Below are positions 1 to 38,101 of a stretch of DNA of 38,101 nucleotides, piece by piece (position 1 is the stretch's first letter; each line of letters starts with the position of its first letter). The notes beneath the pieces were generated by a model that was given only the letters and a program-made list of their open reading frames with translations, was not told the DNA's origin and did not search any database. This stretch comes from Oscillospiraceae bacterium (GTDB lineage Bacteria > Bacillota > Clostridia > Oscillospirales > Oscillospiraceae): positions 1-38,101 of the forward strand of contig JAFZDL010000027.1 in assembly GCA_017561205.1 (NCBI GenBank), read 5' to 3'. A program made the translations under genes and the position numbers.

Positions 1-840
1 ATGTCCCACAAGAACGCAGTTGCCGGCCTGCCCCACGGCGGCGGTAAGGGCGTTATCATCGCTGACCCCTCCATGAAGACCGAGGCTATGTTCGAGGCTT
101 TCGGTGAGGCTGTTAACAACCTGGGCGGCGACTACATCACCGCTGAGGACGTAAACACCGATTGCGACGACGCTCTGATCATGATGCGCAAGACCAAGCA
201 CATCTGCGGTCTGCCCCAGAACTCCGGCGACCCCTCTCCCTTCACCGCTCGTGGTGTATGGCAGGGTATCCGCGCTACCGCTAAGGTTGCTCTGGGCCGT
301 GACGACCTGGAAGGCCTGACCATCGCTGTGCAGGGTCTGGGCAAGGTCGGCTACGATCTGTGCCGTCATCTGCACAACAGCGGCGCTAAGCTGATCATCG
401 CCAACCGTTCCAACAAGGCTATGGCTGAGAAAGCCGTCGAGGAGTTCGGCGCTAAGATCGTCTCCACCGACGAGATCTACGCACAGGAGTGCGACATCTT
501 CTCCCCCAACGCAATGGGTGCTATCCTGAACCCCACCACCATTCCTCAGCTGAAATGTAAGGCTGTTGCCGGTGGCGCTAACAACCAGATCCTGGACGAT
601 GCTTCCGGCGAGGCTCTGAAGGCCCGTGGCATCTTCTACGCTCCCGACTTCGTCATCAACGGCGGCGGCGTTATCAACGCAGCAGCTGAGGTGGACGGTC
701 CTTACAACAAGGACGCTGTCCTGGCTAAGGTGGACAACATCTACAACACCATCGAGCACATTTTGTCCGAGTCCAAGACCACCGGCGAGCCCGAGGGCAT
801 CATTGCTACCCGCTACGCCGAGTCTTTGATCTACAAATAA
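1..840 (+). CDS. Leucine/valine-type amino acid dehydrogenase, 3' part
   Basis: C-terminal 279 residues of an NAD-dependent branched-chain (Leu/Val/Phe-type) amino acid dehydrogenase, which interconverts an amino acid with its 2-oxo acid and ammonia. Seen: the substrate-binding segment KNAVAGLPHGGGKG, whose two lysines match the catalytic pair of leucine dehydrogenase, then ITAEDVNT, then a Rossmann NAD-binding motif GLGKVG near residue 113. The ATG at base 1 is an internal methionine: family members have about 70-80 residues before this point, so the gene begins outside the window. The Glu/Leu/Phe/Val superfamily call is firm; leucine over phenylalanine or valine specificity is inferred. Confidence 0.9.
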   Translation: MSHKNAVAGLPHGGGKGVIIADPSMKTEAMFEAFGEAVNNLGGDYITAEDVNTDCDDALIMMRKTKHICGLPQNSGDPSPFTARGVWQGIRATAKVALGRDDLEGLTIAVQGLGKVGYDLCRHLHNSGAKLIIANRSNKAMAEKAVEEFGAKIVSTDEIYAQECDIFSPNAMGAILNPTTIPQLKCKAVAGGANNQILDDASGEALKARGIFYAPDFVINGGGVINAAAEVDGPYNKDAVLAKVDNIYNTIEHILSESKTTGEPEGIIATRYAESLIYK

Positions 841-851
841 TTCAAATTTAA

Positions 852-988
852 AACCTTGTACCGCTCCTCCGGCGATGCGCCCGGAGGGGTACATAGGGGA
901 GGGGCGGTTCGCAAGCGGAAGTTGCGGCTCAGCCCCTCCCCTATGGCGCATTCTTTGGATACTTTCTTGGCGAAACAAGAAAGTATCC
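852..988. repeat. Structured dispersed repeat, family B, copy 1
   Basis: About 137 bp, closely matching 4269-4405. It contains a 13-bp perfect stem (893-905 with 932-944, GC-rich) and a second 13-bp stem (957-969 with 976-988) closed by the loop GCGAAA. In the second stem an A-T pair here is G-C in the other copy, a compensatory change that points to selection on structure. It lies between the dehydrogenase and the amidohydrolase and may also end transcription of the former. Confidence 0.8.
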
Positions 989-1021
989 CGCCGGAGGCAA
1001 TCTCAGCTTTCTTATCAAGAG

Positions 1022-1053
1022 ATTGCCACGGCTTGCAAGCAAGCCGTGGCAAT
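1022..1053. repeat. 15-bp perfect hairpin just before the amidohydrolase
   Basis: Bases 1022-1036 pair perfectly with 1039-1053 across a 2-base loop. The possible ATG at 1052 sits in the base of this stem, which argues against it as the start of the next gene. The same short unit (gattgccac...caatgaca) recurs in degraded form near 14670-14708. Confidence 0.7.
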
Positions 1054-1078
1054 GACAAAAAGATTGAAGGTAATTACT

Positions 1079-1867
1079 TTGGATTTTATAGATTTTCATA
1101 CCCATATTTATCCCGATGCCATTGCCCCAAAGGCAGCCGACAGTATTCGGGTATTCTATGGTTTTGGCGAAAAAGCCATGGATGGCACTGCCAAGACTCT
1201 GCTGGAGCGGGGCGACATCGCCGGCACCCACCGGTTTGTGATCCTGCCTGTGGCTATGCGCCCAGACCGCAACCGGCATATTAACGAGTTTATCCTCACC
1301 CAAGTGGCAGCAGAGCCTCGATTCATCGGCTTTGGTACTGTCCACGCAGGTATGGAGAACATCACCGATGAGGTGGATTTCATTATGGAGAAAGGTCTCA
1401 AGGGCTTAAAAATGCACCCGGATTCCCAGGTGTTTGCCATTGATGACGAGCGGCTCTTCCCCGTATACGAACAACTCCAGGGAAAGCTGCCTGTGATCCT
1501 CCATATGGGCGACCACCGGTTTGACTATTCCCACCCCAAGCGTCTGCGCCGGGTGATGGAGCTGTTTCCCGATTTGCAGGTGATCGCCGCCCATTTCGGC
1601 GCTTATGAGCTTTACGAGCAGGCCTATGACTACCTCAAGGACACCGATTGTTTCTTTGATGTATCAAGCTCTCTGATGTTTATGGCCGAGGGTGTGGCGG
1701 AAAGCTACATTAACCGCTACGGTGCGGAGCGATTTGTCTACGGCAGCGACTTCCCCATGTGGGATCCCGTGGTGGAAATGGAGCGTTTTCTGAAACTGAA
1801 GCTGACAGACGATCAGTTTGAGCAAATCGCCCACAAAACCGCAGAGTATATTCTGAAACTGAAATAA
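1079..1867 (+). CDS. Amidohydrolase-2 family metal-dependent hydrolase
   Basis: Predicted TIM-barrel metallohydrolase of the amidohydrolase-2 family (decarboxylases and hydrolases acting on small carboxylated substrates); the substrate cannot be told. Seen: the N-terminal metal motif DFHTH, then KGLKMHPD, VILHMGDH, VIAAHFG and YGSDFPMWDP near the C-terminus, which supply the usual His and Asp ligands. Start: I prefer TTG at 1079, preceded 8 bases upstream by GAAGG, which places HTH at residues 6-8. An in-frame ATG at 1052 lies in a hairpin and an in-frame extension to 875 reads through repeat sequence. Length 262 aa is normal. Confidence 0.85.
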   Translation: MDFIDFHTHIYPDAIAPKAADSIRVFYGFGEKAMDGTAKTLLERGDIAGTHRFVILPVAMRPDRNRHINEFILTQVAAEPRFIGFGTVHAGMENITDEVDFIMEKGLKGLKMHPDSQVFAIDDERLFPVYEQLQGKLPVILHMGDHRFDYSHPKRLRRVMELFPDLQVIAAHFGAYELYEQAYDYLKDTDCFFDVSSSLMFMAEGVAESYINRYGAERFVYGSDFPMWDPVVEMERFLKLKLTDDQFEQIAHKTAEYILKLK

Positions 1868-1880
1868 AAACCCCGGGTTT

Positions 1881-1927
1881 AATAATATGCACCCCAAAAG
1901 TTAGACACTTTTGGGGTGCATATTATT
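1881..1927. terminator. Bidirectional terminator between convergent genes
   Basis: A perfect 20-bp stem (1881-1900 with 1908-1927) with a 7-base loop lies between the convergent amidohydrolase and rpsR. The AT-rich stem base supplies T-runs on both strands. The central sequence ACCCCAAAAGTTAGACAC resembles the ends of some IS3-type elements, so it may be a captured IS end. Confidence 0.75.
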
Positions 1928-1952
1928 ACGAAGCGGGCAGTTAGCTTTTTGA

Positions 1953-2189
1953 TTAGTCAGCCACGTAGGGCAGCAGAGCGATCTGACGAGCACGCTTGAT
2001 AGCGGTGGTCAGTGCGCGCTGGTGGGCTGCACAAGTGCCGGTAGTACGGCGGGGCAGGATCTTGCCACGCTCGGACATGTAACGGCGCAGCTTAGCAGTA
2101 TCCTTGTAATCAATAGCAGTTACCTTATCGACACAGAAAGCGCAAACCTTTCTGCGCTTACGGGGATGAACACGCTGTTCGTTAGCCAT
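1953..2189 (-). CDS. rpsR: 30S ribosomal protein S18
   Basis: Small-subunit ribosomal protein that binds 16S rRNA together with S6. The 78-residue length is typical. Seen: a CAFC pair near residue 16 (zinc-binding type of S18) and the conserved [14 protein letters not shown] and CAAHQR segments. It is the last gene of the rpsF-ssb-rpsR operon, 43 bp after ssb, preceded by an AAGGAGG ribosome-binding site. Confidence 0.98.
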
Positions 2190-2232
2190 TTGGAAAAACC
2201 TCCTTTGTAAGCATTTGTGAAAAGTTCAAATT

Positions 2233-2679
2233 TTAGAAGGGCAGCTGAGCGTCATCGTCAGACAGCATCGCAAAATCGGATGCAGGCGCTGCGGGGGCAG
2301 AGTAGCCGCCGAAGCTGGGAGCGGGAGCAGCGTAAGAACCGGTAGACTCTCCTTCACGCTTGCTGTCGCCGAAGTAGACGTTGTCCGCAACCACCTCAGC
2401 GGTGCGGCGCTTGTTGCCATCCTTGTCAGTCCAGCTACGGATCTGCAGCCGGCCGGAAACCACTGCCATACGGCCCTTGGTGAAATACTTGGAGACGAAC
2501 TCTCCGGTCTGACGCCAAGCGACACAGTCGATGAAGTCGGTTTCCTTTTCGCCGTTCTCGTTCTTGCCGAAGTCACGGTCCACAGCCACAGTAAAGCTGG
2601 CGACAGCAACACCGGTGCCGGTGCGGCGAAGCTCGGGGTCACGGGTCAGACGACCCATAATTACAATGTGGTTGAGCAT
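2233..2679 (-). CDS. ssb: Single-stranded DNA-binding protein
   Basis: Coats single-stranded DNA in replication, repair and recombination. Seen: an N-terminal OB fold (MLNHIVIMGRLTRDPELR and a central WRQTGEF), a low-complexity Ala/Pro/Ser linker from about residue 113, and the acidic C-terminal tip DDDAQLPF that recruits partner proteins. Length 148 aa is normal. It starts 4 bp after rpsF stops, so translation is probably coupled. Confidence 0.97.
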   Translation of the reverse strand: MLNHIVIMGRLTRDPELRRTGTGVAVASFTVAVDRDFGKNENGEKETDFIDCVAWRQTGEFVSKYFTKGRMAVVSGRLQIRSWTDKDGNKRRTAEVVADNVYFGDSKREGESTGSYAAPAPSFGGYSAPAAPASDFAMLSDDDAQLPF

Positions 2680-2683
2680 AGCA

Positions 2684-2980
2684 TTACTCCTCCACAGCGG
2701 TGGTCAAGCAGCGCATAACGCCGTCGGTGATCTTCATCACACGCTCGAGCTCAGCGGGGAACTCGGGCTTGGACTCGAAGGTCATCAGGACGTAGTAGCC
2801 TTCAGCCATGTCGTTGATGAGGTAGGCCAAGCGACGCTTGCCCCATTCGTCAACATTCAGCAGAGTGCCCTCCGCCTCCACCATTGCCTTGAACTTGTTC
2901 ACAAGTGCGGCGGTGCCCTCTTCACCCAGAGTAGCGTCCAGGATGTAGAGAACCTCGTACTTACCAGTGATCTTTGCCAT
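2684..2980 (-). CDS. rpsF: 30S ribosomal protein S6
   Basis: Ribosomal protein that pairs with S18 on the 16S central domain. 98 aa, starting MAKITGKYEVLYIL; the ATG at 2978-2980 follows AAAGGAGG at ideal spacing, so a longer in-frame extension to 3088 is rejected. Conserved WGKRRLAYLI and EGYYVLM segments are present. First gene of the rpsF-ssb-rpsR operon, driven by a near-consensus promoter at 3060-3088. The roughly 70-base leader is where S6-S18 autoregulatory RNA sites usually lie; I could not establish one here. Confidence 0.97.
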   Translation of the reverse strand: MAKITGKYEVLYILDATLGEEGTAALVNKFKAMVEAEGTLLNVDEWGKRRLAYLINDMAEGYYVLMTFESKPEFPAELERVMKITDGVMRCLTTAVEE

Positions 2981-3059
2981 AATGATTGCACCTCCTTTTG
3001 GACTTTTGGCCCCCGGTCGCGCCGAGAGCAAGGATATGTCCGCATTCGCAGACCAGTGT

Positions 3060-3088
3060 ATTATATCTACCCCAACAGAAAAAGTCAA
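3060..3088 (-). promoter_or_regulatory. Sigma-A promoter of rpsF-ssb-rpsR
   Basis: On the minus strand, -35 TTGACT (3083-3088) and a perfect -10 TATAAT (3060-3065) are separated by 17 bp. Transcription should start near 3052, giving a leader of about 70 bases before rpsF. Confidence 0.88.
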
Positions 3089-3159
3089 GGGATTTTTCCG
3101 AAAAAATTCCGAATATTCCCAAATTTAGCGGGAAAACTGGGTTGTAAGGGGTGATAGCT

Positions 3160-3834
3160 TTGCTTTTATATTACACACGCACGATAATACTGTACCTGGT
3201 GCTGATTTTGGTTGTACGGCTCATGGGCAAGCGGCAGGTGGGCCAGATGGAGCCGTCGGAATTTGTGGTGACAATGCTGGTGGCAGACTTAGCCTCCATT
3301 CCTATGCAGGACGGGGGCATTCCGCTGTTTTCCGGCTTAGTGCCCATCGCCACGGTGCTGGGTATGGAGTTGGTGCTTTCGGCCCTTTCTATGAAAAGTC
3401 TGCGCCTGCGGCGGCTCCTGTGCGGCAAGCCGGTGATTTTGATGGAAAACGGCAATATTCTCCAAAAAAATCTCCGCAAAACCCGCATCACCACCGACGA
3501 ACTGATTGGCCACCTGCGGGAGAAGGATGTACTGGATCTGAGGAGCGTGCAGTATGCCATTTTAGAGACAAACGGTAACCTGTCTGTCTTCCCCTACCCC
3601 AAGGAAAAACCGGCTTCCGCCAAGGAAGCCGGTATCGAAGTCAAAAAGCAGACGCTGCCCATCACAGTGATTTCCGACGGTACCCTTATGGAAGACAATC
3701 TGTCCCTGGTCAAAAAGGACGCTGCCTGGGTGCAGCGGGTGCTCCGGGAGAAAAATGCCACCCTGCAGGAAACCTGGCTGCTCACCGTGGACTTAGAAGA
3801 TAAAATCGTGTTTTACCCCAAGGAGGTAGGATAA
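3160..3834 (+). CDS. DUF421 (YetF-type) membrane protein
   Basis: Inner-membrane protein of the DUF421/YetF family, widespread in sporeformers; biochemical role not settled. Seen: three hydrophobic helices in the first about 85 residues with the family motif RLMGKRQVGQ, and a cytosolic part with KPVILMENGNI and the R(I/S)VQYAILETNG-like block. I take TTG at 3160, 8 bases after AAGGGG; an in-frame GTG at 3151 overlaps that ribosome-binding site. The stop is next to the ATG of the DUF4363 gene, so the two are co-translated. Confidence 0.88.
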   Translation: MLLYYTRTIILYLVLILVVRLMGKRQVGQMEPSEFVVTMLVADLASIPMQDGGIPLFSGLVPIATVLGMELVLSALSMKSLRLRRLLCGKPVILMENGNILQKNLRKTRITTDELIGHLREKDVLDLRSVQYAILETNGNLSVFPYPKEKPASAKEAGIEVKKQTLPITVISDGTLMEDNLSLVKKDAAWVQRVLREKNATLQETWLLTVDLEDKIVFYPKEVG

Positions 3835-4215
3835 ATGGGCAAAGGATGGTTGGGCGCAGGGCTTTTGGCGGTGTTTTTGATTTTCGGTATATGCCTGTCC
3901 GCCATAGCGGACAACGCCTGTTTGCCCACAGAAGAACTATTGGAACAAGCCGCCGAAAAGACTTTGTCTGGGGATTTTGCCGGAGGGATTGCTTTGGGTA
4001 AGCAAGCCCAAAGCCGGTGGCAAGAAAAGTGGAATGCCATTGCTTCCATCGCAGACCACGAGCCTATGGACGAGGTGGACTCCCTGTTTGCGGAGATGGA
4101 GATTTATGCCACCACCGGGGAACAGCCCCATTTTGCCGCCTGTTGTCACCAATTGGCCCGGCGAATACACTCCTTTGCCGATGCCCACCGCTTCAGTTGG
4201 TGGAATGTGCTGTAG
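3835..4215 (+). CDS. DUF4363 family exported or membrane-anchored protein
   Basis: 126 aa with an N-terminal hydrophobic segment (about residues 5-25, uncleaved anchor or signal peptide) followed by a helical, charged body with a conserved-looking WNAI and MDEVDSLFAEME region. It resembles DUF4363 proteins, which are usually encoded directly after DUF421 genes, as here with no gap. Its start codon immediately follows the DUF421 stop and shares its AAGGAGG site. A partner role in the membrane is inferred from context only. Confidence 0.75.
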   Translation: MGKGWLGAGLLAVFLIFGICLSAIADNACLPTEELLEQAAEKTLSGDFAGGIALGKQAQSRWQEKWNAIASIADHEPMDEVDSLFAEMEIYATTGEQPHFAACCHQLARRIHSFADAHRFSWWNVL

Positions 4216-4268
4216 TAATTGAGAATTGAAAATTGAGAGTTGAGAATTATTACTGCACAAAAAAACCG

Positions 4269-4405
4269 AAACCTTGTACCGCACTTTCAAAAATGCGTTC
4301 GGAGGGGTATATAGGGGAGGGGCGGTTCGCAAGCGGGAGTTGCGGCTCAGTCCCTCCCCTATATCGCATTCTTTGGGTACTTTCTTGGCGAAACAAGAAA
4401 GTACC
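4269..4405. repeat. Structured dispersed repeat, family B, copy 2
   Basis: Second copy of the repeat at 852-988. Both stems are kept: the GC-rich stem around ATAGGGGAGGGGC and the GTACTTTCTTG / CAAGAAAGTAC stem with loop GCGAAA. The first part (4281-4300) has lost a pairing that copy 1 has. It sits between DUF4363 and parB, whose stops face each other, and is preceded by a short AT-rich run of AATTGAGAATTG-like units (4217-4250). Confidence 0.8.
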
Positions 4406-4438
4406 GCTGCCGGCAGGCTATTAATACTATCGCAAATT

Positions 4439-5224
4439 TTAATTTTTGGGAATCGTAATGGTCAGCACGATTTGGTCTTCCGTTTCCTTGCGTTCGGAGA
4501 TGGCAGAGATCCCGCTGCGCTGAATCCTTGCAAGGGATTGATTCAAATAAGTCAAAAACGCCCCCACATTGGCTTTTACGGCGGTACTTTGCCCCTGCTG
4601 CAGCAGAGAATCTATGTACTGCTCCGTCCGGGCGACGCTCATATTCTGCCGGGATATTTCCCGGATGGCCCAGAGCTTTTTATCCTCGCTGGGCAGTTTG
4701 AGCAGCGCCCGGGCGTGGCGCTCCGTCAGGCCGCTATTGCGCAAAGCTTCCAAAACCGGGCCACTGTGACGCAAAAGCCGGAGTTTGTTGGCCACACCGC
4801 TTTGGCTTTTGCCCAATACCTTCGCTACCTGCTCCTGGCTCATATTCCATTGCTGCAGCAGCAGGTCGATTCCTTGCGCCTCTTCAATAAAATCCAAATC
4901 CTGTCGCTGGAGATTTTCCACCAATGCGGTCATCGCCGATTCCTGGTCGGTCATCTGCATCACGATGCAGGGAATTTCCGTCAGCCCCGCCCGAATGGCC
5001 GCCCGCAGCCGCCGCTCTCCGGCAATCAGCTCATAGCTTGTCCCCACCCGGCGCACGGACAGGGGCTGCAAAATGCCGTGCCGGCGGATAGACTCCGTCA
5101 GTTCCTCCAAGGGCGCATCCCGGAACACCGTCCGGGGCTGGGCGGGATTGGGCTTTATCGCCCGGGCGGGCAAAAAGATCACCCGGCCTGTTTCCATATA
5201 GGTTCTCAGTTTTTGACACTGCAT
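4439..5224 (-). CDS. ParB/Noc-family DNA-binding protein
   Basis: CTP-dependent DNA-clamp family used in chromosome segregation (ParB) or nucleoid occlusion (Noc). Seen: an N-terminal ParB domain with IKPNPAQPR, the GERR box (residues about 63-66) and ENLQRQDLDFIEEA, then a HTH centred on VAKVLGKSQSGVANKLRLLR, and a C-terminal dimerisation region. ATG at 5222-5224 follows AGGAGG; an upstream in-frame ATG to 5269 is rejected. There is no parA next to it, and no complete parS or Noc site is visible in the window, so ParB versus Noc is undecided. 261 aa, slightly short. Confidence 0.85.
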   Translation of the reverse strand: MQCQKLRTYMETGRVIFLPARAIKPNPAQPRTVFRDAPLEELTESIRRHGILQPLSVRRVGTSYELIAGERRLRAAIRAGLTEIPCIVMQMTDQESAMTALVENLQRQDLDFIEEAQGIDLLLQQWNMSQEQVAKVLGKSQSGVANKLRLLRHSGPVLEALRNSGLTERHARALLKLPSEDKKLWAIREISRQNMSVARTEQYIDSLLQQGQSTAVKANVGAFLTYLNQSLARIQRSGISAISERKETEDQIVLTITIPKN

Positions 5225-5322
5225 AACATTTCCTCCTTTGTTTACCGATAGTTTATAAGGAAATATCACAGAAACTCCACGAAATCAGCCACCCCGCCCG
5301 AAAAACCCTCGACAATCTTTCG

Positions 5323-5351
5323 TTGTAAAGTGGCAGTTGCTGTGTTATAAT
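5323..5351 (+). promoter_or_regulatory. Promoter of the alanyl-tRNA editing gene
   Basis: -35 TTGTAA (5323-5328), 17-bp spacer, -10 TATAAT (5346-5351), 33 bp upstream of the ATG. Confidence 0.75.
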
Positions 5352-5383
5352 TGGGATAATCCCATCAATTTGAGGAAAAACAT

Positions 5384-6538
5384 ATGAACACAACGAAACT
5401 TTATTATGAAGACAGCCACTTAACCGCCTTCACCGCCACCGTCACCTGCTGCACCCCGGTTAAAAAAGGCTGGGAAATCACTTTGGATGCCACCGCCTTT
5501 TATCCGGAAGGGGGCGGACAGGCCAGTGACACCGGCATCTTGGGCGGTGTAAAAGTCCTTTCTGTCCGGGAAGAAAATGAAGAAATATTTCACCTGTGCG
5601 ACAAGCCTTTGGAAGTGGGCAGCACCGTGGAAGGCACGATCGATTGGGAGCACCGCTTCGACTTGATGCAGCAGCACGCTGGCGAACATATCGTCTCCGG
5701 TATTATCCATAAGCGCTACGGCTGGCACAATGTGGGTTTCCATATGGGCGCCGATGTGGTGACCATTGACTTTGACGGCCCTGTACCTGCCGAAGATCTG
5801 CAAGAAATCGAAAACACCGCTAACAATGCCATTTGGCAGGACTTGCCTATCAAATGCTGGTATCCCACCCCGGAGGAATTGCCCACTGTTCCCTATCGGC
5901 GGAAGAAAGACCTGCCCTGGCCGGTGCGGATCGTGGAATTCCCCGGCTACGACATCTGCGCCTGCTGTGGTACACACCCCAAAACCACCGGCGCAATCGG
6001 TCTTGTAAAGCTGTTTTCCTGCGTAAAATTCCACCAGGGTGTCCGTATCGAAATGGCCTGCGGCAAGCGGGCGCTGAATATGCTCACCGCCGCCTACGAG
6101 CAGAACAAGCAGGTAAGCCAGGCCTTCTCCGCCAAACTCCAAGAGACCGGCTCTGCTGCCCGGCGTATGAATGAAGCTTTAGCTGCGGAAAAATTCCGCG
6201 CTTCCGCTTTGGAGAAGCAGCTTTTTGCCCACATCGCCCAGGGCTATGCTGGCAAAACCTTAGCTGTGCACTTTGCAAAAGACCTGTCCCCCAACAGCTG
6301 CCGGGAGCTTTGCGATGCCATAGCAGACTTTGCCAAAGTGGCCGTGACCCTTTCCGGAAATGACGAAGGCGGCTACTGTCTTTGTGTCCTCAGCCACACC
6401 GAAGACGCAAAAGCCATCGGCGATGCCGCCGCAAAGGCATTAAACGGCCGTGGCGGTGGCAAAAAAGAGGCCTTCCAGGGCCGTATTTCCGCCACACAGG
6501 GTCAAATTGAAAACTTTTTCGCCCAGAACGAAATTTAA
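5384..6538 (+). CDS. Alanyl-tRNA editing protein (AlaX-type with DHHA1 domain)
   Basis: Free-standing editing protein predicted to hydrolyse Ser- or Gly-tRNA(Ala) made in error. Seen: an N-terminal AlaRS-like domain with FYPEGGGQ (residues about 39-46), the zinc motif QHAGEHIVS, the second zinc half CACCGTHPKTTGAIG, and a C-terminal DHHA1-like domain ending in a glycine-rich GGGGKKEAFQG-like motif that in AlaRS contacts tRNA. All metal ligands (HxxxH plus CxxxH) are present. 384 aa matches the long AlaX class with DHHA1. Monocistronic with its own promoter. Confidence 0.9.
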   Translation: MNTTKLYYEDSHLTAFTATVTCCTPVKKGWEITLDATAFYPEGGGQASDTGILGGVKVLSVREENEEIFHLCDKPLEVGSTVEGTIDWEHRFDLMQQHAGEHIVSGIIHKRYGWHNVGFHMGADVVTIDFDGPVPAEDLQEIENTANNAIWQDLPIKCWYPTPEELPTVPYRRKKDLPWPVRIVEFPGYDICACCGTHPKTTGAIGLVKLFSCVKFHQGVRIEMACGKRALNMLTAAYEQNKQVSQAFSAKLQETGSAARRMNEALAAEKFRASALEKQLFAHIAQGYAGKTLAVHFAKDLSPNSCRELCDAIADFAKVAVTLSGNDEGGYCLCVLSHTEDAKAIGDAAAKALNGRGGGKKEAFQGRISATQGQIENFFAQNEI

Positions 6539-6560
6539 TCAATTTTTTAACAAATAGGGG

Positions 6561-6589
6561 TTGCAAATTCGGCGAAAAACTGGTAAAAT
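6561..6589 (+). promoter_or_regulatory. Promoter of the small P-loop gene
   Basis: -35 TTGCAA (6561-6566), 17-bp spacer, -10 TAAAAT (6584-6589); AAAGGAGGT and the ATG follow 30-40 bp downstream. Confidence 0.75.
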
Positions 6590-6630
6590 TACCATACAGC
6601 ATATAGCTGGAAGCAAAGGAGGTATACCCT

Positions 6631-7041
6631 ATGATTCAAGTGATTATGGGCCTGAAGGGCTCCGGTAAGACCAAGCGTTTGATTGATGCTATCAACAATG
6701 CAGTAGCTAACGCGCAGGGCGATGTTGTCTGCATCGAGTACGGCAGCAAGCTGACCTACGATGTAAACTATCGCGTCCGCCTGGTAAATTCCAAGGAATA
6801 TGAGATTAACAATCTGGACAAGCTGAAGGGCTTGCTCTGTGGCCTTCATGCCGGTAATTTCGATATTACCAATGTGTACATCGACAATCTGTATAAGACC
6901 ATCGGTACCGACCGTGCTACCGGTGAGGAGTTCATCGCTTGGTGCGCTAAGTTCGCTGAGACCAACAATATGAACATCACCATTACTGTTTCCGACGATC
7001 CCGCTACAGCCTCCGAGGCTGTTAAGGCATATCTGGTCTAA
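6631..7041 (+). CDS. Small P-loop NTPase-like protein, unknown role
   Basis: 136 aa with a clear Walker A motif near the start (GLKGSGKT, residues 7-14) and a possible Walker B-like stretch NVYIDNLYK about residue 93. It is far too short for most P-loop families, though it resembles the core of small nucleotide kinases and thymidine-kinase-like folds. The usage of frequent codons and strong signals (17-bp-spaced promoter, AAAGGAGGT, strong terminator) suggest high expression. It is monocistronic, so neighbours give no hint; I do not assign a function. Confidence 0.8.
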   Translation: MIQVIMGLKGSGKTKRLIDAINNAVANAQGDVVCIEYGSKLTYDVNYRVRLVNSKEYEINNLDKLKGLLCGLHAGNFDITNVYIDNLYKTIGTDRATGEEFIAWCAKFAETNNMNITITVSDDPATASEAVKAYLV

Positions 7042-7048
7042 TTAACCG

Positions 7049-7090
7049 ATTACACCGTTGCATTTTTTGCAGCGGTGTAATTTTTGTTTT
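7049..7090 (+). terminator. Intrinsic terminator after the P-loop gene
   Basis: A 14-bp stem (7049-7062 with 7068-7081, one G-T pair) is followed by a T-rich tract (7081-7092). Confidence 0.9.
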
Positions 7091-7106
7091 CTTTTCGGAA
7101 AAACTG

Positions 7107-7115
7107 TGATAAAAT
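7107..7115 (+). promoter_or_regulatory. Extended -10 promoter of dapA
   Basis: TGATAAAAT supplies an extended -10 (TG at 7107-7108, TAAAAT at 7110-7115). No good -35 is seen 17 bp upstream. AAAGGAG lies at 7130-7136. Confidence 0.55.
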
Positions 7116-7144
7116 AGAAATAAGCTTACAAAGGAGACAATTCT

Positions 7145-8029
7145 ATGAAACATAACATTTTTTCCGGTATGGCCACCGCTATGGTCACACCTATGACGCC
7201 CCACGGCATGGATTACGACACGTTGGCTCGTTTCATTGAATTTCAGATTGAACAGGGTATCAATGCCCTGGTTGCTGTGGGCACCACCGGCGAAAGCGCC
7301 ACCCTCAGCCCCGAGGAGCGAAAGGCGATTATCGCCTTTACCGTAAAGCAGGTAAACGGCCGTGTGCCCGTGATCGCCGGCACCGGCACCAACAACACCC
7401 AGCACGTACTGGAGTTCACCAAGAGTGCCTGCGGTGACGGCGCAGATGCGGTTTTGGTGGTCACGCCTTACTATAACAAGGCTACCCAAAAGGGTCTCAT
7501 TGCCCACTATACCGCTGTGGCTGACGCTTCTGAAAAACCTGTGATCATGTACAGCGTTCCCAGCCGTACCGGTTGTACACTCCTTCCCGATACAGTGGCA
7601 GAGCTTTCCCATCACCCCATGATCGCGGCGCTGAAGGATGCCAACGGCAACATGGATATGACCGTAGAGACCATCTCCAAGTGCGGCGACCGGCTGGACA
7701 TCTACTCCGGCGAGGACTCTTTGACCGTGCCTATGCTGGCTATGGGCGGCAAGGGCTGTATCAGCGTGCTGTCCAATGTGGTTCCCAAAAAGGCCGTGGA
7801 GATGTGCAACAAGGCCTTTGCCGGGGATTTTGCCGGCGCAGCAAAACTGCAGTGTGAAATGTTGCCCCTCATTCGCTGCCTGTTCAGCGAGGTCAACCCC
7901 ATTCCCGCCAAGGCTGCGGTTGCAGCTATGGGCTTTGGTGAAGAATATTTGCGTATGCCTCTGTCCTATCTGGAGGACGGCCACCGGGCTACCCTCTTGG
8001 CAGAGATGAAGAAATTGGGTGTTCTGTAA
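7145..8029 (+). CDS. dapA: 4-hydroxy-tetrahydrodipicolinate synthase
   Basis: Condenses pyruvate with aspartate semialdehyde, the first committed step of lysine and meso-diaminopimelate synthesis (also the dipicolinate source for spores). Seen: TTGESATL with the catalytic Thr-Thr pair, the tyrosine motif VVTPYYN, the Schiff-base lysine in ALKDANGN (about residue 163) and SGEDS. 294 aa is normal and the sequence appears intact. It is followed, with a TAATG overlap, by a wrecked dapB, so the pathway step after it must be supplied elsewhere. Confidence 0.97.
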   Translation: MKHNIFSGMATAMVTPMTPHGMDYDTLARFIEFQIEQGINALVAVGTTGESATLSPEERKAIIAFTVKQVNGRVPVIAGTGTNNTQHVLEFTKSACGDGADAVLVVTPYYNKATQKGLIAHYTAVADASEKPVIMYSVPSRTGCTLLPDTVAELSHHPMIAALKDANGNMDMTVETISKCGDRLDIYSGEDSLTVPMLAMGGKGCISVLSNVVPKKAVEMCNKAFAGDFAGAAKLQCEMLPLIRCLFSEVNPIPAKAAVAAMGFGEEYLRMPLSYLEDGHRATLLAEMKKLGVL

Positions 8030-8246
8030 TGCGGGCGGTGATTTTCGGTGCTTTGACGTCTGGCAAAGGACGCTGTCAAGAGCTTCACGGACGCAGATAT
8101 TGAAATCGTAGAAGTCCATCACAACCGGGAGGTGGATGCCCCCAGCGGCACATTGGAAATCGCCTTAACAGGCGACGGCAAATCCGTCACCACCCAGTAC
8201 CTGGAAGGCCCTGCCGAAACCACCGCAAAATATATAAAAACAAAAC
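8029..8246 (+). pseudogene. dapB: dapB remnant (dihydrodipicolinate reductase)
   Basis: What is left of a dapB that once overlapped dapA by one base (TAATG). The first codons read MRAVIFGA, like the DapB nucleotide-binding start. The reading frame then shifts, and a block in another frame encodes ADIEIVEVHHNREVDAPSGT, the unmistakable DapB catalytic motif. A further block (LEIALTGDGKS... AKYIKTKP) resembles the C-terminal half. The original about 250 codons are reduced to about 70 by internal deletions, and the 3' end runs directly into a dispersed repeat. It cannot make an active enzyme. Confidence 0.85.
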
Positions 8247-8368
8247 CTGTCATCCTGAGCGCAGTAGCCACAGGCTACGAAGTCGAAGGATCTTCGCACC
8301 AAACAACTACTCAGCAGCAGTGTGTATGCGTAGATTCTTCGACTCGCTATGCTCGCTCAGAATGACAG
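8247..8368. repeat. Dispersed palindromic repeat, family A, copy 1
   Basis: Bounded by CTGTCATCCTGAGC and GCTCAGAATGACAG, with the inner half-units GAAGTCGAAGGATCTTCG and CGTAGATTCTTCGACTCG. It replaces the 3' end of the dapB remnant. Other copies lie at 16883, 17836, 27957, 35101 and 36693, with a degraded one near 14611. Confidence 0.9.
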
Positions 8369-8412
8369 AATTTTTTGTCCTTTTTGGCGCATACTATGCC
8401 AGGAGGGATAGT

Positions 8413-8517
8413 ATGAAAGAAAAGGAACAAAACCAGCCCATTCCCTGGGAGTTAAAAGATCCCAAACCCCCTGTGATTCAGTCCGGTCATATGGAAAACC
8501 GCATTCGCAACAAATAA
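8413..8517 (+). CDS. 34-residue protein of unknown function
   Basis: A short reading frame starting MKEKEQNQPIPWELKDP with an AGGAGG ribosome-binding site seven bases upstream and a strong terminator straight after the stop. It is charged and proline-rich, with no membrane segment or cysteines. The signals suggest it is translated; I do not recognise it. Confidence 0.55.
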   Translation: MKEKEQNQPIPWELKDPKPPVIQSGHMENRIRNK

Positions 8518-8518
8518 A

Positions 8519-8544
8519 AACGGCGCACTTGGCGCCGTTTTTTT
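8519..8544. terminator. Bidirectional terminator
   Basis: Stem AACGGCGC (8519-8526) pairs with 8532-8539 across a 5-base loop, followed by a T7 run on the plus strand and preceded by A's that give T's on the minus strand. It serves the 34-residue gene and the convergent membrane-protein gene. Confidence 0.85.
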
Positions 8545-10054
8545 AGTGCTTCCATTTCAAAATACCCTTTACCCAAGCTTCGTCAAAACCTTCGTGGCTG
8601 GCAAAATTGGAATCGTAGGGGGTGCAGAACAGGGCGATGCACACCACCACCGCAAAGACCGACAGGATTCCCACGATCAGCGTCAGCCGGGGATTAACCT
8701 TTTCCCGCTGATACAATGCGCCCACGCCCACAAACAGGGCAACGCCCATCAGCCACAGGTAGTCCATAGTATACCGGGCAAGCAGATAAGGTGTCCACAA
8801 AATGCCCATCACGATGGTCACCAAGGTAGTCACCACTGCGGTGGGGATCACCAGGCCCAAGCCGGACTTCATCAGATAGCCGCGGCTGCCCTTGCGGCAC
8901 GCGCCGACCAGACCCAAAAACAGAATGGGGAATGTGACAAAAATACCGTAATCTATGGGCTCGCAATCAGAACGGAACAGCGCATCTGCTAAATTCTTGC
9001 CCAACCGGTTCCAATCCATATTGGCAAACACATTGCCGTACTGAGATTGGTCCGCCACGGTCATCTGGTAGGACTGGCCGAATTCAAAGGGATCATTAAA
9101 GCGGGCATTGTTGTACCACATAAGGCCCGCAGCCACTGCCGCATAGGGCAGAACGCACAGAGCAGTATAGCCCCACTGGGCGCCAGTGAGCTTGCGGCTC
9201 CGAACAAAAGTAACAAACAGCGGGATCACCATCAGATTGCCCAAAGCGATGGTGGGCCGGCAGCCAAAGGCCAATGCGCCCAGCAAGCTGCCTACGGCAG
9301 CAAAAATGAAAGTCTTCGGGGTAGTATTCTCGTCAAACGCCGCCCGGGCAAAGAAGTACAGACTCCAGATCATCATACACAGCGCCGAACTGATGGCCGT
9401 GCAATAAAGCGCCGGGTAGGATACGCAGTACCAAATGCTCATCACCGCCACCGCAGTACTCAGCAGCAGGAAAACAGCAAAGGGCATCTTGGGGAAGAAC
9501 TTCTTGGTCAGGTACGCAAACAGCAGGAACAATCCTGCAATAAACAGCGCCACAAAAATCTGAGTAGCGTGGTAGGTGGTCAGGGGATTTCCGGTAATAA
9601 CCTGGTAGGGCATAAACAGCAGCAGTACCGGCACCACACCGAAATACATATAATAATGGCCGTTATAGTAGGCATGATCCCACATATCGTCCCACTGGCG
9701 GCTTTCCACACCGGCCTCAACCCGGGCATCCCGGTCATAGGGATTGTCCAGCTCCAGCAGAGCAGGGTCTACCTCCACATCAAAATGGAGCTGTCCTTTT
9801 AAGAAAGCGTCAGCCAATTCCTCATACTGATTCCGGTGTCCGGGAACTTCACCGTTCCACAGGGGCGCCCAACCCATAGGCTCCAGGCACAGAAGCAACA
9901 GAAGCGCCACCACGATTAAAATAATAATGATATTGCGCCGCTGGGTAAAATCAATCGTCAATCCATGGACGCCGGCAGCAACCTTCCGGACACCGGAAAA
10001 TCCCGCCAAAAATTCACACAGCAGAAAAATAATTAAGGCAAAACCATACCACAT
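8543..10054 (-). CDS. Polytopic membrane protein, GT-C glycosyltransferase-like
   Basis: 503 aa with roughly ten to twelve hydrophobic helices and one large loop after the second helix (about residues 65-130) with polar, acidic residues (NQYEELADAFLKGQL, NPYDRDAR, YYNGHYYMYFGVVP). That pattern matches lipid-linked-sugar glycosyltransferases of the GT-C fold (PMT/ArnT-like), which glycosylate envelope molecules outside the membrane. Neighbouring envelope genes fit this. Substrate unknown; the GT-C call is inferred from topology and motif style. Confidence 0.7.
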   Translation of the reverse strand: MWYGFALIIFLLCEFLAGFSGVRKVAAGVHGLTIDFTQRRNIIIILIVVALLLLLCLEPMGWAPLWNGEVPGHRNQYEELADAFLKGQLHFDVEVDPALLELDNPYDRDARVEAGVESRQWDDMWDHAYYNGHYYMYFGVVPVLLLFMPYQVITGNPLTTYHATQIFVALFIAGLFLLFAYLTKKFFPKMPFAVFLLLSTAVAVMSIWYCVSYPALYCTAISSALCMMIWSLYFFARAAFDENTTPKTFIFAAVGSLLGALAFGCRPTIALGNLMVIPLFVTFVRSRKLTGAQWGYTALCVLPYAAVAAGLMWYNNARFNDPFEFGQSYQMTVADQSQYGNVFANMDWNRLGKNLADALFRSDCEPIDYGIFVTFPILFLGLVGACRKGSRGYLMKSGLGLVIPTAVVTTLVTIVMGILWTPYLLARYTMDYLWLMGVALFVGVGALYQREKVNPRLTLIVGILSVFAVVVCIALFCTPYDSNFASHEGFDEAWVKGILKWKH

Positions 10055-10093
10055 AAGTTCGTTTCCTTTGCTTAACCTTAGTTTTATGCTGCC

Positions 10094-10122
10094 ATTCTAC
10101 CACAAGCACCATTCTTTTGCAA
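10094..10122 (-). promoter_or_regulatory. Promoter of the GT-C-like gene
   Basis: On the minus strand, -35 TTGCAA (10117-10122), 17-bp spacer, -10 TAGAAT (10094-10099), about 40 bp before the ATG. Confidence 0.7.
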
Positions 10123-10129
10123 TAGCGAA

Positions 10130-10155
10130 AACGACCCGCCTCTTGGCGGGTCGTT
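10130..10155 (-). terminator. Terminator of the Spo0A-like gene
   Basis: An 11-bp perfect stem (10130-10140 with 10145-10155) with a TCTT loop. On the minus strand it overlaps the stop codon and is followed by TTTT. Confidence 0.8.
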
Positions 10156-10828
10156 ACAACCTGGACAGTTCAGCTAATTTGCTGATAAAGACTTTATTGG
10201 TGGGAGCTTCGGTGGCGCCGGGAAAATACTTCTCCCAAATAATGGGGTTGCGCCGGGACCAGGCATCGGTGATAGCCTTGCGAATGGAGTGCTCCACTGT
10301 CCGGCAATCCGGCAAAGAAAATATCTCGCCGATGGCCGGGTATAGTTCTTTGGACAGCAGCATTCCGGGGTTTTGTGCAAAAATAGGAATTCCCTCGCAC
10401 AGCTGGCGATAGCCGTCCAAATTGGTGCGGAAGCCCAGCGTGTGCAGATGCACCGCCGCCCGGGTCTCTTCCCGGGGTTGGGTCTCGGCAACCAAATCCA
10501 TCAGCCGCACCCGCAGCGTCTCCACCGTGGGAGAAAACAAAAGATACTGCACACCCAATTCCAACGCACGCTTTTCAGCATAGGGCGGCAGATAATGGGC
10601 CAGCGCTATAACCACCCGAGGCCTGTGGGTGCTTTCCTGCAGGACAGTCAATCCGTCCTTAAAGGGCAGGAGAATATGTATGATCAGCACATCGGGCTTA
10701 AAATAATGGAGCAGTTCCAAAGCGGTTTCGCCGTCGTAGCAGATCTTCATTTCGAACTCGTTATGCAGCGCTTTCTCCACTGCGCCTGTGAATTCCTCGG
10801 ACATATCCGCAACCAACAGCTTCAGCAC
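10154..10828 (-). CDS. Spo0A-like regulator with a degenerate receiver domain
   Basis: 224 aa in two domains. Residues 1-115 resemble a response-regulator receiver but lack its catalytic residues: the acidic pair is D8-M9, the phosphorylated Asp is replaced by His51 (IIHILLP), and the Lys-Pro is S99-P100. Residues 123-224 match the Spo0A DNA-binding domain, including the HTH stretch RTVEHSIRKAITDAWSRRN and a C-terminal PTNKVFISKLAEL. It should bind 0A-box-like DNA without phosphorelay control. GTG start at 10826-10828 behind GGGGGG. Two 0A-like boxes lie upstream. It could replace or antagonise true Spo0A; which is unknown. Confidence 0.85.
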   Translation of the reverse strand: MLKLLVADMSEEFTGAVEKALHNEFEMKICYDGETALELLHYFKPDVLIIHILLPFKDGLTVLQESTHRPRVVIALAHYLPPYAEKRALELGVQYLLFSPTVETLRVRLMDLVAETQPREETRAAVHLHTLGFRTNLDGYRQLCEGIPIFAQNPGMLLSKELYPAIGEIFSLPDCRTVEHSIRKAITDAWSRRNPIIWEKYFPGATEAPTNKVFISKLAELSRL

Positions 10829-10839
10829 CCGGAACCCCC

Positions 10840-10868
10840 CCTTTCTTATAATACATATAGCTTAACAA
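10840..10868 (-). promoter_or_regulatory. Putative promoter of the Spo0A-like gene
   Basis: On the minus strand, TTGGTT and TATTAT are separated by 17 bp, ending a few bases before the GGGGGG ribosome-binding site. Coordinates are approximate to a few bases. Confidence 0.5.
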
Positions 10869-10895
10869 ACAACCAAGCAAAAGGCAAGGGGTGTA

Positions 10896-10913
10896 TTTCG
10901 ACCTTTTTCGACA
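10896..10913 (-). promoter_or_regulatory. Tandem 0A-box-like sites
   Basis: On the minus strand a perfect TGTCGAA (10907-10913) is followed 11 bases on by GGTCGAA. Both match the Spo0A box TGTCGAA and lie just upstream of the Spo0A-like gene's putative -35, partly beside the preceding terminator. Confidence 0.5.
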
Positions 10914-10940
10914 AAAGCGGGACGAAAACCGTCCCGCTTT
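10914..10940 (-). terminator. Terminator of the phosphoglycerol transferase gene
   Basis: An 11-bp perfect stem (10914-10924 with 10930-10940); on the minus strand it is followed by TTTTG. It lies 13 bp past the stop. Confidence 0.85.
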
Positions 10941-10953
10941 GATTGGGTTATTC

Positions 10954-12498
10954 TTATTTCTCAAAATAGAACTCTGAAGTGTAATAATTGGAAGGTTTGT
11001 TCAGCTCATTGTTAAAGCCGTTGGAACCCAATTCCTCACCCAGGGTCTTCCTGTCGGAGAACAAATTCGTTCCCAAACCCAGCCGCTCGCCCTCGATCTG
11101 ACAACCCATCGCCGCCAGGGTGGTGGGGAACATATCCAAGGTAAAGGCCATACGGTTTATCGTGTTCTTCGGCTTAGCAACAGAGTTGATAAAGCAGTTG
11201 TACACATCCCGGGGATAATTCTCGTCGCCGGGTTTTTTGATGGAGCGGATATAGTCGTTTCCCATAGTGGGGTGGTCGCCCACTACCACAACCGTGGTAT
11301 CCTTATAGAAATCCTGGGTCTTGATCCACTCTATAAACGCTGCGGTCTTCTTGCTGGAGCAAGCATACACATTCTCATATTTATGGAGGAAGGTATTGGG
11401 GCAATCGGGGCAGAGATAACCGTCCTCGTGGTGGGTGTCCACCGTCAGCATATAAAAGGCGAAAGGTTCGTCCTTGGCTGCGATTTTCGGCAGCTCCTGC
11501 TGGGCATAGCGGAACAAATAATTGTCCTCAAAGCCCCACCAGACCTTATAATCCGGGGCGATCAGACCGTCTTCCCGGGCCGTGAACAGATCGTAGATCT
11601 TGTCCACACCGTGGGTGCCGAAATAGGTGGAGCGGCCGCCGAAGGTGGCATCGGAGCCAACCATCAAGGTCTGATAATAGCCGTTTTCGTGGAGAATATC
11701 CATCATAGAAGTTGCGCCGGGCAGGAATACGCCATTTTTGCCGTAGCTGTTGCCGTCAGCAACATCGGGGGGCGCTTTTAAGGGGATGCCCGCAGTTTGG
11801 CTCACCATAGCCGCAACCGTCCACACAGCGCCTATACCGCTGCGAATACCGCCCACGGTATTTTCCGAATTGGAGAAATTGATATTGTCTTTCGCCAGGT
11901 CATACAGTTCCGGAATCACAGAAGTATCCATCAGGCCGCCCTGCTCCCGGGAGAACAAGGTGGTTTCCATAGACTCCAGGAAAATGTAAATCAAATTGCG
12001 CTTTTCCTGGGGGAATGTAATATTGGCGGTGGCAGGGTCCTGGTAATGGTCCGTATAGAGGGTGGATTGCTTGCCCAAATTGGCGGCATAATCCCAAAAC
12101 TGAGCGGTTTCCGCGCCCCGGTAGAAAAAGCTGCCGGACACAGCAAAAGTCAGCACGATGGAGACCACAGGCCGCATAGGAAACAGCTGCAATTTCAGCT
12201 TGGGGAATATCAGCATCAGCTTTTTCCGCCAAGTGCCAAACAGCACAGGACACAGCAGCGCCGCCCAAAACAGCGACGGGATCAGCGCCGAGCGGACATA
12301 TTTGTAAACCAGTGTGGATTCCACACCGCCCAGGCCGCCAAGCAAGGTGTAAAGCACCGCTTCAAAGCCCAGTTGGCCGTAGGTATCGGCATACCAGTTT
12401 GCGGAATAATATGCCAAAAAGCCAACAAAGATCAGCGCGCACCCCAAGCAAGTTCCCAGGACACGCAGAACCTTATGCGTCTTCTTTTTCTGAGGCAT
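10954..12498 (-). CDS. MdoB/OpgB-like phosphoglycerol transferase (sulfatase fold)
   Basis: Membrane enzyme of the LtaS/OpgB superfamily, expected to move glycerol phosphate from phosphatidylglycerol to an extracellular acceptor (teichoic-acid-like polymer or glycan). Seen: about four N-terminal membrane helices (residues to about 140), then an outside sulfatase domain with metal Glu in IFLESME, the nucleophile region GAVWTVAAMVSQTAGIPL (very like OpgB), DTHHEDGYL with histidines, and VVVGDHPTMGN. I chose ATG at 12496-12498 (AAGGTG 9 bases upstream) over GTG at 12508. It overlaps the 115-residue membrane gene before it, so they form an operon. Confidence 0.88.
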   Translation of the reverse strand: MPQKKKTHKVLRVLGTCLGCALIFVGFLAYYSANWYADTYGQLGFEAVLYTLLGGLGGVESTLVYKYVRSALIPSLFWAALLCPVLFGTWRKKLMLIFPKLKLQLFPMRPVVSIVLTFAVSGSFFYRGAETAQFWDYAANLGKQSTLYTDHYQDPATANITFPQEKRNLIYIFLESMETTLFSREQGGLMDTSVIPELYDLAKDNINFSNSENTVGGIRSGIGAVWTVAAMVSQTAGIPLKAPPDVADGNSYGKNGVFLPGATSMMDILHENGYYQTLMVGSDATFGGRSTYFGTHGVDKIYDLFTAREDGLIAPDYKVWWGFEDNYLFRYAQQELPKIAAKDEPFAFYMLTVDTHHEDGYLCPDCPNTFLHKYENVYACSSKKTAAFIEWIKTQDFYKDTTVVVVGDHPTMGNDYIRSIKKPGDENYPRDVYNCFINSVAKPKNTINRMAFTLDMFPTTLAAMGCQIEGERLGLGTNLFSDRKTLGEELGSNGFNNELNKPSNYYTSEFYFEK

Positions 12499-12820
12499 TT
12501 TTGTCGTCACCTTCTACACGAATTCGGATCTTCCTGTACAAGATCTTTTCAATCAACGCCAGCGCCACAGCGGCGGGAATGGCCATAATCAGATAGTTCA
12601 CCGCAACAGAGGGGGTCATATCCGCCATCAAAGTGGCTAAGGTATGGTTGCCGGTGTACAGAATCCATTTCTTCACGGCAAAACAGCCGAAATTGATAAG
12701 CAGGATGTTCATGCTCAGCAGATACACCCAGTTTCTCTTACAAAGACGGGTCTTGCTGAACGCTTCCCAAAGCCACACGGACAAAACCGCCGGCAAAAAC
12801 AGGACAATAAAGGTAATCAT
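12473..12820 (-). CDS. Small membrane protein upstream of the phosphoglycerol transferase
   Basis: 115 aa with three predicted membrane helices (about residues 2-18, 30-48, 70-90) and a basic/acidic charged tail. ATG at 12818-12820 follows AAGGAGG; the upstream in-frame methionine is rejected. Its 3' end overlaps the following gene by 26 bp. It looks like a separated extra membrane module of the neighbouring LtaS/OpgB-type enzyme, by position only; no known family recognised. Confidence 0.75.
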   Translation of the reverse strand: MITFIVLFLPAVLSVWLWEAFSKTRLCKRNWVYLLSMNILLINFGCFAVKKWILYTGNHTLATLMADMTPSVAVNYLIMAIPAAVALALIEKILYRKIRIRVEGDDKNASEKEDA

Positions 12821-12892
12821 AATATATTCCTCCTTTTTCCTTTCCCTTTTTATATCATAATCCGGCAGAAAATGCAATCTTTTCAAAGGAAA

Positions 12893-12951
12893 AGAAAAAA
12901 GCATACCCCGATTGGGATGGTGTTTTCATAGTGTGGACGATATAGGACTCG
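12893..12951. repeat. Degraded copy of a tRNA-Val 3' end plus terminator
   Basis: On the minus strand the last 20 bases of the tRNA (12932-12951) followed by a decayed terminator hairpin. The whole stretch mirrors 13089-13144, the true tRNA 3' end and its terminator. The rest of this second tRNA is missing. Confidence 0.75.
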
Positions 12952-12974
12952 GTTGCATTTTTGCCATTGCTTTA

Positions 12975-13079
12975 TGGTGGACGATAAGGACTCACAAATC
13001 AAAGTGTCGCTCCGTCCAGCCGTCGCGACCAACACGCCCCCGGCGTGTTGTGATTCCGATTGTTCGAGTCCTTATCTAC
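12975..13079. repeat. Segment framed by inverted tRNA-Val 3' ends
   Basis: Starts with a third copy of the tRNA 3' end (12975-12993, two bases missing) and ends with its reverse complement GAGTCCTTATC (13066-13076). Inside is a 9-bp perfect hairpin CAACACGCC/GGCGTGTTG. There is no gene in 12821-13123; this repeat material fills it. It looks like a tiny non-coding element or attachment-site debris. Confidence 0.6.
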
Positions 13080-13090
13080 AAAAACTATAA

Positions 13091-13120
13091 AAAGACACCA
13101 CCCGATCGGGTGGTGTCTTT
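13091..13120 (-). terminator. Terminator of tRNA-Val
   Basis: A perfect 30-base palindrome AAAGACACCACCC... followed by T-runs on both strands, 3 bases past the tRNA CCA. Confidence 0.9.
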
Positions 13121-13123
13121 TTA

Positions 13124-13200
13124 TGGTGGACGATATAGGACTCGAACCTATGACCTTCCGCACGTCAAGCGGATGCTCTAGCCAGCTGAGCTAATCGTCC
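13124..13200 (-). tRNA. tRNA-Val (anticodon GAC)
   Basis: Complete 77-nt cloverleaf on the minus strand: acceptor GGACGAT pairs with ATCGTCC, D stem GCTC/GAGC, anticodon stem TCCGC/GCGGA around loop TTGACGT (anticodon GAC), T stem ATAGG/CCTAT with TTCGAGT, and an encoded CCA end. Its 3' end is repeated three times downstream. Confidence 0.96.
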
Positions 13201-13212
13201 AAAGCACGGCTC

Positions 13213-13241
13213 ATTATAACGAAGAAAAGGGGGTTTGTCAA
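13213..13241 (-). promoter_or_regulatory. Consensus promoter of tRNA-Val, inside a terminator
   Basis: Perfect -35 TTGACA (13236-13241) and perfect -10 TATAAT (13213-13218) with a 17-bp spacer, directly before the tRNA. The -35 lies in the loop of the terminator of the PsiE-like gene. Confidence 0.9.
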
Positions 13242-13250
13242 CCCCCTTTT
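13225..13250 (-). terminator. Terminator of the PsiE-like gene
   Basis: An 11-bp stem AAAAGGGGGTT / AACCCCCTTTT with loop TGTC, 12 bp past the stop codon of the PsiE-like gene, sharing sequence with the tRNA promoter. Confidence 0.8.
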
Positions 13251-13262
13251 CCAAGTTTTTTC

Positions 13263-13694
13263 TTAAAAAGAGATTCTTTCGGCTTCCTCAAAGACCTCTT
13301 CCTCACCCATTTCAGACAGCTCCATAGTCATTTCGCCCTTGGGAATCAGGAAACGGCGAATGGCGAACAGACCGGCAATACACAAAACGCTTGCCACATT
13401 GCTCCAGGGGCTGTTATGGCTCAGGATAACCTGCCGGGCAATAGCCACAATCAGCACTTCCAGGGTGTTGGCAGGGGTCATATCCAAAAGCATACGCACA
13501 AACTCCAGCCCCACGACCAAAGTCAAAATATTATGCAGATAGGTGTTGATGGAATCAAAATAGCCCTCCACCGTGAACATCCGGTAGACCTCCATAGCCA
13601 GCATTCCCACCAAAACAAACAATGTCAAAATGGCGATAGCGCCCTCAAAAAAGTGAAGGATCTTGTGAATCACATTGGTGGTTTTTTTATGCAT
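13263..13694 (-). CDS. PsiE-like membrane protein
   Basis: 143 aa resembling the phosphate-starvation-inducible PsiE family. Seen: four hydrophobic segments (about residues 15-35, 55-73, 85-100, 103-120), a mid-membrane VGLEFVRMLL(D) block and an acidic tail EEEVFEEAE. Role unknown in Firmicutes. ATG at 13692-13694 follows AAAGGAGGC; upstream in-frame methionines are rejected. Monocistronic with its own terminator. Confidence 0.75.
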   Translation of the reverse strand: MHKKTTNVIHKILHFFEGAIAILTLFVLVGMLAMEVYRMFTVEGYFDSINTYLHNILTLVVGLEFVRMLLDMTPANTLEVLIVAIARQVILSHNSPWSNVASVLCIAGLFAIRRFLIPKGEMTMELSEMGEEEVFEEAERISF

Positions 13695-13767
13695 AAACCT
13701 GCCTCCTTTGGGTGTTTTTCCCATTATACACGAAAATTCTCCAAAAGAAAAGAAATATTTTCCGGGC

Positions 13768-13992
13768 CTACAGACCTTGCACAAGGTCCTGTATAATATT
13801 CTCTATTTCTTTGCGGCGCAGAACCGGATCTTTGGACAGCGAAACAAAGAAACCCTCCTGTTTGGGGCGCAGCTGATGAAACCGATGCGCTACCAAGCGG
13901 ATCAGCGCATCGATTTGATGGTCTGTAACCTGTTCGATTTGCTGCACAAGCTCCGCGGGCAGATTGAGCATAGGATTTTTGCTTTTGTACAT
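13768..13992 (-). CDS. 74-residue protein of unknown function
   Basis: Starts MYKSKNPMLNLPAELV behind GGAGGTG. It is helical and basic, with LPAELVQQIEQVTDHQIDALIRL reading like a short DNA- or protein-binding helix pair; no cysteines and no membrane helix. It is read away from the two XRE genes, with both start regions sharing a control region, so it may be their regulatory target. I do not recognise a family. Confidence 0.65.
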   Translation of the reverse strand: MYKSKNPMLNLPAELVQQIEQVTDHQIDALIRLVAHRFHQLRPKQEGFFVSLSKDPVLRRKEIENIIQDLVQGL

Positions 13993-14013
13993 ATTTTCAC
14001 CTCCGATAAACAC

Positions 14014-14042
14014 ATTATAGATACATATTTCAGTATAGTAAA
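14014..14042 (-). promoter_or_regulatory. Promoter of the 74-residue gene
   Basis: Minus strand -35 TTTACT (14037-14042), 17-bp spacer, perfect -10 TATAAT (14014-14019). The XRE operator starts 8 bp upstream of its -35. Confidence 0.78.
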
Positions 14043-14049
14043 GTGCATT

Positions 14050-14083
14050 TTTTCAAAAGATAATAAAAATGATCTTTTGAAAA
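14050..14083. promoter_or_regulatory. 12-bp inverted-repeat operator before the XRE genes
   Basis: TTTTCAAAAGAT (14050-14061) and ATCTTTTGAAAA (14072-14083) are perfect inverted repeats with a 10-base gap, lying between divergent genes and just before the first XRE gene's ribosome-binding site. Probably the binding site of the encoded regulators. Confidence 0.7.
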
Positions 14084-14096
14084 TGAGGTGGTTATT

Positions 14097-14321
14097 TTGA
14101 TAAGCTACGCGCCGCTTTGGAAAACAATGGAGGAGAACAAGGAAACCACCTATACTCTGATAAATAAGTACGGCATTAACCCCAGAACCATCAACAATTT
14201 GAAACATAACAAGTCAATCACTATGTACACGTTGGAACGCCTGTGTCAAATTCTGCATTGTCAAGCAGAGGACATTGTTTTATTCGTTCCGGATAAAAAT
14301 AAGGGTTCTTGTGATGATTGA
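14097..14321 (+). CDS. Small XRE-family regulator 1
   Basis: 74 aa, essentially one Cro/C1-type HTH domain: YAPLWKTMEENKETTYTLINKYGINPRTINNLKHN, then the third helix pair TLERLCQILHCQAEDIV. TTG start at 14097 with GAGGTGG upstream; an in-frame GTG at 14088 is within that ribosome-binding site. Single-domain regulators of this kind usually bind DNA as dimers. Its 3' end overlaps the second XRE gene by 8 bp. Confidence 0.82.
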   Translation: MISYAPLWKTMEENKETTYTLINKYGINPRTINNLKHNKSITMYTLERLCQILHCQAEDIVLFVPDKNKGSCDD

Positions 14322-14514
14322 ATTTAACAGGCTTTGGAAACTGATGGAGGAGAAGCACATCTCCACATATCGACTTAGAGAGAGCAGCGGTATTGATCGA
14401 AAGACTGTTCGTAGATTAAAAGCTAACGAGAATATTGAAACCAAGACTTTAAGCAAACTCTGCGCTGCCTTGGATTGCAAGCTGGAGGATATTGCGGAAT
14501 ATATTCCCGATTGA
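14314..14514 (+). CDS. Small XRE-family regulator 2
   Basis: 66 aa, paralogue of the gene before it: FNRLWKLMEEKHISTYRLRE, SGIDRKTVRRLKANENIETKTLSKLCAALDCKLEDI. The ATG lies within the last codons of gene 1, so it depends on translational coupling. The two have different recognition-helix residues and may form a heterodimer or recognise different sites. Ends at a strong terminator. Confidence 0.82.
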   Translation: MIEFNRLWKLMEEKHISTYRLRESSGIDRKTVRRLKANENIETKTLSKLCAALDCKLEDIAEYIPD

Positions 14515-14516
14515 AG

Positions 14517-14545
14517 AAAAAACGACCCCGCCGGGGTCGTTTTTT
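14517..14545 (+). terminator. Terminator of the XRE pair
   Basis: A 13-bp stem (14517-14529 with 14533-14545) with a 3-base loop and T6 tail. Confidence 0.92.
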
Positions 14546-14610
14546 CTTTATCTTTATACTTGCAAAAATTGGGATAGTATGGTAGACTTAGCCTGAAGTT
14601 ATTTTCCTTT

Positions 14611-14708
14611 GTCATTCCGAGCCAGTTCGCTTTCCCGGCGTGAGAATCTAAAGGACAACACCTCACTGGAGATTGCCACACCAGCGTGCTCGCTGGTTCG
14701 CAATGACA
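14611..14708. repeat. Degraded dispersed repeat
   Basis: Starts TTGTCATTCCGAGC and ends GCAATGACAG as in family A, but the middle differs: it carries GAGATTGCCACACCAGCGTG, the unit also seen at 1021-1053. A hybrid or related family member, between the XRE genes and the glycosidase-like gene. Confidence 0.65.
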
Positions 14709-14752
14709 GTGAAGATTTCACAATGTTCAAAATATAAATGGAGGCGTTTACA

Positions 14753-16870
14753 ATGGAACAGTACATGGATTTTGAGAAAAAAGTACAGCAGGTACATAAG
14801 CCCAACCGGGTAAACCCCGAGGCTCTTAATACCCTCACCGGCATCAAGATCACCCCCGAGTGGAAGATCGCCTGCAAGGCTGAGCCCGGCATCGTGATTG
14901 CTACAGTGGTGGCTGACCTGCAGGATTATTTTAAGGTTTCTATGAATGTGGAGCTGGAGCTGGTAACCGCGGTCGCTCCCGCCCCGAAGACCATTTTCGT
15001 AGCCGTGGACGAGAGTCTGCCCGAGCGGACCTTCACCATCAAGGTCGAGAGCAGCATCATTATTAACGGCGCTGACCCCCGCTACACCGCCCAGGGCTGC
15101 TATGCTTTGGAAGACAAGCTGAATATGAACGAGGCTCCCATCATCGAGCCCGGTGAGACCACTCTGAAAATGCGCTTTTCCATGCGTGACATCAACACCG
15201 GTATGGGTACGGAGTGCTATCCCGAGGGCCACCTGTGTGCCATCGCTCACGCAGGCTTCACCGCCGTGGACCTGGGTATGCACAAGGCTTTGGAAAACCC
15301 CGAGGATGTCAAGCGCGTCAACGGTATTGTGGAAAATGCCGCCAAGTACGGTCTGGATGTTTACGCCTATCCCGACCTGTGGAACACAATGCACCACGAT
15401 GACCCCGGCGCCTTTGAACATTACGATACCACCTACGGTGAGCTGATGAAGCGTTGCCCCGGCCTGAAGGGCTTTATTTTCGTGGGCGAAGCCTGCGAGT
15501 TCCCCTCCAAGGACGAGCGCACTACCGGCAAGAGCTGGCTGGAATCCAAAGAAGACGAGAAAACCAGCCCCGGCTGGTTCCCCTGCCGTGACTATCCCCA
15601 GTTCATCGCCCTGCTGCGGGATGTGATCCGCTCCCACAAGGCCGATGCTGAGATCATCTTCTGGACCTATAACTGGGGCTTTGAGAAGCAGGAGCTCCGG
15701 GAAGAGCTGCTGCGCAATGTCCCCACCGACATCACTGTGATGGCTACCTTCGAAATGTTCGAAGAAATTGATATCGCTCCCAATATCCAAGAGATCACCA
15801 CCGACTACACCCTGTGGCAGATCGGCCCCGGCAAGTACTACACCACCGAGTCCAAGATCGCCCGGGAGCGTGGCATCCGGATGTACTGCATGTCCAACAC
15901 CGGCGGCAACACCTGGGATATCGGCGGCGTACCTTACCTGCCTGCTCCTCAGCGCTGGATCGAGCGTTGGGAGTCCGTGGTGAACACCGAGGAAACCTTC
16001 CGTATGGACGGTATGCGAGAATCCCACAGCTACGGCTACTGGCCCTCCTTCCTGCCGGAAATGGCCAAGTATGCCTTCATGGAGCCCAAGCCCGACCTGC
16101 ACGAGCTGCTGAATAAGCTGATCATCCGTGACTTCGGCAAGGAGAACCTGGAAGCAGTCCTCAAGGCTTACGAGCTGTTCTCCGAGGGTATGAGCCACTG
16201 CGTTTCCACCAACGAAGACCAGTACGGCCCCGCCCGTGTCGGTCCTTCCTATCCTCTGTTCTACAAGTACTGGGAGCTGATTCCCCGCTGCCCCGTAACC
16301 AACGGCAATGTTAACCGGGAAGGCTTCCCCGTTTACACCTACAACCTGGATCGTGTTGAGAAGCTGCAGTACGAAACCGAAGAGTACATCAAGATGGCTC
16401 GTCTGTTCACTGCCGGTGTTACCATTCTGGAAGGCGTCATTGCCAGGATGGAAGGCGCCAAGAAGCAAGACGCTATGCACATCCTGCAGGTGGCTACCTA
16501 CATTCGCAACAACGCCCTAACCATTCATCGCGTTAAGCGCTGGCACTATCTGAAGGGTCAGCTGGGTCTTTACGTGGACGCTGTTCCCACCTGGGTTGGC
16601 GGCCGTAAGAATATGGTGGATGCCAAGAAGGCTGAGAAGCCCCTGGTTCCCGTAGCTGACAAGCGCCCCATCGTGCTGGAGCTGCTGGAGATCATCCAGG
16701 CTGAGATTGAGAACGCCAAAAACACCATTCCTCTGGTGGAGGCAAACTCCCGTCTGGGCTATGAGAAGGAATACGGCTATAGCTGCTGCAAGATGCAGCT
16801 GGAGTGGAAGATCGCTATGGCCGAAAAGACCATCAACGAAGAGCTGCTGCCGTTGCTTGCCGAGTGCTAA
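14753..16870 (+). CDS. Large cytoplasmic glycoside-hydrolase-like protein
   Basis: 705 aa, no signal peptide. The first about 130 residues look like the Glyco_hydro_20b/zincin-like domain that precedes hexosaminidase and related barrels (TIFVAVDESLPERTFTIKVE, GADPRYTAQGCYALED). The middle looks like a TIM barrel: MRFSMRDINTG, AGFTAVDLGMHKAL, YAYPDLWNTMH, GFIFVGEACEF, IIFWTYNWGF, MYCMSNTGGNTWD; a helical C-terminal region follows. A GH20- or GH67-like enzyme on an intracellular amino- or uronosugar is plausible, but catalytic residues cannot be assigned. ATG at 14753 follows GGAGG by 9 bases; ATG at 14738 overlaps it. Strong codon bias. Confidence 0.7.
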   Translation: MEQYMDFEKKVQQVHKPNRVNPEALNTLTGIKITPEWKIACKAEPGIVIATVVADLQDYFKVSMNVELELVTAVAPAPKTIFVAVDESLPERTFTIKVESSIIINGADPRYTAQGCYALEDKLNMNEAPIIEPGETTLKMRFSMRDINTGMGTECYPEGHLCAIAHAGFTAVDLGMHKALENPEDVKRVNGIVENAAKYGLDVYAYPDLWNTMHHDDPGAFEHYDTTYGELMKRCPGLKGFIFVGEACEFPSKDERTTGKSWLESKEDEKTSPGWFPCRDYPQFIALLRDVIRSHKADAEIIFWTYNWGFEKQELREELLRNVPTDITVMATFEMFEEIDIAPNIQEITTDYTLWQIGPGKYYTTESKIARERGIRMYCMSNTGGNTWDIGGVPYLPAPQRWIERWESVVNTEETFRMDGMRESHSYGYWPSFLPEMAKYAFMEPKPDLHELLNKLIIRDFGKENLEAVLKAYELFSEGMSHCVSTNEDQYGPARVGPSYPLFYKYWELIPRCPVTNGNVNREGFPVYTYNLDRVEKLQYETEEYIKMARLFTAGVTILEGVIARMEGAKKQDAMHILQVATYIRNNALTIHRVKRWHYLKGQLGLYVDAVPTWVGGRKNMVDAKKAEKPLVPVADKRPIVLELLEIIQAEIENAKNTIPLVEANSRLGYEKEYGYSCCKMQLEWKIAMAEKTINEELLPLLAEC

Positions 16871-16882
16871 ACGCAACACGCT

Positions 16883-16993
16883 TGTCATCCTGAGTAAGCG
16901 AAGCGCATCGAAGGATCTTCGTGCTAAATATCTGCTTAGCAATAATGATAATGCGTAGATTCTTCGGCTCGCCATGCTCGCTTAGAATGACAG
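16883..16993. repeat. Dispersed palindromic repeat, family A, copy 2
   Basis: TGTCATCCTGAG ... GATCTTCG ... GCGTAGATTCTTCGG ... AGAATGACAG. Lies between the glycosidase-like gene and a terminator. Confidence 0.9.
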
Positions 16994-17008
16994 ACTTTCA
17001 GAAATGTC

Positions 17009-17036
17009 AAAGTCCCCGGATCTCACCGGGGACTTT
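17009..17036 (+). terminator. Terminator after the glycosidase-like gene
   Basis: An 11-bp stem (17009-17019 with 17026-17036), loop ATCTCA, T5 tail. Confidence 0.9.
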
Positions 17037-17042
17037 TTCTGT

Positions 17043-17071
17043 TTGCATTTTCCCCCATTAGGAAGTATAAT
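17043..17071 (+). promoter_or_regulatory. Promoter of the HIT gene
   Basis: -35 TTGCAT (17043-17048), 17-bp spacer, perfect -10 TATAAT (17066-17071), 31 bp before the ATG with AAAGGAGGATC between. Confidence 0.82.
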
Positions 17072-17102
17072 ATGCCTATATAATTCAAAGGAGGATCATT
17101 CT

Positions 17103-17522
17103 ATGAAAGGTCAAAACTGCGGTTACTGCATGGGCGGTGAGATTCTGGCCGGCTTTGGCATCAAAATCTGCGACCTGCAGGCGAGCCAACTGATCCTGTT
17201 CAAGGAGCAGAGCCACCCCGGCCGTGTGATCGTGGCCTACAAGGATCACGTCAGCGAGCTGGTTGACATTGACCCCGAAGAAAGAGCTCTGTTTATGGAG
17301 GACATTGCCAAGGCTGCCAATGCCATTCACAAGGTCTTTAACCCCGACAAGGTAAACTACGGCGCCTACGGCGACGGTGGCTGCCACCTCCACTTCCACC
17401 TGGTTCCCAAGTACAAGGACAATTTTGAGTGGGGTACGCCCTTTGCCATGAACCCCCAAAAGACCTACCTGAGCGATGCCGAATACGAAGCAATGATCGA
17501 AAAAATCAAAGCTGCTCTGTAA
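17103..17522 (+). CDS. HIT-family nucleotide hydrolase
   Basis: 139 aa histidine-triad protein, likely a nucleoside phosphoramidate or dinucleotide hydrolase. Seen: CGYC near the N-terminus (possible zinc pair), RVIVAYKDHVSELVD, and the active-site HLHFHLVPK (HxHxHxx, about residues 98-106). ATG at 17103 follows AAAGGAGG; an extension to 17004 runs through the terminator and promoter and is rejected. Confidence 0.93.
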   Translation: MKGQNCGYCMGGEILAGFGIKICDLQASQLILFKEQSHPGRVIVAYKDHVSELVDIDPEERALFMEDIAKAANAIHKVFNPDKVNYGAYGDGGCHLHFHLVPKYKDNFEWGTPFAMNPQKTYLSDAEYEAMIEKIKAAL

Positions 17523-17544
17523 AACAAATACCCACGACAGATTG

Positions 17545-17604
17545 ATAGGATCCCCCTAAAGCAGACCAAGGAAATATCCAAAGTCTATTTTAGAGGGATC
17601 CTAT
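17545..17604 (+). terminator. Large hairpin after the HIT gene
   Basis: A 16-bp stem with one mismatch (17545-17560 with 17589-17604) around a 28-base loop that can pair partly with itself. It sits between convergent genes and probably ends both transcripts. Confidence 0.7.
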
Positions 17605-17628
17605 TATTATTCGCTCCCCACTTTACAT

Positions 17629-17811
17629 TTACATTGCACCGTTGGCAAGAGTCTCCACCAACGCGTACATTTCCTCTTCCGAGTGGACATTGTGTGCTTT
17701 GTTCAGAATGTCCCGCTTTTGGGATTCAGATAAATGGGCATAGCGGTTCATAGCCGCGGTGTTAGCCGACAGTGCCAAACCAAAACCAATAGGAACTTGA
17801 TGGAAATCCAT
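17629..17811 (-). CDS. 60-residue protein of unknown function
   Basis: Starts MDFHQVPIGFGLALSANT behind AAGGAG. A short hydrophobic-glycine N-terminus, then a helical charged body (SESQKRDILNKAHNVHSEEEMY). It resembles small proteins common in clostridial genomes, but I know no function. A longer form to 17877 would start within a dispersed repeat and is rejected. Confidence 0.7.
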   Translation of the reverse strand: MDFHQVPIGFGLALSANTAAMNRYAHLSESQKRDILNKAHNVHSEEEMYALVETLANGAM

Positions 17812-17835
17812 AATTTTTCTCCTTTTCAAAAAGTA

Positions 17836-17951
17836 TGTCATTCTGAGCGAGCGTAGCGAGTCGAAGAATCTACGCAATTCTTATCTGGGATGCACACAAT
17901 TGGTGCGAAGATCCTTCGACTCCGGGCATTGCCCTCCGCTCAGGATGACAG
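17836..17951. repeat. Dispersed palindromic repeat, family A, copy 3 (reverse)
   Basis: Opposite orientation to most copies: TGTCATTCTGAGCGAGC ... GAAGATCCTTCGACTCC ... CTCAGGATGACAG. Lies between the 60-residue gene and the spoIVB fragment. Confidence 0.9.
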
Positions 17952-17960
17952 GTGCTGCGG

Positions 17961-18083
17961 TCAGGCAGCTGCGTCTAGCATATTTTCTATAAATATGCCG
18001 TATCCCGTTGTGGGGTCGTTGACGAGAACGTGAGTCACAGCGCCAACCAGCTTGCCGTCTTGGATAATCGGTGAGCCGGACAC
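17961..18083 (-). pseudogene. spoIVB: Displaced 3' end of spoIVB
   Basis: On the minus strand this encodes [20 protein letters not shown] and on to ENMLDAAA and a stop. It matches the C-terminus of the intact SpoIVB at 26919 in 34 of 38 residues while differing at most third codon positions. There is no 5' part: homology ends exactly at the bases GACA (18079-18082), where the intact gene's element-supplied end also begins. Read as the original chromosomal 3' end, cut off when the element inserted. Confidence 0.88.
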
Positions 18084-18105
18084 GAGTGTGTCAATATAGG
18101 ACCAA
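18062..18105. other. Left attachment junction of the element
   Basis: Core GACA at 18079-18082. To its left is spoIVB 3' sequence; to its right the element end, which starts CGAGTGTGTCAATATAGG. GACAC/GTGTC form a short imperfect palindrome, as serine-recombinase sites often do. Confidence 0.75.
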
Positions 18106-18264
18106 CATCTTTTTTAGGAAATTTTATCTGTTTTTGTCGAAAAAACCGCCTAAACAAGCCACTTTTAAGACACACAAACTTATTTTAACCTCAAAATCGA
18201 AAAATTATTGAATGATTGGGGAACTAAAAACAGACGAGTGTGTGATAATAGGACCAACACTCTT
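18081..18264. repeat. Direct repeat of the element end
   Basis: ACGAGTGTGTCAATATAGG... at 18082 and ACGAGTGTGTGATAATAGG... at 18234 agree in 23 of 26 bases, 152 bp apart in direct orientation. The stretch between is AT-rich and non-coding, with one TGTCGAA at 18135. The second copy is not next to spoIVB sequence. Confidence 0.7.
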
Positions 18265-18275
18265 CTACCCTTTAA

Positions 18276-18315
18276 ATACAAATAGCAGCAAGTTCTCACC
18301 TGCTGCTATTTGTAT
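18276..18315 (-). terminator. Terminator of the surface-protein operon
   Basis: A perfect 15-bp stem (18276-18290 with 18301-18315), loop of 10, followed on the minus strand by TTTAAA. 13 bp past the stop. Confidence 0.85.
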
Positions 18316-18327
18316 GGTTCATTATAT

Positions 18328-21300
18328 TTATACAAGAGATTTTTTCTTTTTGAGAACGAGTACAGCCAGGAGAACGTTACCGAGAAGTGCAAGACTCGCA
18401 ATCACAATCGCAACGACTGTAACTGTATCTACACCTTCTGCTTCGGTGACGTTACCGGAGCCTACGGGAATGCTGTCATCTGCGGCAGCTTTCACACCGG
18501 TGTCGGTTTCCCCGATCCACCAATTGCCATTCTCACCGATAAACGGTGTCAGACCGTCCTTACCGTCAGCGCCGTCTTTGCCGTTTTCTCCGTCCTTACC
18601 ATTAGCACCATCCTTACCGTTGGTTACGGTAAATGTATAGGTCTTGCCGTTGGTCAGAGTAACGGTATATGTATCCACATTGCCGTTGGTAGCTGTCTTT
18701 TCGATTTTAGCAATTCCTACGCCGTCAGCGCCGGTATCGCCCTTATCGCCTTTATCACCCTTGATGCCGTTGGCATCTACACCGGTGTCGGTATCACCGA
18801 TCCACCAGTTGCCGTTTGTTCCGATATACGGAATATGACCCTTGGCTGCATCAATGGCTTCCTGCTTGGCCTTTGCGATGGCATCTTCCAGCTCAGTCTT
18901 CAAAGCGGCATCGGCGGCAATATAATTGTCTTTGGCGTTCTGAAGCGCAGTGATGGCATTTTGCAGGTTTGCAATCGCGGCATTTACAGTAGCGGTATCC
19001 GCCTTGTTATCGAGCGCGGCTTGCAGCTCTGCTTTTGCGGCATCTACAAGATCCTTTGCAGCATCCACCGCCTCGTCCTTGGCGGTAATAATGGCTGCAT
19101 TCAAGGTCGTTACCGCACTGTCGGTATATGCCTTAGCGGTAGCTTCTGCCGTTGCAATGGCAGCGTTTAACTCACTGACCTTTGTGTTAAGAGTTCCGAT
19201 GTCTGCCTTACCGTTGATCGCATCTTGAAGCTCTGCCTTTGCATTGTTTACAAGAGCTTCGGCGGCGGAGATCGCAGCGGCCTGCGCGGTGCTGATCTTG
19301 CCCTCAAGCTCGGTTTTCAGAGCCGTATCTTTTTCGTCTGCGTAGGTCTTTGCAGCAGTCTGGGCTGCAGTAATTGCGGCATTAAGCTCACTAACCTTCT
19401 GATTTAAGGTTGCTGTGTCTGCCTTGTTTGCAATTGCCGCATTGAGCGCTGCAACGGCGGCATCCAATTCCTGCTTAGCAGTTTCCAAGGCAGAAACCTT
19501 GCCTTCAAGAACTGCGATTTTGTCCTCGATATCATCTATTCTTGCATTTGCAGCCGCAAGCTCTGCCTCGAGACTCTGAACGGCTAATTTAAGATTGGCA
19601 ATATCAGTGCCCTGTGTACCGGTAAGGGTTTTCAGTGCGTTGATTGCATCCTGCGCCTTGGTTTTCCATGTCTTAAGATCCGCAATATCACTCTTGAGTG
19701 TTCCAACGTCACTTGTGTTGGTGTTAATCTTGCTGTTTGCATCGGCAAGACCTGCCTCAAGGTCTTGCACACGGGTTGTCAGCGCAGCGATCGCAGCATT
19801 GACGGTAGCCGTAGCGGAGTTAATGGCATTCGTCAGTTCTGCCTTTGTTGCGTAATCATTTGTGAGCTTGCTGCTTAAATCGGTAAGTGAAGCGTTGAGC
19901 GTGGCAAGGTCGGCAGTAAGCTGGGCTACCTTGCTTGCATTGGTGGAAATATTACTCTTAGCTGCGGCAAGCTCGCTTTCAAGTGTTTCCACTCTGCTTG
20001 TCAGATCACTTATAGCAGTATGGATAAGATTATCTGCGGTTTCGATTTTGGTATTCAACTCGTTTTTGAGAGCCGTGTCAGCATCCTCATAATCATCAAT
20101 TTGCTCAAGCAAGGTCTGAATATTGGTCTTTGCGGTATTCAAATCAGTAATTGCCTGTGCAAGAGTAGCGGCATCTGCTTTGCCTGCCAAAGCGGAATTT
20201 ACAGCATCAATTTTACCCTGCAGTTCTGCCTTTGCGGCATCGATCTTATTGTTCAACTCCGCTTTATCGTCCTCGTAGTCGGCGAACTTTGCATAGATGG
20301 TGGTAGTAGTGTTGGTGATAGCATCACTGAAATTAAATTCGGTGTAAAACCATTTGTCTTTATACCAACCGACCAAAACCTTGCCTGCAAATACGGGGGT
20401 AGGAGGCGTAACGGTTTCACCGCGCAAAACCGTCTTGGTTTCGCTGCCCAGTGTGCCATAGTCAAAGGTAACGGTGTACTGAAATTTCAGTGCAAGGTTT
20501 TCGCCGTCTACCGCTATACCATAAGTGCTGCTGTCGCTTACAAACTTATCGATATAGGCAGCACCGCCGGTAGTGAAAGTGCCGACGTTATATGATTGCA
20601 TCGTGACACCGATAGATGCATCCTCACAGGTCAGCGCACCTGCCACAGTGACTGTTTTATCGCTTGGCAGAAAGATATTATTGGGGGTGAGATTACCCGC
20701 GGGGCCTTTCGTATTGTCGATAATCTTGCTATTACCGGACAGCTTTAAGGTTCCGTTGTTGTACACACCACCGCCGTCAGAGCCGGCAGTGTTGTCACTT
20801 ACGGTGACATTTTCCATAGTAAAGGTGCCGCCGCCACGGATGTACACACCGCCGCCGTTATTCGTGGCGTCGTTGCCGCTTACGGTGCTGTTTTCCATGG
20901 TGACGGTGCCGTAGCTGTACACACCGCCGCCGTTATTCGTGGCGTCGTTGCCGCTGATGGTGCCGCCATACATAGTGACGGTGCCGCCGTAGTTGTACAC
21001 ACCGCCACCGTCACCATTCGCCCCATACCCGGTAGCGCTGTTATTGCTGATGGTGCCTCCGTACATAGTGAATGTGCCGTTGATGTACACACCGCCGCCG
21101 CCTGTTGAAGAAGTGAAGCCGGAAATAGCACCGTCTGTGCCGCAGTCGGTCAGCACAAAGGTTGCGCCGCTGTTCACTGTAATCGCGCTGCCTGTGAAAC
21201 TATCAGCGGGGCTGATAGTTTTTCCGTTCAGGCAGAGGTAGAGGGTGTAGCCGTTTGCTACGGTCAGCTTGCTGTTGCGCTCTGCATTTGCAGACAGATA

Positions 21301-21594
21301 GACGTACGCCGTCTTGTTCGAATCGTATGGAATGGCATCTGTGCCGTTCCACGCAGTCCACTCTACATCTTTACAATCGGAGTGGACACTCTCCTGCTCA
21401 CCGCAGACACAGTGATTGGTATGAATGCCTGCCGCAAAAACGGCAACGGGCACCATTGCCACAACCAAAGCTGCCGCAACGCAAAGGGCCACTGCCTTCT
21501 TGGGCAGCTTTTTACAACCGATGGCGGCTGACTCTGCCAAGAGCAGCAGAGCGCTCAGCCACAATTTCAATATTTCTTTCCAATTCTTCTTCAT
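18328..21594 (-). CDS. Large modular cell-surface protein (adhesin-like)
   Basis: 1,088 aa. Residues 1-54 form an unusual long secretion signal with two hydrophobic stretches ending VAVFAAG. About 60-330: parallel beta-helix with repeated GGGVYNYGGTVTMYGGTISG-type units. About 355-430: an InlB/Flg_new-like repeat (TVTFDYG...VLVGWYKD). About 435-915: long Ala-rich coiled coil with GKADxxTL heptad blocks. Two GNWWIGxTDTGV modules (928 and 1023) bracket collagen-like GDKGDKGDTGADG and GKDGANGKDGENG runs and a small beta module. 1058-1081: membrane helix, then KKKKSLV. No LPxTG, so membrane-anchored. Role as adhesin or stalk is inferred. Starts 12 bp after the cysteine-rich gene. Confidence 0.85.
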   Translation of the reverse strand: MKKNWKEILKLWLSALLLLAESAAIGCKKLPKKAVALCVAAALVVAMVPVAVFAAGIHTNHCVCGEQESVHSDCKDVEWTAWNGTDAIPYDSNKTAYVYLSANAERNSKLTVANGYTLYLCLNGKTISPADSFTGSAITVNSGATFVLTDCGTDGAISGFTSSTGGGGVYINGTFTMYGGTISNNSATGYGANGDGGGVYNYGGTVTMYGGTISGNDATNNGGGVYSYGTVTMENSTVSGNDATNNGGGVYIRGGGTFTMENVTVSDNTAGSDGGGVYNNGTLKLSGNSKIIDNTKGPAGNLTPNNIFLPSDKTVTVAGALTCEDASIGVTMQSYNVGTFTTGGAAYIDKFVSDSSTYGIAVDGENLALKFQYTVTFDYGTLGSETKTVLRGETVTPPTPVFAGKVLVGWYKDKWFYTEFNFSDAITNTTTTIYAKFADYEDDKAELNNKIDAAKAELQGKIDAVNSALAGKADAATLAQAITDLNTAKTNIQTLLEQIDDYEDADTALKNELNTKIETADNLIHTAISDLTSRVETLESELAAAKSNISTNASKVAQLTADLATLNASLTDLSSKLTNDYATKAELTNAINSATATVNAAIAALTTRVQDLEAGLADANSKINTNTSDVGTLKSDIADLKTWKTKAQDAINALKTLTGTQGTDIANLKLAVQSLEAELAAANARIDDIEDKIAVLEGKVSALETAKQELDAAVAALNAAIANKADTATLNQKVSELNAAITAAQTAAKTYADEKDTALKTELEGKISTAQAAAISAAEALVNNAKAELQDAINGKADIGTLNTKVSELNAAIATAEATAKAYTDSAVTTLNAAIITAKDEAVDAAKDLVDAAKAELQAALDNKADTATVNAAIANLQNAITALQNAKDNYIAADAALKTELEDAIAKAKQEAIDAAKGHIPYIGTNGNWWIGDTDTGVDANGIKGDKGDKGDTGADGVGIAKIEKTATNGNVDTYTVTLTNGKTYTFTVTNGKDGANGKDGENGKDGADGKDGLTPFIGENGNWWIGETDTGVKAAADDSIPVGSGNVTEAEGVDTVTVVAIVIASLALLGNVLLAVLVLKKKKSLV

Positions 21595-21606
21595 AACACT
21601 TACCTC

Positions 21607-21807
21607 TCAATCGTTTGTGCTTAAGGGATACCGACAGATTCCGGTCTTGGGGAGTTTATCACTGTTAAGGTCGTACTTAGCATACTTACAAAACCAACAA
21701 ATTGGTTCTATTGCCAGGATACTTCGCCGTCCCTCAAAACAAGAACAGGTGGTATAACGGGTAATTTCTTTGTCCTTGTACGGACAAGTTTCCTGCGATT
21801 TTTCCAT
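21607..21807 (-). CDS. Small cysteine-rich protein, first gene of the adhesin operon
   Basis: 66 aa starting MEKSQETCPYKDKEITRYT behind AAGGAGAGG. Cysteines fall as C..C-S-C, C-W-F-C and a final C, suggesting a zinc- or disulfide-stabilised knuckle. It has no signal peptide. It is the promoter-proximal gene of the LytTR-type promoter, ending 12 bp before the surface protein, so both are made together. It could help assembly or regulation; I recognise no family. Confidence 0.75.
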   Translation of the reverse strand: MEKSQETCPYKDKEITRYTTCSCFEGRRSILAIEPICWFCKYAKYDLNSDKLPKTGICRYPLSTND

Positions 21808-21837
21808 AGGACCTCTCCTTTGCGACGGGTTTGCTAT

Positions 21838-21866
21838 ATTATAGCAAGCAGACGGTAAAAAGACCG
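21838..21866 (-). promoter_or_regulatory. Activator-type promoter of the adhesin operon
   Basis: Minus strand: perfect -10 TATAAT (21838-21843) but a poor -35 (CGGTCT, 21861-21866, 17-bp spacer). A weak -35 directly next to regulator repeats is typical of activator-dependent promoters. Confidence 0.75.
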
Positions 21867-21868
21867 TT

Positions 21869-21906
21869 TTTGGCGTGATTGGTAGCAAATTTGGCGTGAT
21901 TGGTAG
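21869..21906 (-). promoter_or_regulatory. Tandem LytTR-type operator
   Basis: CTACCAATCACGCCAAA occurs twice in direct orientation (21890-21906 and 21869-21885 on the minus strand), with exactly 21-bp period, the inner copy ending 2 bp from the -35. LytTR regulators (AgrA, ComE, VirR type) bind direct repeats about two helical turns apart just upstream of a weak -35. Confidence 0.78.
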
Positions 21907-21919
21907 GTAAACGCAAAAA

Positions 21920-21945
21920 ATCCCCCGATTTTTACATCGGGGGAT
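21920..21945 (-). terminator. Terminator of the regulator-kinase genes
   Basis: A perfect 10-bp stem ATCCCCCGAT / ATCGGGGGAT with T6 on the minus strand. It separates the kinase gene from the adhesin promoter. Confidence 0.92.
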
Positions 21946-21959
21946 GGCTCAAAAAACGA

Positions 21960-23189
21960 TTAAGATGTAAATGCAACGGTTGCTTTGAACACACCGTTTT
22001 GTGCCGTGAAGCGACAAGTGCCTCCGTATTTTTCTGCGGTGGATACGATGCTGTGAATACCCACACCCCACAGCTCCCGTGGCATATCGGGAACAAACTC
22101 TAAAGACGGATGGCAGGAGTTTTCACAGACGATAACCATTTTCTTGGCTTTATAGTAAATATCTACCGAAATGACAGGCTCGGAAGTTTCTGAACTGGCA
22201 GCGCCGTGGAGCGCATTTTCCACCACATTTGCAAGAATTGCCACAAGGTCGTGAGAGGAAACGGGCGTTTCCTTTCTTGCTGCCGCATTGGCGTTAAAGC
22301 AAATATTTGCAGCTTTTGCTTTTGCCTCATATACACGCAGCACGTTGTTGATGGTTTCATTCTCGCAAAACCTCTGCGGACGCTGACTATCCATTTCTAC
22401 GTTTTGCTTTTCAAGATAACGGATAATGCTATCGAGTTCACCGTTCTTGGCCAAAGCCAATATTGCATCATTATGGTGGCGAATATCGTGATAGCTTTTT
22501 CTTGCCCACATTACTTCGTTTTCCTGTGCCTGTACCCGTGTTTCGAGAAGCTCGGTGTGGATCTGCTTGCGCTTTTCTTTTGCAAGCTCCACCATATCTT
22601 TAAGACTTGAAAACAATGCGGCGTAGGTTACGAAAAACATCGCTGTTGTGGCTATGAAGATTTGAAATCTGCCGTTATCGGTGCGTGTAACACCGTCTAT
22701 GTAAATGGTCTGTGTGGCTATCACCACCAAAAAGGCGATCACGATTGCGTAATACTTGCCAAAGCCTTTATCAATGTATACACTGACCTTCTTAAATTTC
22801 GGAAGAATAAGAACATAGATCAGCACCTGCAAAATTCCCATAATCAAAACCATACATACGATTTTGAGAGCAAGGTGCATTTCCTTTTCAATTATAAAGG
22901 AAGCAAACGCACCGAAAGCCGTATAAATGCTGGCGTAGCTGATAAACAAAAAACCTTTCTCAATCGGCTTGCCTTTGGTTGCAATAAAGAACAATGCGGC
23001 GTTGAGCAGCACCATCAAGGTGTAGTTCAGCTTAGTTGTTGTGGGCGGTAGGATCAAAAACACCACTGCATATACAAGCCATATCAGCGAAGTAACAATT
23101 TTATTATATCTGGGCTTGACGAAGAATATGGACATACCAACATGGGAAAGCACAGACAATATCAGTAAAAGTAATGTAAGAGCGTCCAT
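21960..23189 (-). CDS. AgrC-like sensor histidine kinase (GHKL family)
   Basis: 409 aa. About six membrane helices in the first 200 residues, a coiled linker, then a kinase core with the phosphoacceptor block SYHDIRHHND (His234), NVVENALHG (N box) and a short GVGIHSI (G box). This layout belongs to the AgrC/ComD peptide-sensing class (HATPase_c_5). Starts with ATG two bases past overlap with the stop region of the response-regulator gene, whose last codons hold its GAGGTG site. No signal-peptide or AgrB-like gene is visible nearby, so the signal is unknown. Confidence 0.9.
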   Translation of the reverse strand: MDALTLLLLILSVLSHVGMSIFFVKPRYNKIVTSLIWLVYAVVFLILPPTTTKLNYTLMVLLNAALFFIATKGKPIEKGFLFISYASIYTAFGAFASFIIEKEMHLALKIVCMVLIMGILQVLIYVLILPKFKKVSVYIDKGFGKYYAIVIAFLVVIATQTIYIDGVTRTDNGRFQIFIATTAMFFVTYAALFSSLKDMVELAKEKRKQIHTELLETRVQAQENEVMWARKSYHDIRHHNDAILALAKNGELDSIIRYLEKQNVEMDSQRPQRFCENETINNVLRVYEAKAKAANICFNANAAARKETPVSSHDLVAILANVVENALHGAASSETSEPVISVDIYYKAKKMVIVCENSCHPSLEFVPDMPRELWGVGIHSIVSTAEKYGGTCRFTAQNGVFKATVAFTS

Positions 23190-23193
23190 TTCA

Positions 23194-23913
23194 TCACCTC
23201 ATTCCCAAATAGTCCATATAGGCGTTTTTAAGTGTCGGCATAATTCTTCTTGGAACGGCAAGACATTTGCCGGTTGTCATTTCAACCGTGTCGGAAAGTA
23301 TTTTTTCAATCTGTTCCAAATTGATAATAAAGGTCTTTCCGCAAAGGTAAAATTGCCCGAAGGGAGATAATTTCTCCCAAAGCTCTGCCTGGGAGATGCG
23401 AACCGATGCAGGCTCGCCCTCTGCAAAGCAGATTGTTTGGTTGTGGTTGGCAGACTCACAATAAATGATATTACCAACAGGGATATTATAATATCCGTTT
23501 GCCGTTTTCATCAGCACGGTTTTCGGCTTATCTTGCCCTATGCTGCGCATTGCCTTATCCATCGCAGTAAAAAAATCATCCTTTGTATAAGGCTTCAGTA
23601 GATAATGCGTAGCACTCACTCCAAACGCTTCCACAGCGTGATCACGGGAGGAGGTCAGAAAGATTATGGGACTTTCATCGTTTCTCTGTCGAAGCTCAGT
23701 CGCAACGCTCACACCCGTTACGCCGGGCATATAAACATCCAAGAGGTATATGTCGTAATGCTCGCCTTTATCAAGCATATCTAAAAAATCAGAGGGATTC
23801 TCAAACTGCTCTGCCGAAAAGCGAACATTCCGCAAAGCGGCATATTCCGAGAGAAAAGCTGCGGACGTATCCAAGTATTTTTTCTCATCGTCACATATTG
23901 CAATTTTGAGCAC
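23194..23913 (-). CDS. LytTR-family response regulator (AgrA-like)
   Basis: 239 aa. An intact receiver: D8-D9, Asp59 in IYLLDVYMPG, Thr87 in FLTSS, Lys107 in LLKPY. A LytTR DNA-binding domain follows from about residue 135 (YNIPVGNIIYCES, GQFYLCGKTFIINLEQI, VPRRIMPTLKNAY). Partner of the kinase just downstream. GTG start with GAAGGTGATG. The 21-bp-period repeats at 21869-21906 are its most likely target. Confidence 0.93.
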   Translation of the reverse strand: MLKIAICDDEKKYLDTSAAFLSEYAALRNVRFSAEQFENPSDFLDMLDKGEHYDIYLLDVYMPGVTGVSVATELRQRNDESPIIFLTSSRDHAVEAFGVSATHYLLKPYTKDDFFTAMDKAMRSIGQDKPKTVLMKTANGYYNIPVGNIIYCESANHNQTICFAEGEPASVRISQAELWEKLSPFGQFYLCGKTFIINLEQIEKILSDTVEMTTGKCLAVPRRIMPTLKNAYMDYLGMR

Positions 23914-23956
23914 TACATCACCTTCTTTCTTATAAATCTTTAAAACATAATGTTAA

Positions 23957-25003
23957 TTATTTCAGTCTGATATAACAGGTTGACTTTCCTTTGCCCTCGC
24001 GTTTCAGTTCACCAGATGCTACCATTTTACGAAGAGCTCCTTCTACTGAACTAAGGCTAAGCATCGGGCACAGTTCACGTATATCCTGTTTATTAAAGCG
24101 TCCTATCTTATTCATAGCAGCTTTACGAACCATATCTATAGCAGGAAGTTTTTCTTCAACAATAGCAAATCGATCTCCGAAGTCTTTGTACGCTGCCAGA
24201 ACCGTTCCAAGTAGATATTTAATAAACGGAACAGCATCTTCGATTCCTTCGTGCCAACCATGCTGAGAACGACCAAGCGCATCGTAATACAAATCTTTAT
24301 TCTTAGCAATTTTCGCTTCTAACGAAATGTATTTACCCACAAAGAATCCACTGCGATATAATAGCAACGTAGTAAGCAATCGGCTCATTCTTCCATTTCC
24401 GTCATTAAAGGGATGAATACAGAGGAAGTCATGAATAAAAATCGGTATAGCAATTAAAGGCTCCAATTCCATATTTCCGATAACACGGTTGTATTCATCA
24501 CAAATTTTATCTAATGCCTCAGAGGTTTCAAACGGAGCAAGAGGCGTAAACAAAACCTCTGTATGTCCGTCAGGATAAGTTGCACTAATATAATTCTGTA
24601 CATTCTTTGTCTGTCCGGCCATAGGGTTGTTCATATGGCTATACATGATCTTATGAAGTTGAAGTATATAATTGCGGGACAAAGATATCGCATCAAAACT
24701 TTCATGAATAATCGAGAGCACATCACGATAACCAGCAATTTCTTGCTCATCACGGTTTCTCGGTGTAGTCTTTTCTTCAACTAACTGCTTAATGCGGGTA
24801 TTAGTGGTAACAATACCTTCAATCGCATTGGATGCTTCGGTACTTTGAATTTTTGCAATCTCAACCAACTTTTCCAATTCTTCCGGACGTTGCTTGAGAT
24901 AAAGTTCTTGTTTTCCTGCCTCTTTATATATAGCGGCAATAAGTCCTAAAATCTCAGAATCCCATTTTTGATTCTTAATAACAGAGTAATTAAAAGGTCT
25001 CAT
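23957..25003 (-). CDS. Fic-family AMP-transferase, class II, with C-terminal wHTH
   Basis: 348 aa. The catalytic Fic motif HPFNDGNGRMSR (197-208) is intact. A class II inhibitory motif (S/T)xxxE(G/N) is present as SNAIEG (58-63), so activity should be autoinhibited. The flap region ATYPDGHTEVLFTP is present. C-terminal residues about 285-348 form a winged HTH that could bind DNA. It should transfer AMP (or a related group) to proteins. Its own promoter carries two inverted-repeat operators, consistent with autoregulation. Cargo gene of the element. Confidence 0.92.
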   Translation of the reverse strand: MRPFNYSVIKNQKWDSEILGLIAAIYKEAGKQELYLKQRPEELEKLVEIAKIQSTEASNAIEGIVTTNTRIKQLVEEKTTPRNRDEQEIAGYRDVLSIIHESFDAISLSRNYILQLHKIMYSHMNNPMAGQTKNVQNYISATYPDGHTEVLFTPLAPFETSEALDKICDEYNRVIGNMELEPLIAIPIFIHDFLCIHPFNDGNGRMSRLLTTLLLYRSGFFVGKYISLEAKIAKNKDLYYDALGRSQHGWHEGIEDAVPFIKYLLGTVLAAYKDFGDRFAIVEEKLPAIDMVRKAAMNKIGRFNKQDIRELCPMLSLSSVEGALRKMVASGELKREGKGKSTCYIRLK

Positions 25004-25023
25004 TCCCTTAGCCCCCCTTTTCT

Positions 25024-25061
25024 TTCCCTTATATTATATGCGTTTATAAGGGAATAGTCAA
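25024..25061 (-). promoter_or_regulatory. Fic promoter with embedded operator
   Basis: Minus strand -35 TTGACT (25056-25061), 17-bp spacer, -10 TATAAT (25033-25038). The 10-bp inverted repeat TTCCCTTATA / TATAAGGGAA (25024-25033 and 25045-25054) covers the spacer and -10, so a bound protein would block transcription. Confidence 0.82.
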
Positions 25062-25077
25062 TAGTTTGTTGCAAACT

Positions 25078-25109
25078 TTCCCTTGATACAGTCGCACATT
25101 TAAGGGAAA
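25078..25109. promoter_or_regulatory. Second Fic operator
   Basis: TTTCCCTT (25078-25084 region) and AAGGGAAA (25102-25109) form a further inverted repeat of the same half-site, 16 bases apart, about 17 bp upstream of the -35. Confidence 0.6.
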
Positions 25110-25174
25110 CAACTATTGATTATCCAGCACCTGCTTTCTTATAACTACAAGTTCAGCTTTCAGCGGCACAATAA

Positions 25175-26824
25175 CTATAATTGAATCCCTAAATCATAAA
25201 AGTTGTATTTAATAGCAAACCTTTGACCTTGATGAATTACAATTCTATCCACCATAACCTCAACAAGTTCTCTCGTTATAGCTGGATCTTTTCGATACAT
25301 ACGGAACTGCTTGATCCACGCCTCGATACTATCGTTTTTTCTGTCCATGACCTTCATCACTTCGATAAGCTCATCTTCTTTTTCGGTAAGTTCAAAATAT
25401 ACTTTTCTGTGTTCTGTCGAAAATGCCTTAAATTCCTCTCTGGTAATTTTCTCATCCACATATTTCTCATACATCTCTCTAAGCGCTTCGTTCTTTTCCT
25501 CGCGTTCGGTTTGAATGTCAAGAATAGCTTTTCTTACCTTTCTAAGCTCCGTTCGATGAGGTTCGTACACGTTTTTTCTGTATGCATCAGAAAGAATCCT
25601 ATCGGCATACTTGTTAAGTGCCGCTTTTAATTCAGCGACAATTATTTCCTCACGAATGTAATGACTGCAGCATTGACGGTTTGCACGGTAATTTCCGCAC
25701 TCATAATAAATAAAGTTTGGTGACTGAGAATTTTCATGCGAAAGTCCCTTGGTAGCAATCATCGCCTTACCACAATCACCACAGAATAATTTACCGCGCA
25801 GCATAACACGATAATCATTTTCAACAGCAGCACGTGTATTTCTGTTGGCGAGTTTTTTGTTTTCCTCTTCATTGACGTGCTGTACCTTGTTATACAACTC
25901 TTCTGTCACAATTGCAGGATGTGCATTTTCTATAATAACCCAGCAATCACGGTCAGTCCTTGTCTTCGGAAGGTCAATGCCGGCTTTCATCTTTCTTCCG
26001 TGAACTCTATGTCCGATATAACAAATATCTGTAAGCATTTTACGCACCGTTGTCCTATTCCATAATGCGTCCTTATATTTCTCATCCGTTGTGAAGCCAC
26101 GTAGATAACGTAGTTTACCTGGGCTTGGAATCCCTTCAGCATTGAGCTTATTTGTGATTACAGCTATCTTAGCGCCTTCAGATCGCATTTCATAAATCTT
26201 CACAACAATATCTGCGGTTTCTTTATCGACAATATATGAGTTGAGTTGCGCTGCCCTCAAGTAACCATAAGGTATGCTACTTGCAGAAGGAAGATACTCA
26301 CCACTATGTATTTTTGCATCTATCGTTGACTTAACATTCTTCGATATATCATGAGATACTTGATCATCAAAAACTGTCTGTATAAGCAAAGAAACCTTCG
26401 GCATTCCAGCCTCATCGTTGATACTGTCATAATCATTATTTATGCTCACAAAACGTACCCCCATTTCAGCAAATATTTTAGTCAGCAATTCGCCGACTTC
26501 TTTATAATTTCTTCCCATACGGGAAACGTCTTTTACTACGACACAGTTGATAATTCCGTTTCTAAGGTCTTCCATCATTTCAATGAAGCCTGGCCTATTA
26601 TAATTTCTTCCTGTGTAACCATCGTCAATATATGTTTTTACGTATACAAAGTTTGGACAAAATTCAATATGCTTATTCGCTATTGCAATTTGATTAAGTA
26701 TTGAATCACTTACAACATCGTCTCCGTCTGCTTCCGATAACCGTGCATAAATACCAACTCTTACCGAAGGTTCCGTAAAAGAAACTAATTTATTGTTCTC
26801 CGGATATCTGCTCTTTCTAGCCAT
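25175..26824 (-). CDS. Large serine recombinase (TnpX/integrase type)
   Basis: 549 aa. N-terminal resolvase domain with catalytic Ser30 in YARLSEADGD and VVKDVSRMGRNY, then the Recombinase domain (YLRGFTTDEKYKDALWNRTTVRKMLTD), a zinc ribbon (CGDCGK ... CGNYRANRQCC) about residue 360-400, a coiled coil and a DUF4368-like C-terminus. Such proteins integrate elements site-specifically between attP and attB using a 2-bp crossover. It lies next to the right junction and is the likely agent of the spoIVB insertion. AT-rich codon use. Confidence 0.95.
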   Translation of the reverse strand: MARKSRYPENNKLVSFTEPSVRVGIYARLSEADGDDVVSDSILNQIAIANKHIEFCPNFVYVKTYIDDGYTGRNYNRPGFIEMMEDLRNGIINCVVVKDVSRMGRNYKEVGELLTKIFAEMGVRFVSINNDYDSINDEAGMPKVSLLIQTVFDDQVSHDISKNVKSTIDAKIHSGEYLPSASSIPYGYLRAAQLNSYIVDKETADIVVKIYEMRSEGAKIAVITNKLNAEGIPSPGKLRYLRGFTTDEKYKDALWNRTTVRKMLTDICYIGHRVHGRKMKAGIDLPKTRTDRDCWVIIENAHPAIVTEELYNKVQHVNEEENKKLANRNTRAAVENDYRVMLRGKLFCGDCGKAMIATKGLSHENSQSPNFIYYECGNYRANRQCCSHYIREEIIVAELKAALNKYADRILSDAYRKNVYEPHRTELRKVRKAILDIQTEREEKNEALREMYEKYVDEKITREEFKAFSTEHRKVYFELTEKEDELIEVMKVMDRKNDSIEAWIKQFRMYRKDPAITRELVEVMVDRIVIHQGQRFAIKYNFYDLGIQL

Positions 26825-26879
26825 TTTGTTCTACCTCCTAAGAAAATTATTTTGATTGTTATACTATTTGGGATAAAGT

Positions 26880-26913
26880 AAAGGTGCCGAAATCTCTTGA
26901 CTTCGACACCTTT
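26880..26913. terminator. Hairpin between spoIVB and the recombinase gene
   Basis: A 12-bp stem with one mismatch (26880-26891 with 26902-26913). The T6 tail is on the plus strand; on the minus strand, where spoIVB ends, the following sequence is only TTTACTTTA, so read-through from spoIVB into the recombinase is possible. Confidence 0.65.
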
Positions 26914-26918
26914 TTTGC

Positions 26919-27920
26919 TTATGATGCGTCTTTCTTTGCTTGTTCTTCTGCTACCTGATTTGCCGTCTCCAGCATGTTTTCAATAAAGATACCATATCCC
27001 CTTGTTGGATCGTTCACAAGCACATGTGTGACGGCTCCAACGAGCTTTCCATTCTGGATTATTGGAGACCCCGACATGCCCTGGACAATGCCGCCGGTGG
27101 TGTTAAGAAGTCCAGAATCCGTGATTCGCAGGAGCATATTCCGCCCGGCTTCTCCTGCGTTGGGATAAACCTTCAAAATCTCCACAGAATATTCCCGGGT
27201 GCTTTCGCCGTCCACTGTGGAAAGAATGGTTGCCGGCCCGGCTTTTACATCTGCCGCAGTGCCCACCGGCAAAGATTCCCCTGTCCAGCCGGTATTGGCT
27301 GTGCCGAATACACCCCGGTTGGTATTTTTATATAAAGTACCGATAGGTGTTGCCTCTTTCAGCGCACCCATAAGCTGTCCCGGCGCGCCGCATTCCCCTT
27401 TGCGCACCGATGCCACCGCAGCCCTATAGGCAGACCCGGACACCATATTCAGCAGCTCACCCCGGGAATTGTTCACCCCGTGACCCAAGGTGCCGAATTT
27501 TTTGCTGTCCGGGTCATACCATGTGACCGTGCCCACGCCGGTAACGCCCTGCTTGAGATACACACCTAATTTAGGGCCCTCGGGCGTCACCGTGGGCTCA
27601 ATCCGCAAAGTATCGGATTTTTTGTTTCGCTGAACAGCCAGCTCCACCGGGCCGTCGGCTCTGTTCAAAGCAAACCGCACATCTTCCGCGTTTTGTATAG
27701 CCTGCCCGTTCACCGACACAATCCGGTCGCCCACCTGCAAGCCCGCTTTTCTGGCTGCCTGGCCTAATTTTTCATCAAAAGATGCTACCGTCACCGTGTT
27801 GTCCGCCAGCTCCAACCCCACAACCTGGCCCACGGGAATGAGCATTTGCGCCGCATCAGCGGTCACTGTTAAACAAAAAACCAGCGCAATCGCTATTATA
27901 TAATGAATCAGTCGTTTCAT
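26919..27920 (-). CDS. spoIVB: SpoIVB peptidase, rebuilt by the element's 3' end
   Basis: Forespore-secreted serine peptidase that triggers pro-sigma-K processing. 333 aa: signal/anchor 1-23, PDZ about 36-100, peptidase domain with His147 (TLGHGV), Asp268 (RITDSG) and Ser283/285 in GMSGSP. All catalytic parts are present. ATG at 27918-27920 follows AAGGAGGG. Codons after Met282 are AT-richer and differ from the orphan fragment at 17961 although the protein is nearly the same: that part comes from the element. So the catalytic serine is element-encoded. Shorter than the 426-aa B. subtilis protein. Confidence 0.93.
   Translation of the reverse strand: MKRLIHYIIAIALVFCLTVTADAAQMLIPVGQVVGLELADNTVTVASFDEKLGQAARKAGLQVGDRIVSVNGQAIQNAEDVRFALNRADGPVELAVQRNKKSDTLRIEPTVTPEGPKLGVYLKQGVTGVGTVTWYDPDSKKFGTLGHGVNNSRGELLNMVSGSAYRAAVASVRKGECGAPGQLMGALKEATPIGTLYKNTNRGVFGTANTGWTGESLPVGTAADVKAGPATILSTVDGESTREYSVEILKVYPNAGEAGRNMLLRITDSGLLNTTGGIVQGMSGSPIIQNGKLVGAVTHVLVNDPTRGYGIFIENMLETANQVAEEQAKKDAS
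27057..27095. other. Right attachment junction of the element
   Basis: Core GACA at 27073-27076 within the GMS codons of spoIVB. Left of it is element-supplied spoIVB end; right of it is native spoIVB sequence (TGCCCTGGACAATGCC). Confidence 0.75.
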
Positions 27921-27956
27921 TTTCCAGCCCTCCTTCTTTAATTTCAAAGAAAATCC

Positions 27957-28073
27957 TGTCATCCTGAGCGCAGCAATAAAATTGCGAAGTCGAAGGATCT
28001 TTGCACCAAACGCTTGCTGAGTAATCCGGCTGTGCGTAGATTCTTCGACTCGCTACGCTCGCTCAGAATGACA
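27957..28073. repeat. Dispersed palindromic repeat, family A, copy 4
   Basis: TGTCATCCTGAGCGCAG ... GAAGTCGAAGGATCTTTGC ... GCGTAGATTCTTCGACTCG ... AGAATGACA. Lies between divergent spoIVB and nifS; with the promoter at 28179 it fills the 330-base gap. Confidence 0.9.
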
Positions 28074-28178
28074 AGGAATCTCGTCTGCCTTGTTAATATG
28101 CCTCGACGATATGTTTTGTAACCCTTGCAAAAGTCGAAAAAACAGGAAGGAACTGGTATTTCAATTTTTATTTACCCA

Positions 28179-28212
28179 TTGACAAAGTAGGTAATAACTG
28201 GTATATTACCTA
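28179..28212 (+). promoter_or_regulatory. nifS promoter with Rrf2-type operator
   Basis: Perfect -35 TTGACA (28179-28184), 17-bp spacer, -10 TATATT (28202-28207). The inverted repeat TAGGTAATA (28188-28196) - 7 bp - TATTACCTA (28204-28212) covers spacer and -10; further half-sites GGTAA lie at 28223-28229. The encoded Rrf2/IscR-type repressor is the likely binder. Confidence 0.82.
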
Positions 28213-28250
28213 TACACCAAATAGGTAAATGTCCCCGAGGAGGAATTACT

Positions 28251-29438
28251 ATGCAAGTTTACGCAGATAATGCTGCTACTACGAAAATAAGTAAGCACGC
28301 TTTGCAGGCGATGATTCCCTGCTTTGAAACCTATTACGGCAACCCTTCCAGCCTGCACACTGTAGGCCAAGAGGCCAAAGAGGTTTTGGACAAAGCAAGA
28401 GAAACTGTTGCCAAGTGCTTGGGCTGTGAGGCAAGAGAAATCTACTTCACCTCCGGCGGCAGCGAGGCCGACAACCAGGCCATTCGTTCCGCTGCCTTCT
28501 ATGGCGCGAAAAAGGGCAAAAAGCACATCATTTCCACCGCGTTTGAGCATCACGCTGTGCTGCACACTTTAAATGTTTTGGAAAAAGAGGGCTTTGAGGT
28601 CACCCTTTTGGATGTAAAGGAAGGCCACAACATCACCGCTCAGCAGGTAAAGGATGCTATCCGGGAGGATACCTGCCTTGTGACCTGTATGTATGCCAAC
28701 AACGAGATCGGCTCTGTCCTGCCCATCGCTGAAATCGGCGCTGTTTGTAAGGAAGCCGGTGTGCCTTTCCACACCGATGCGGTCCAGGCCGCAGGCCACA
28801 TTGCCATTGATGTGAAGGCGCAGAACATTGATATGCTCAGCCTGTCCGGTCATAAGTTCCACGGCCCTAAGGGTGTGGGCGCACTGTATGTCCGCCGGGG
28901 TATTCCCCTGAAGAATCTCATCGACGGCGGCGCCCAGGAGCGGGGCAAGCGGGCCGGAACAGAAAACCTGCCCGCCATCGTGGGTATGGCTGCCGCACTG
29001 GAAGATGCCTGCAACAATTTGGAAGAAAACACCAAAAAAGTCACCGCCCTGCGGGACAAGCTGATCGCAGGTCTTGAAAAGATCCCCCACTGCGCCCTCA
29101 ACGGAGACCGGGTAAATCGCCTGCCCAACAATGTGAGCTTCTGCTTTGAGGGCATCGAGGGCGAGAGTTTGCTGCTGTATCTGGATGCCCAGGGCATCAG
29201 TGCCTCTTCCGGCTCTGCCTGCACTTCCGGCTCTTTGGATCCCAGCCACGTGCTGCTGGCCATCGGCCGGGTTCACGATGTGGCCCACGGCTCTCTGCGG
29301 CTGTCCTTAAGCCACGATAACACAGAGGAGGAAATTGATTATATCCTGCAAGCTGTTCCCCAGGTTGTGGCATTGCTGCGGAATATGAGCCCCGTTTGGC
29401 GCGACCTGCAAAACGGTGAAAGAGAGTATATTCTTTAA
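28251..29438 (+). CDS. nifS: Cysteine desulfurase (NifS/IscS type)
   Basis: PLP enzyme that takes sulfur from cysteine for Fe-S cluster assembly. Seen: YADNAATT start, [15 protein letters not shown], the PLP lysine in [10 protein letters not shown] and the active cysteine in [10 protein letters not shown] (short-loop group I type). 395 aa, normal. ATG follows GAGGAGG. Heads an operon with a four-helix-bundle gene, nifU, an Rrf2 regulator and rpe. Confidence 0.96.
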
Positions 29439-29440
29439 CG

Positions 29441-29855
29441 CAAAATGCAAAGTGCAAAATGCAAAATGAGGTAATAGAATGAATGAGAACATCATCGAAA
29501 TCAAGAGTTTTGATTTTGCCGTGCGGATTGTAGACCTGTATAAGCATTTAACAAAAACTAAGCGAGAGTTTGTAATGGCAAAGCAACTTTTGCGTTGCGG
29601 AACCAGCATCGGTGCCAATGTAGCAGAAGCGCAAAAAGGACAAAGCAAGGCAGATTTCAACGCAAAAATGAATATTGCTATGAAAGAAGCCAACGAAACC
29701 TACTATTGGTTAAGGTTACTGCATAGAACGGGATACCTTAATGACCGGGAATTTACAAGTATACAAAAAGATATCCGGGAAATATTGTCAATCATTACGG
29801 CAATATGTAAAAAAACGAACATTTAATTTTGCATTTTGCACTTTGCATTTTGCAT
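29441..29855. mobile_element. Four-helix-bundle gene cassette with 28-bp inverted repeats
   Basis: GCAAAATGCAAAGTGCAAAA and the following 8 bases (29441-29468) recur as the exact reverse complement at about 29828-29855, framing one small gene between nifS and nifU. Neighbouring genes in this operon are otherwise tightly spaced, so this looks like an inserted cassette. Confidence 0.65.
29479..29826 (+). CDS. Four-helix-bundle protein (23S rRNA intervening-sequence type)
   Basis: 115 aa, all-helical, with the family blocks FDFAVRIVDLYKHL, QLLRCGTSIGANVAEAQ and EANETYYWLRLL. Homologues are encoded within intervening sequences in 23S rRNA of some bacteria, and a related form (Avd) serves diversity-generating retroelements; no reverse transcriptase is present here. 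Function of the free form is unknown. It interrupts nifS-nifU and is framed by inverted repeats, suggesting transfer. Confidence 0.88.
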   Translation: MNENIIEIKSFDFAVRIVDLYKHLTKTKREFVMAKQLLRCGTSIGANVAEAQKGQSKADFNAKMNIAMKEANETYYWLRLLHRTGYLNDREFTSIQKDIREILSIITAICKKTNI

Positions 29856-29877
29856 TATACCGAAGGGAGATTTTATT

Positions 29878-30309
29878 ATGGCACTTTATTCTGAAGTGGT
29901 TATGGACCATTTTATGCACCCCCGGAATGTGGGCGTGATTGAAAATGCCGACGGTGTTGGCACCGTGGGCAACGCCAAGTGCGGCGACATTATGAAGATT
30001 TATCTAAAGATTGAAAATGACATCATTGCCGATGTGAAGTTTGAGACCTTCGGCTGCGGCTCTGCTATCGCCTCCTCCTCTATGGCTACGGAGATGATCA
30101 AGGGCAAGCCCATTGAAGACGCGCTGAAGCTGACCAATGCCGCTGTTGCCGAGGCTCTGGACGGTCTGCCTGCCCACAAGATGCACTGCTCGGTGCTTGC
30201 CGAGGAGGCCATCAAGTCCGCTCTGAAGGACTACTACGATAAGAACGGCATCGCGTACGACCACAGCATCTTCCCCGATTGCGAAAACTGCGATCACTGC
30301 CACGAGTAA
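29878..30309 (+). CDS. nifU: Fe-S scaffold protein (NifU/IscU type)
   Basis: Scaffold on which clusters form with sulfur from NifS. Seen: GNAKCGD, TFGCGSAIASSS and HCSVLAEEA, the three conserved cysteines. The tail CENCDHCHE adds three more cysteines and may bind metal. 143 aa; ATG at 29878 behind GAAGGGAG, so the longer in-frame version is rejected. Stops 3 bp before the Rrf2 gene. Confidence 0.95.
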   Translation: MALYSEVVMDHFMHPRNVGVIENADGVGTVGNAKCGDIMKIYLKIENDIIADVKFETFGCGSAIASSSMATEMIKGKPIEDALKLTNAAVAEALDGLPAHKMHCSVLAEEAIKSALKDYYDKNGIAYDHSIFPDCENCDHCHE

Positions 30310-30312
30310 ATT

Positions 30313-30735
30313 ATGATAGTTTCTACCAAAGGCCGCTACGCCCTGCGGGTGATGGTGCATTTTGCCACCAAGGGCGCTGGGAACTATATTCCGCTGAAGG
30401 AGATCGCTGAGGCGGAAAACATTTCTCAGAAGTATTTGGAATCCATTATGACCGTGCTGAGTAAAGCCGGTTTTGTGGACGCGGTTCACGGCAAGGGTGG
30501 CGGCTACCGCTTAAACCGGGAGCCGAAAGACTATACTGTGGGCAGTATCTTAAAGCTCACCGAGGGCAATTTGGCCGCTGTTTCCTGCACCAGCCAGGGA
30601 CCTGCCGCCTGTTCCCGTTCCACCTGCTGTCAGACCAAGCCCATGTGGGATCGGCTGGACGCAATGATCGACAGTTTTTTTGAGGGTATCACCCTGGCTG
30701 ATCTACTGGAAGAATCCAAAAACAACAAAAAGTGA
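30313..30735 (+). CDS. iscR: Rrf2/IscR-family Fe-S-type regulator
   Basis: 140 aa. Winged-HTH Rrf2 domain (STKGRYALRVMVHFA, ISQKYLESIMTVLSKAG, GKGGGYRL). A cysteine cluster follows at about 92-106 (SCTSQGPAACSRSTCC), right for a bound Fe-S cluster. It should sense Fe-S status and repress the nifS operon through the TAGGTAATA inverted repeat at the promoter. The exact orthology to E. coli IscR is not certain. Confidence 0.88.
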   Translation: MIVSTKGRYALRVMVHFATKGAGNYIPLKEIAEAENISQKYLESIMTVLSKAGFVDAVHGKGGGYRLNREPKDYTVGSILKLTEGNLAAVSCTSQGPAACSRSTCCQTKPMWDRLDAMIDSFFEGITLADLLEESKNNKK

Positions 30736-30745
30736 GGACATAAAA

Positions 30746-31396
30746 ATGAATATTTTAGCCCCTTCCATTCTCTCCTGTGACTATATGAATATGCAGCGGG
30801 ACTTTGCAGCCTGCAAGGAAAACGGCGTCAAGTGGCTGCATGTGGACATTATGGACGGTCATTTCGTACCCAACCTGTCCTTCGGCTACTCTTTGGTCAA
30901 ATCCATGCGGCCTGTCACCGACCTGGTGCTGGATGTACATCTGATGATCGACACCCCCATCAAGTACGCAGAGAATTTCTGCAAGGCCGGCGCTGACTAC
31001 TTAACCATTCACGTGGAGGCTGACACCCCCGAGAATATCCGCAAGACCCTGGAGCTGATCCGCAGCTTGGGTGTAAAGCCCGGCATCGTGGTCAAACCCA
31101 AGACCCCCGCAGAGGCCATTGAAGAGTACCTGCCGCTGGTTGACATAGTGCTGGTGATGACCGTGGAGCCCGGCTTTGGCGGTCAGAAGTTTATGGCCGA
31201 TATGATGCCCAAAGTGAAGAAGCTCCGCCAAATGCTGGACAAGGTCAATCCCGCCTGCCATTTGGAAGTAGACGGCGGTGTGGACCTGAACACCGTAGTT
31301 ACCTGCAAGGAAAACGGCGCAAATGTGTTCGTAGCGGGCTCTGCTTATTTTGGCGCACAGGACAAGAAGGCCTTCACCGAACAAATCGAAGCTTAA
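30746..31396 (+). CDS. rpe: Ribulose-phosphate 3-epimerase
   Basis: Interconverts ribulose 5-phosphate and xylulose 5-phosphate. TIM barrel with LAPSILSCDY, HVDIMDGHFVPN, DVHLMI, VEPGFGGQ and EVDGGV, catalytic aspartates and metal histidines present. 216 aa. ATG at 30746 follows GTGAGGA; it overlaps no other gene and ends at a strong terminator. Confidence 0.96.
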   Translation: MNILAPSILSCDYMNMQRDFAACKENGVKWLHVDIMDGHFVPNLSFGYSLVKSMRPVTDLVLDVHLMIDTPIKYAENFCKAGADYLTIHVEADTPENIRKTLELIRSLGVKPGIVVKPKTPAEAIEEYLPLVDIVLVMTVEPGFGGQKFMADMMPKVKKLRQMLDKVNPACHLEVDGGVDLNTVVTCKENGANVFVAGSAYFGAQDKKAFTEQIEA

Positions 31397-31397
31397 A

Positions 31398-31429
31398 AAA
31401 GATGGCGTACCGCTTGGTACGCCATCTTT
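31398..31429. terminator. Bidirectional terminator between rpe and tatD
   Basis: A perfect 14-bp stem AAAGATGGCGTACC / GGTACGCCATCTTT with a GCTT loop and T/A runs on both sides. Confidence 0.93.
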
Positions 31430-31430
31430 C

Positions 31431-32192
31431 TTATATTCTATACAGTCTTTTTGCGTTTTCGGTGGTGGCAATAGCCGCTTCTTCCGGGGTGATACCGCGA
31501 ATTTCCGCCAGGCGTTCTGCCATCCTGTACAGGTAGCCGGGGTCATTGCGCTTGCCCCGGAAAGGCTCGGGAGCCATAAAGGGGCAGTCGGTTTCAATGA
31601 CGATTCGCTCCAGCGGAATGCTGGCGGCGGTTTCCACAGCCTTGCGGGCATTTTTAAAGGTCAGCACACCAGTAAAGCCGATATACCAGCCCATTTTCAC
31701 CAGCTGCCGGGCCATTTCCGCAGAGCCGGAATAACAATGGAACACTCCGGTCACACCGGGAAATTCCTTCACGATGCGCATACCGTCATCGTGGGCCTCC
31801 CGCTCGTGGACGATCACAGGCATATCCAATTCCTTGGCAAGCTGCATCTGCATCCGGAATGCCTTCTGCTGGATATCCCGAGGGATGTCCTCATAGTAAT
31901 AGTCCAGACCGATCTCACCGATGGCCTTGATTTTTTTGTTTTGGCAAAGCTTGCGGTATTCTTCGATAACTTCTTCATTCACCTCGTCGGCAGCGTCCGG
32001 ATGGCTGCCCACAGAGCCGTAGAGCCAGGGGTATTTGGCGGTCATATTCACAATATCCCGGGAGCTTTCCAGGCTGCAGCCGGCATTCATTACAAGGCCG
32101 ACGCCTTTGGCGGCAAGGCCGTTCATCAGTTCCTCTCTGTCCGGGTCAAAGGCCGGGTCGTTGAGATGGGCATGGGTATCAAACAGAAACAT
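31431..32192 (-). CDS. tatD: TatD-family metal-dependent DNase
   Basis: 253 aa TIM-barrel nuclease of the TatD/YcfH family. Seen: FDTHAHL, GEIGLDYYYE, PVIVHERE, GVFHCYSG and IETDCPF with the metal-binding His, Glu and Asp residues. Short AT-rich spacing to the next gene on the same strand (phosphopantetheinyl transferase) is broken by a repeat. Confidence 0.95.
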   Translation of the reverse strand: MFLFDTHAHLNDPAFDPDREELMNGLAAKGVGLVMNAGCSLESSRDIVNMTAKYPWLYGSVGSHPDAADEVNEEVIEEYRKLCQNKKIKAIGEIGLDYYYEDIPRDIQQKAFRMQMQLAKELDMPVIVHEREAHDDGMRIVKEFPGVTGVFHCYSGSAEMARQLVKMGWYIGFTGVLTFKNARKAVETAASIPLERIVIETDCPFMAPEPFRGKRNDPGYLYRMAERLAEIRGITPEEAAIATTENAKRLYRI

Positions 32193-32260
32193 AAATTATC
32201 TCCTTAATGAAAAAGCATAACAAATTTAATCAAAACACTATCTTTCTGCTTCACGCTTGT

Positions 32261-32363
32261 AATGCAAAATGATAAATGCTAAATGCAAAATATTGGTATT
32301 GTCTTTTCAATTTGTCGCGGAGCGACACCTTCATTTTGCATTTTAAATTTTGCACTTTGCATT
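32261..32363. repeat. Empty inverted-repeat element related to the nifS-nifU cassette
   Basis: Left arm AATGCAAAATGATAAATGCT... (32261-32290) and right arm CATTTTGCATTTTAAATTTT... (32332-32363) are made of the same AATGCAAAAT units, inverted, framing about 40 bp with a TGTCGC/GCGACA hairpin. No gene inside. Confidence 0.6.
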
Positions 32364-32373
32364 CACATTGCCA

Positions 32374-32835
32374 TTACTTATCCTCCACAACGGCCACCAG
32401 ACAGCCGTCCATCTCCCGGACGCGGGAGTCATTCAGTGAAAAATCCGTATGGTTGGGCCAAAGCTGCAAGCCTTCCCCGGTGCATTTACCGGCGGCCTCC
32501 TTCAGCACCCAAAAGGTGAGCAAGGCCCGTCTTTTATCCGGGGCATTTTGAAACTGCTCCAGTTCCCCGGGGGAAAGGAATTTCTCTGCCAAAGAAAGGC
32601 GGATATCCCGGTCAAGCTCCTCGGCGTCAATGCCGATGGGGTGCTCCGACATAGCGCAGAACACATGGTTTTTGGTATGGGAGATAGAAAAATGCAGGTT
32701 CTCCCCGGGGAAATAGGGCTTGCCCAGGGGGGTGCGTTTTATCTCCGGCAAGGGCGCGCCATATAGCTTTTGCAGTAGGGAAAGCCCGGCTTCATGGGGG
32801 TCCCGGCCATTTAATTTTTCCGATAAAAGCTTCAT
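32374..32835 (-). CDS. 4'-phosphopantetheinyl transferase (Sfp-like, short)
   Basis: Transfers phosphopantetheine to a carrier protein. Seen: FSISHTKNHV, IGIDAEELDRDI and the catalytic WVLKEAAGKCTGEG. 153 aa, short against about 220 for Sfp, but all the core motifs are there; the N-terminal part of the usual first half is reduced. No carrier-protein or synthase gene is nearby. Confidence 0.9.
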   Translation of the reverse strand: MKLLSEKLNGRDPHEAGLSLLQKLYGAPLPEIKRTPLGKPYFPGENLHFSISHTKNHVFCAMSEHPIGIDAEELDRDIRLSLAEKFLSPGELEQFQNAPDKRRALLTFWVLKEAAGKCTGEGLQLWPNHTDFSLNDSRVREMDGCLVAVVEDK

Positions 32836-32904
32836 AGCCGCCCCTCCTTTTACATTATATATTAAGTATAGCCGCTGGAATCTTTCTTGTCAATGACGCA
32901 TAGC

Positions 32905-32916
32905 CTGTACATACAA
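32905..32916 (+). promoter_or_regulatory. Possible sigma-E-type -10 before yabP
   Basis: TACATACAAGG resembles the sigma-E -10 (CATACAnT) just before yabP. No convincing -35 is seen, so this is tentative. Confidence 0.3.
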
Positions 32917-32928
32917 GGAGTGATTATT

Positions 32929-33192
32929 ATGACCGATATCTTACCCCACAAGCTTACCTTAAATGAACGGAAAAACCTCACCGTCACCGGTGTCACCGAA
33001 GTGGTGAGCTTTGACGAGACCGCCGTCATCGCCCGCACAGAGTCCGGTACATTGGTGGTGCAGGGCAAAGGCCTGCAACTCAAGACCCTCCAGCCCGATG
33101 GGGGACAGGTCTGCGTGGACGGACACATCTGCGCCCTCATCTATGAAGAGCCCCGCCCCACCGGCTCTTTTTGGCGGCGGCTGATGGGATGA
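32929..33192 (+). CDS. yabP: Sporulation protein YabP
   Basis: 87 aa, starting MTDILPHKLTLNERKNLTVTGVTEV, matching YabP/YqfC-type proteins required for spore formation in B. subtilis. Lies in the conserved yabP-yabQ-divIC-yabR order. ATG at 32929 follows AAGGAG; the longer in-frame start is rejected. Stop overlaps the yabQ start (ATGA). Confidence 0.88.
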   Translation: MTDILPHKLTLNERKNLTVTGVTEVVSFDETAVIARTESGTLVVQGKGLQLKTLQPDGGQVCVDGHICALIYEEPRPTGSFWRRLMG

Positions 33193-33872
33193 CAACACCG
33201 GTCGTCGCCTTTGGGCGGTTTGTGATTGGCATCCTGTTCGGCTGTGTCATCGGTCTTTTCTACGGATTTTTGCGGCCTGTGCAAAAAGGCCGGGCCATCT
33301 TGGCAGACGCGGTTTTCGTGGTTTTTGCCGGGTGGGTGTTGGTGCACTACAGCTTCGGGGTATGCCGGGGCGACCTGCGTATGGGGTATCTCTTTGCCGC
33401 CGGTGCGGGGGCTGTTGGCTGGGATATGAGCTTTGGGCGGTGGTTAAGTCCTGTTTTCGGTGGATTTTGGCGGTTTTTGGCGGGATTTGTGCCTCCTGTG
33501 AAGAAAATTTTCAAAAAAATACGAAATTTCATAAAATTTTTCTTTGCAACCGTAAAAAAATGGGTTACAATAAAGAGAAGAATCCCCACATCACCGAAAG
33601 GAGACAATTATGAACAAAAAGAATCATCCTTTCAGTCATATTCGGATCGTTTTCCGCCGGACCTCCCCGCTGATGAAATGCGTAGTGCTCACCGCCATCG
33701 TGGCCTGCACCGTGGCGCTGATCGCCCTAAGGATAAACATTCAGCAAAACAGACAGCGGCGGGCGGACCTGGGACAGCAGGCCATCCAGCTGGTGCAGGA
33801 AAACAAAGCCCTCACCCAAAACATCGCAAAGCTGGGCACCGAGGAAAGCATAAGGCGCATTGCGGAAACTGA
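33189..33872 (+). CDS. yabQ: Sporulation protein YabQ, reading frame lacking its normal end
   Basis: Membrane protein needed for spore cortex formation in B. subtilis. The first about 120 residues show four hydrophobic helices (VVAFGRFVIGILFG, ADAVFVVFAGWVLV) as expected. The frame has no stop before divIC and continues 263 bp inside it, giving a basic tail that is only shadow translation. At 33554-33560 the frame holds A-AAA-AAA; a one-base backward slip would end the protein at TGA 33611-33613, exactly over the divIC ATG. So this is either a frameshift mutation or error or a programmed slip. Confidence 0.7.
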   Translation: MTTPVVAFGRFVIGILFGCVIGLFYGFLRPVQKGRAILADAVFVVFAGWVLVHYSFGVCRGDLRMGYLFAAGAGAVGWDMSFGRWLSPVFGGFWRFLAGFVPPVKKIFKKIRNFIKFFFATVKKWVTIKRRIPTSPKGDNYEQKESSFQSYSDRFPPDLPADEMRSAHRHRGLHRGADRPKDKHSAKQTAAGGPGTAGHPAGAGKQSPHPKHRKAGHRGKHKAHCGN

Positions 33873-33930
33873 GCTGGGCTTAGTCGACCCCGACACCCAA
33901 CTCTTTACCCCTGTTACCCCCGGCAATTAA
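33610..33930 (+). CDS. divIC: FtsB/DivIC-family cell-division protein
   Basis: 106 aa: basic N-terminus, one membrane helix (about residues 24-44), coiled coil (NRQRRADLGQQAIQLVQENKALTQ) and a conserved-looking TEESIRRIAETELGLVDPD end. Acts in the division complex with FtsL and DivIB. ATG follows AAAGGAG. Sits between yabQ and yabR as in B. subtilis. Confidence 0.9.
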   Translation: MNKKNHPFSHIRIVFRRTSPLMKCVVLTAIVACTVALIALRINIQQNRQRRADLGQQAIQLVQENKALTQNIAKLGTEESIRRIAETELGLVDPDTQLFTPVTPGN

Positions 33931-33962
33931 CCGTGAAATAAATGGAGGAAGCAAAGTAAACT

Positions 33963-34385
33963 ATGGAGTTAACCGTTGGAGCCGTTTTGGACGGCAAGGT
34001 AAAATCTATCACAAATTTCGGTGCATTCATCAGCCTTCCGGAAGACAAGACCGGTTTGGTACATATTTCCGAAGTGGCTAACACCTATGTCAGCGACATC
34101 CGTCAGCATCTGACCGAGGGTCAGGATGTGAAGGTGGTTGTCCTGAATTTGGATAATGGCAAGGTGAATCTGTCCATCAAGCGGCTGGAAGCCAACAAGC
34201 GGGAGGACCGTCCTGCCCGTACCGCACCCCGGCCTGCCCGCACTGCGCCCACGCCTCCTCCTGCCCCCAAAACCGCAGACCAGCTTTTTGAAGAAAAGCT
34301 GAAGCAGTTTATGAGCGAGTCTGACAGTAAGATTTCCTCCATCCGGCAGTATTCCGATCACCGGACCAGAAGCCGCAGGAGATAA
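33963..34385 (+). CDS. yabR: S1-domain RNA-binding protein (YabR-like)
   Basis: 140 aa. Residues 1-75 form one S1 domain (GAVLDGKVKSITNFGAFISL, TGLVHISEVA, VKVVVLNLDNGKVNLSIKRL). Then comes a Pro/Ala/Arg-rich linker with RPARTAP repeats and a short charged helix. Matches YabR, the usual gene after divIC. Role in RNA binding is from the domain; its targets are unknown. Confidence 0.9.
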   Translation: MELTVGAVLDGKVKSITNFGAFISLPEDKTGLVHISEVANTYVSDIRQHLTEGQDVKVVVLNLDNGKVNLSIKRLEANKREDRPARTAPRPARTAPTPPPAPKTADQLFEEKLKQFMSESDSKISSIRQYSDHRTRSRRR

Positions 34386-34389
34386 CACT

Positions 34390-35085
34390 ATGAACATTGT
34401 AATCACCGGCGGAAGCCGGGGCATTGGCGCCCAGGCAGTACGCCAGTTTTCTGAGCGTGGCGACAAGGTATACTTTTTGTATGAGAAATCCCACGATGCA
34501 GCTACCGCTGTGGCAGCCGATACCGGCGCTACCGCCATCTGCTGCGACGTGGCAGACAATCTGGCAGTAAAGGCCGCTTTTGCGCAGATTCCCGATGTGG
34601 ATGTGCTTGTTTGCAACGCAGGCATCTGCCACAGCGGCCTCTTAAGCCAAATCACAGAAGAAGATTGGGACAGGCTCTTTGCGGTAAATGTAAAGGGAAT
34701 GTACAATTGCATCAACGCCGCCACCCCCTATTTCCTGCAAAAGCAGAACGGCTGCATTATCACCGTCAGCTCCATGTGGGGGCAGGTAGGTGCGTCCTGC
34801 GAGGCGGCCTACTCCGCCACCAAGGGTGCGGTAATTGCCCTGACCAAGGCTTTGGCCCAGGAATTAGGACCCTCGGGCATTCGGTGTAACTGCATTGCCC
34901 CCGGGGTCATTTGCACGGATATGTGCGCAAATGTAGACCCCCAAATTATGGAAGAACTCAAAGAACAGACCCCTGTGGGCCGCAACGGCACCCCCAAGGA
35001 TGTGGCTGATGCTATGCTTTATTTGGCGGATGCCGATTTCGTCACCGGACAGGTTCTGCCGGTGAACGGCGGGTTTGTATTATAA
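34390..35085 (+). CDS. Short-chain dehydrogenase/reductase (FabG-like)
   Basis: 231 aa classical SDR: cofactor motif TGGSRGIG, CNAGI, catalytic Ser in VSSMWG, YSATK and PGVICTDM, ending with a GGFVL-type C-terminus. Closest in style to 3-oxoacyl-ACP reductases, but the substrate cannot be read from sequence. It starts 4 bp after yabR, so it is probably in that transcript. Confidence 0.9.
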   Translation: MNIVITGGSRGIGAQAVRQFSERGDKVYFLYEKSHDAATAVAADTGATAICCDVADNLAVKAAFAQIPDVDVLVCNAGICHSGLLSQITEEDWDRLFAVNVKGMYNCINAATPYFLQKQNGCIITVSSMWGQVGASCEAAYSATKGAVIALTKALAQELGPSGIRCNCIAPGVICTDMCANVDPQIMEELKEQTPVGRNGTPKDVADAMLYLADADFVTGQVLPVNGGFVL

Positions 35086-35100
35086 TGTTATAAAATATTA

Positions 35101-35194
35101 TGTCATCCTGAGCAAGCGTAGCGCGTCGAAGGATCTTCGCACTTCGATTATGCGTAGATTCTTCGACTTCGTTTCACTTCGCTCAGAATGACAG
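35101..35194. repeat. Dispersed palindromic repeat, family A, copy 5
   Basis: TGTCATCCTGAGCAAGC ... GATCTTCGCACTTCGATTATG ... TAGATTCTTCGACTTC ... AGAATGACAG, a shorter form; ends 16 bp before rpiB. Confidence 0.9.
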
Positions 35195-35210
35195 GAAAGA
35201 GGATATACTT

Positions 35211-35651
35211 ATGAAAATCGCATTGGGTTGTGACCATGGCGCTTTGGCGCTGAAGAATGCTTTAATCCCCCATTTGGAAGCTAAGGGTTACGAAGTCAAG
35301 GACTTCGGCACTTACACCTTAGACAGCTGCGACTACCCGGACTTCGCTGCTCCCGCCGCCAAGGCTGTGGCCAGCGGCGAGTGCGACAAGGGCATCGTCC
35401 TTTGCACCACCGGCATCGGTGTTTCCATCACCGCCAATAAGGTTCCCGGCATCCGGTGCGCTCTGCTGTCCGATGTGGTCAGCGCCCGTATGACAAGGGA
35501 GCATAACGATACCAATATGATGGCCATCGGTGCCGGTATGGTAGGTCAGCTGCAGGCTCTGCAGATCGTGGACACCTGGCTGGGCACAGAGTTTTCTCAC
35601 GATGCGCGCCATCAGCGCCGCATTGACAAAATGATGGCTCTGGAAAAATAA
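35211..35651 (+). CDS. rpiB: Ribose 5-phosphate isomerase B
   Basis: Interconverts ribose 5-phosphate and ribulose 5-phosphate. Seen: ALGCDHGAL, DFGTYTLDSCDYPDFA, LCTTGIGVSITANK (catalytic Cys and anion hole) and REHNDTNMM. 146 aa, typical. With rpe it covers the pentose-isomerising steps. Ends at a terminator shared with the LysR gene. Confidence 0.96.
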   Translation: MKIALGCDHGALALKNALIPHLEAKGYEVKDFGTYTLDSCDYPDFAAPAAKAVASGECDKGIVLCTTGIGVSITANKVPGIRCALLSDVVSARMTREHNDTNMMAIGAGMVGQLQALQIVDTWLGTEFSHDARHQRRIDKMMALEK

Positions 35652-35657
35652 ACAACA

Positions 35658-35686
35658 AAAACGGTCAGGTTAATCCTGACCGTTTT
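35658..35686. terminator. Bidirectional terminator between rpiB and the LysR gene
   Basis: A perfect 12-bp stem AAAACGGTCAGG / CCTGACCGTTTT with loop TTAAT; it overlaps the LysR stop. Confidence 0.93.
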
Positions 35687-36557
35687 CTTCTTTTCGCATG
35701 GCTTTCACAAGATCTTCCAGCACATCCCAAACCAGCGGCTCTAACCACTTATCATAGAGCATACACATATACAGGGCCTGGTGCCAGTTCCAAATGGGGA
35801 CATATTCCACACCGGGCCGGGGTGTAGCGCATTCCTCCGACAGCACACAAACACCCACGCCCTCCGCAACCAACGCTAAGGCGGATTGGGCAGTGTTGAC
35901 GGTGCATACGATATTTTCAGCGGAGGATGTGCCGTTGGCCCACCGTTCAAAGACATTTTCCGTATCGTAGTTGAAAACAATTTGCGGCTCTCTTGCGATC
36001 TGGTGGGGCACCAAATGGTCCTGCATTGTCAGCGGGTGACCCTCCGGCAGAGCAACGCAGAAATTCCGCTCCCCCAATTTCCGGAAGTGCAGGCTCCGGT
36101 CACGGGCCGTGGAGTCCACAATGGCCATATCCAGCTTCTCGTCACGGACCAGGTCCATAAGATCTTCCGCGGAGCTTTCCGTGATGCGGAATCGGACTCG
36201 CTCATTTTGCAGAATGTGGGTCATAATTTCCTTTGCCACGGTTTTTTCCACAGAGCCGGAAACCACACCCAGGCGGACCACCACCGGGGCGCTGATCTTA
36301 CTTTCCCGCAGGGTGGCAGAGGCGGCATTCAGCTCCTGGAGGGCGGCGTCCACCTTCTCCTGGTAATAGCGGCCCTCTTCCGTCAGACGGATATTCCGGC
36401 CCACCTTTTCAAAAAGCCGCACATCGCCCAGCTCTTCTTCCAAATGGTGGATGGCCGCGCTTAAGGAAGGCTGAGAGATACCCAACCGGGCCGCCGCCAA
36501 GGTATAATGCTCCGTCTGGGCCAGCACGGAGAAGTATCGCAGATAGTTGTAGTTCAT
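35670..36557 (-). CDS. LysR-family transcriptional regulator
   Basis: 295 aa. N-terminal wHTH (YLRYFSVLAQTEHYTLAAARLGISQPSLSAAIHHLEEELG), linker helix and a type 2 periplasmic-binding-like effector domain from about residue 90. Effector and targets unknown; no divergent metabolic gene stands next to it. Two ATCTATAGAT-like sequences lie just before its start. Confidence 0.93.
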   Translation of the reverse strand: MNYNYLRYFSVLAQTEHYTLAAARLGISQPSLSAAIHHLEEELGDVRLFEKVGRNIRLTEEGRYYQEKVDAALQELNAASATLRESKISAPVVVRLGVVSGSVEKTVAKEIMTHILQNERVRFRITESSAEDLMDLVRDEKLDMAIVDSTARDRSLHFRKLGERNFCVALPEGHPLTMQDHLVPHQIAREPQIVFNYDTENVFERWANGTSSAENIVCTVNTAQSALALVAEGVGVCVLSEECATPRPGVEYVPIWNWHQALYMCMLYDKWLEPLVWDVLEDLVKAMRKEENGQD

Positions 36558-36570
36558 ACCAATACCTCAA

Positions 36571-36593
36571 ATCTATAGATAGAAACTATAGAT
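36571..36593. promoter_or_regulatory. Putative LysR operator
   Basis: ATCTATAGAT (36571-36580) and AACTATAGAT (36584-36593) are near-repeats, each around the palindrome CTATAG. They lie between the LysR ATG and its likely promoter (TTGCAA... TATTAT on the minus strand, about 36594-36623). Confidence 0.55.
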
Positions 36594-36692
36594 ATAATAT
36601 CATAACTATATTGTTTTTTGCAAGAGAAACTTGTATAATTCCCTTTGTCGCAAGAAAAAATTCAAAAACGACGTCCCAAATAGCAAAAAACC

Positions 36693-36782
36693 TGTCATCC
36701 TGAGGAGGCTTTGCCGACGAAGGATCTTCACACTTCGATTATGCGTAGATTCTTCGACTCCCTTCGGTCGCTCAGAATGACA
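36693..36782. repeat. Dispersed palindromic repeat, family A, copy 6
   Basis: TGTCATCCTGAGGAGG ... GAAGGATCTTCACACTTCG ... TAGATTCTTCGACTCC ... AGAATGACA; nearly the same central part as copy 5. Confidence 0.9.
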
Positions 36783-36830
36783 AGGTTGTGTGGACGAGTA
36801 AGCTGATTGCACTAAGCAGGAGAATCAATT

Positions 36831-37778
36831 ATGGCATTTACATACCGCGGTTTGACCGCTGAATACACAAGACACATCGTAACAAGCGAAGAAGTCGACA
36901 AGAATATGCACCGGCTGATGGAGCAGAACCCCCGCATCGCCGAGGTCACCGACCGCCCCACCGAAAACGGCGACGAAGTGATTTTGGACTACGCAGGCTT
37001 CTGCGACGGAGAGCAGTTCCCCGGCGGCACCGCTGAGAACCAGACTCTGGTGCTGGGCAGCGGTATGTTCATTCCCGGCTTTGAAGAGCAGCTTTTGGAC
37101 AAGGTTCCCGGCCAGGAGGTTATGGTGGAGGTCACCTTCCCCCAGCAGTATCACGCTGAGAACTTAGCCGGCAAGGCCGCCCAGTTCCAGTGCAAGATAA
37201 AAGCCATCCGCGTCAAGACTCCCTACGAGCTGGACGACACCTTCGCCAAGGAGGTGGGTCAATGCGACACCTTGGAGGAAATGCGGCAGAAAATGCAGGA
37301 AAGCCTGCAGAACTATGCCGACGAGCGGGGCGAGATGGATCTGCAGGACCGGTTACTCCAGCAGGCAGCTGACTCTTTGGAGCTGACCATCACCGACAAG
37401 ATGCTCTCTGACGCTCTTGACGAGCAGGTAGATAACCTAAAAGCCCAGCTGGCGCAGCAGGGTCTGACCCTTGAGATGTACTGCCAGTTTATGAATGTCA
37501 CCCCCGAGCAGATCCGTGAGGATGCTACGGAATCTGCCAAGGCTTCCATTCGCACCCGGGCTGCCATCGACGAGATCGTGATGGCCGAAGGTTTAGAGGC
37601 CGACCAAGAGGACATTTCCAAGGCGCTGGCCATCATCTGCCGCCACAACGGCATCACCATGGAACAGCTGAAAGAGCAGTATGACGCCGGCCTGGAGCAG
37701 GTAGTCATCAACAGTGTACTTACCGGTAAGGTGCTTCGTCTCATCCGGGACGCAGCCATCATTACCGAAGTAAAATAA
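36831..37778 (+). CDS. Trigger-factor-like chaperone lacking the ribosome-binding domain
   Basis: 315 aa. After a 40-residue lead comes an FKBP-type PPIase domain (NGDEVILDYAGFCDGEQFPGG, LVLGSGMFIPGFEEQLL, AENLAGKAAQF), then the helical trigger-factor C-terminal chaperone domain from about residue 130. True trigger factor (about 430 aa) begins with an about 110-residue ribosome-docking domain and GFRxGKxP loop, absent here. It may be a non-ribosomal folding factor. Its gene precedes fhs by 54 bp. Confidence 0.85.
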   Translation: MAFTYRGLTAEYTRHIVTSEEVDKNMHRLMEQNPRIAEVTDRPTENGDEVILDYAGFCDGEQFPGGTAENQTLVLGSGMFIPGFEEQLLDKVPGQEVMVEVTFPQQYHAENLAGKAAQFQCKIKAIRVKTPYELDDTFAKEVGQCDTLEEMRQKMQESLQNYADERGEMDLQDRLLQQAADSLELTITDKMLSDALDEQVDNLKAQLAQQGLTLEMYCQFMNVTPEQIREDATESAKASIRTRAAIDEIVMAEGLEADQEDISKALAIICRHNGITMEQLKEQYDAGLEQVVINSVLTGKVLRLIRDAAIITEVK

Positions 37779-37832
37779 ATTCGTTAATAATTGTGTCGCA
37801 TAGCGGCACCCAAAACAAGGAGGAAACATATT

Positions 37833-38101
37833 ATGGCAATCGTATTTGACGAAAACGGCAAGTATGTGGACGAGAAGGGCCTGGTAAAGCTGGACCCCAC
37901 CAAGTTCGCTGACTGGCAGATCGCAGAAGAGGCTGAAAAGACTCTGCCTTCTGTTGACTACTTCCGTGAGAAGCTGGGCCTGCTGGAAGATGAAATCATC
38001 CCCTACGGCAAGACCCCCAAGATCGACTTCATCAAGGTTATGAACCGTCTGAAGGATAAGCCCGACGGCAAGTTCATCGAAGTTACCGCTGTTACCCCCA
38101 C
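37833..38101 (+). CDS. fhs: Formate-tetrahydrofolate ligase, 5' part
   Basis: First 89 codons of an ATP-dependent enzyme making 10-formyl-THF. The block YGKTPKIDFIKVMNRL followed by KDKPDGKFIEVTAVTPT is diagnostic and leads to the P-loop beyond the window edge. The about 40-residue N-terminal lead is longer than the usual start. ATG follows AGGAGG. Cut by the window end. Confidence 0.9.
   Translation, partial: MAIVFDENGKYVDEKGLVKLDPTKFADWQIAEEAEKTLPSVDYFREKLGLLEDEIIPYGKTPKIDFIKVMNRLKDKPDGKFIEVTAVTP

Follow-up and report, generated by a model that had tools for sequence, protein, structure and literature searches.

A large serine recombinase element at the active-site codons of spoIVB and a candidate cassette system in gut Clostridia

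The spoIVB locus and its insert

The window, by which we mean the whole 38,101-nucleotide stretch analysed (contig JAFZDL010000027.1 of an Oscillospiraceae bacterium), contains an 8,994-bp element, measured from junction to junction, that is inserted in spoIVB and carries a large serine recombinase (LSR) (Table 1). The intact spoIVB gene (26919-27920, minus strand) matches Pfam Peptidase_S55 (E 5.6e-73, profile positions 4-210 of 210), and an orphan 3' end (17961-18083, minus strand) matches its residues 282-321 (85%, E 3.8e-16) and is the only other spoIVB match in the assembly at E 1e-3. The two C-termini agree in 34 of 38 residues and use different codons. An interpretation made from the letters alone (hereafter the sequence-only reading) had described such a serine-recombinase element with near-identical gene ends on either side, and both its length and the gene pair were borne out.

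The crossover falls on the TG of the ATG (Met) codon that precedes the catalytic Ser of GMSGSP, the stretch already named as the landing site by the sequence-only reading. That residue, S378, is the first Ser of SGSP and lies 15 residues ahead of the Thr in the Thr393-His-Val395 numbering given in the available part of PMC6581720. The change in homology had been placed at GACA, and both copies stand where proposed (18079-18082 and 27073-27076); the common core, however, is the 2-bp TG only, because across 152 junctions the next two bases vary with the Ser codon in use (TC in 65, AG in 85, others in 2). Joining 27077 onward to 18082 downward in silico regains the open frame GMSGSP...ENMLDAAA, and the joined sequence shows unbroken alignment with the 3' region of spoIVB in the genome G051 (73.3% over 442 bp). 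The host gene that follows the orphan in the window, for which a Pfam scan matched no family, stands directly after spoIVB in G051 (73.2% over 190 bp). As judged from these alignments, G051 has an empty site.

The 3' end of the intact gene appears to have arrived with the element. Its last 156 bp are element-like in composition (GC/GC3 44.8%/40.4%; GC of the element 44.0%), the orphan standing at 52.9%/55.0%, and the intact gene is 12 residues longer than the orphan version (51 against 39 residues counted from the Ser), a C-terminal extension that all 15 other genus genes of loci L062-L125 lack and that six other MAG loci have. The fall in GC3 from 59.9% in the body to 40.4%, together with this extension, supports an element-borne end whose insertion would swap the gene's 3' end, catalytic Ser codon included; this part of the sequence-only reading thus gains support from composition and from the G051 empty site. 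The top-scoring DNA match of the element-borne end is in another MAG (L158, 79% over 159 bp), and the body is closest, among the loci compared, to that of G060 (88.8% over 419 bp).

Table 1. Features of the spoIVB insertion and its flanks in the window.
Feature	Position	Strand	Basis
spoIVB body, host DNA, with half-site B1 at its 3' edge	27077..27920	-	GC 55.2%, GC3 59.9%
Crossover A/TG/TC at the gene end, core TG of the Met codon	27073..27078	-	
Putative element-borne spoIVB 3' end (SGSPIIQNG...ETANQVAEEQAKKDAS)	26919..27074	-	GC3, extension
Terminator-like hairpin past the swapped end	26876..26912	-	hairpin + T-run rule; limits by eye
LSR, 549 aa, Resolvase + Recombinase + zinc ribbon	25175..26824	-	PF00239, PF07508, PF13408; tree
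Fic/DOC family protein	23957..25003	-	PF02661, E 2.6e-17
LytTR response regulator	23194..23913	-	PF00072, PF04397
GHKL histidine kinase	21960..23189	-	PF14501
1088-aa coiled-coil/collagen-like protein with hydrophobic C-terminus, probably a surface protein	18328..21594	-	PF09479 above, Collagen below cut-off
P1 arm of the element attachment site (TGTTGGTCCTATATTGACACACTCG on the minus strand)	18083..18107	-	arm consensus, fixed distance from TG
Orphan host spoIVB 3' end (SGSPIIQDG...ENMLDAAA)	17961..18082	-	
Host gene, 82 aa, marking the empty-site flank	17629..17877	-	aligned in G051 and G060

Recurrence of the junction across genomes

Orphan spoIVB 3' ends recur in other genomes behind a related arm, approximately TGTTGTCC..TTGACA..../TG. 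A pattern written from 15 junctions matched 36 sites in 26 of 136 genus genomes, 16 of these 26 lying outside the source set, and 13 of 394 order genomes (the window's own and 12 others); the reversed pattern, used as a control, had no match in these 136 genus and 394 order genomes. The named-genome collection holds at least 118 stretches with the junction, the genus, order and named-genome sets overlapping (the named-genome list with the genomes given G handles). Cultured commensals are among the carriers: Fusibacillus kribbianus YH-rum2234 and Lachnospiraceae bacterium MGB1 have an orphan as well as an intact gene, and Faecalicatena contorta ET55 shows an orphan junction. Most of these genomes are MAGs with short contigs. 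A pattern-free protein search of 61 genus genomes yielded 27 small C-terminal fragments, of which 17, from 13 genomes, start at residue 281-282; the other 10 begin further on (residues 290-301), as expected of ends that have decayed or been interrupted, and do not have the junction.

Frequencies rest on this protein search and on the first-pattern searches of genus and order. The array loci described below were mostly picked by patterns containing TG and SGSP and, in the second pattern, TGACA shortly before, constraints that nearly exclude intact genes and fix the orphan start. Two results are therefore partly built in and are not used as proof: none of 152 sites lay in an intact frame, and 188 of 222 orphans had an alignment starting at position 1-2. 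The outer arm was not required by the second pattern, from which 125 arms were taken, and it is conserved at constant spacing from TG (T-25 0.91, T-23 0.96, T-22 0.98, G-21 0.91, C-18 0.90). Because the P1 arms fall into several families, recombinases of more than one specificity probably take part. By eye, short inverted repeats of GACA/TGTC type can be seen in them.

The sequence-only reading had held that relatives lacking the block but carrying both fragment and intact end would speak against insertion, and several such relatives were found. They do not refute it, because other inserts with the same junction are present there, and they imply that the site has been hit repeatedly. On this comparative evidence, foreign DNA lies at one exact spoIVB codon in many gut Clostridia, most inserts supplying a spare gene end that keeps the reading frame open, and the window element is one case of a widespread pattern whose junction is not unique to the window genome.

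Cassettes stacked behind spoIVB

At 56 loci (63 less the seven duplicates L191, L226, L260, L281, L282, L286 and L287) an intact spoIVB, defined from sequence only as a long open frame reading GG..GM into SGSP, is followed by one to four orphan ends, with more than one at 19 loci. In all 56, the window included, the frame is open into an end. Median length over the 80 intervals is 1,471 bp, and 60 of them measure at most 3 kb (one, of 7 bp, is a frame break within a single orphan); they form single- or few-gene cassettes at one site, as integron arrays do. An LSR ORF lies inside three of the 80, and the 9-kb window insert is among the few units with a recombinase of their own.

Two orphans in G079 bear the window-type C-terminal extension and are displaced element-type ends. 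A cassette of 845 bp in G083 and 843 bp in L236 is 82.6% identical between the two from 22 bp before the core onward, and their spoIVB bodies gave no blastn match to each other; here one whole cassette is common to hosts with diverged spoIVB. Another pair of loci, L237 and L283, have 1,288 bp of cargo in common at 94.6%. Cargo is mixed, with helix-turn-helix, Fic and barnase-type ribonuclease proteins in a scan of 101 of 123 ORFs selected from 201 in total. PADLOC matches were mostly to helix-turn-helix, Fic and candidate models, and we make no claim of a defence role.

Large serine recombinases and three-LSR elements

The LSRs of the window, of G090 and of G532, which has three in tandem (a trio), all combine the Resolvase catalytic, Recombinase and zinc-ribbon domains. 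In the tree, the LSR of the window is sister to that of G090 (99/97), and both are placed with LSR2, the middle LSR of the trios. Six genomes have spoIVB split by trio elements, with its end elsewhere (108 kb from the cut in Eubacterium sp. 14-2), so that the host gene is disrupted, as by sporulation elements; the cut follows GGIVQGM, or GGIIQGM in two of the six. G532 has a trio plus an intact gene, so the split-gene picture does not fit every trio element, and its two 3' ends do not differ over 129 bp. The rebuilt attP of the Eubacterium sp. 14-2 trio element is near-palindromic around TG, and second arms are seen in five other trio elements; the window element has only the P1 half, the other half being the spoIVB end.

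Seven LSR2 relatives were reached from the protein. Six have a spoIVB 3' end beside the LSR or LSRs, four of which are new (L302, G164, G443 and L307), L301 being the Eubacterium sp. 14-2 sequence again and G407 an earlier pattern match; the seventh, L303, ends inside spoIVB. LSR2 relatives of at least 38% identity occur in 3 of 136 genus genomes at E 1e-80, which, together with the LSRs in three of 80 intervals, indicates that most arrays do not visibly encode a recombinase themselves. One genome with three orphans (G062, 92% completeness) had no match to the window LSR at E 1e-3. The LSRs of G033 and G053 (22% identity, near spoIVB remnants) were set aside because they fall outside the LSR2 group in the tree, and LSRs about 27-32% identical to the LSR2 query occur on plasmids, in phages and in two genus genomes.

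A pattern search of viral contigs for a free attP (P1/TG/P2) returned none. The first viral scan gave six stretches, of which L146, L148 and L150 carry an LSR trio and a spoIVB end; L145, L147 and L149 are chance matches in records without a SpoIVB match. A prophage identity for the 108-kb insert of Eubacterium sp. 14-2 was rejected on account of its TraG/T4SS coupling-protein domains (Pfam scan of 44 of 70 listed ORFs, first 25 families), which make the insert at least partly ICE-like.

Proposed mechanism and alternatives

We propose, with a probability of roughly 0.84, that the window holds one unit of an LSR-driven, gene-restoring cassette system that lands in spoIVB, its movement being read from sequence comparison. 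By comparison, each unit is made up of a spoIVB 3' end (catalytic Ser plus about 39 codons), often trailed by a terminator-like hairpin, then cargo, then a P1 arm; the resident body reads into one end, and the additional ends found downstream are orphans, each preceded by a P1 arm. Insertion would put the unit's own 3' end onto the spoIVB body and leave the former end as an orphan. Since the incoming end again encodes SGSP..., the gene would read through and the attB-like site would be renewed, so that later units would stack between spoIVB and earlier ones. Catalysis would fall to LSR2-type recombinases, which are found in the window element, in G090 and G532 and probably in G164, and which form the middle gene of trio elements; most cassettes, having no recombinase, would depend on one supplied in trans. 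In circular form a cassette would have P1/TG/B2, the gene having B1/TG/B2, and exchange at TG could therefore also excise or reshuffle units. The cassettes may derive from canonical attP elements (P1/TG/P2) that split spoIVB, the P2 half having been replaced by a captured spoIVB end. Points against this mechanism include the P1/B2 hybrid, which differs from a canonical LSR attP, the poor efficiency with which ordinary LSRs recombine attB and attL, the scarcity of visible recombinases in the arrays, and the trio of G532 in a genome with an intact gene. With less confidence, we lean towards a fuller picture of a serine-recombinase integron, a gene-capture platform widespread in Clostridia whose site would be protease active-site codons renewed at each insertion, in which every cassette would bring a working replacement C-terminus, selection on sporulation would police the joining, and LSR2 units and three-LSR elements would mobilise recombinase-less cassettes.

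Taken alone, the window would be fully explained by ordinary integration of a single LSR element carrying a replacement gene end, with nothing array-like about it; the 56 loci with one to four orphans, 19 of them with several and most without a recombinase, and the element-type ends found as orphans in G079 make this very unlikely as an account of the whole. That the orphans are tandem duplicates or gene-conversion products of the spoIVB 3' end that later decayed is less likely still: gene conversion could have produced the identical ends of G532, and the ends in G045 are very similar, terminator included, but 17 of the 27 fragments from the protein search begin at the same codon, a conserved arm absent from the intact genes inspected precedes the orphans, and codons differ in most inspected intact/orphan pairs, variable start points without an arm being seen only in the 10 later-starting fragments.

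Another enzyme, such as a tyrosine recombinase acting in trans, might instead make the junctions, with the LSRs as passengers, which would suit the many arrays without an LSR and the short inverted repeats in the P1 arms; we consider this improbable, because LSR2 kin found independently of the site adjoin a spoIVB 3' end at all six loci with flank, four of them new, and the rebuilt Eubacterium sp. 14-2 attP has the near-palindromic form around TG that an LSR site should show. Sporulation-timed rearrangement, in which an element interrupting spoIVB would be excised to restore the gene, as with skin, SPbeta and gin, draws on the six trio-type genomes with a cut gene and its end elsewhere and on gin, which likewise has three serine recombinases in the part of PMC5595907 consulted. 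It is nonetheless very unlikely, since the frame is already open at all 56 array loci, the window among them, so that excision is not needed, and spoIVB acts in the forespore, where excision would be expected to strip the element from the spore genome. Tandem duplication, a single event and sporulation-timed excision were each rejected as a full account.

Relation to known systems

Phage 21 and e14 in icd, and islands at tRNA sites, supply a replacement 3' end for the gene they enter and use tyrosine recombinases; the window insert also brings a replacement end but has an LSR, and those elements are not known to form stacks of small cassettes. With integrons and CALINs, as generally understood, the spoIVB system has in common stacks of small cassettes at one site, which here would be renewed per insertion, a majority of stacks without an integrase, and mixed cargo. 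It differs in that a coding 3' end doubles as the recombination site and LSR kin take the place of IntI, no tyrosine IntI having been found by Pfam in the six scanned ORFs of the window element.

SCCmec and the Enterococcus cassette chromosome (ECC; rlmH, CcrAB), compared here through portions of PMC6222049 and PMC5595907, likewise use large serine recombinases, insert in the 3' region of a conserved gene and have highly variable cargo, with composite SCC islands. Their site is the rlmH 3' end with ccr, whereas the gene here is spoIVB; ECC measure 21 kb and more in those portions, whereas spoIVB units are mostly under 3 kb, each replaces about 39 codons including the catalytic residue, and most have no recombinase. 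The sporulation gene-intervening elements (skin, SPbeta, vfbin, gin and yin) are similar in that serine recombinases insert in sporulation genes, and the three serine recombinases of gin have a counterpart in the trio elements that split spoIVB in six genomes. The window insert, by contrast, leaves its gene open, where those elements keep theirs disrupted until excision. A term search found spoIVB absent from the main texts of PMC5595907 and PMC10747680, and our literature search found no published description of a spoIVB cassette system. The best reading is of a system that would be integron-like in layout and SCC-like in recombinase.

If this reading is true, a second route to stacked mobile cassettes, independent of tyrosine-integrase integrons, would be common in gut Clostridia and would account for the many odd gene fragments found behind spoIVB. 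A protein active site could serve as a safe landing pad, provided that the insert carries a matching gene end, and SpoIVB would be a patchwork, with lineages perhaps trading its catalytic end. For LSR engineering, these recombinases would offer a family with a natural attB in a coding sequence common to many species. The three-LSR elements raise the question of which recombinase reads which half-site. In at least one of them, that of Eubacterium sp. 14-2, closing the circle would create a perfect TTGACA-N17-TATAAT promoter at the junction.

The window element and its two spoIVB ends

The sequence-only reading had described two spoIVB 3' ends in the window agreeing at 34 of 38 residues, an end-to-end distance of 8,994 bp and a serine recombinase adjoining the right end, and all of these are present as claimed. 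Below, B1 and B2 are the spoIVB half-sites on either side of the core, P1 and P2 the element arms, and a junction is the point where an arm meets the TG of the Met codon in GMSGSP. The intact spoIVB carries S55 and PDZ domains (Pfam), and at E 1e-3 the assembly holds only one further spoIVB match, the detached 3' end (the orphan). The predicted empty site was borne out: the outer flanks joined at TG give an open frame ending ENMLDAAA that aligns unbroken to spoIVB of the related genome G051 (442 bp at 73.3%), where the 82-aa flank gene lies immediately 3' of spoIVB and aligns in turn (190 bp at 73.2%). The rejoined flanks also match genome G060 (86.7% over 443 bp), in which a different 3.4-kb insert precedes the flank gene.

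Composition agrees with the proposal that the element brought its own spoIVB end. The 3' end now on the intact gene (the swapped end) is element-like, with a GC of 44.8% (GC3 40%) against 44% for the element, and unlike the spoIVB body at 55% (GC3 60%); the orphan has a GC of 53% and a GC3 of 55%. Within the element, GC3 is 34% in the large serine recombinase (LSR) and 53% in the putative surface protein. Counted from the Ser, the swapped end has 51 residues and the orphan 39. A C-terminal extension like the window's was found in none of the 15 other spoIVB genes of the genus (loci L062-L125), whereas six MAG loci from elsewhere (L158, L171, L182, L212, L252, L284) have genes with an extension (...KEAS/KEAG). 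The swapped end probably derives from another lineage. As a separate observation, the second P1-arm copy listed in the table may be the trace of an earlier junction or an additional site for a recombinase.

Features of the window around the spoIVB insertion
Feature	Coordinates	Strand	Remark
Flank gene	17629-17877	-	82 aa
Orphan spoIVB 3' end	17961-18082	-	
Second, imperfect P1-arm copy (GAGTGTTGGTCCTATTATCACACACTCGTC)	18233-18265	-	~150 bp inside element; by eye; no spoIVB end follows
Palindromic repeats, TTCGACTCGCTACGCTCGCTCAGAATGACA type, one side of spoIVB region	17829-17960		By eye; like those of the other side
Palindromic repeats, TTCGACTCGCTACGCTCGCTCAGAATGACA type, other side	27960-28070		By eye

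Recurrence of the site and its core

A protein search for SpoIVB in 61 genomes of the genus returned 27 small C-terminal fragments. Residue 281-282 is the start of 17 of them, from 13 genomes, and these lie downstream of the intact gene on the same strand whenever both share a contig; the remaining 10 start at residue 290-301. A related arm precedes TG in all 15 junctions aligned. A first pattern, built from these arms, gave 36 sites in 26 of the 136 genomes of the genus, 16 of the 26 being new. Of 394 genomes of the order it matched 13, in 12 genera, the window's own genome counted, and when read backwards it gave no match in the same 136 and 394 genomes. A second pattern, requiring no outer arm, found at least 118 stretches in the named-genome collection; among the matches listed are MAGs of Oscillospiraceae, Lachnospiraceae and unplaced Clostridia, as well as Blautia, Roseburia, Tyzzerella, Robinsoniella, Acetatifactor, Eubacterium sp. 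14-2, Fusibacillus kribbianus, Faecalicatena contorta ET55 and others. The outer arm TGTTG..CC is kept at a constant distance from TG in these listed matches (125 full arms), a conservation that is not built in, since the second pattern makes no demand on the outer arm.

The shared core is not GACA, where the sequence-only reading saw the homology end. Over 152 junctions the base preceding TG is G in 115, A in 24, C in 12 and T in 1, and the following codon is AGC/AGT in 85, TCN in 65 and another in 2; because the bases on either side vary and TG is fixed by the single Met codon, the core is TG only, and the window's GACA owes something to chance codon use. For B. subtilis SpoIVB, PMC6581720 describes a Thr393-His-Val395 motif and works with the variant S378A. 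If one counts back from that motif along SGSPIIQNGKxxGAVTHV, Ser378 is the first Ser after the Met, and on this numbering the exchanged segment therefore takes in the catalytic Ser as well as the THV motif.

Recombinases and three-LSR elements

Some elements have three tandem LSRs (a trio) adjoining the P1 arm. Six genomes with such elements have a spoIVB that breaks off after GGIVQGM, or GGIIQGM in two of them, where a second arm begins, in most cases GTGAGTTATAATAGGGACAACA; the remainder of the gene lies 108 kb off in Eubacterium sp. 14-2 and on a separate contig in the other five. With both arms on one contig (L269/L270), the Eubacterium junction could be rebuilt; it is near-palindromic around TG, in the manner of a classical LSR attP. 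Its sequence, TTGACA-N17-TATAAT, fits the promoter consensus perfectly; this putative promoter would be split by integration and present only in the circle. The 108-kb insert encodes T4SS coupling-protein and TraG domains.

In a tree rooted by midpoint only, the LSRs of the window and of genome G090 are sisters (99/97) and are placed with nine middle LSRs of trios (LSR2); these 11, along with two outliers on very long branches, are separated from the remaining 34 rows by a branch with a support of 85/100. LSR2 kin were also sought starting from the protein rather than the site. The high-scoring relatives were G164 (48% identity), G407, G443, L301, L302, L303 and L307, and a spoIVB 3' end adjoins the LSR(s) in all except L303, whose sequence stops inside the gene. 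Four of these loci are new (G164, G443, L302, L307), because L301 repeats the Eubacterium sp. 14-2 stretch (100% identity over 10.5 kb) and G407 was a prior pattern match. G164 shares the window's layout, an intact spoIVB followed by a lone LSR2 running to the contig end. In genome G532 a 12.7-kb unit stands behind the intact gene; its trio and the one in Eubacterium sp. 14-2 are 99% identical, and its two spoIVB ends do not differ over 129 bp from the ATG.

Stacks, cargo and units common to diverged hosts

An intact spoIVB followed by one to four orphans was found at 56 loci (7 duplicates dropped), 19 of them with more than one orphan. Median length over the 80 intervals is 1,471 bp (60 are ≤3 kb), and an LSR ORF is present in three (window, G090, G532). 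Of the 201 ORFs of 75 aa or more in 79 intervals, 149 are co-directional with spoIVB. Cargo is highly mixed, with 83 Pfam families over the 101 proteins scanned and few families matched by more than two; HTH heads the list, with Fic (4), barnase-type ribonuclease (3) and Schlafen AlbA (3). Terminator-like hairpins follow 30 of 61 intact ends and 70 of the 161 orphans; the corresponding figures are 27 of 594 for random stretches and 267 of 1,679 for the ends of other ORFs. The window's orphan end scored negative. This excess suggests that transcription of spoIVB may be kept from running into the cargo.

Some unit sequence is common to different hosts. One entire cassette (spoIVB 3' end, cargo and P1 arm) is common to G083 (845 bp) and MAG RGIG7280 (L236, 843 bp) at 82.6% identity, which starts 22 bp ahead of the core, the spoIVB bodies being unaligned by blastn. 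The cargos of L237 and L283 agree at 94.6% over 1,288 bp, again with bodies unaligned, and L258 and L285 have 891 bp in common at 88% with bodies at 67%. Two orphans of genome G079 have extended ends of the window type, which would be expected if their units had once completed the gene and had then been pushed out of that position.

Proposed mechanism

We propose that attB is B1-TG-B2 within spoIVB. Ordinary elements (P1-TG-P2) would split the gene on insertion, whereas cassettes would have the form P1-TG-B2', with P2 replaced by a spoIVB end, and their insertion would yield B1-TG-B2', a whole gene with the site renewed, and P1-TG-B2, the orphan. Such a cassette would account for the orphan start point, the stacks and the displaced ends of element type. 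The 129-bp identity of the two ends in G532 makes it possible that the resident spoIVB end was captured, or converted with the unit's. As most units are without an LSR and an LSR2 relative at ≥38% identity occurs in only 3 of 136 genus genomes, it must be assumed that most cassettes moved in trans or in the past.

Relation to known systems

Integrons and CALINs hold small stacked cassettes with integrase scarce, and the spoIVB units are alike in both respects; the trio elements share their target class with skin and gin. SCC/ECC at rlmH, as described in two reports (PMC6222049, PMC5595907), are alike in recombinase and in using the 3' end of a host gene. Each of these families has a defining feature that the spoIVB system lacks. 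No paper on insertion in spoIVB was found among the best-ranked literature matches, with preprints and most subscription journals outside coverage, and priority for the cassette system is not proven.

Further observations

Several orphans (L122 at two sites, L202, L180, L081, L121) are broken after SGSPIIQDG by a related stretch beginning GAGCGATGCGACCG, at the same position in different genomes and in 0 of 68 intact frames; spoIVB sequence picks up again ~100-110 bp past it in L122, L180 and L202. In L069 and L070 (genomes G040 and G049) the flank gene that follows spoIVB in G051 lies directly after the intact gene, ahead of the orphans, as if an incoming unit had brought a piece of chromosome from another strain. 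The inserts of G041 (L063) and G049 (L070) have a CotH, VTC-domain and DUF4956 trio in common.
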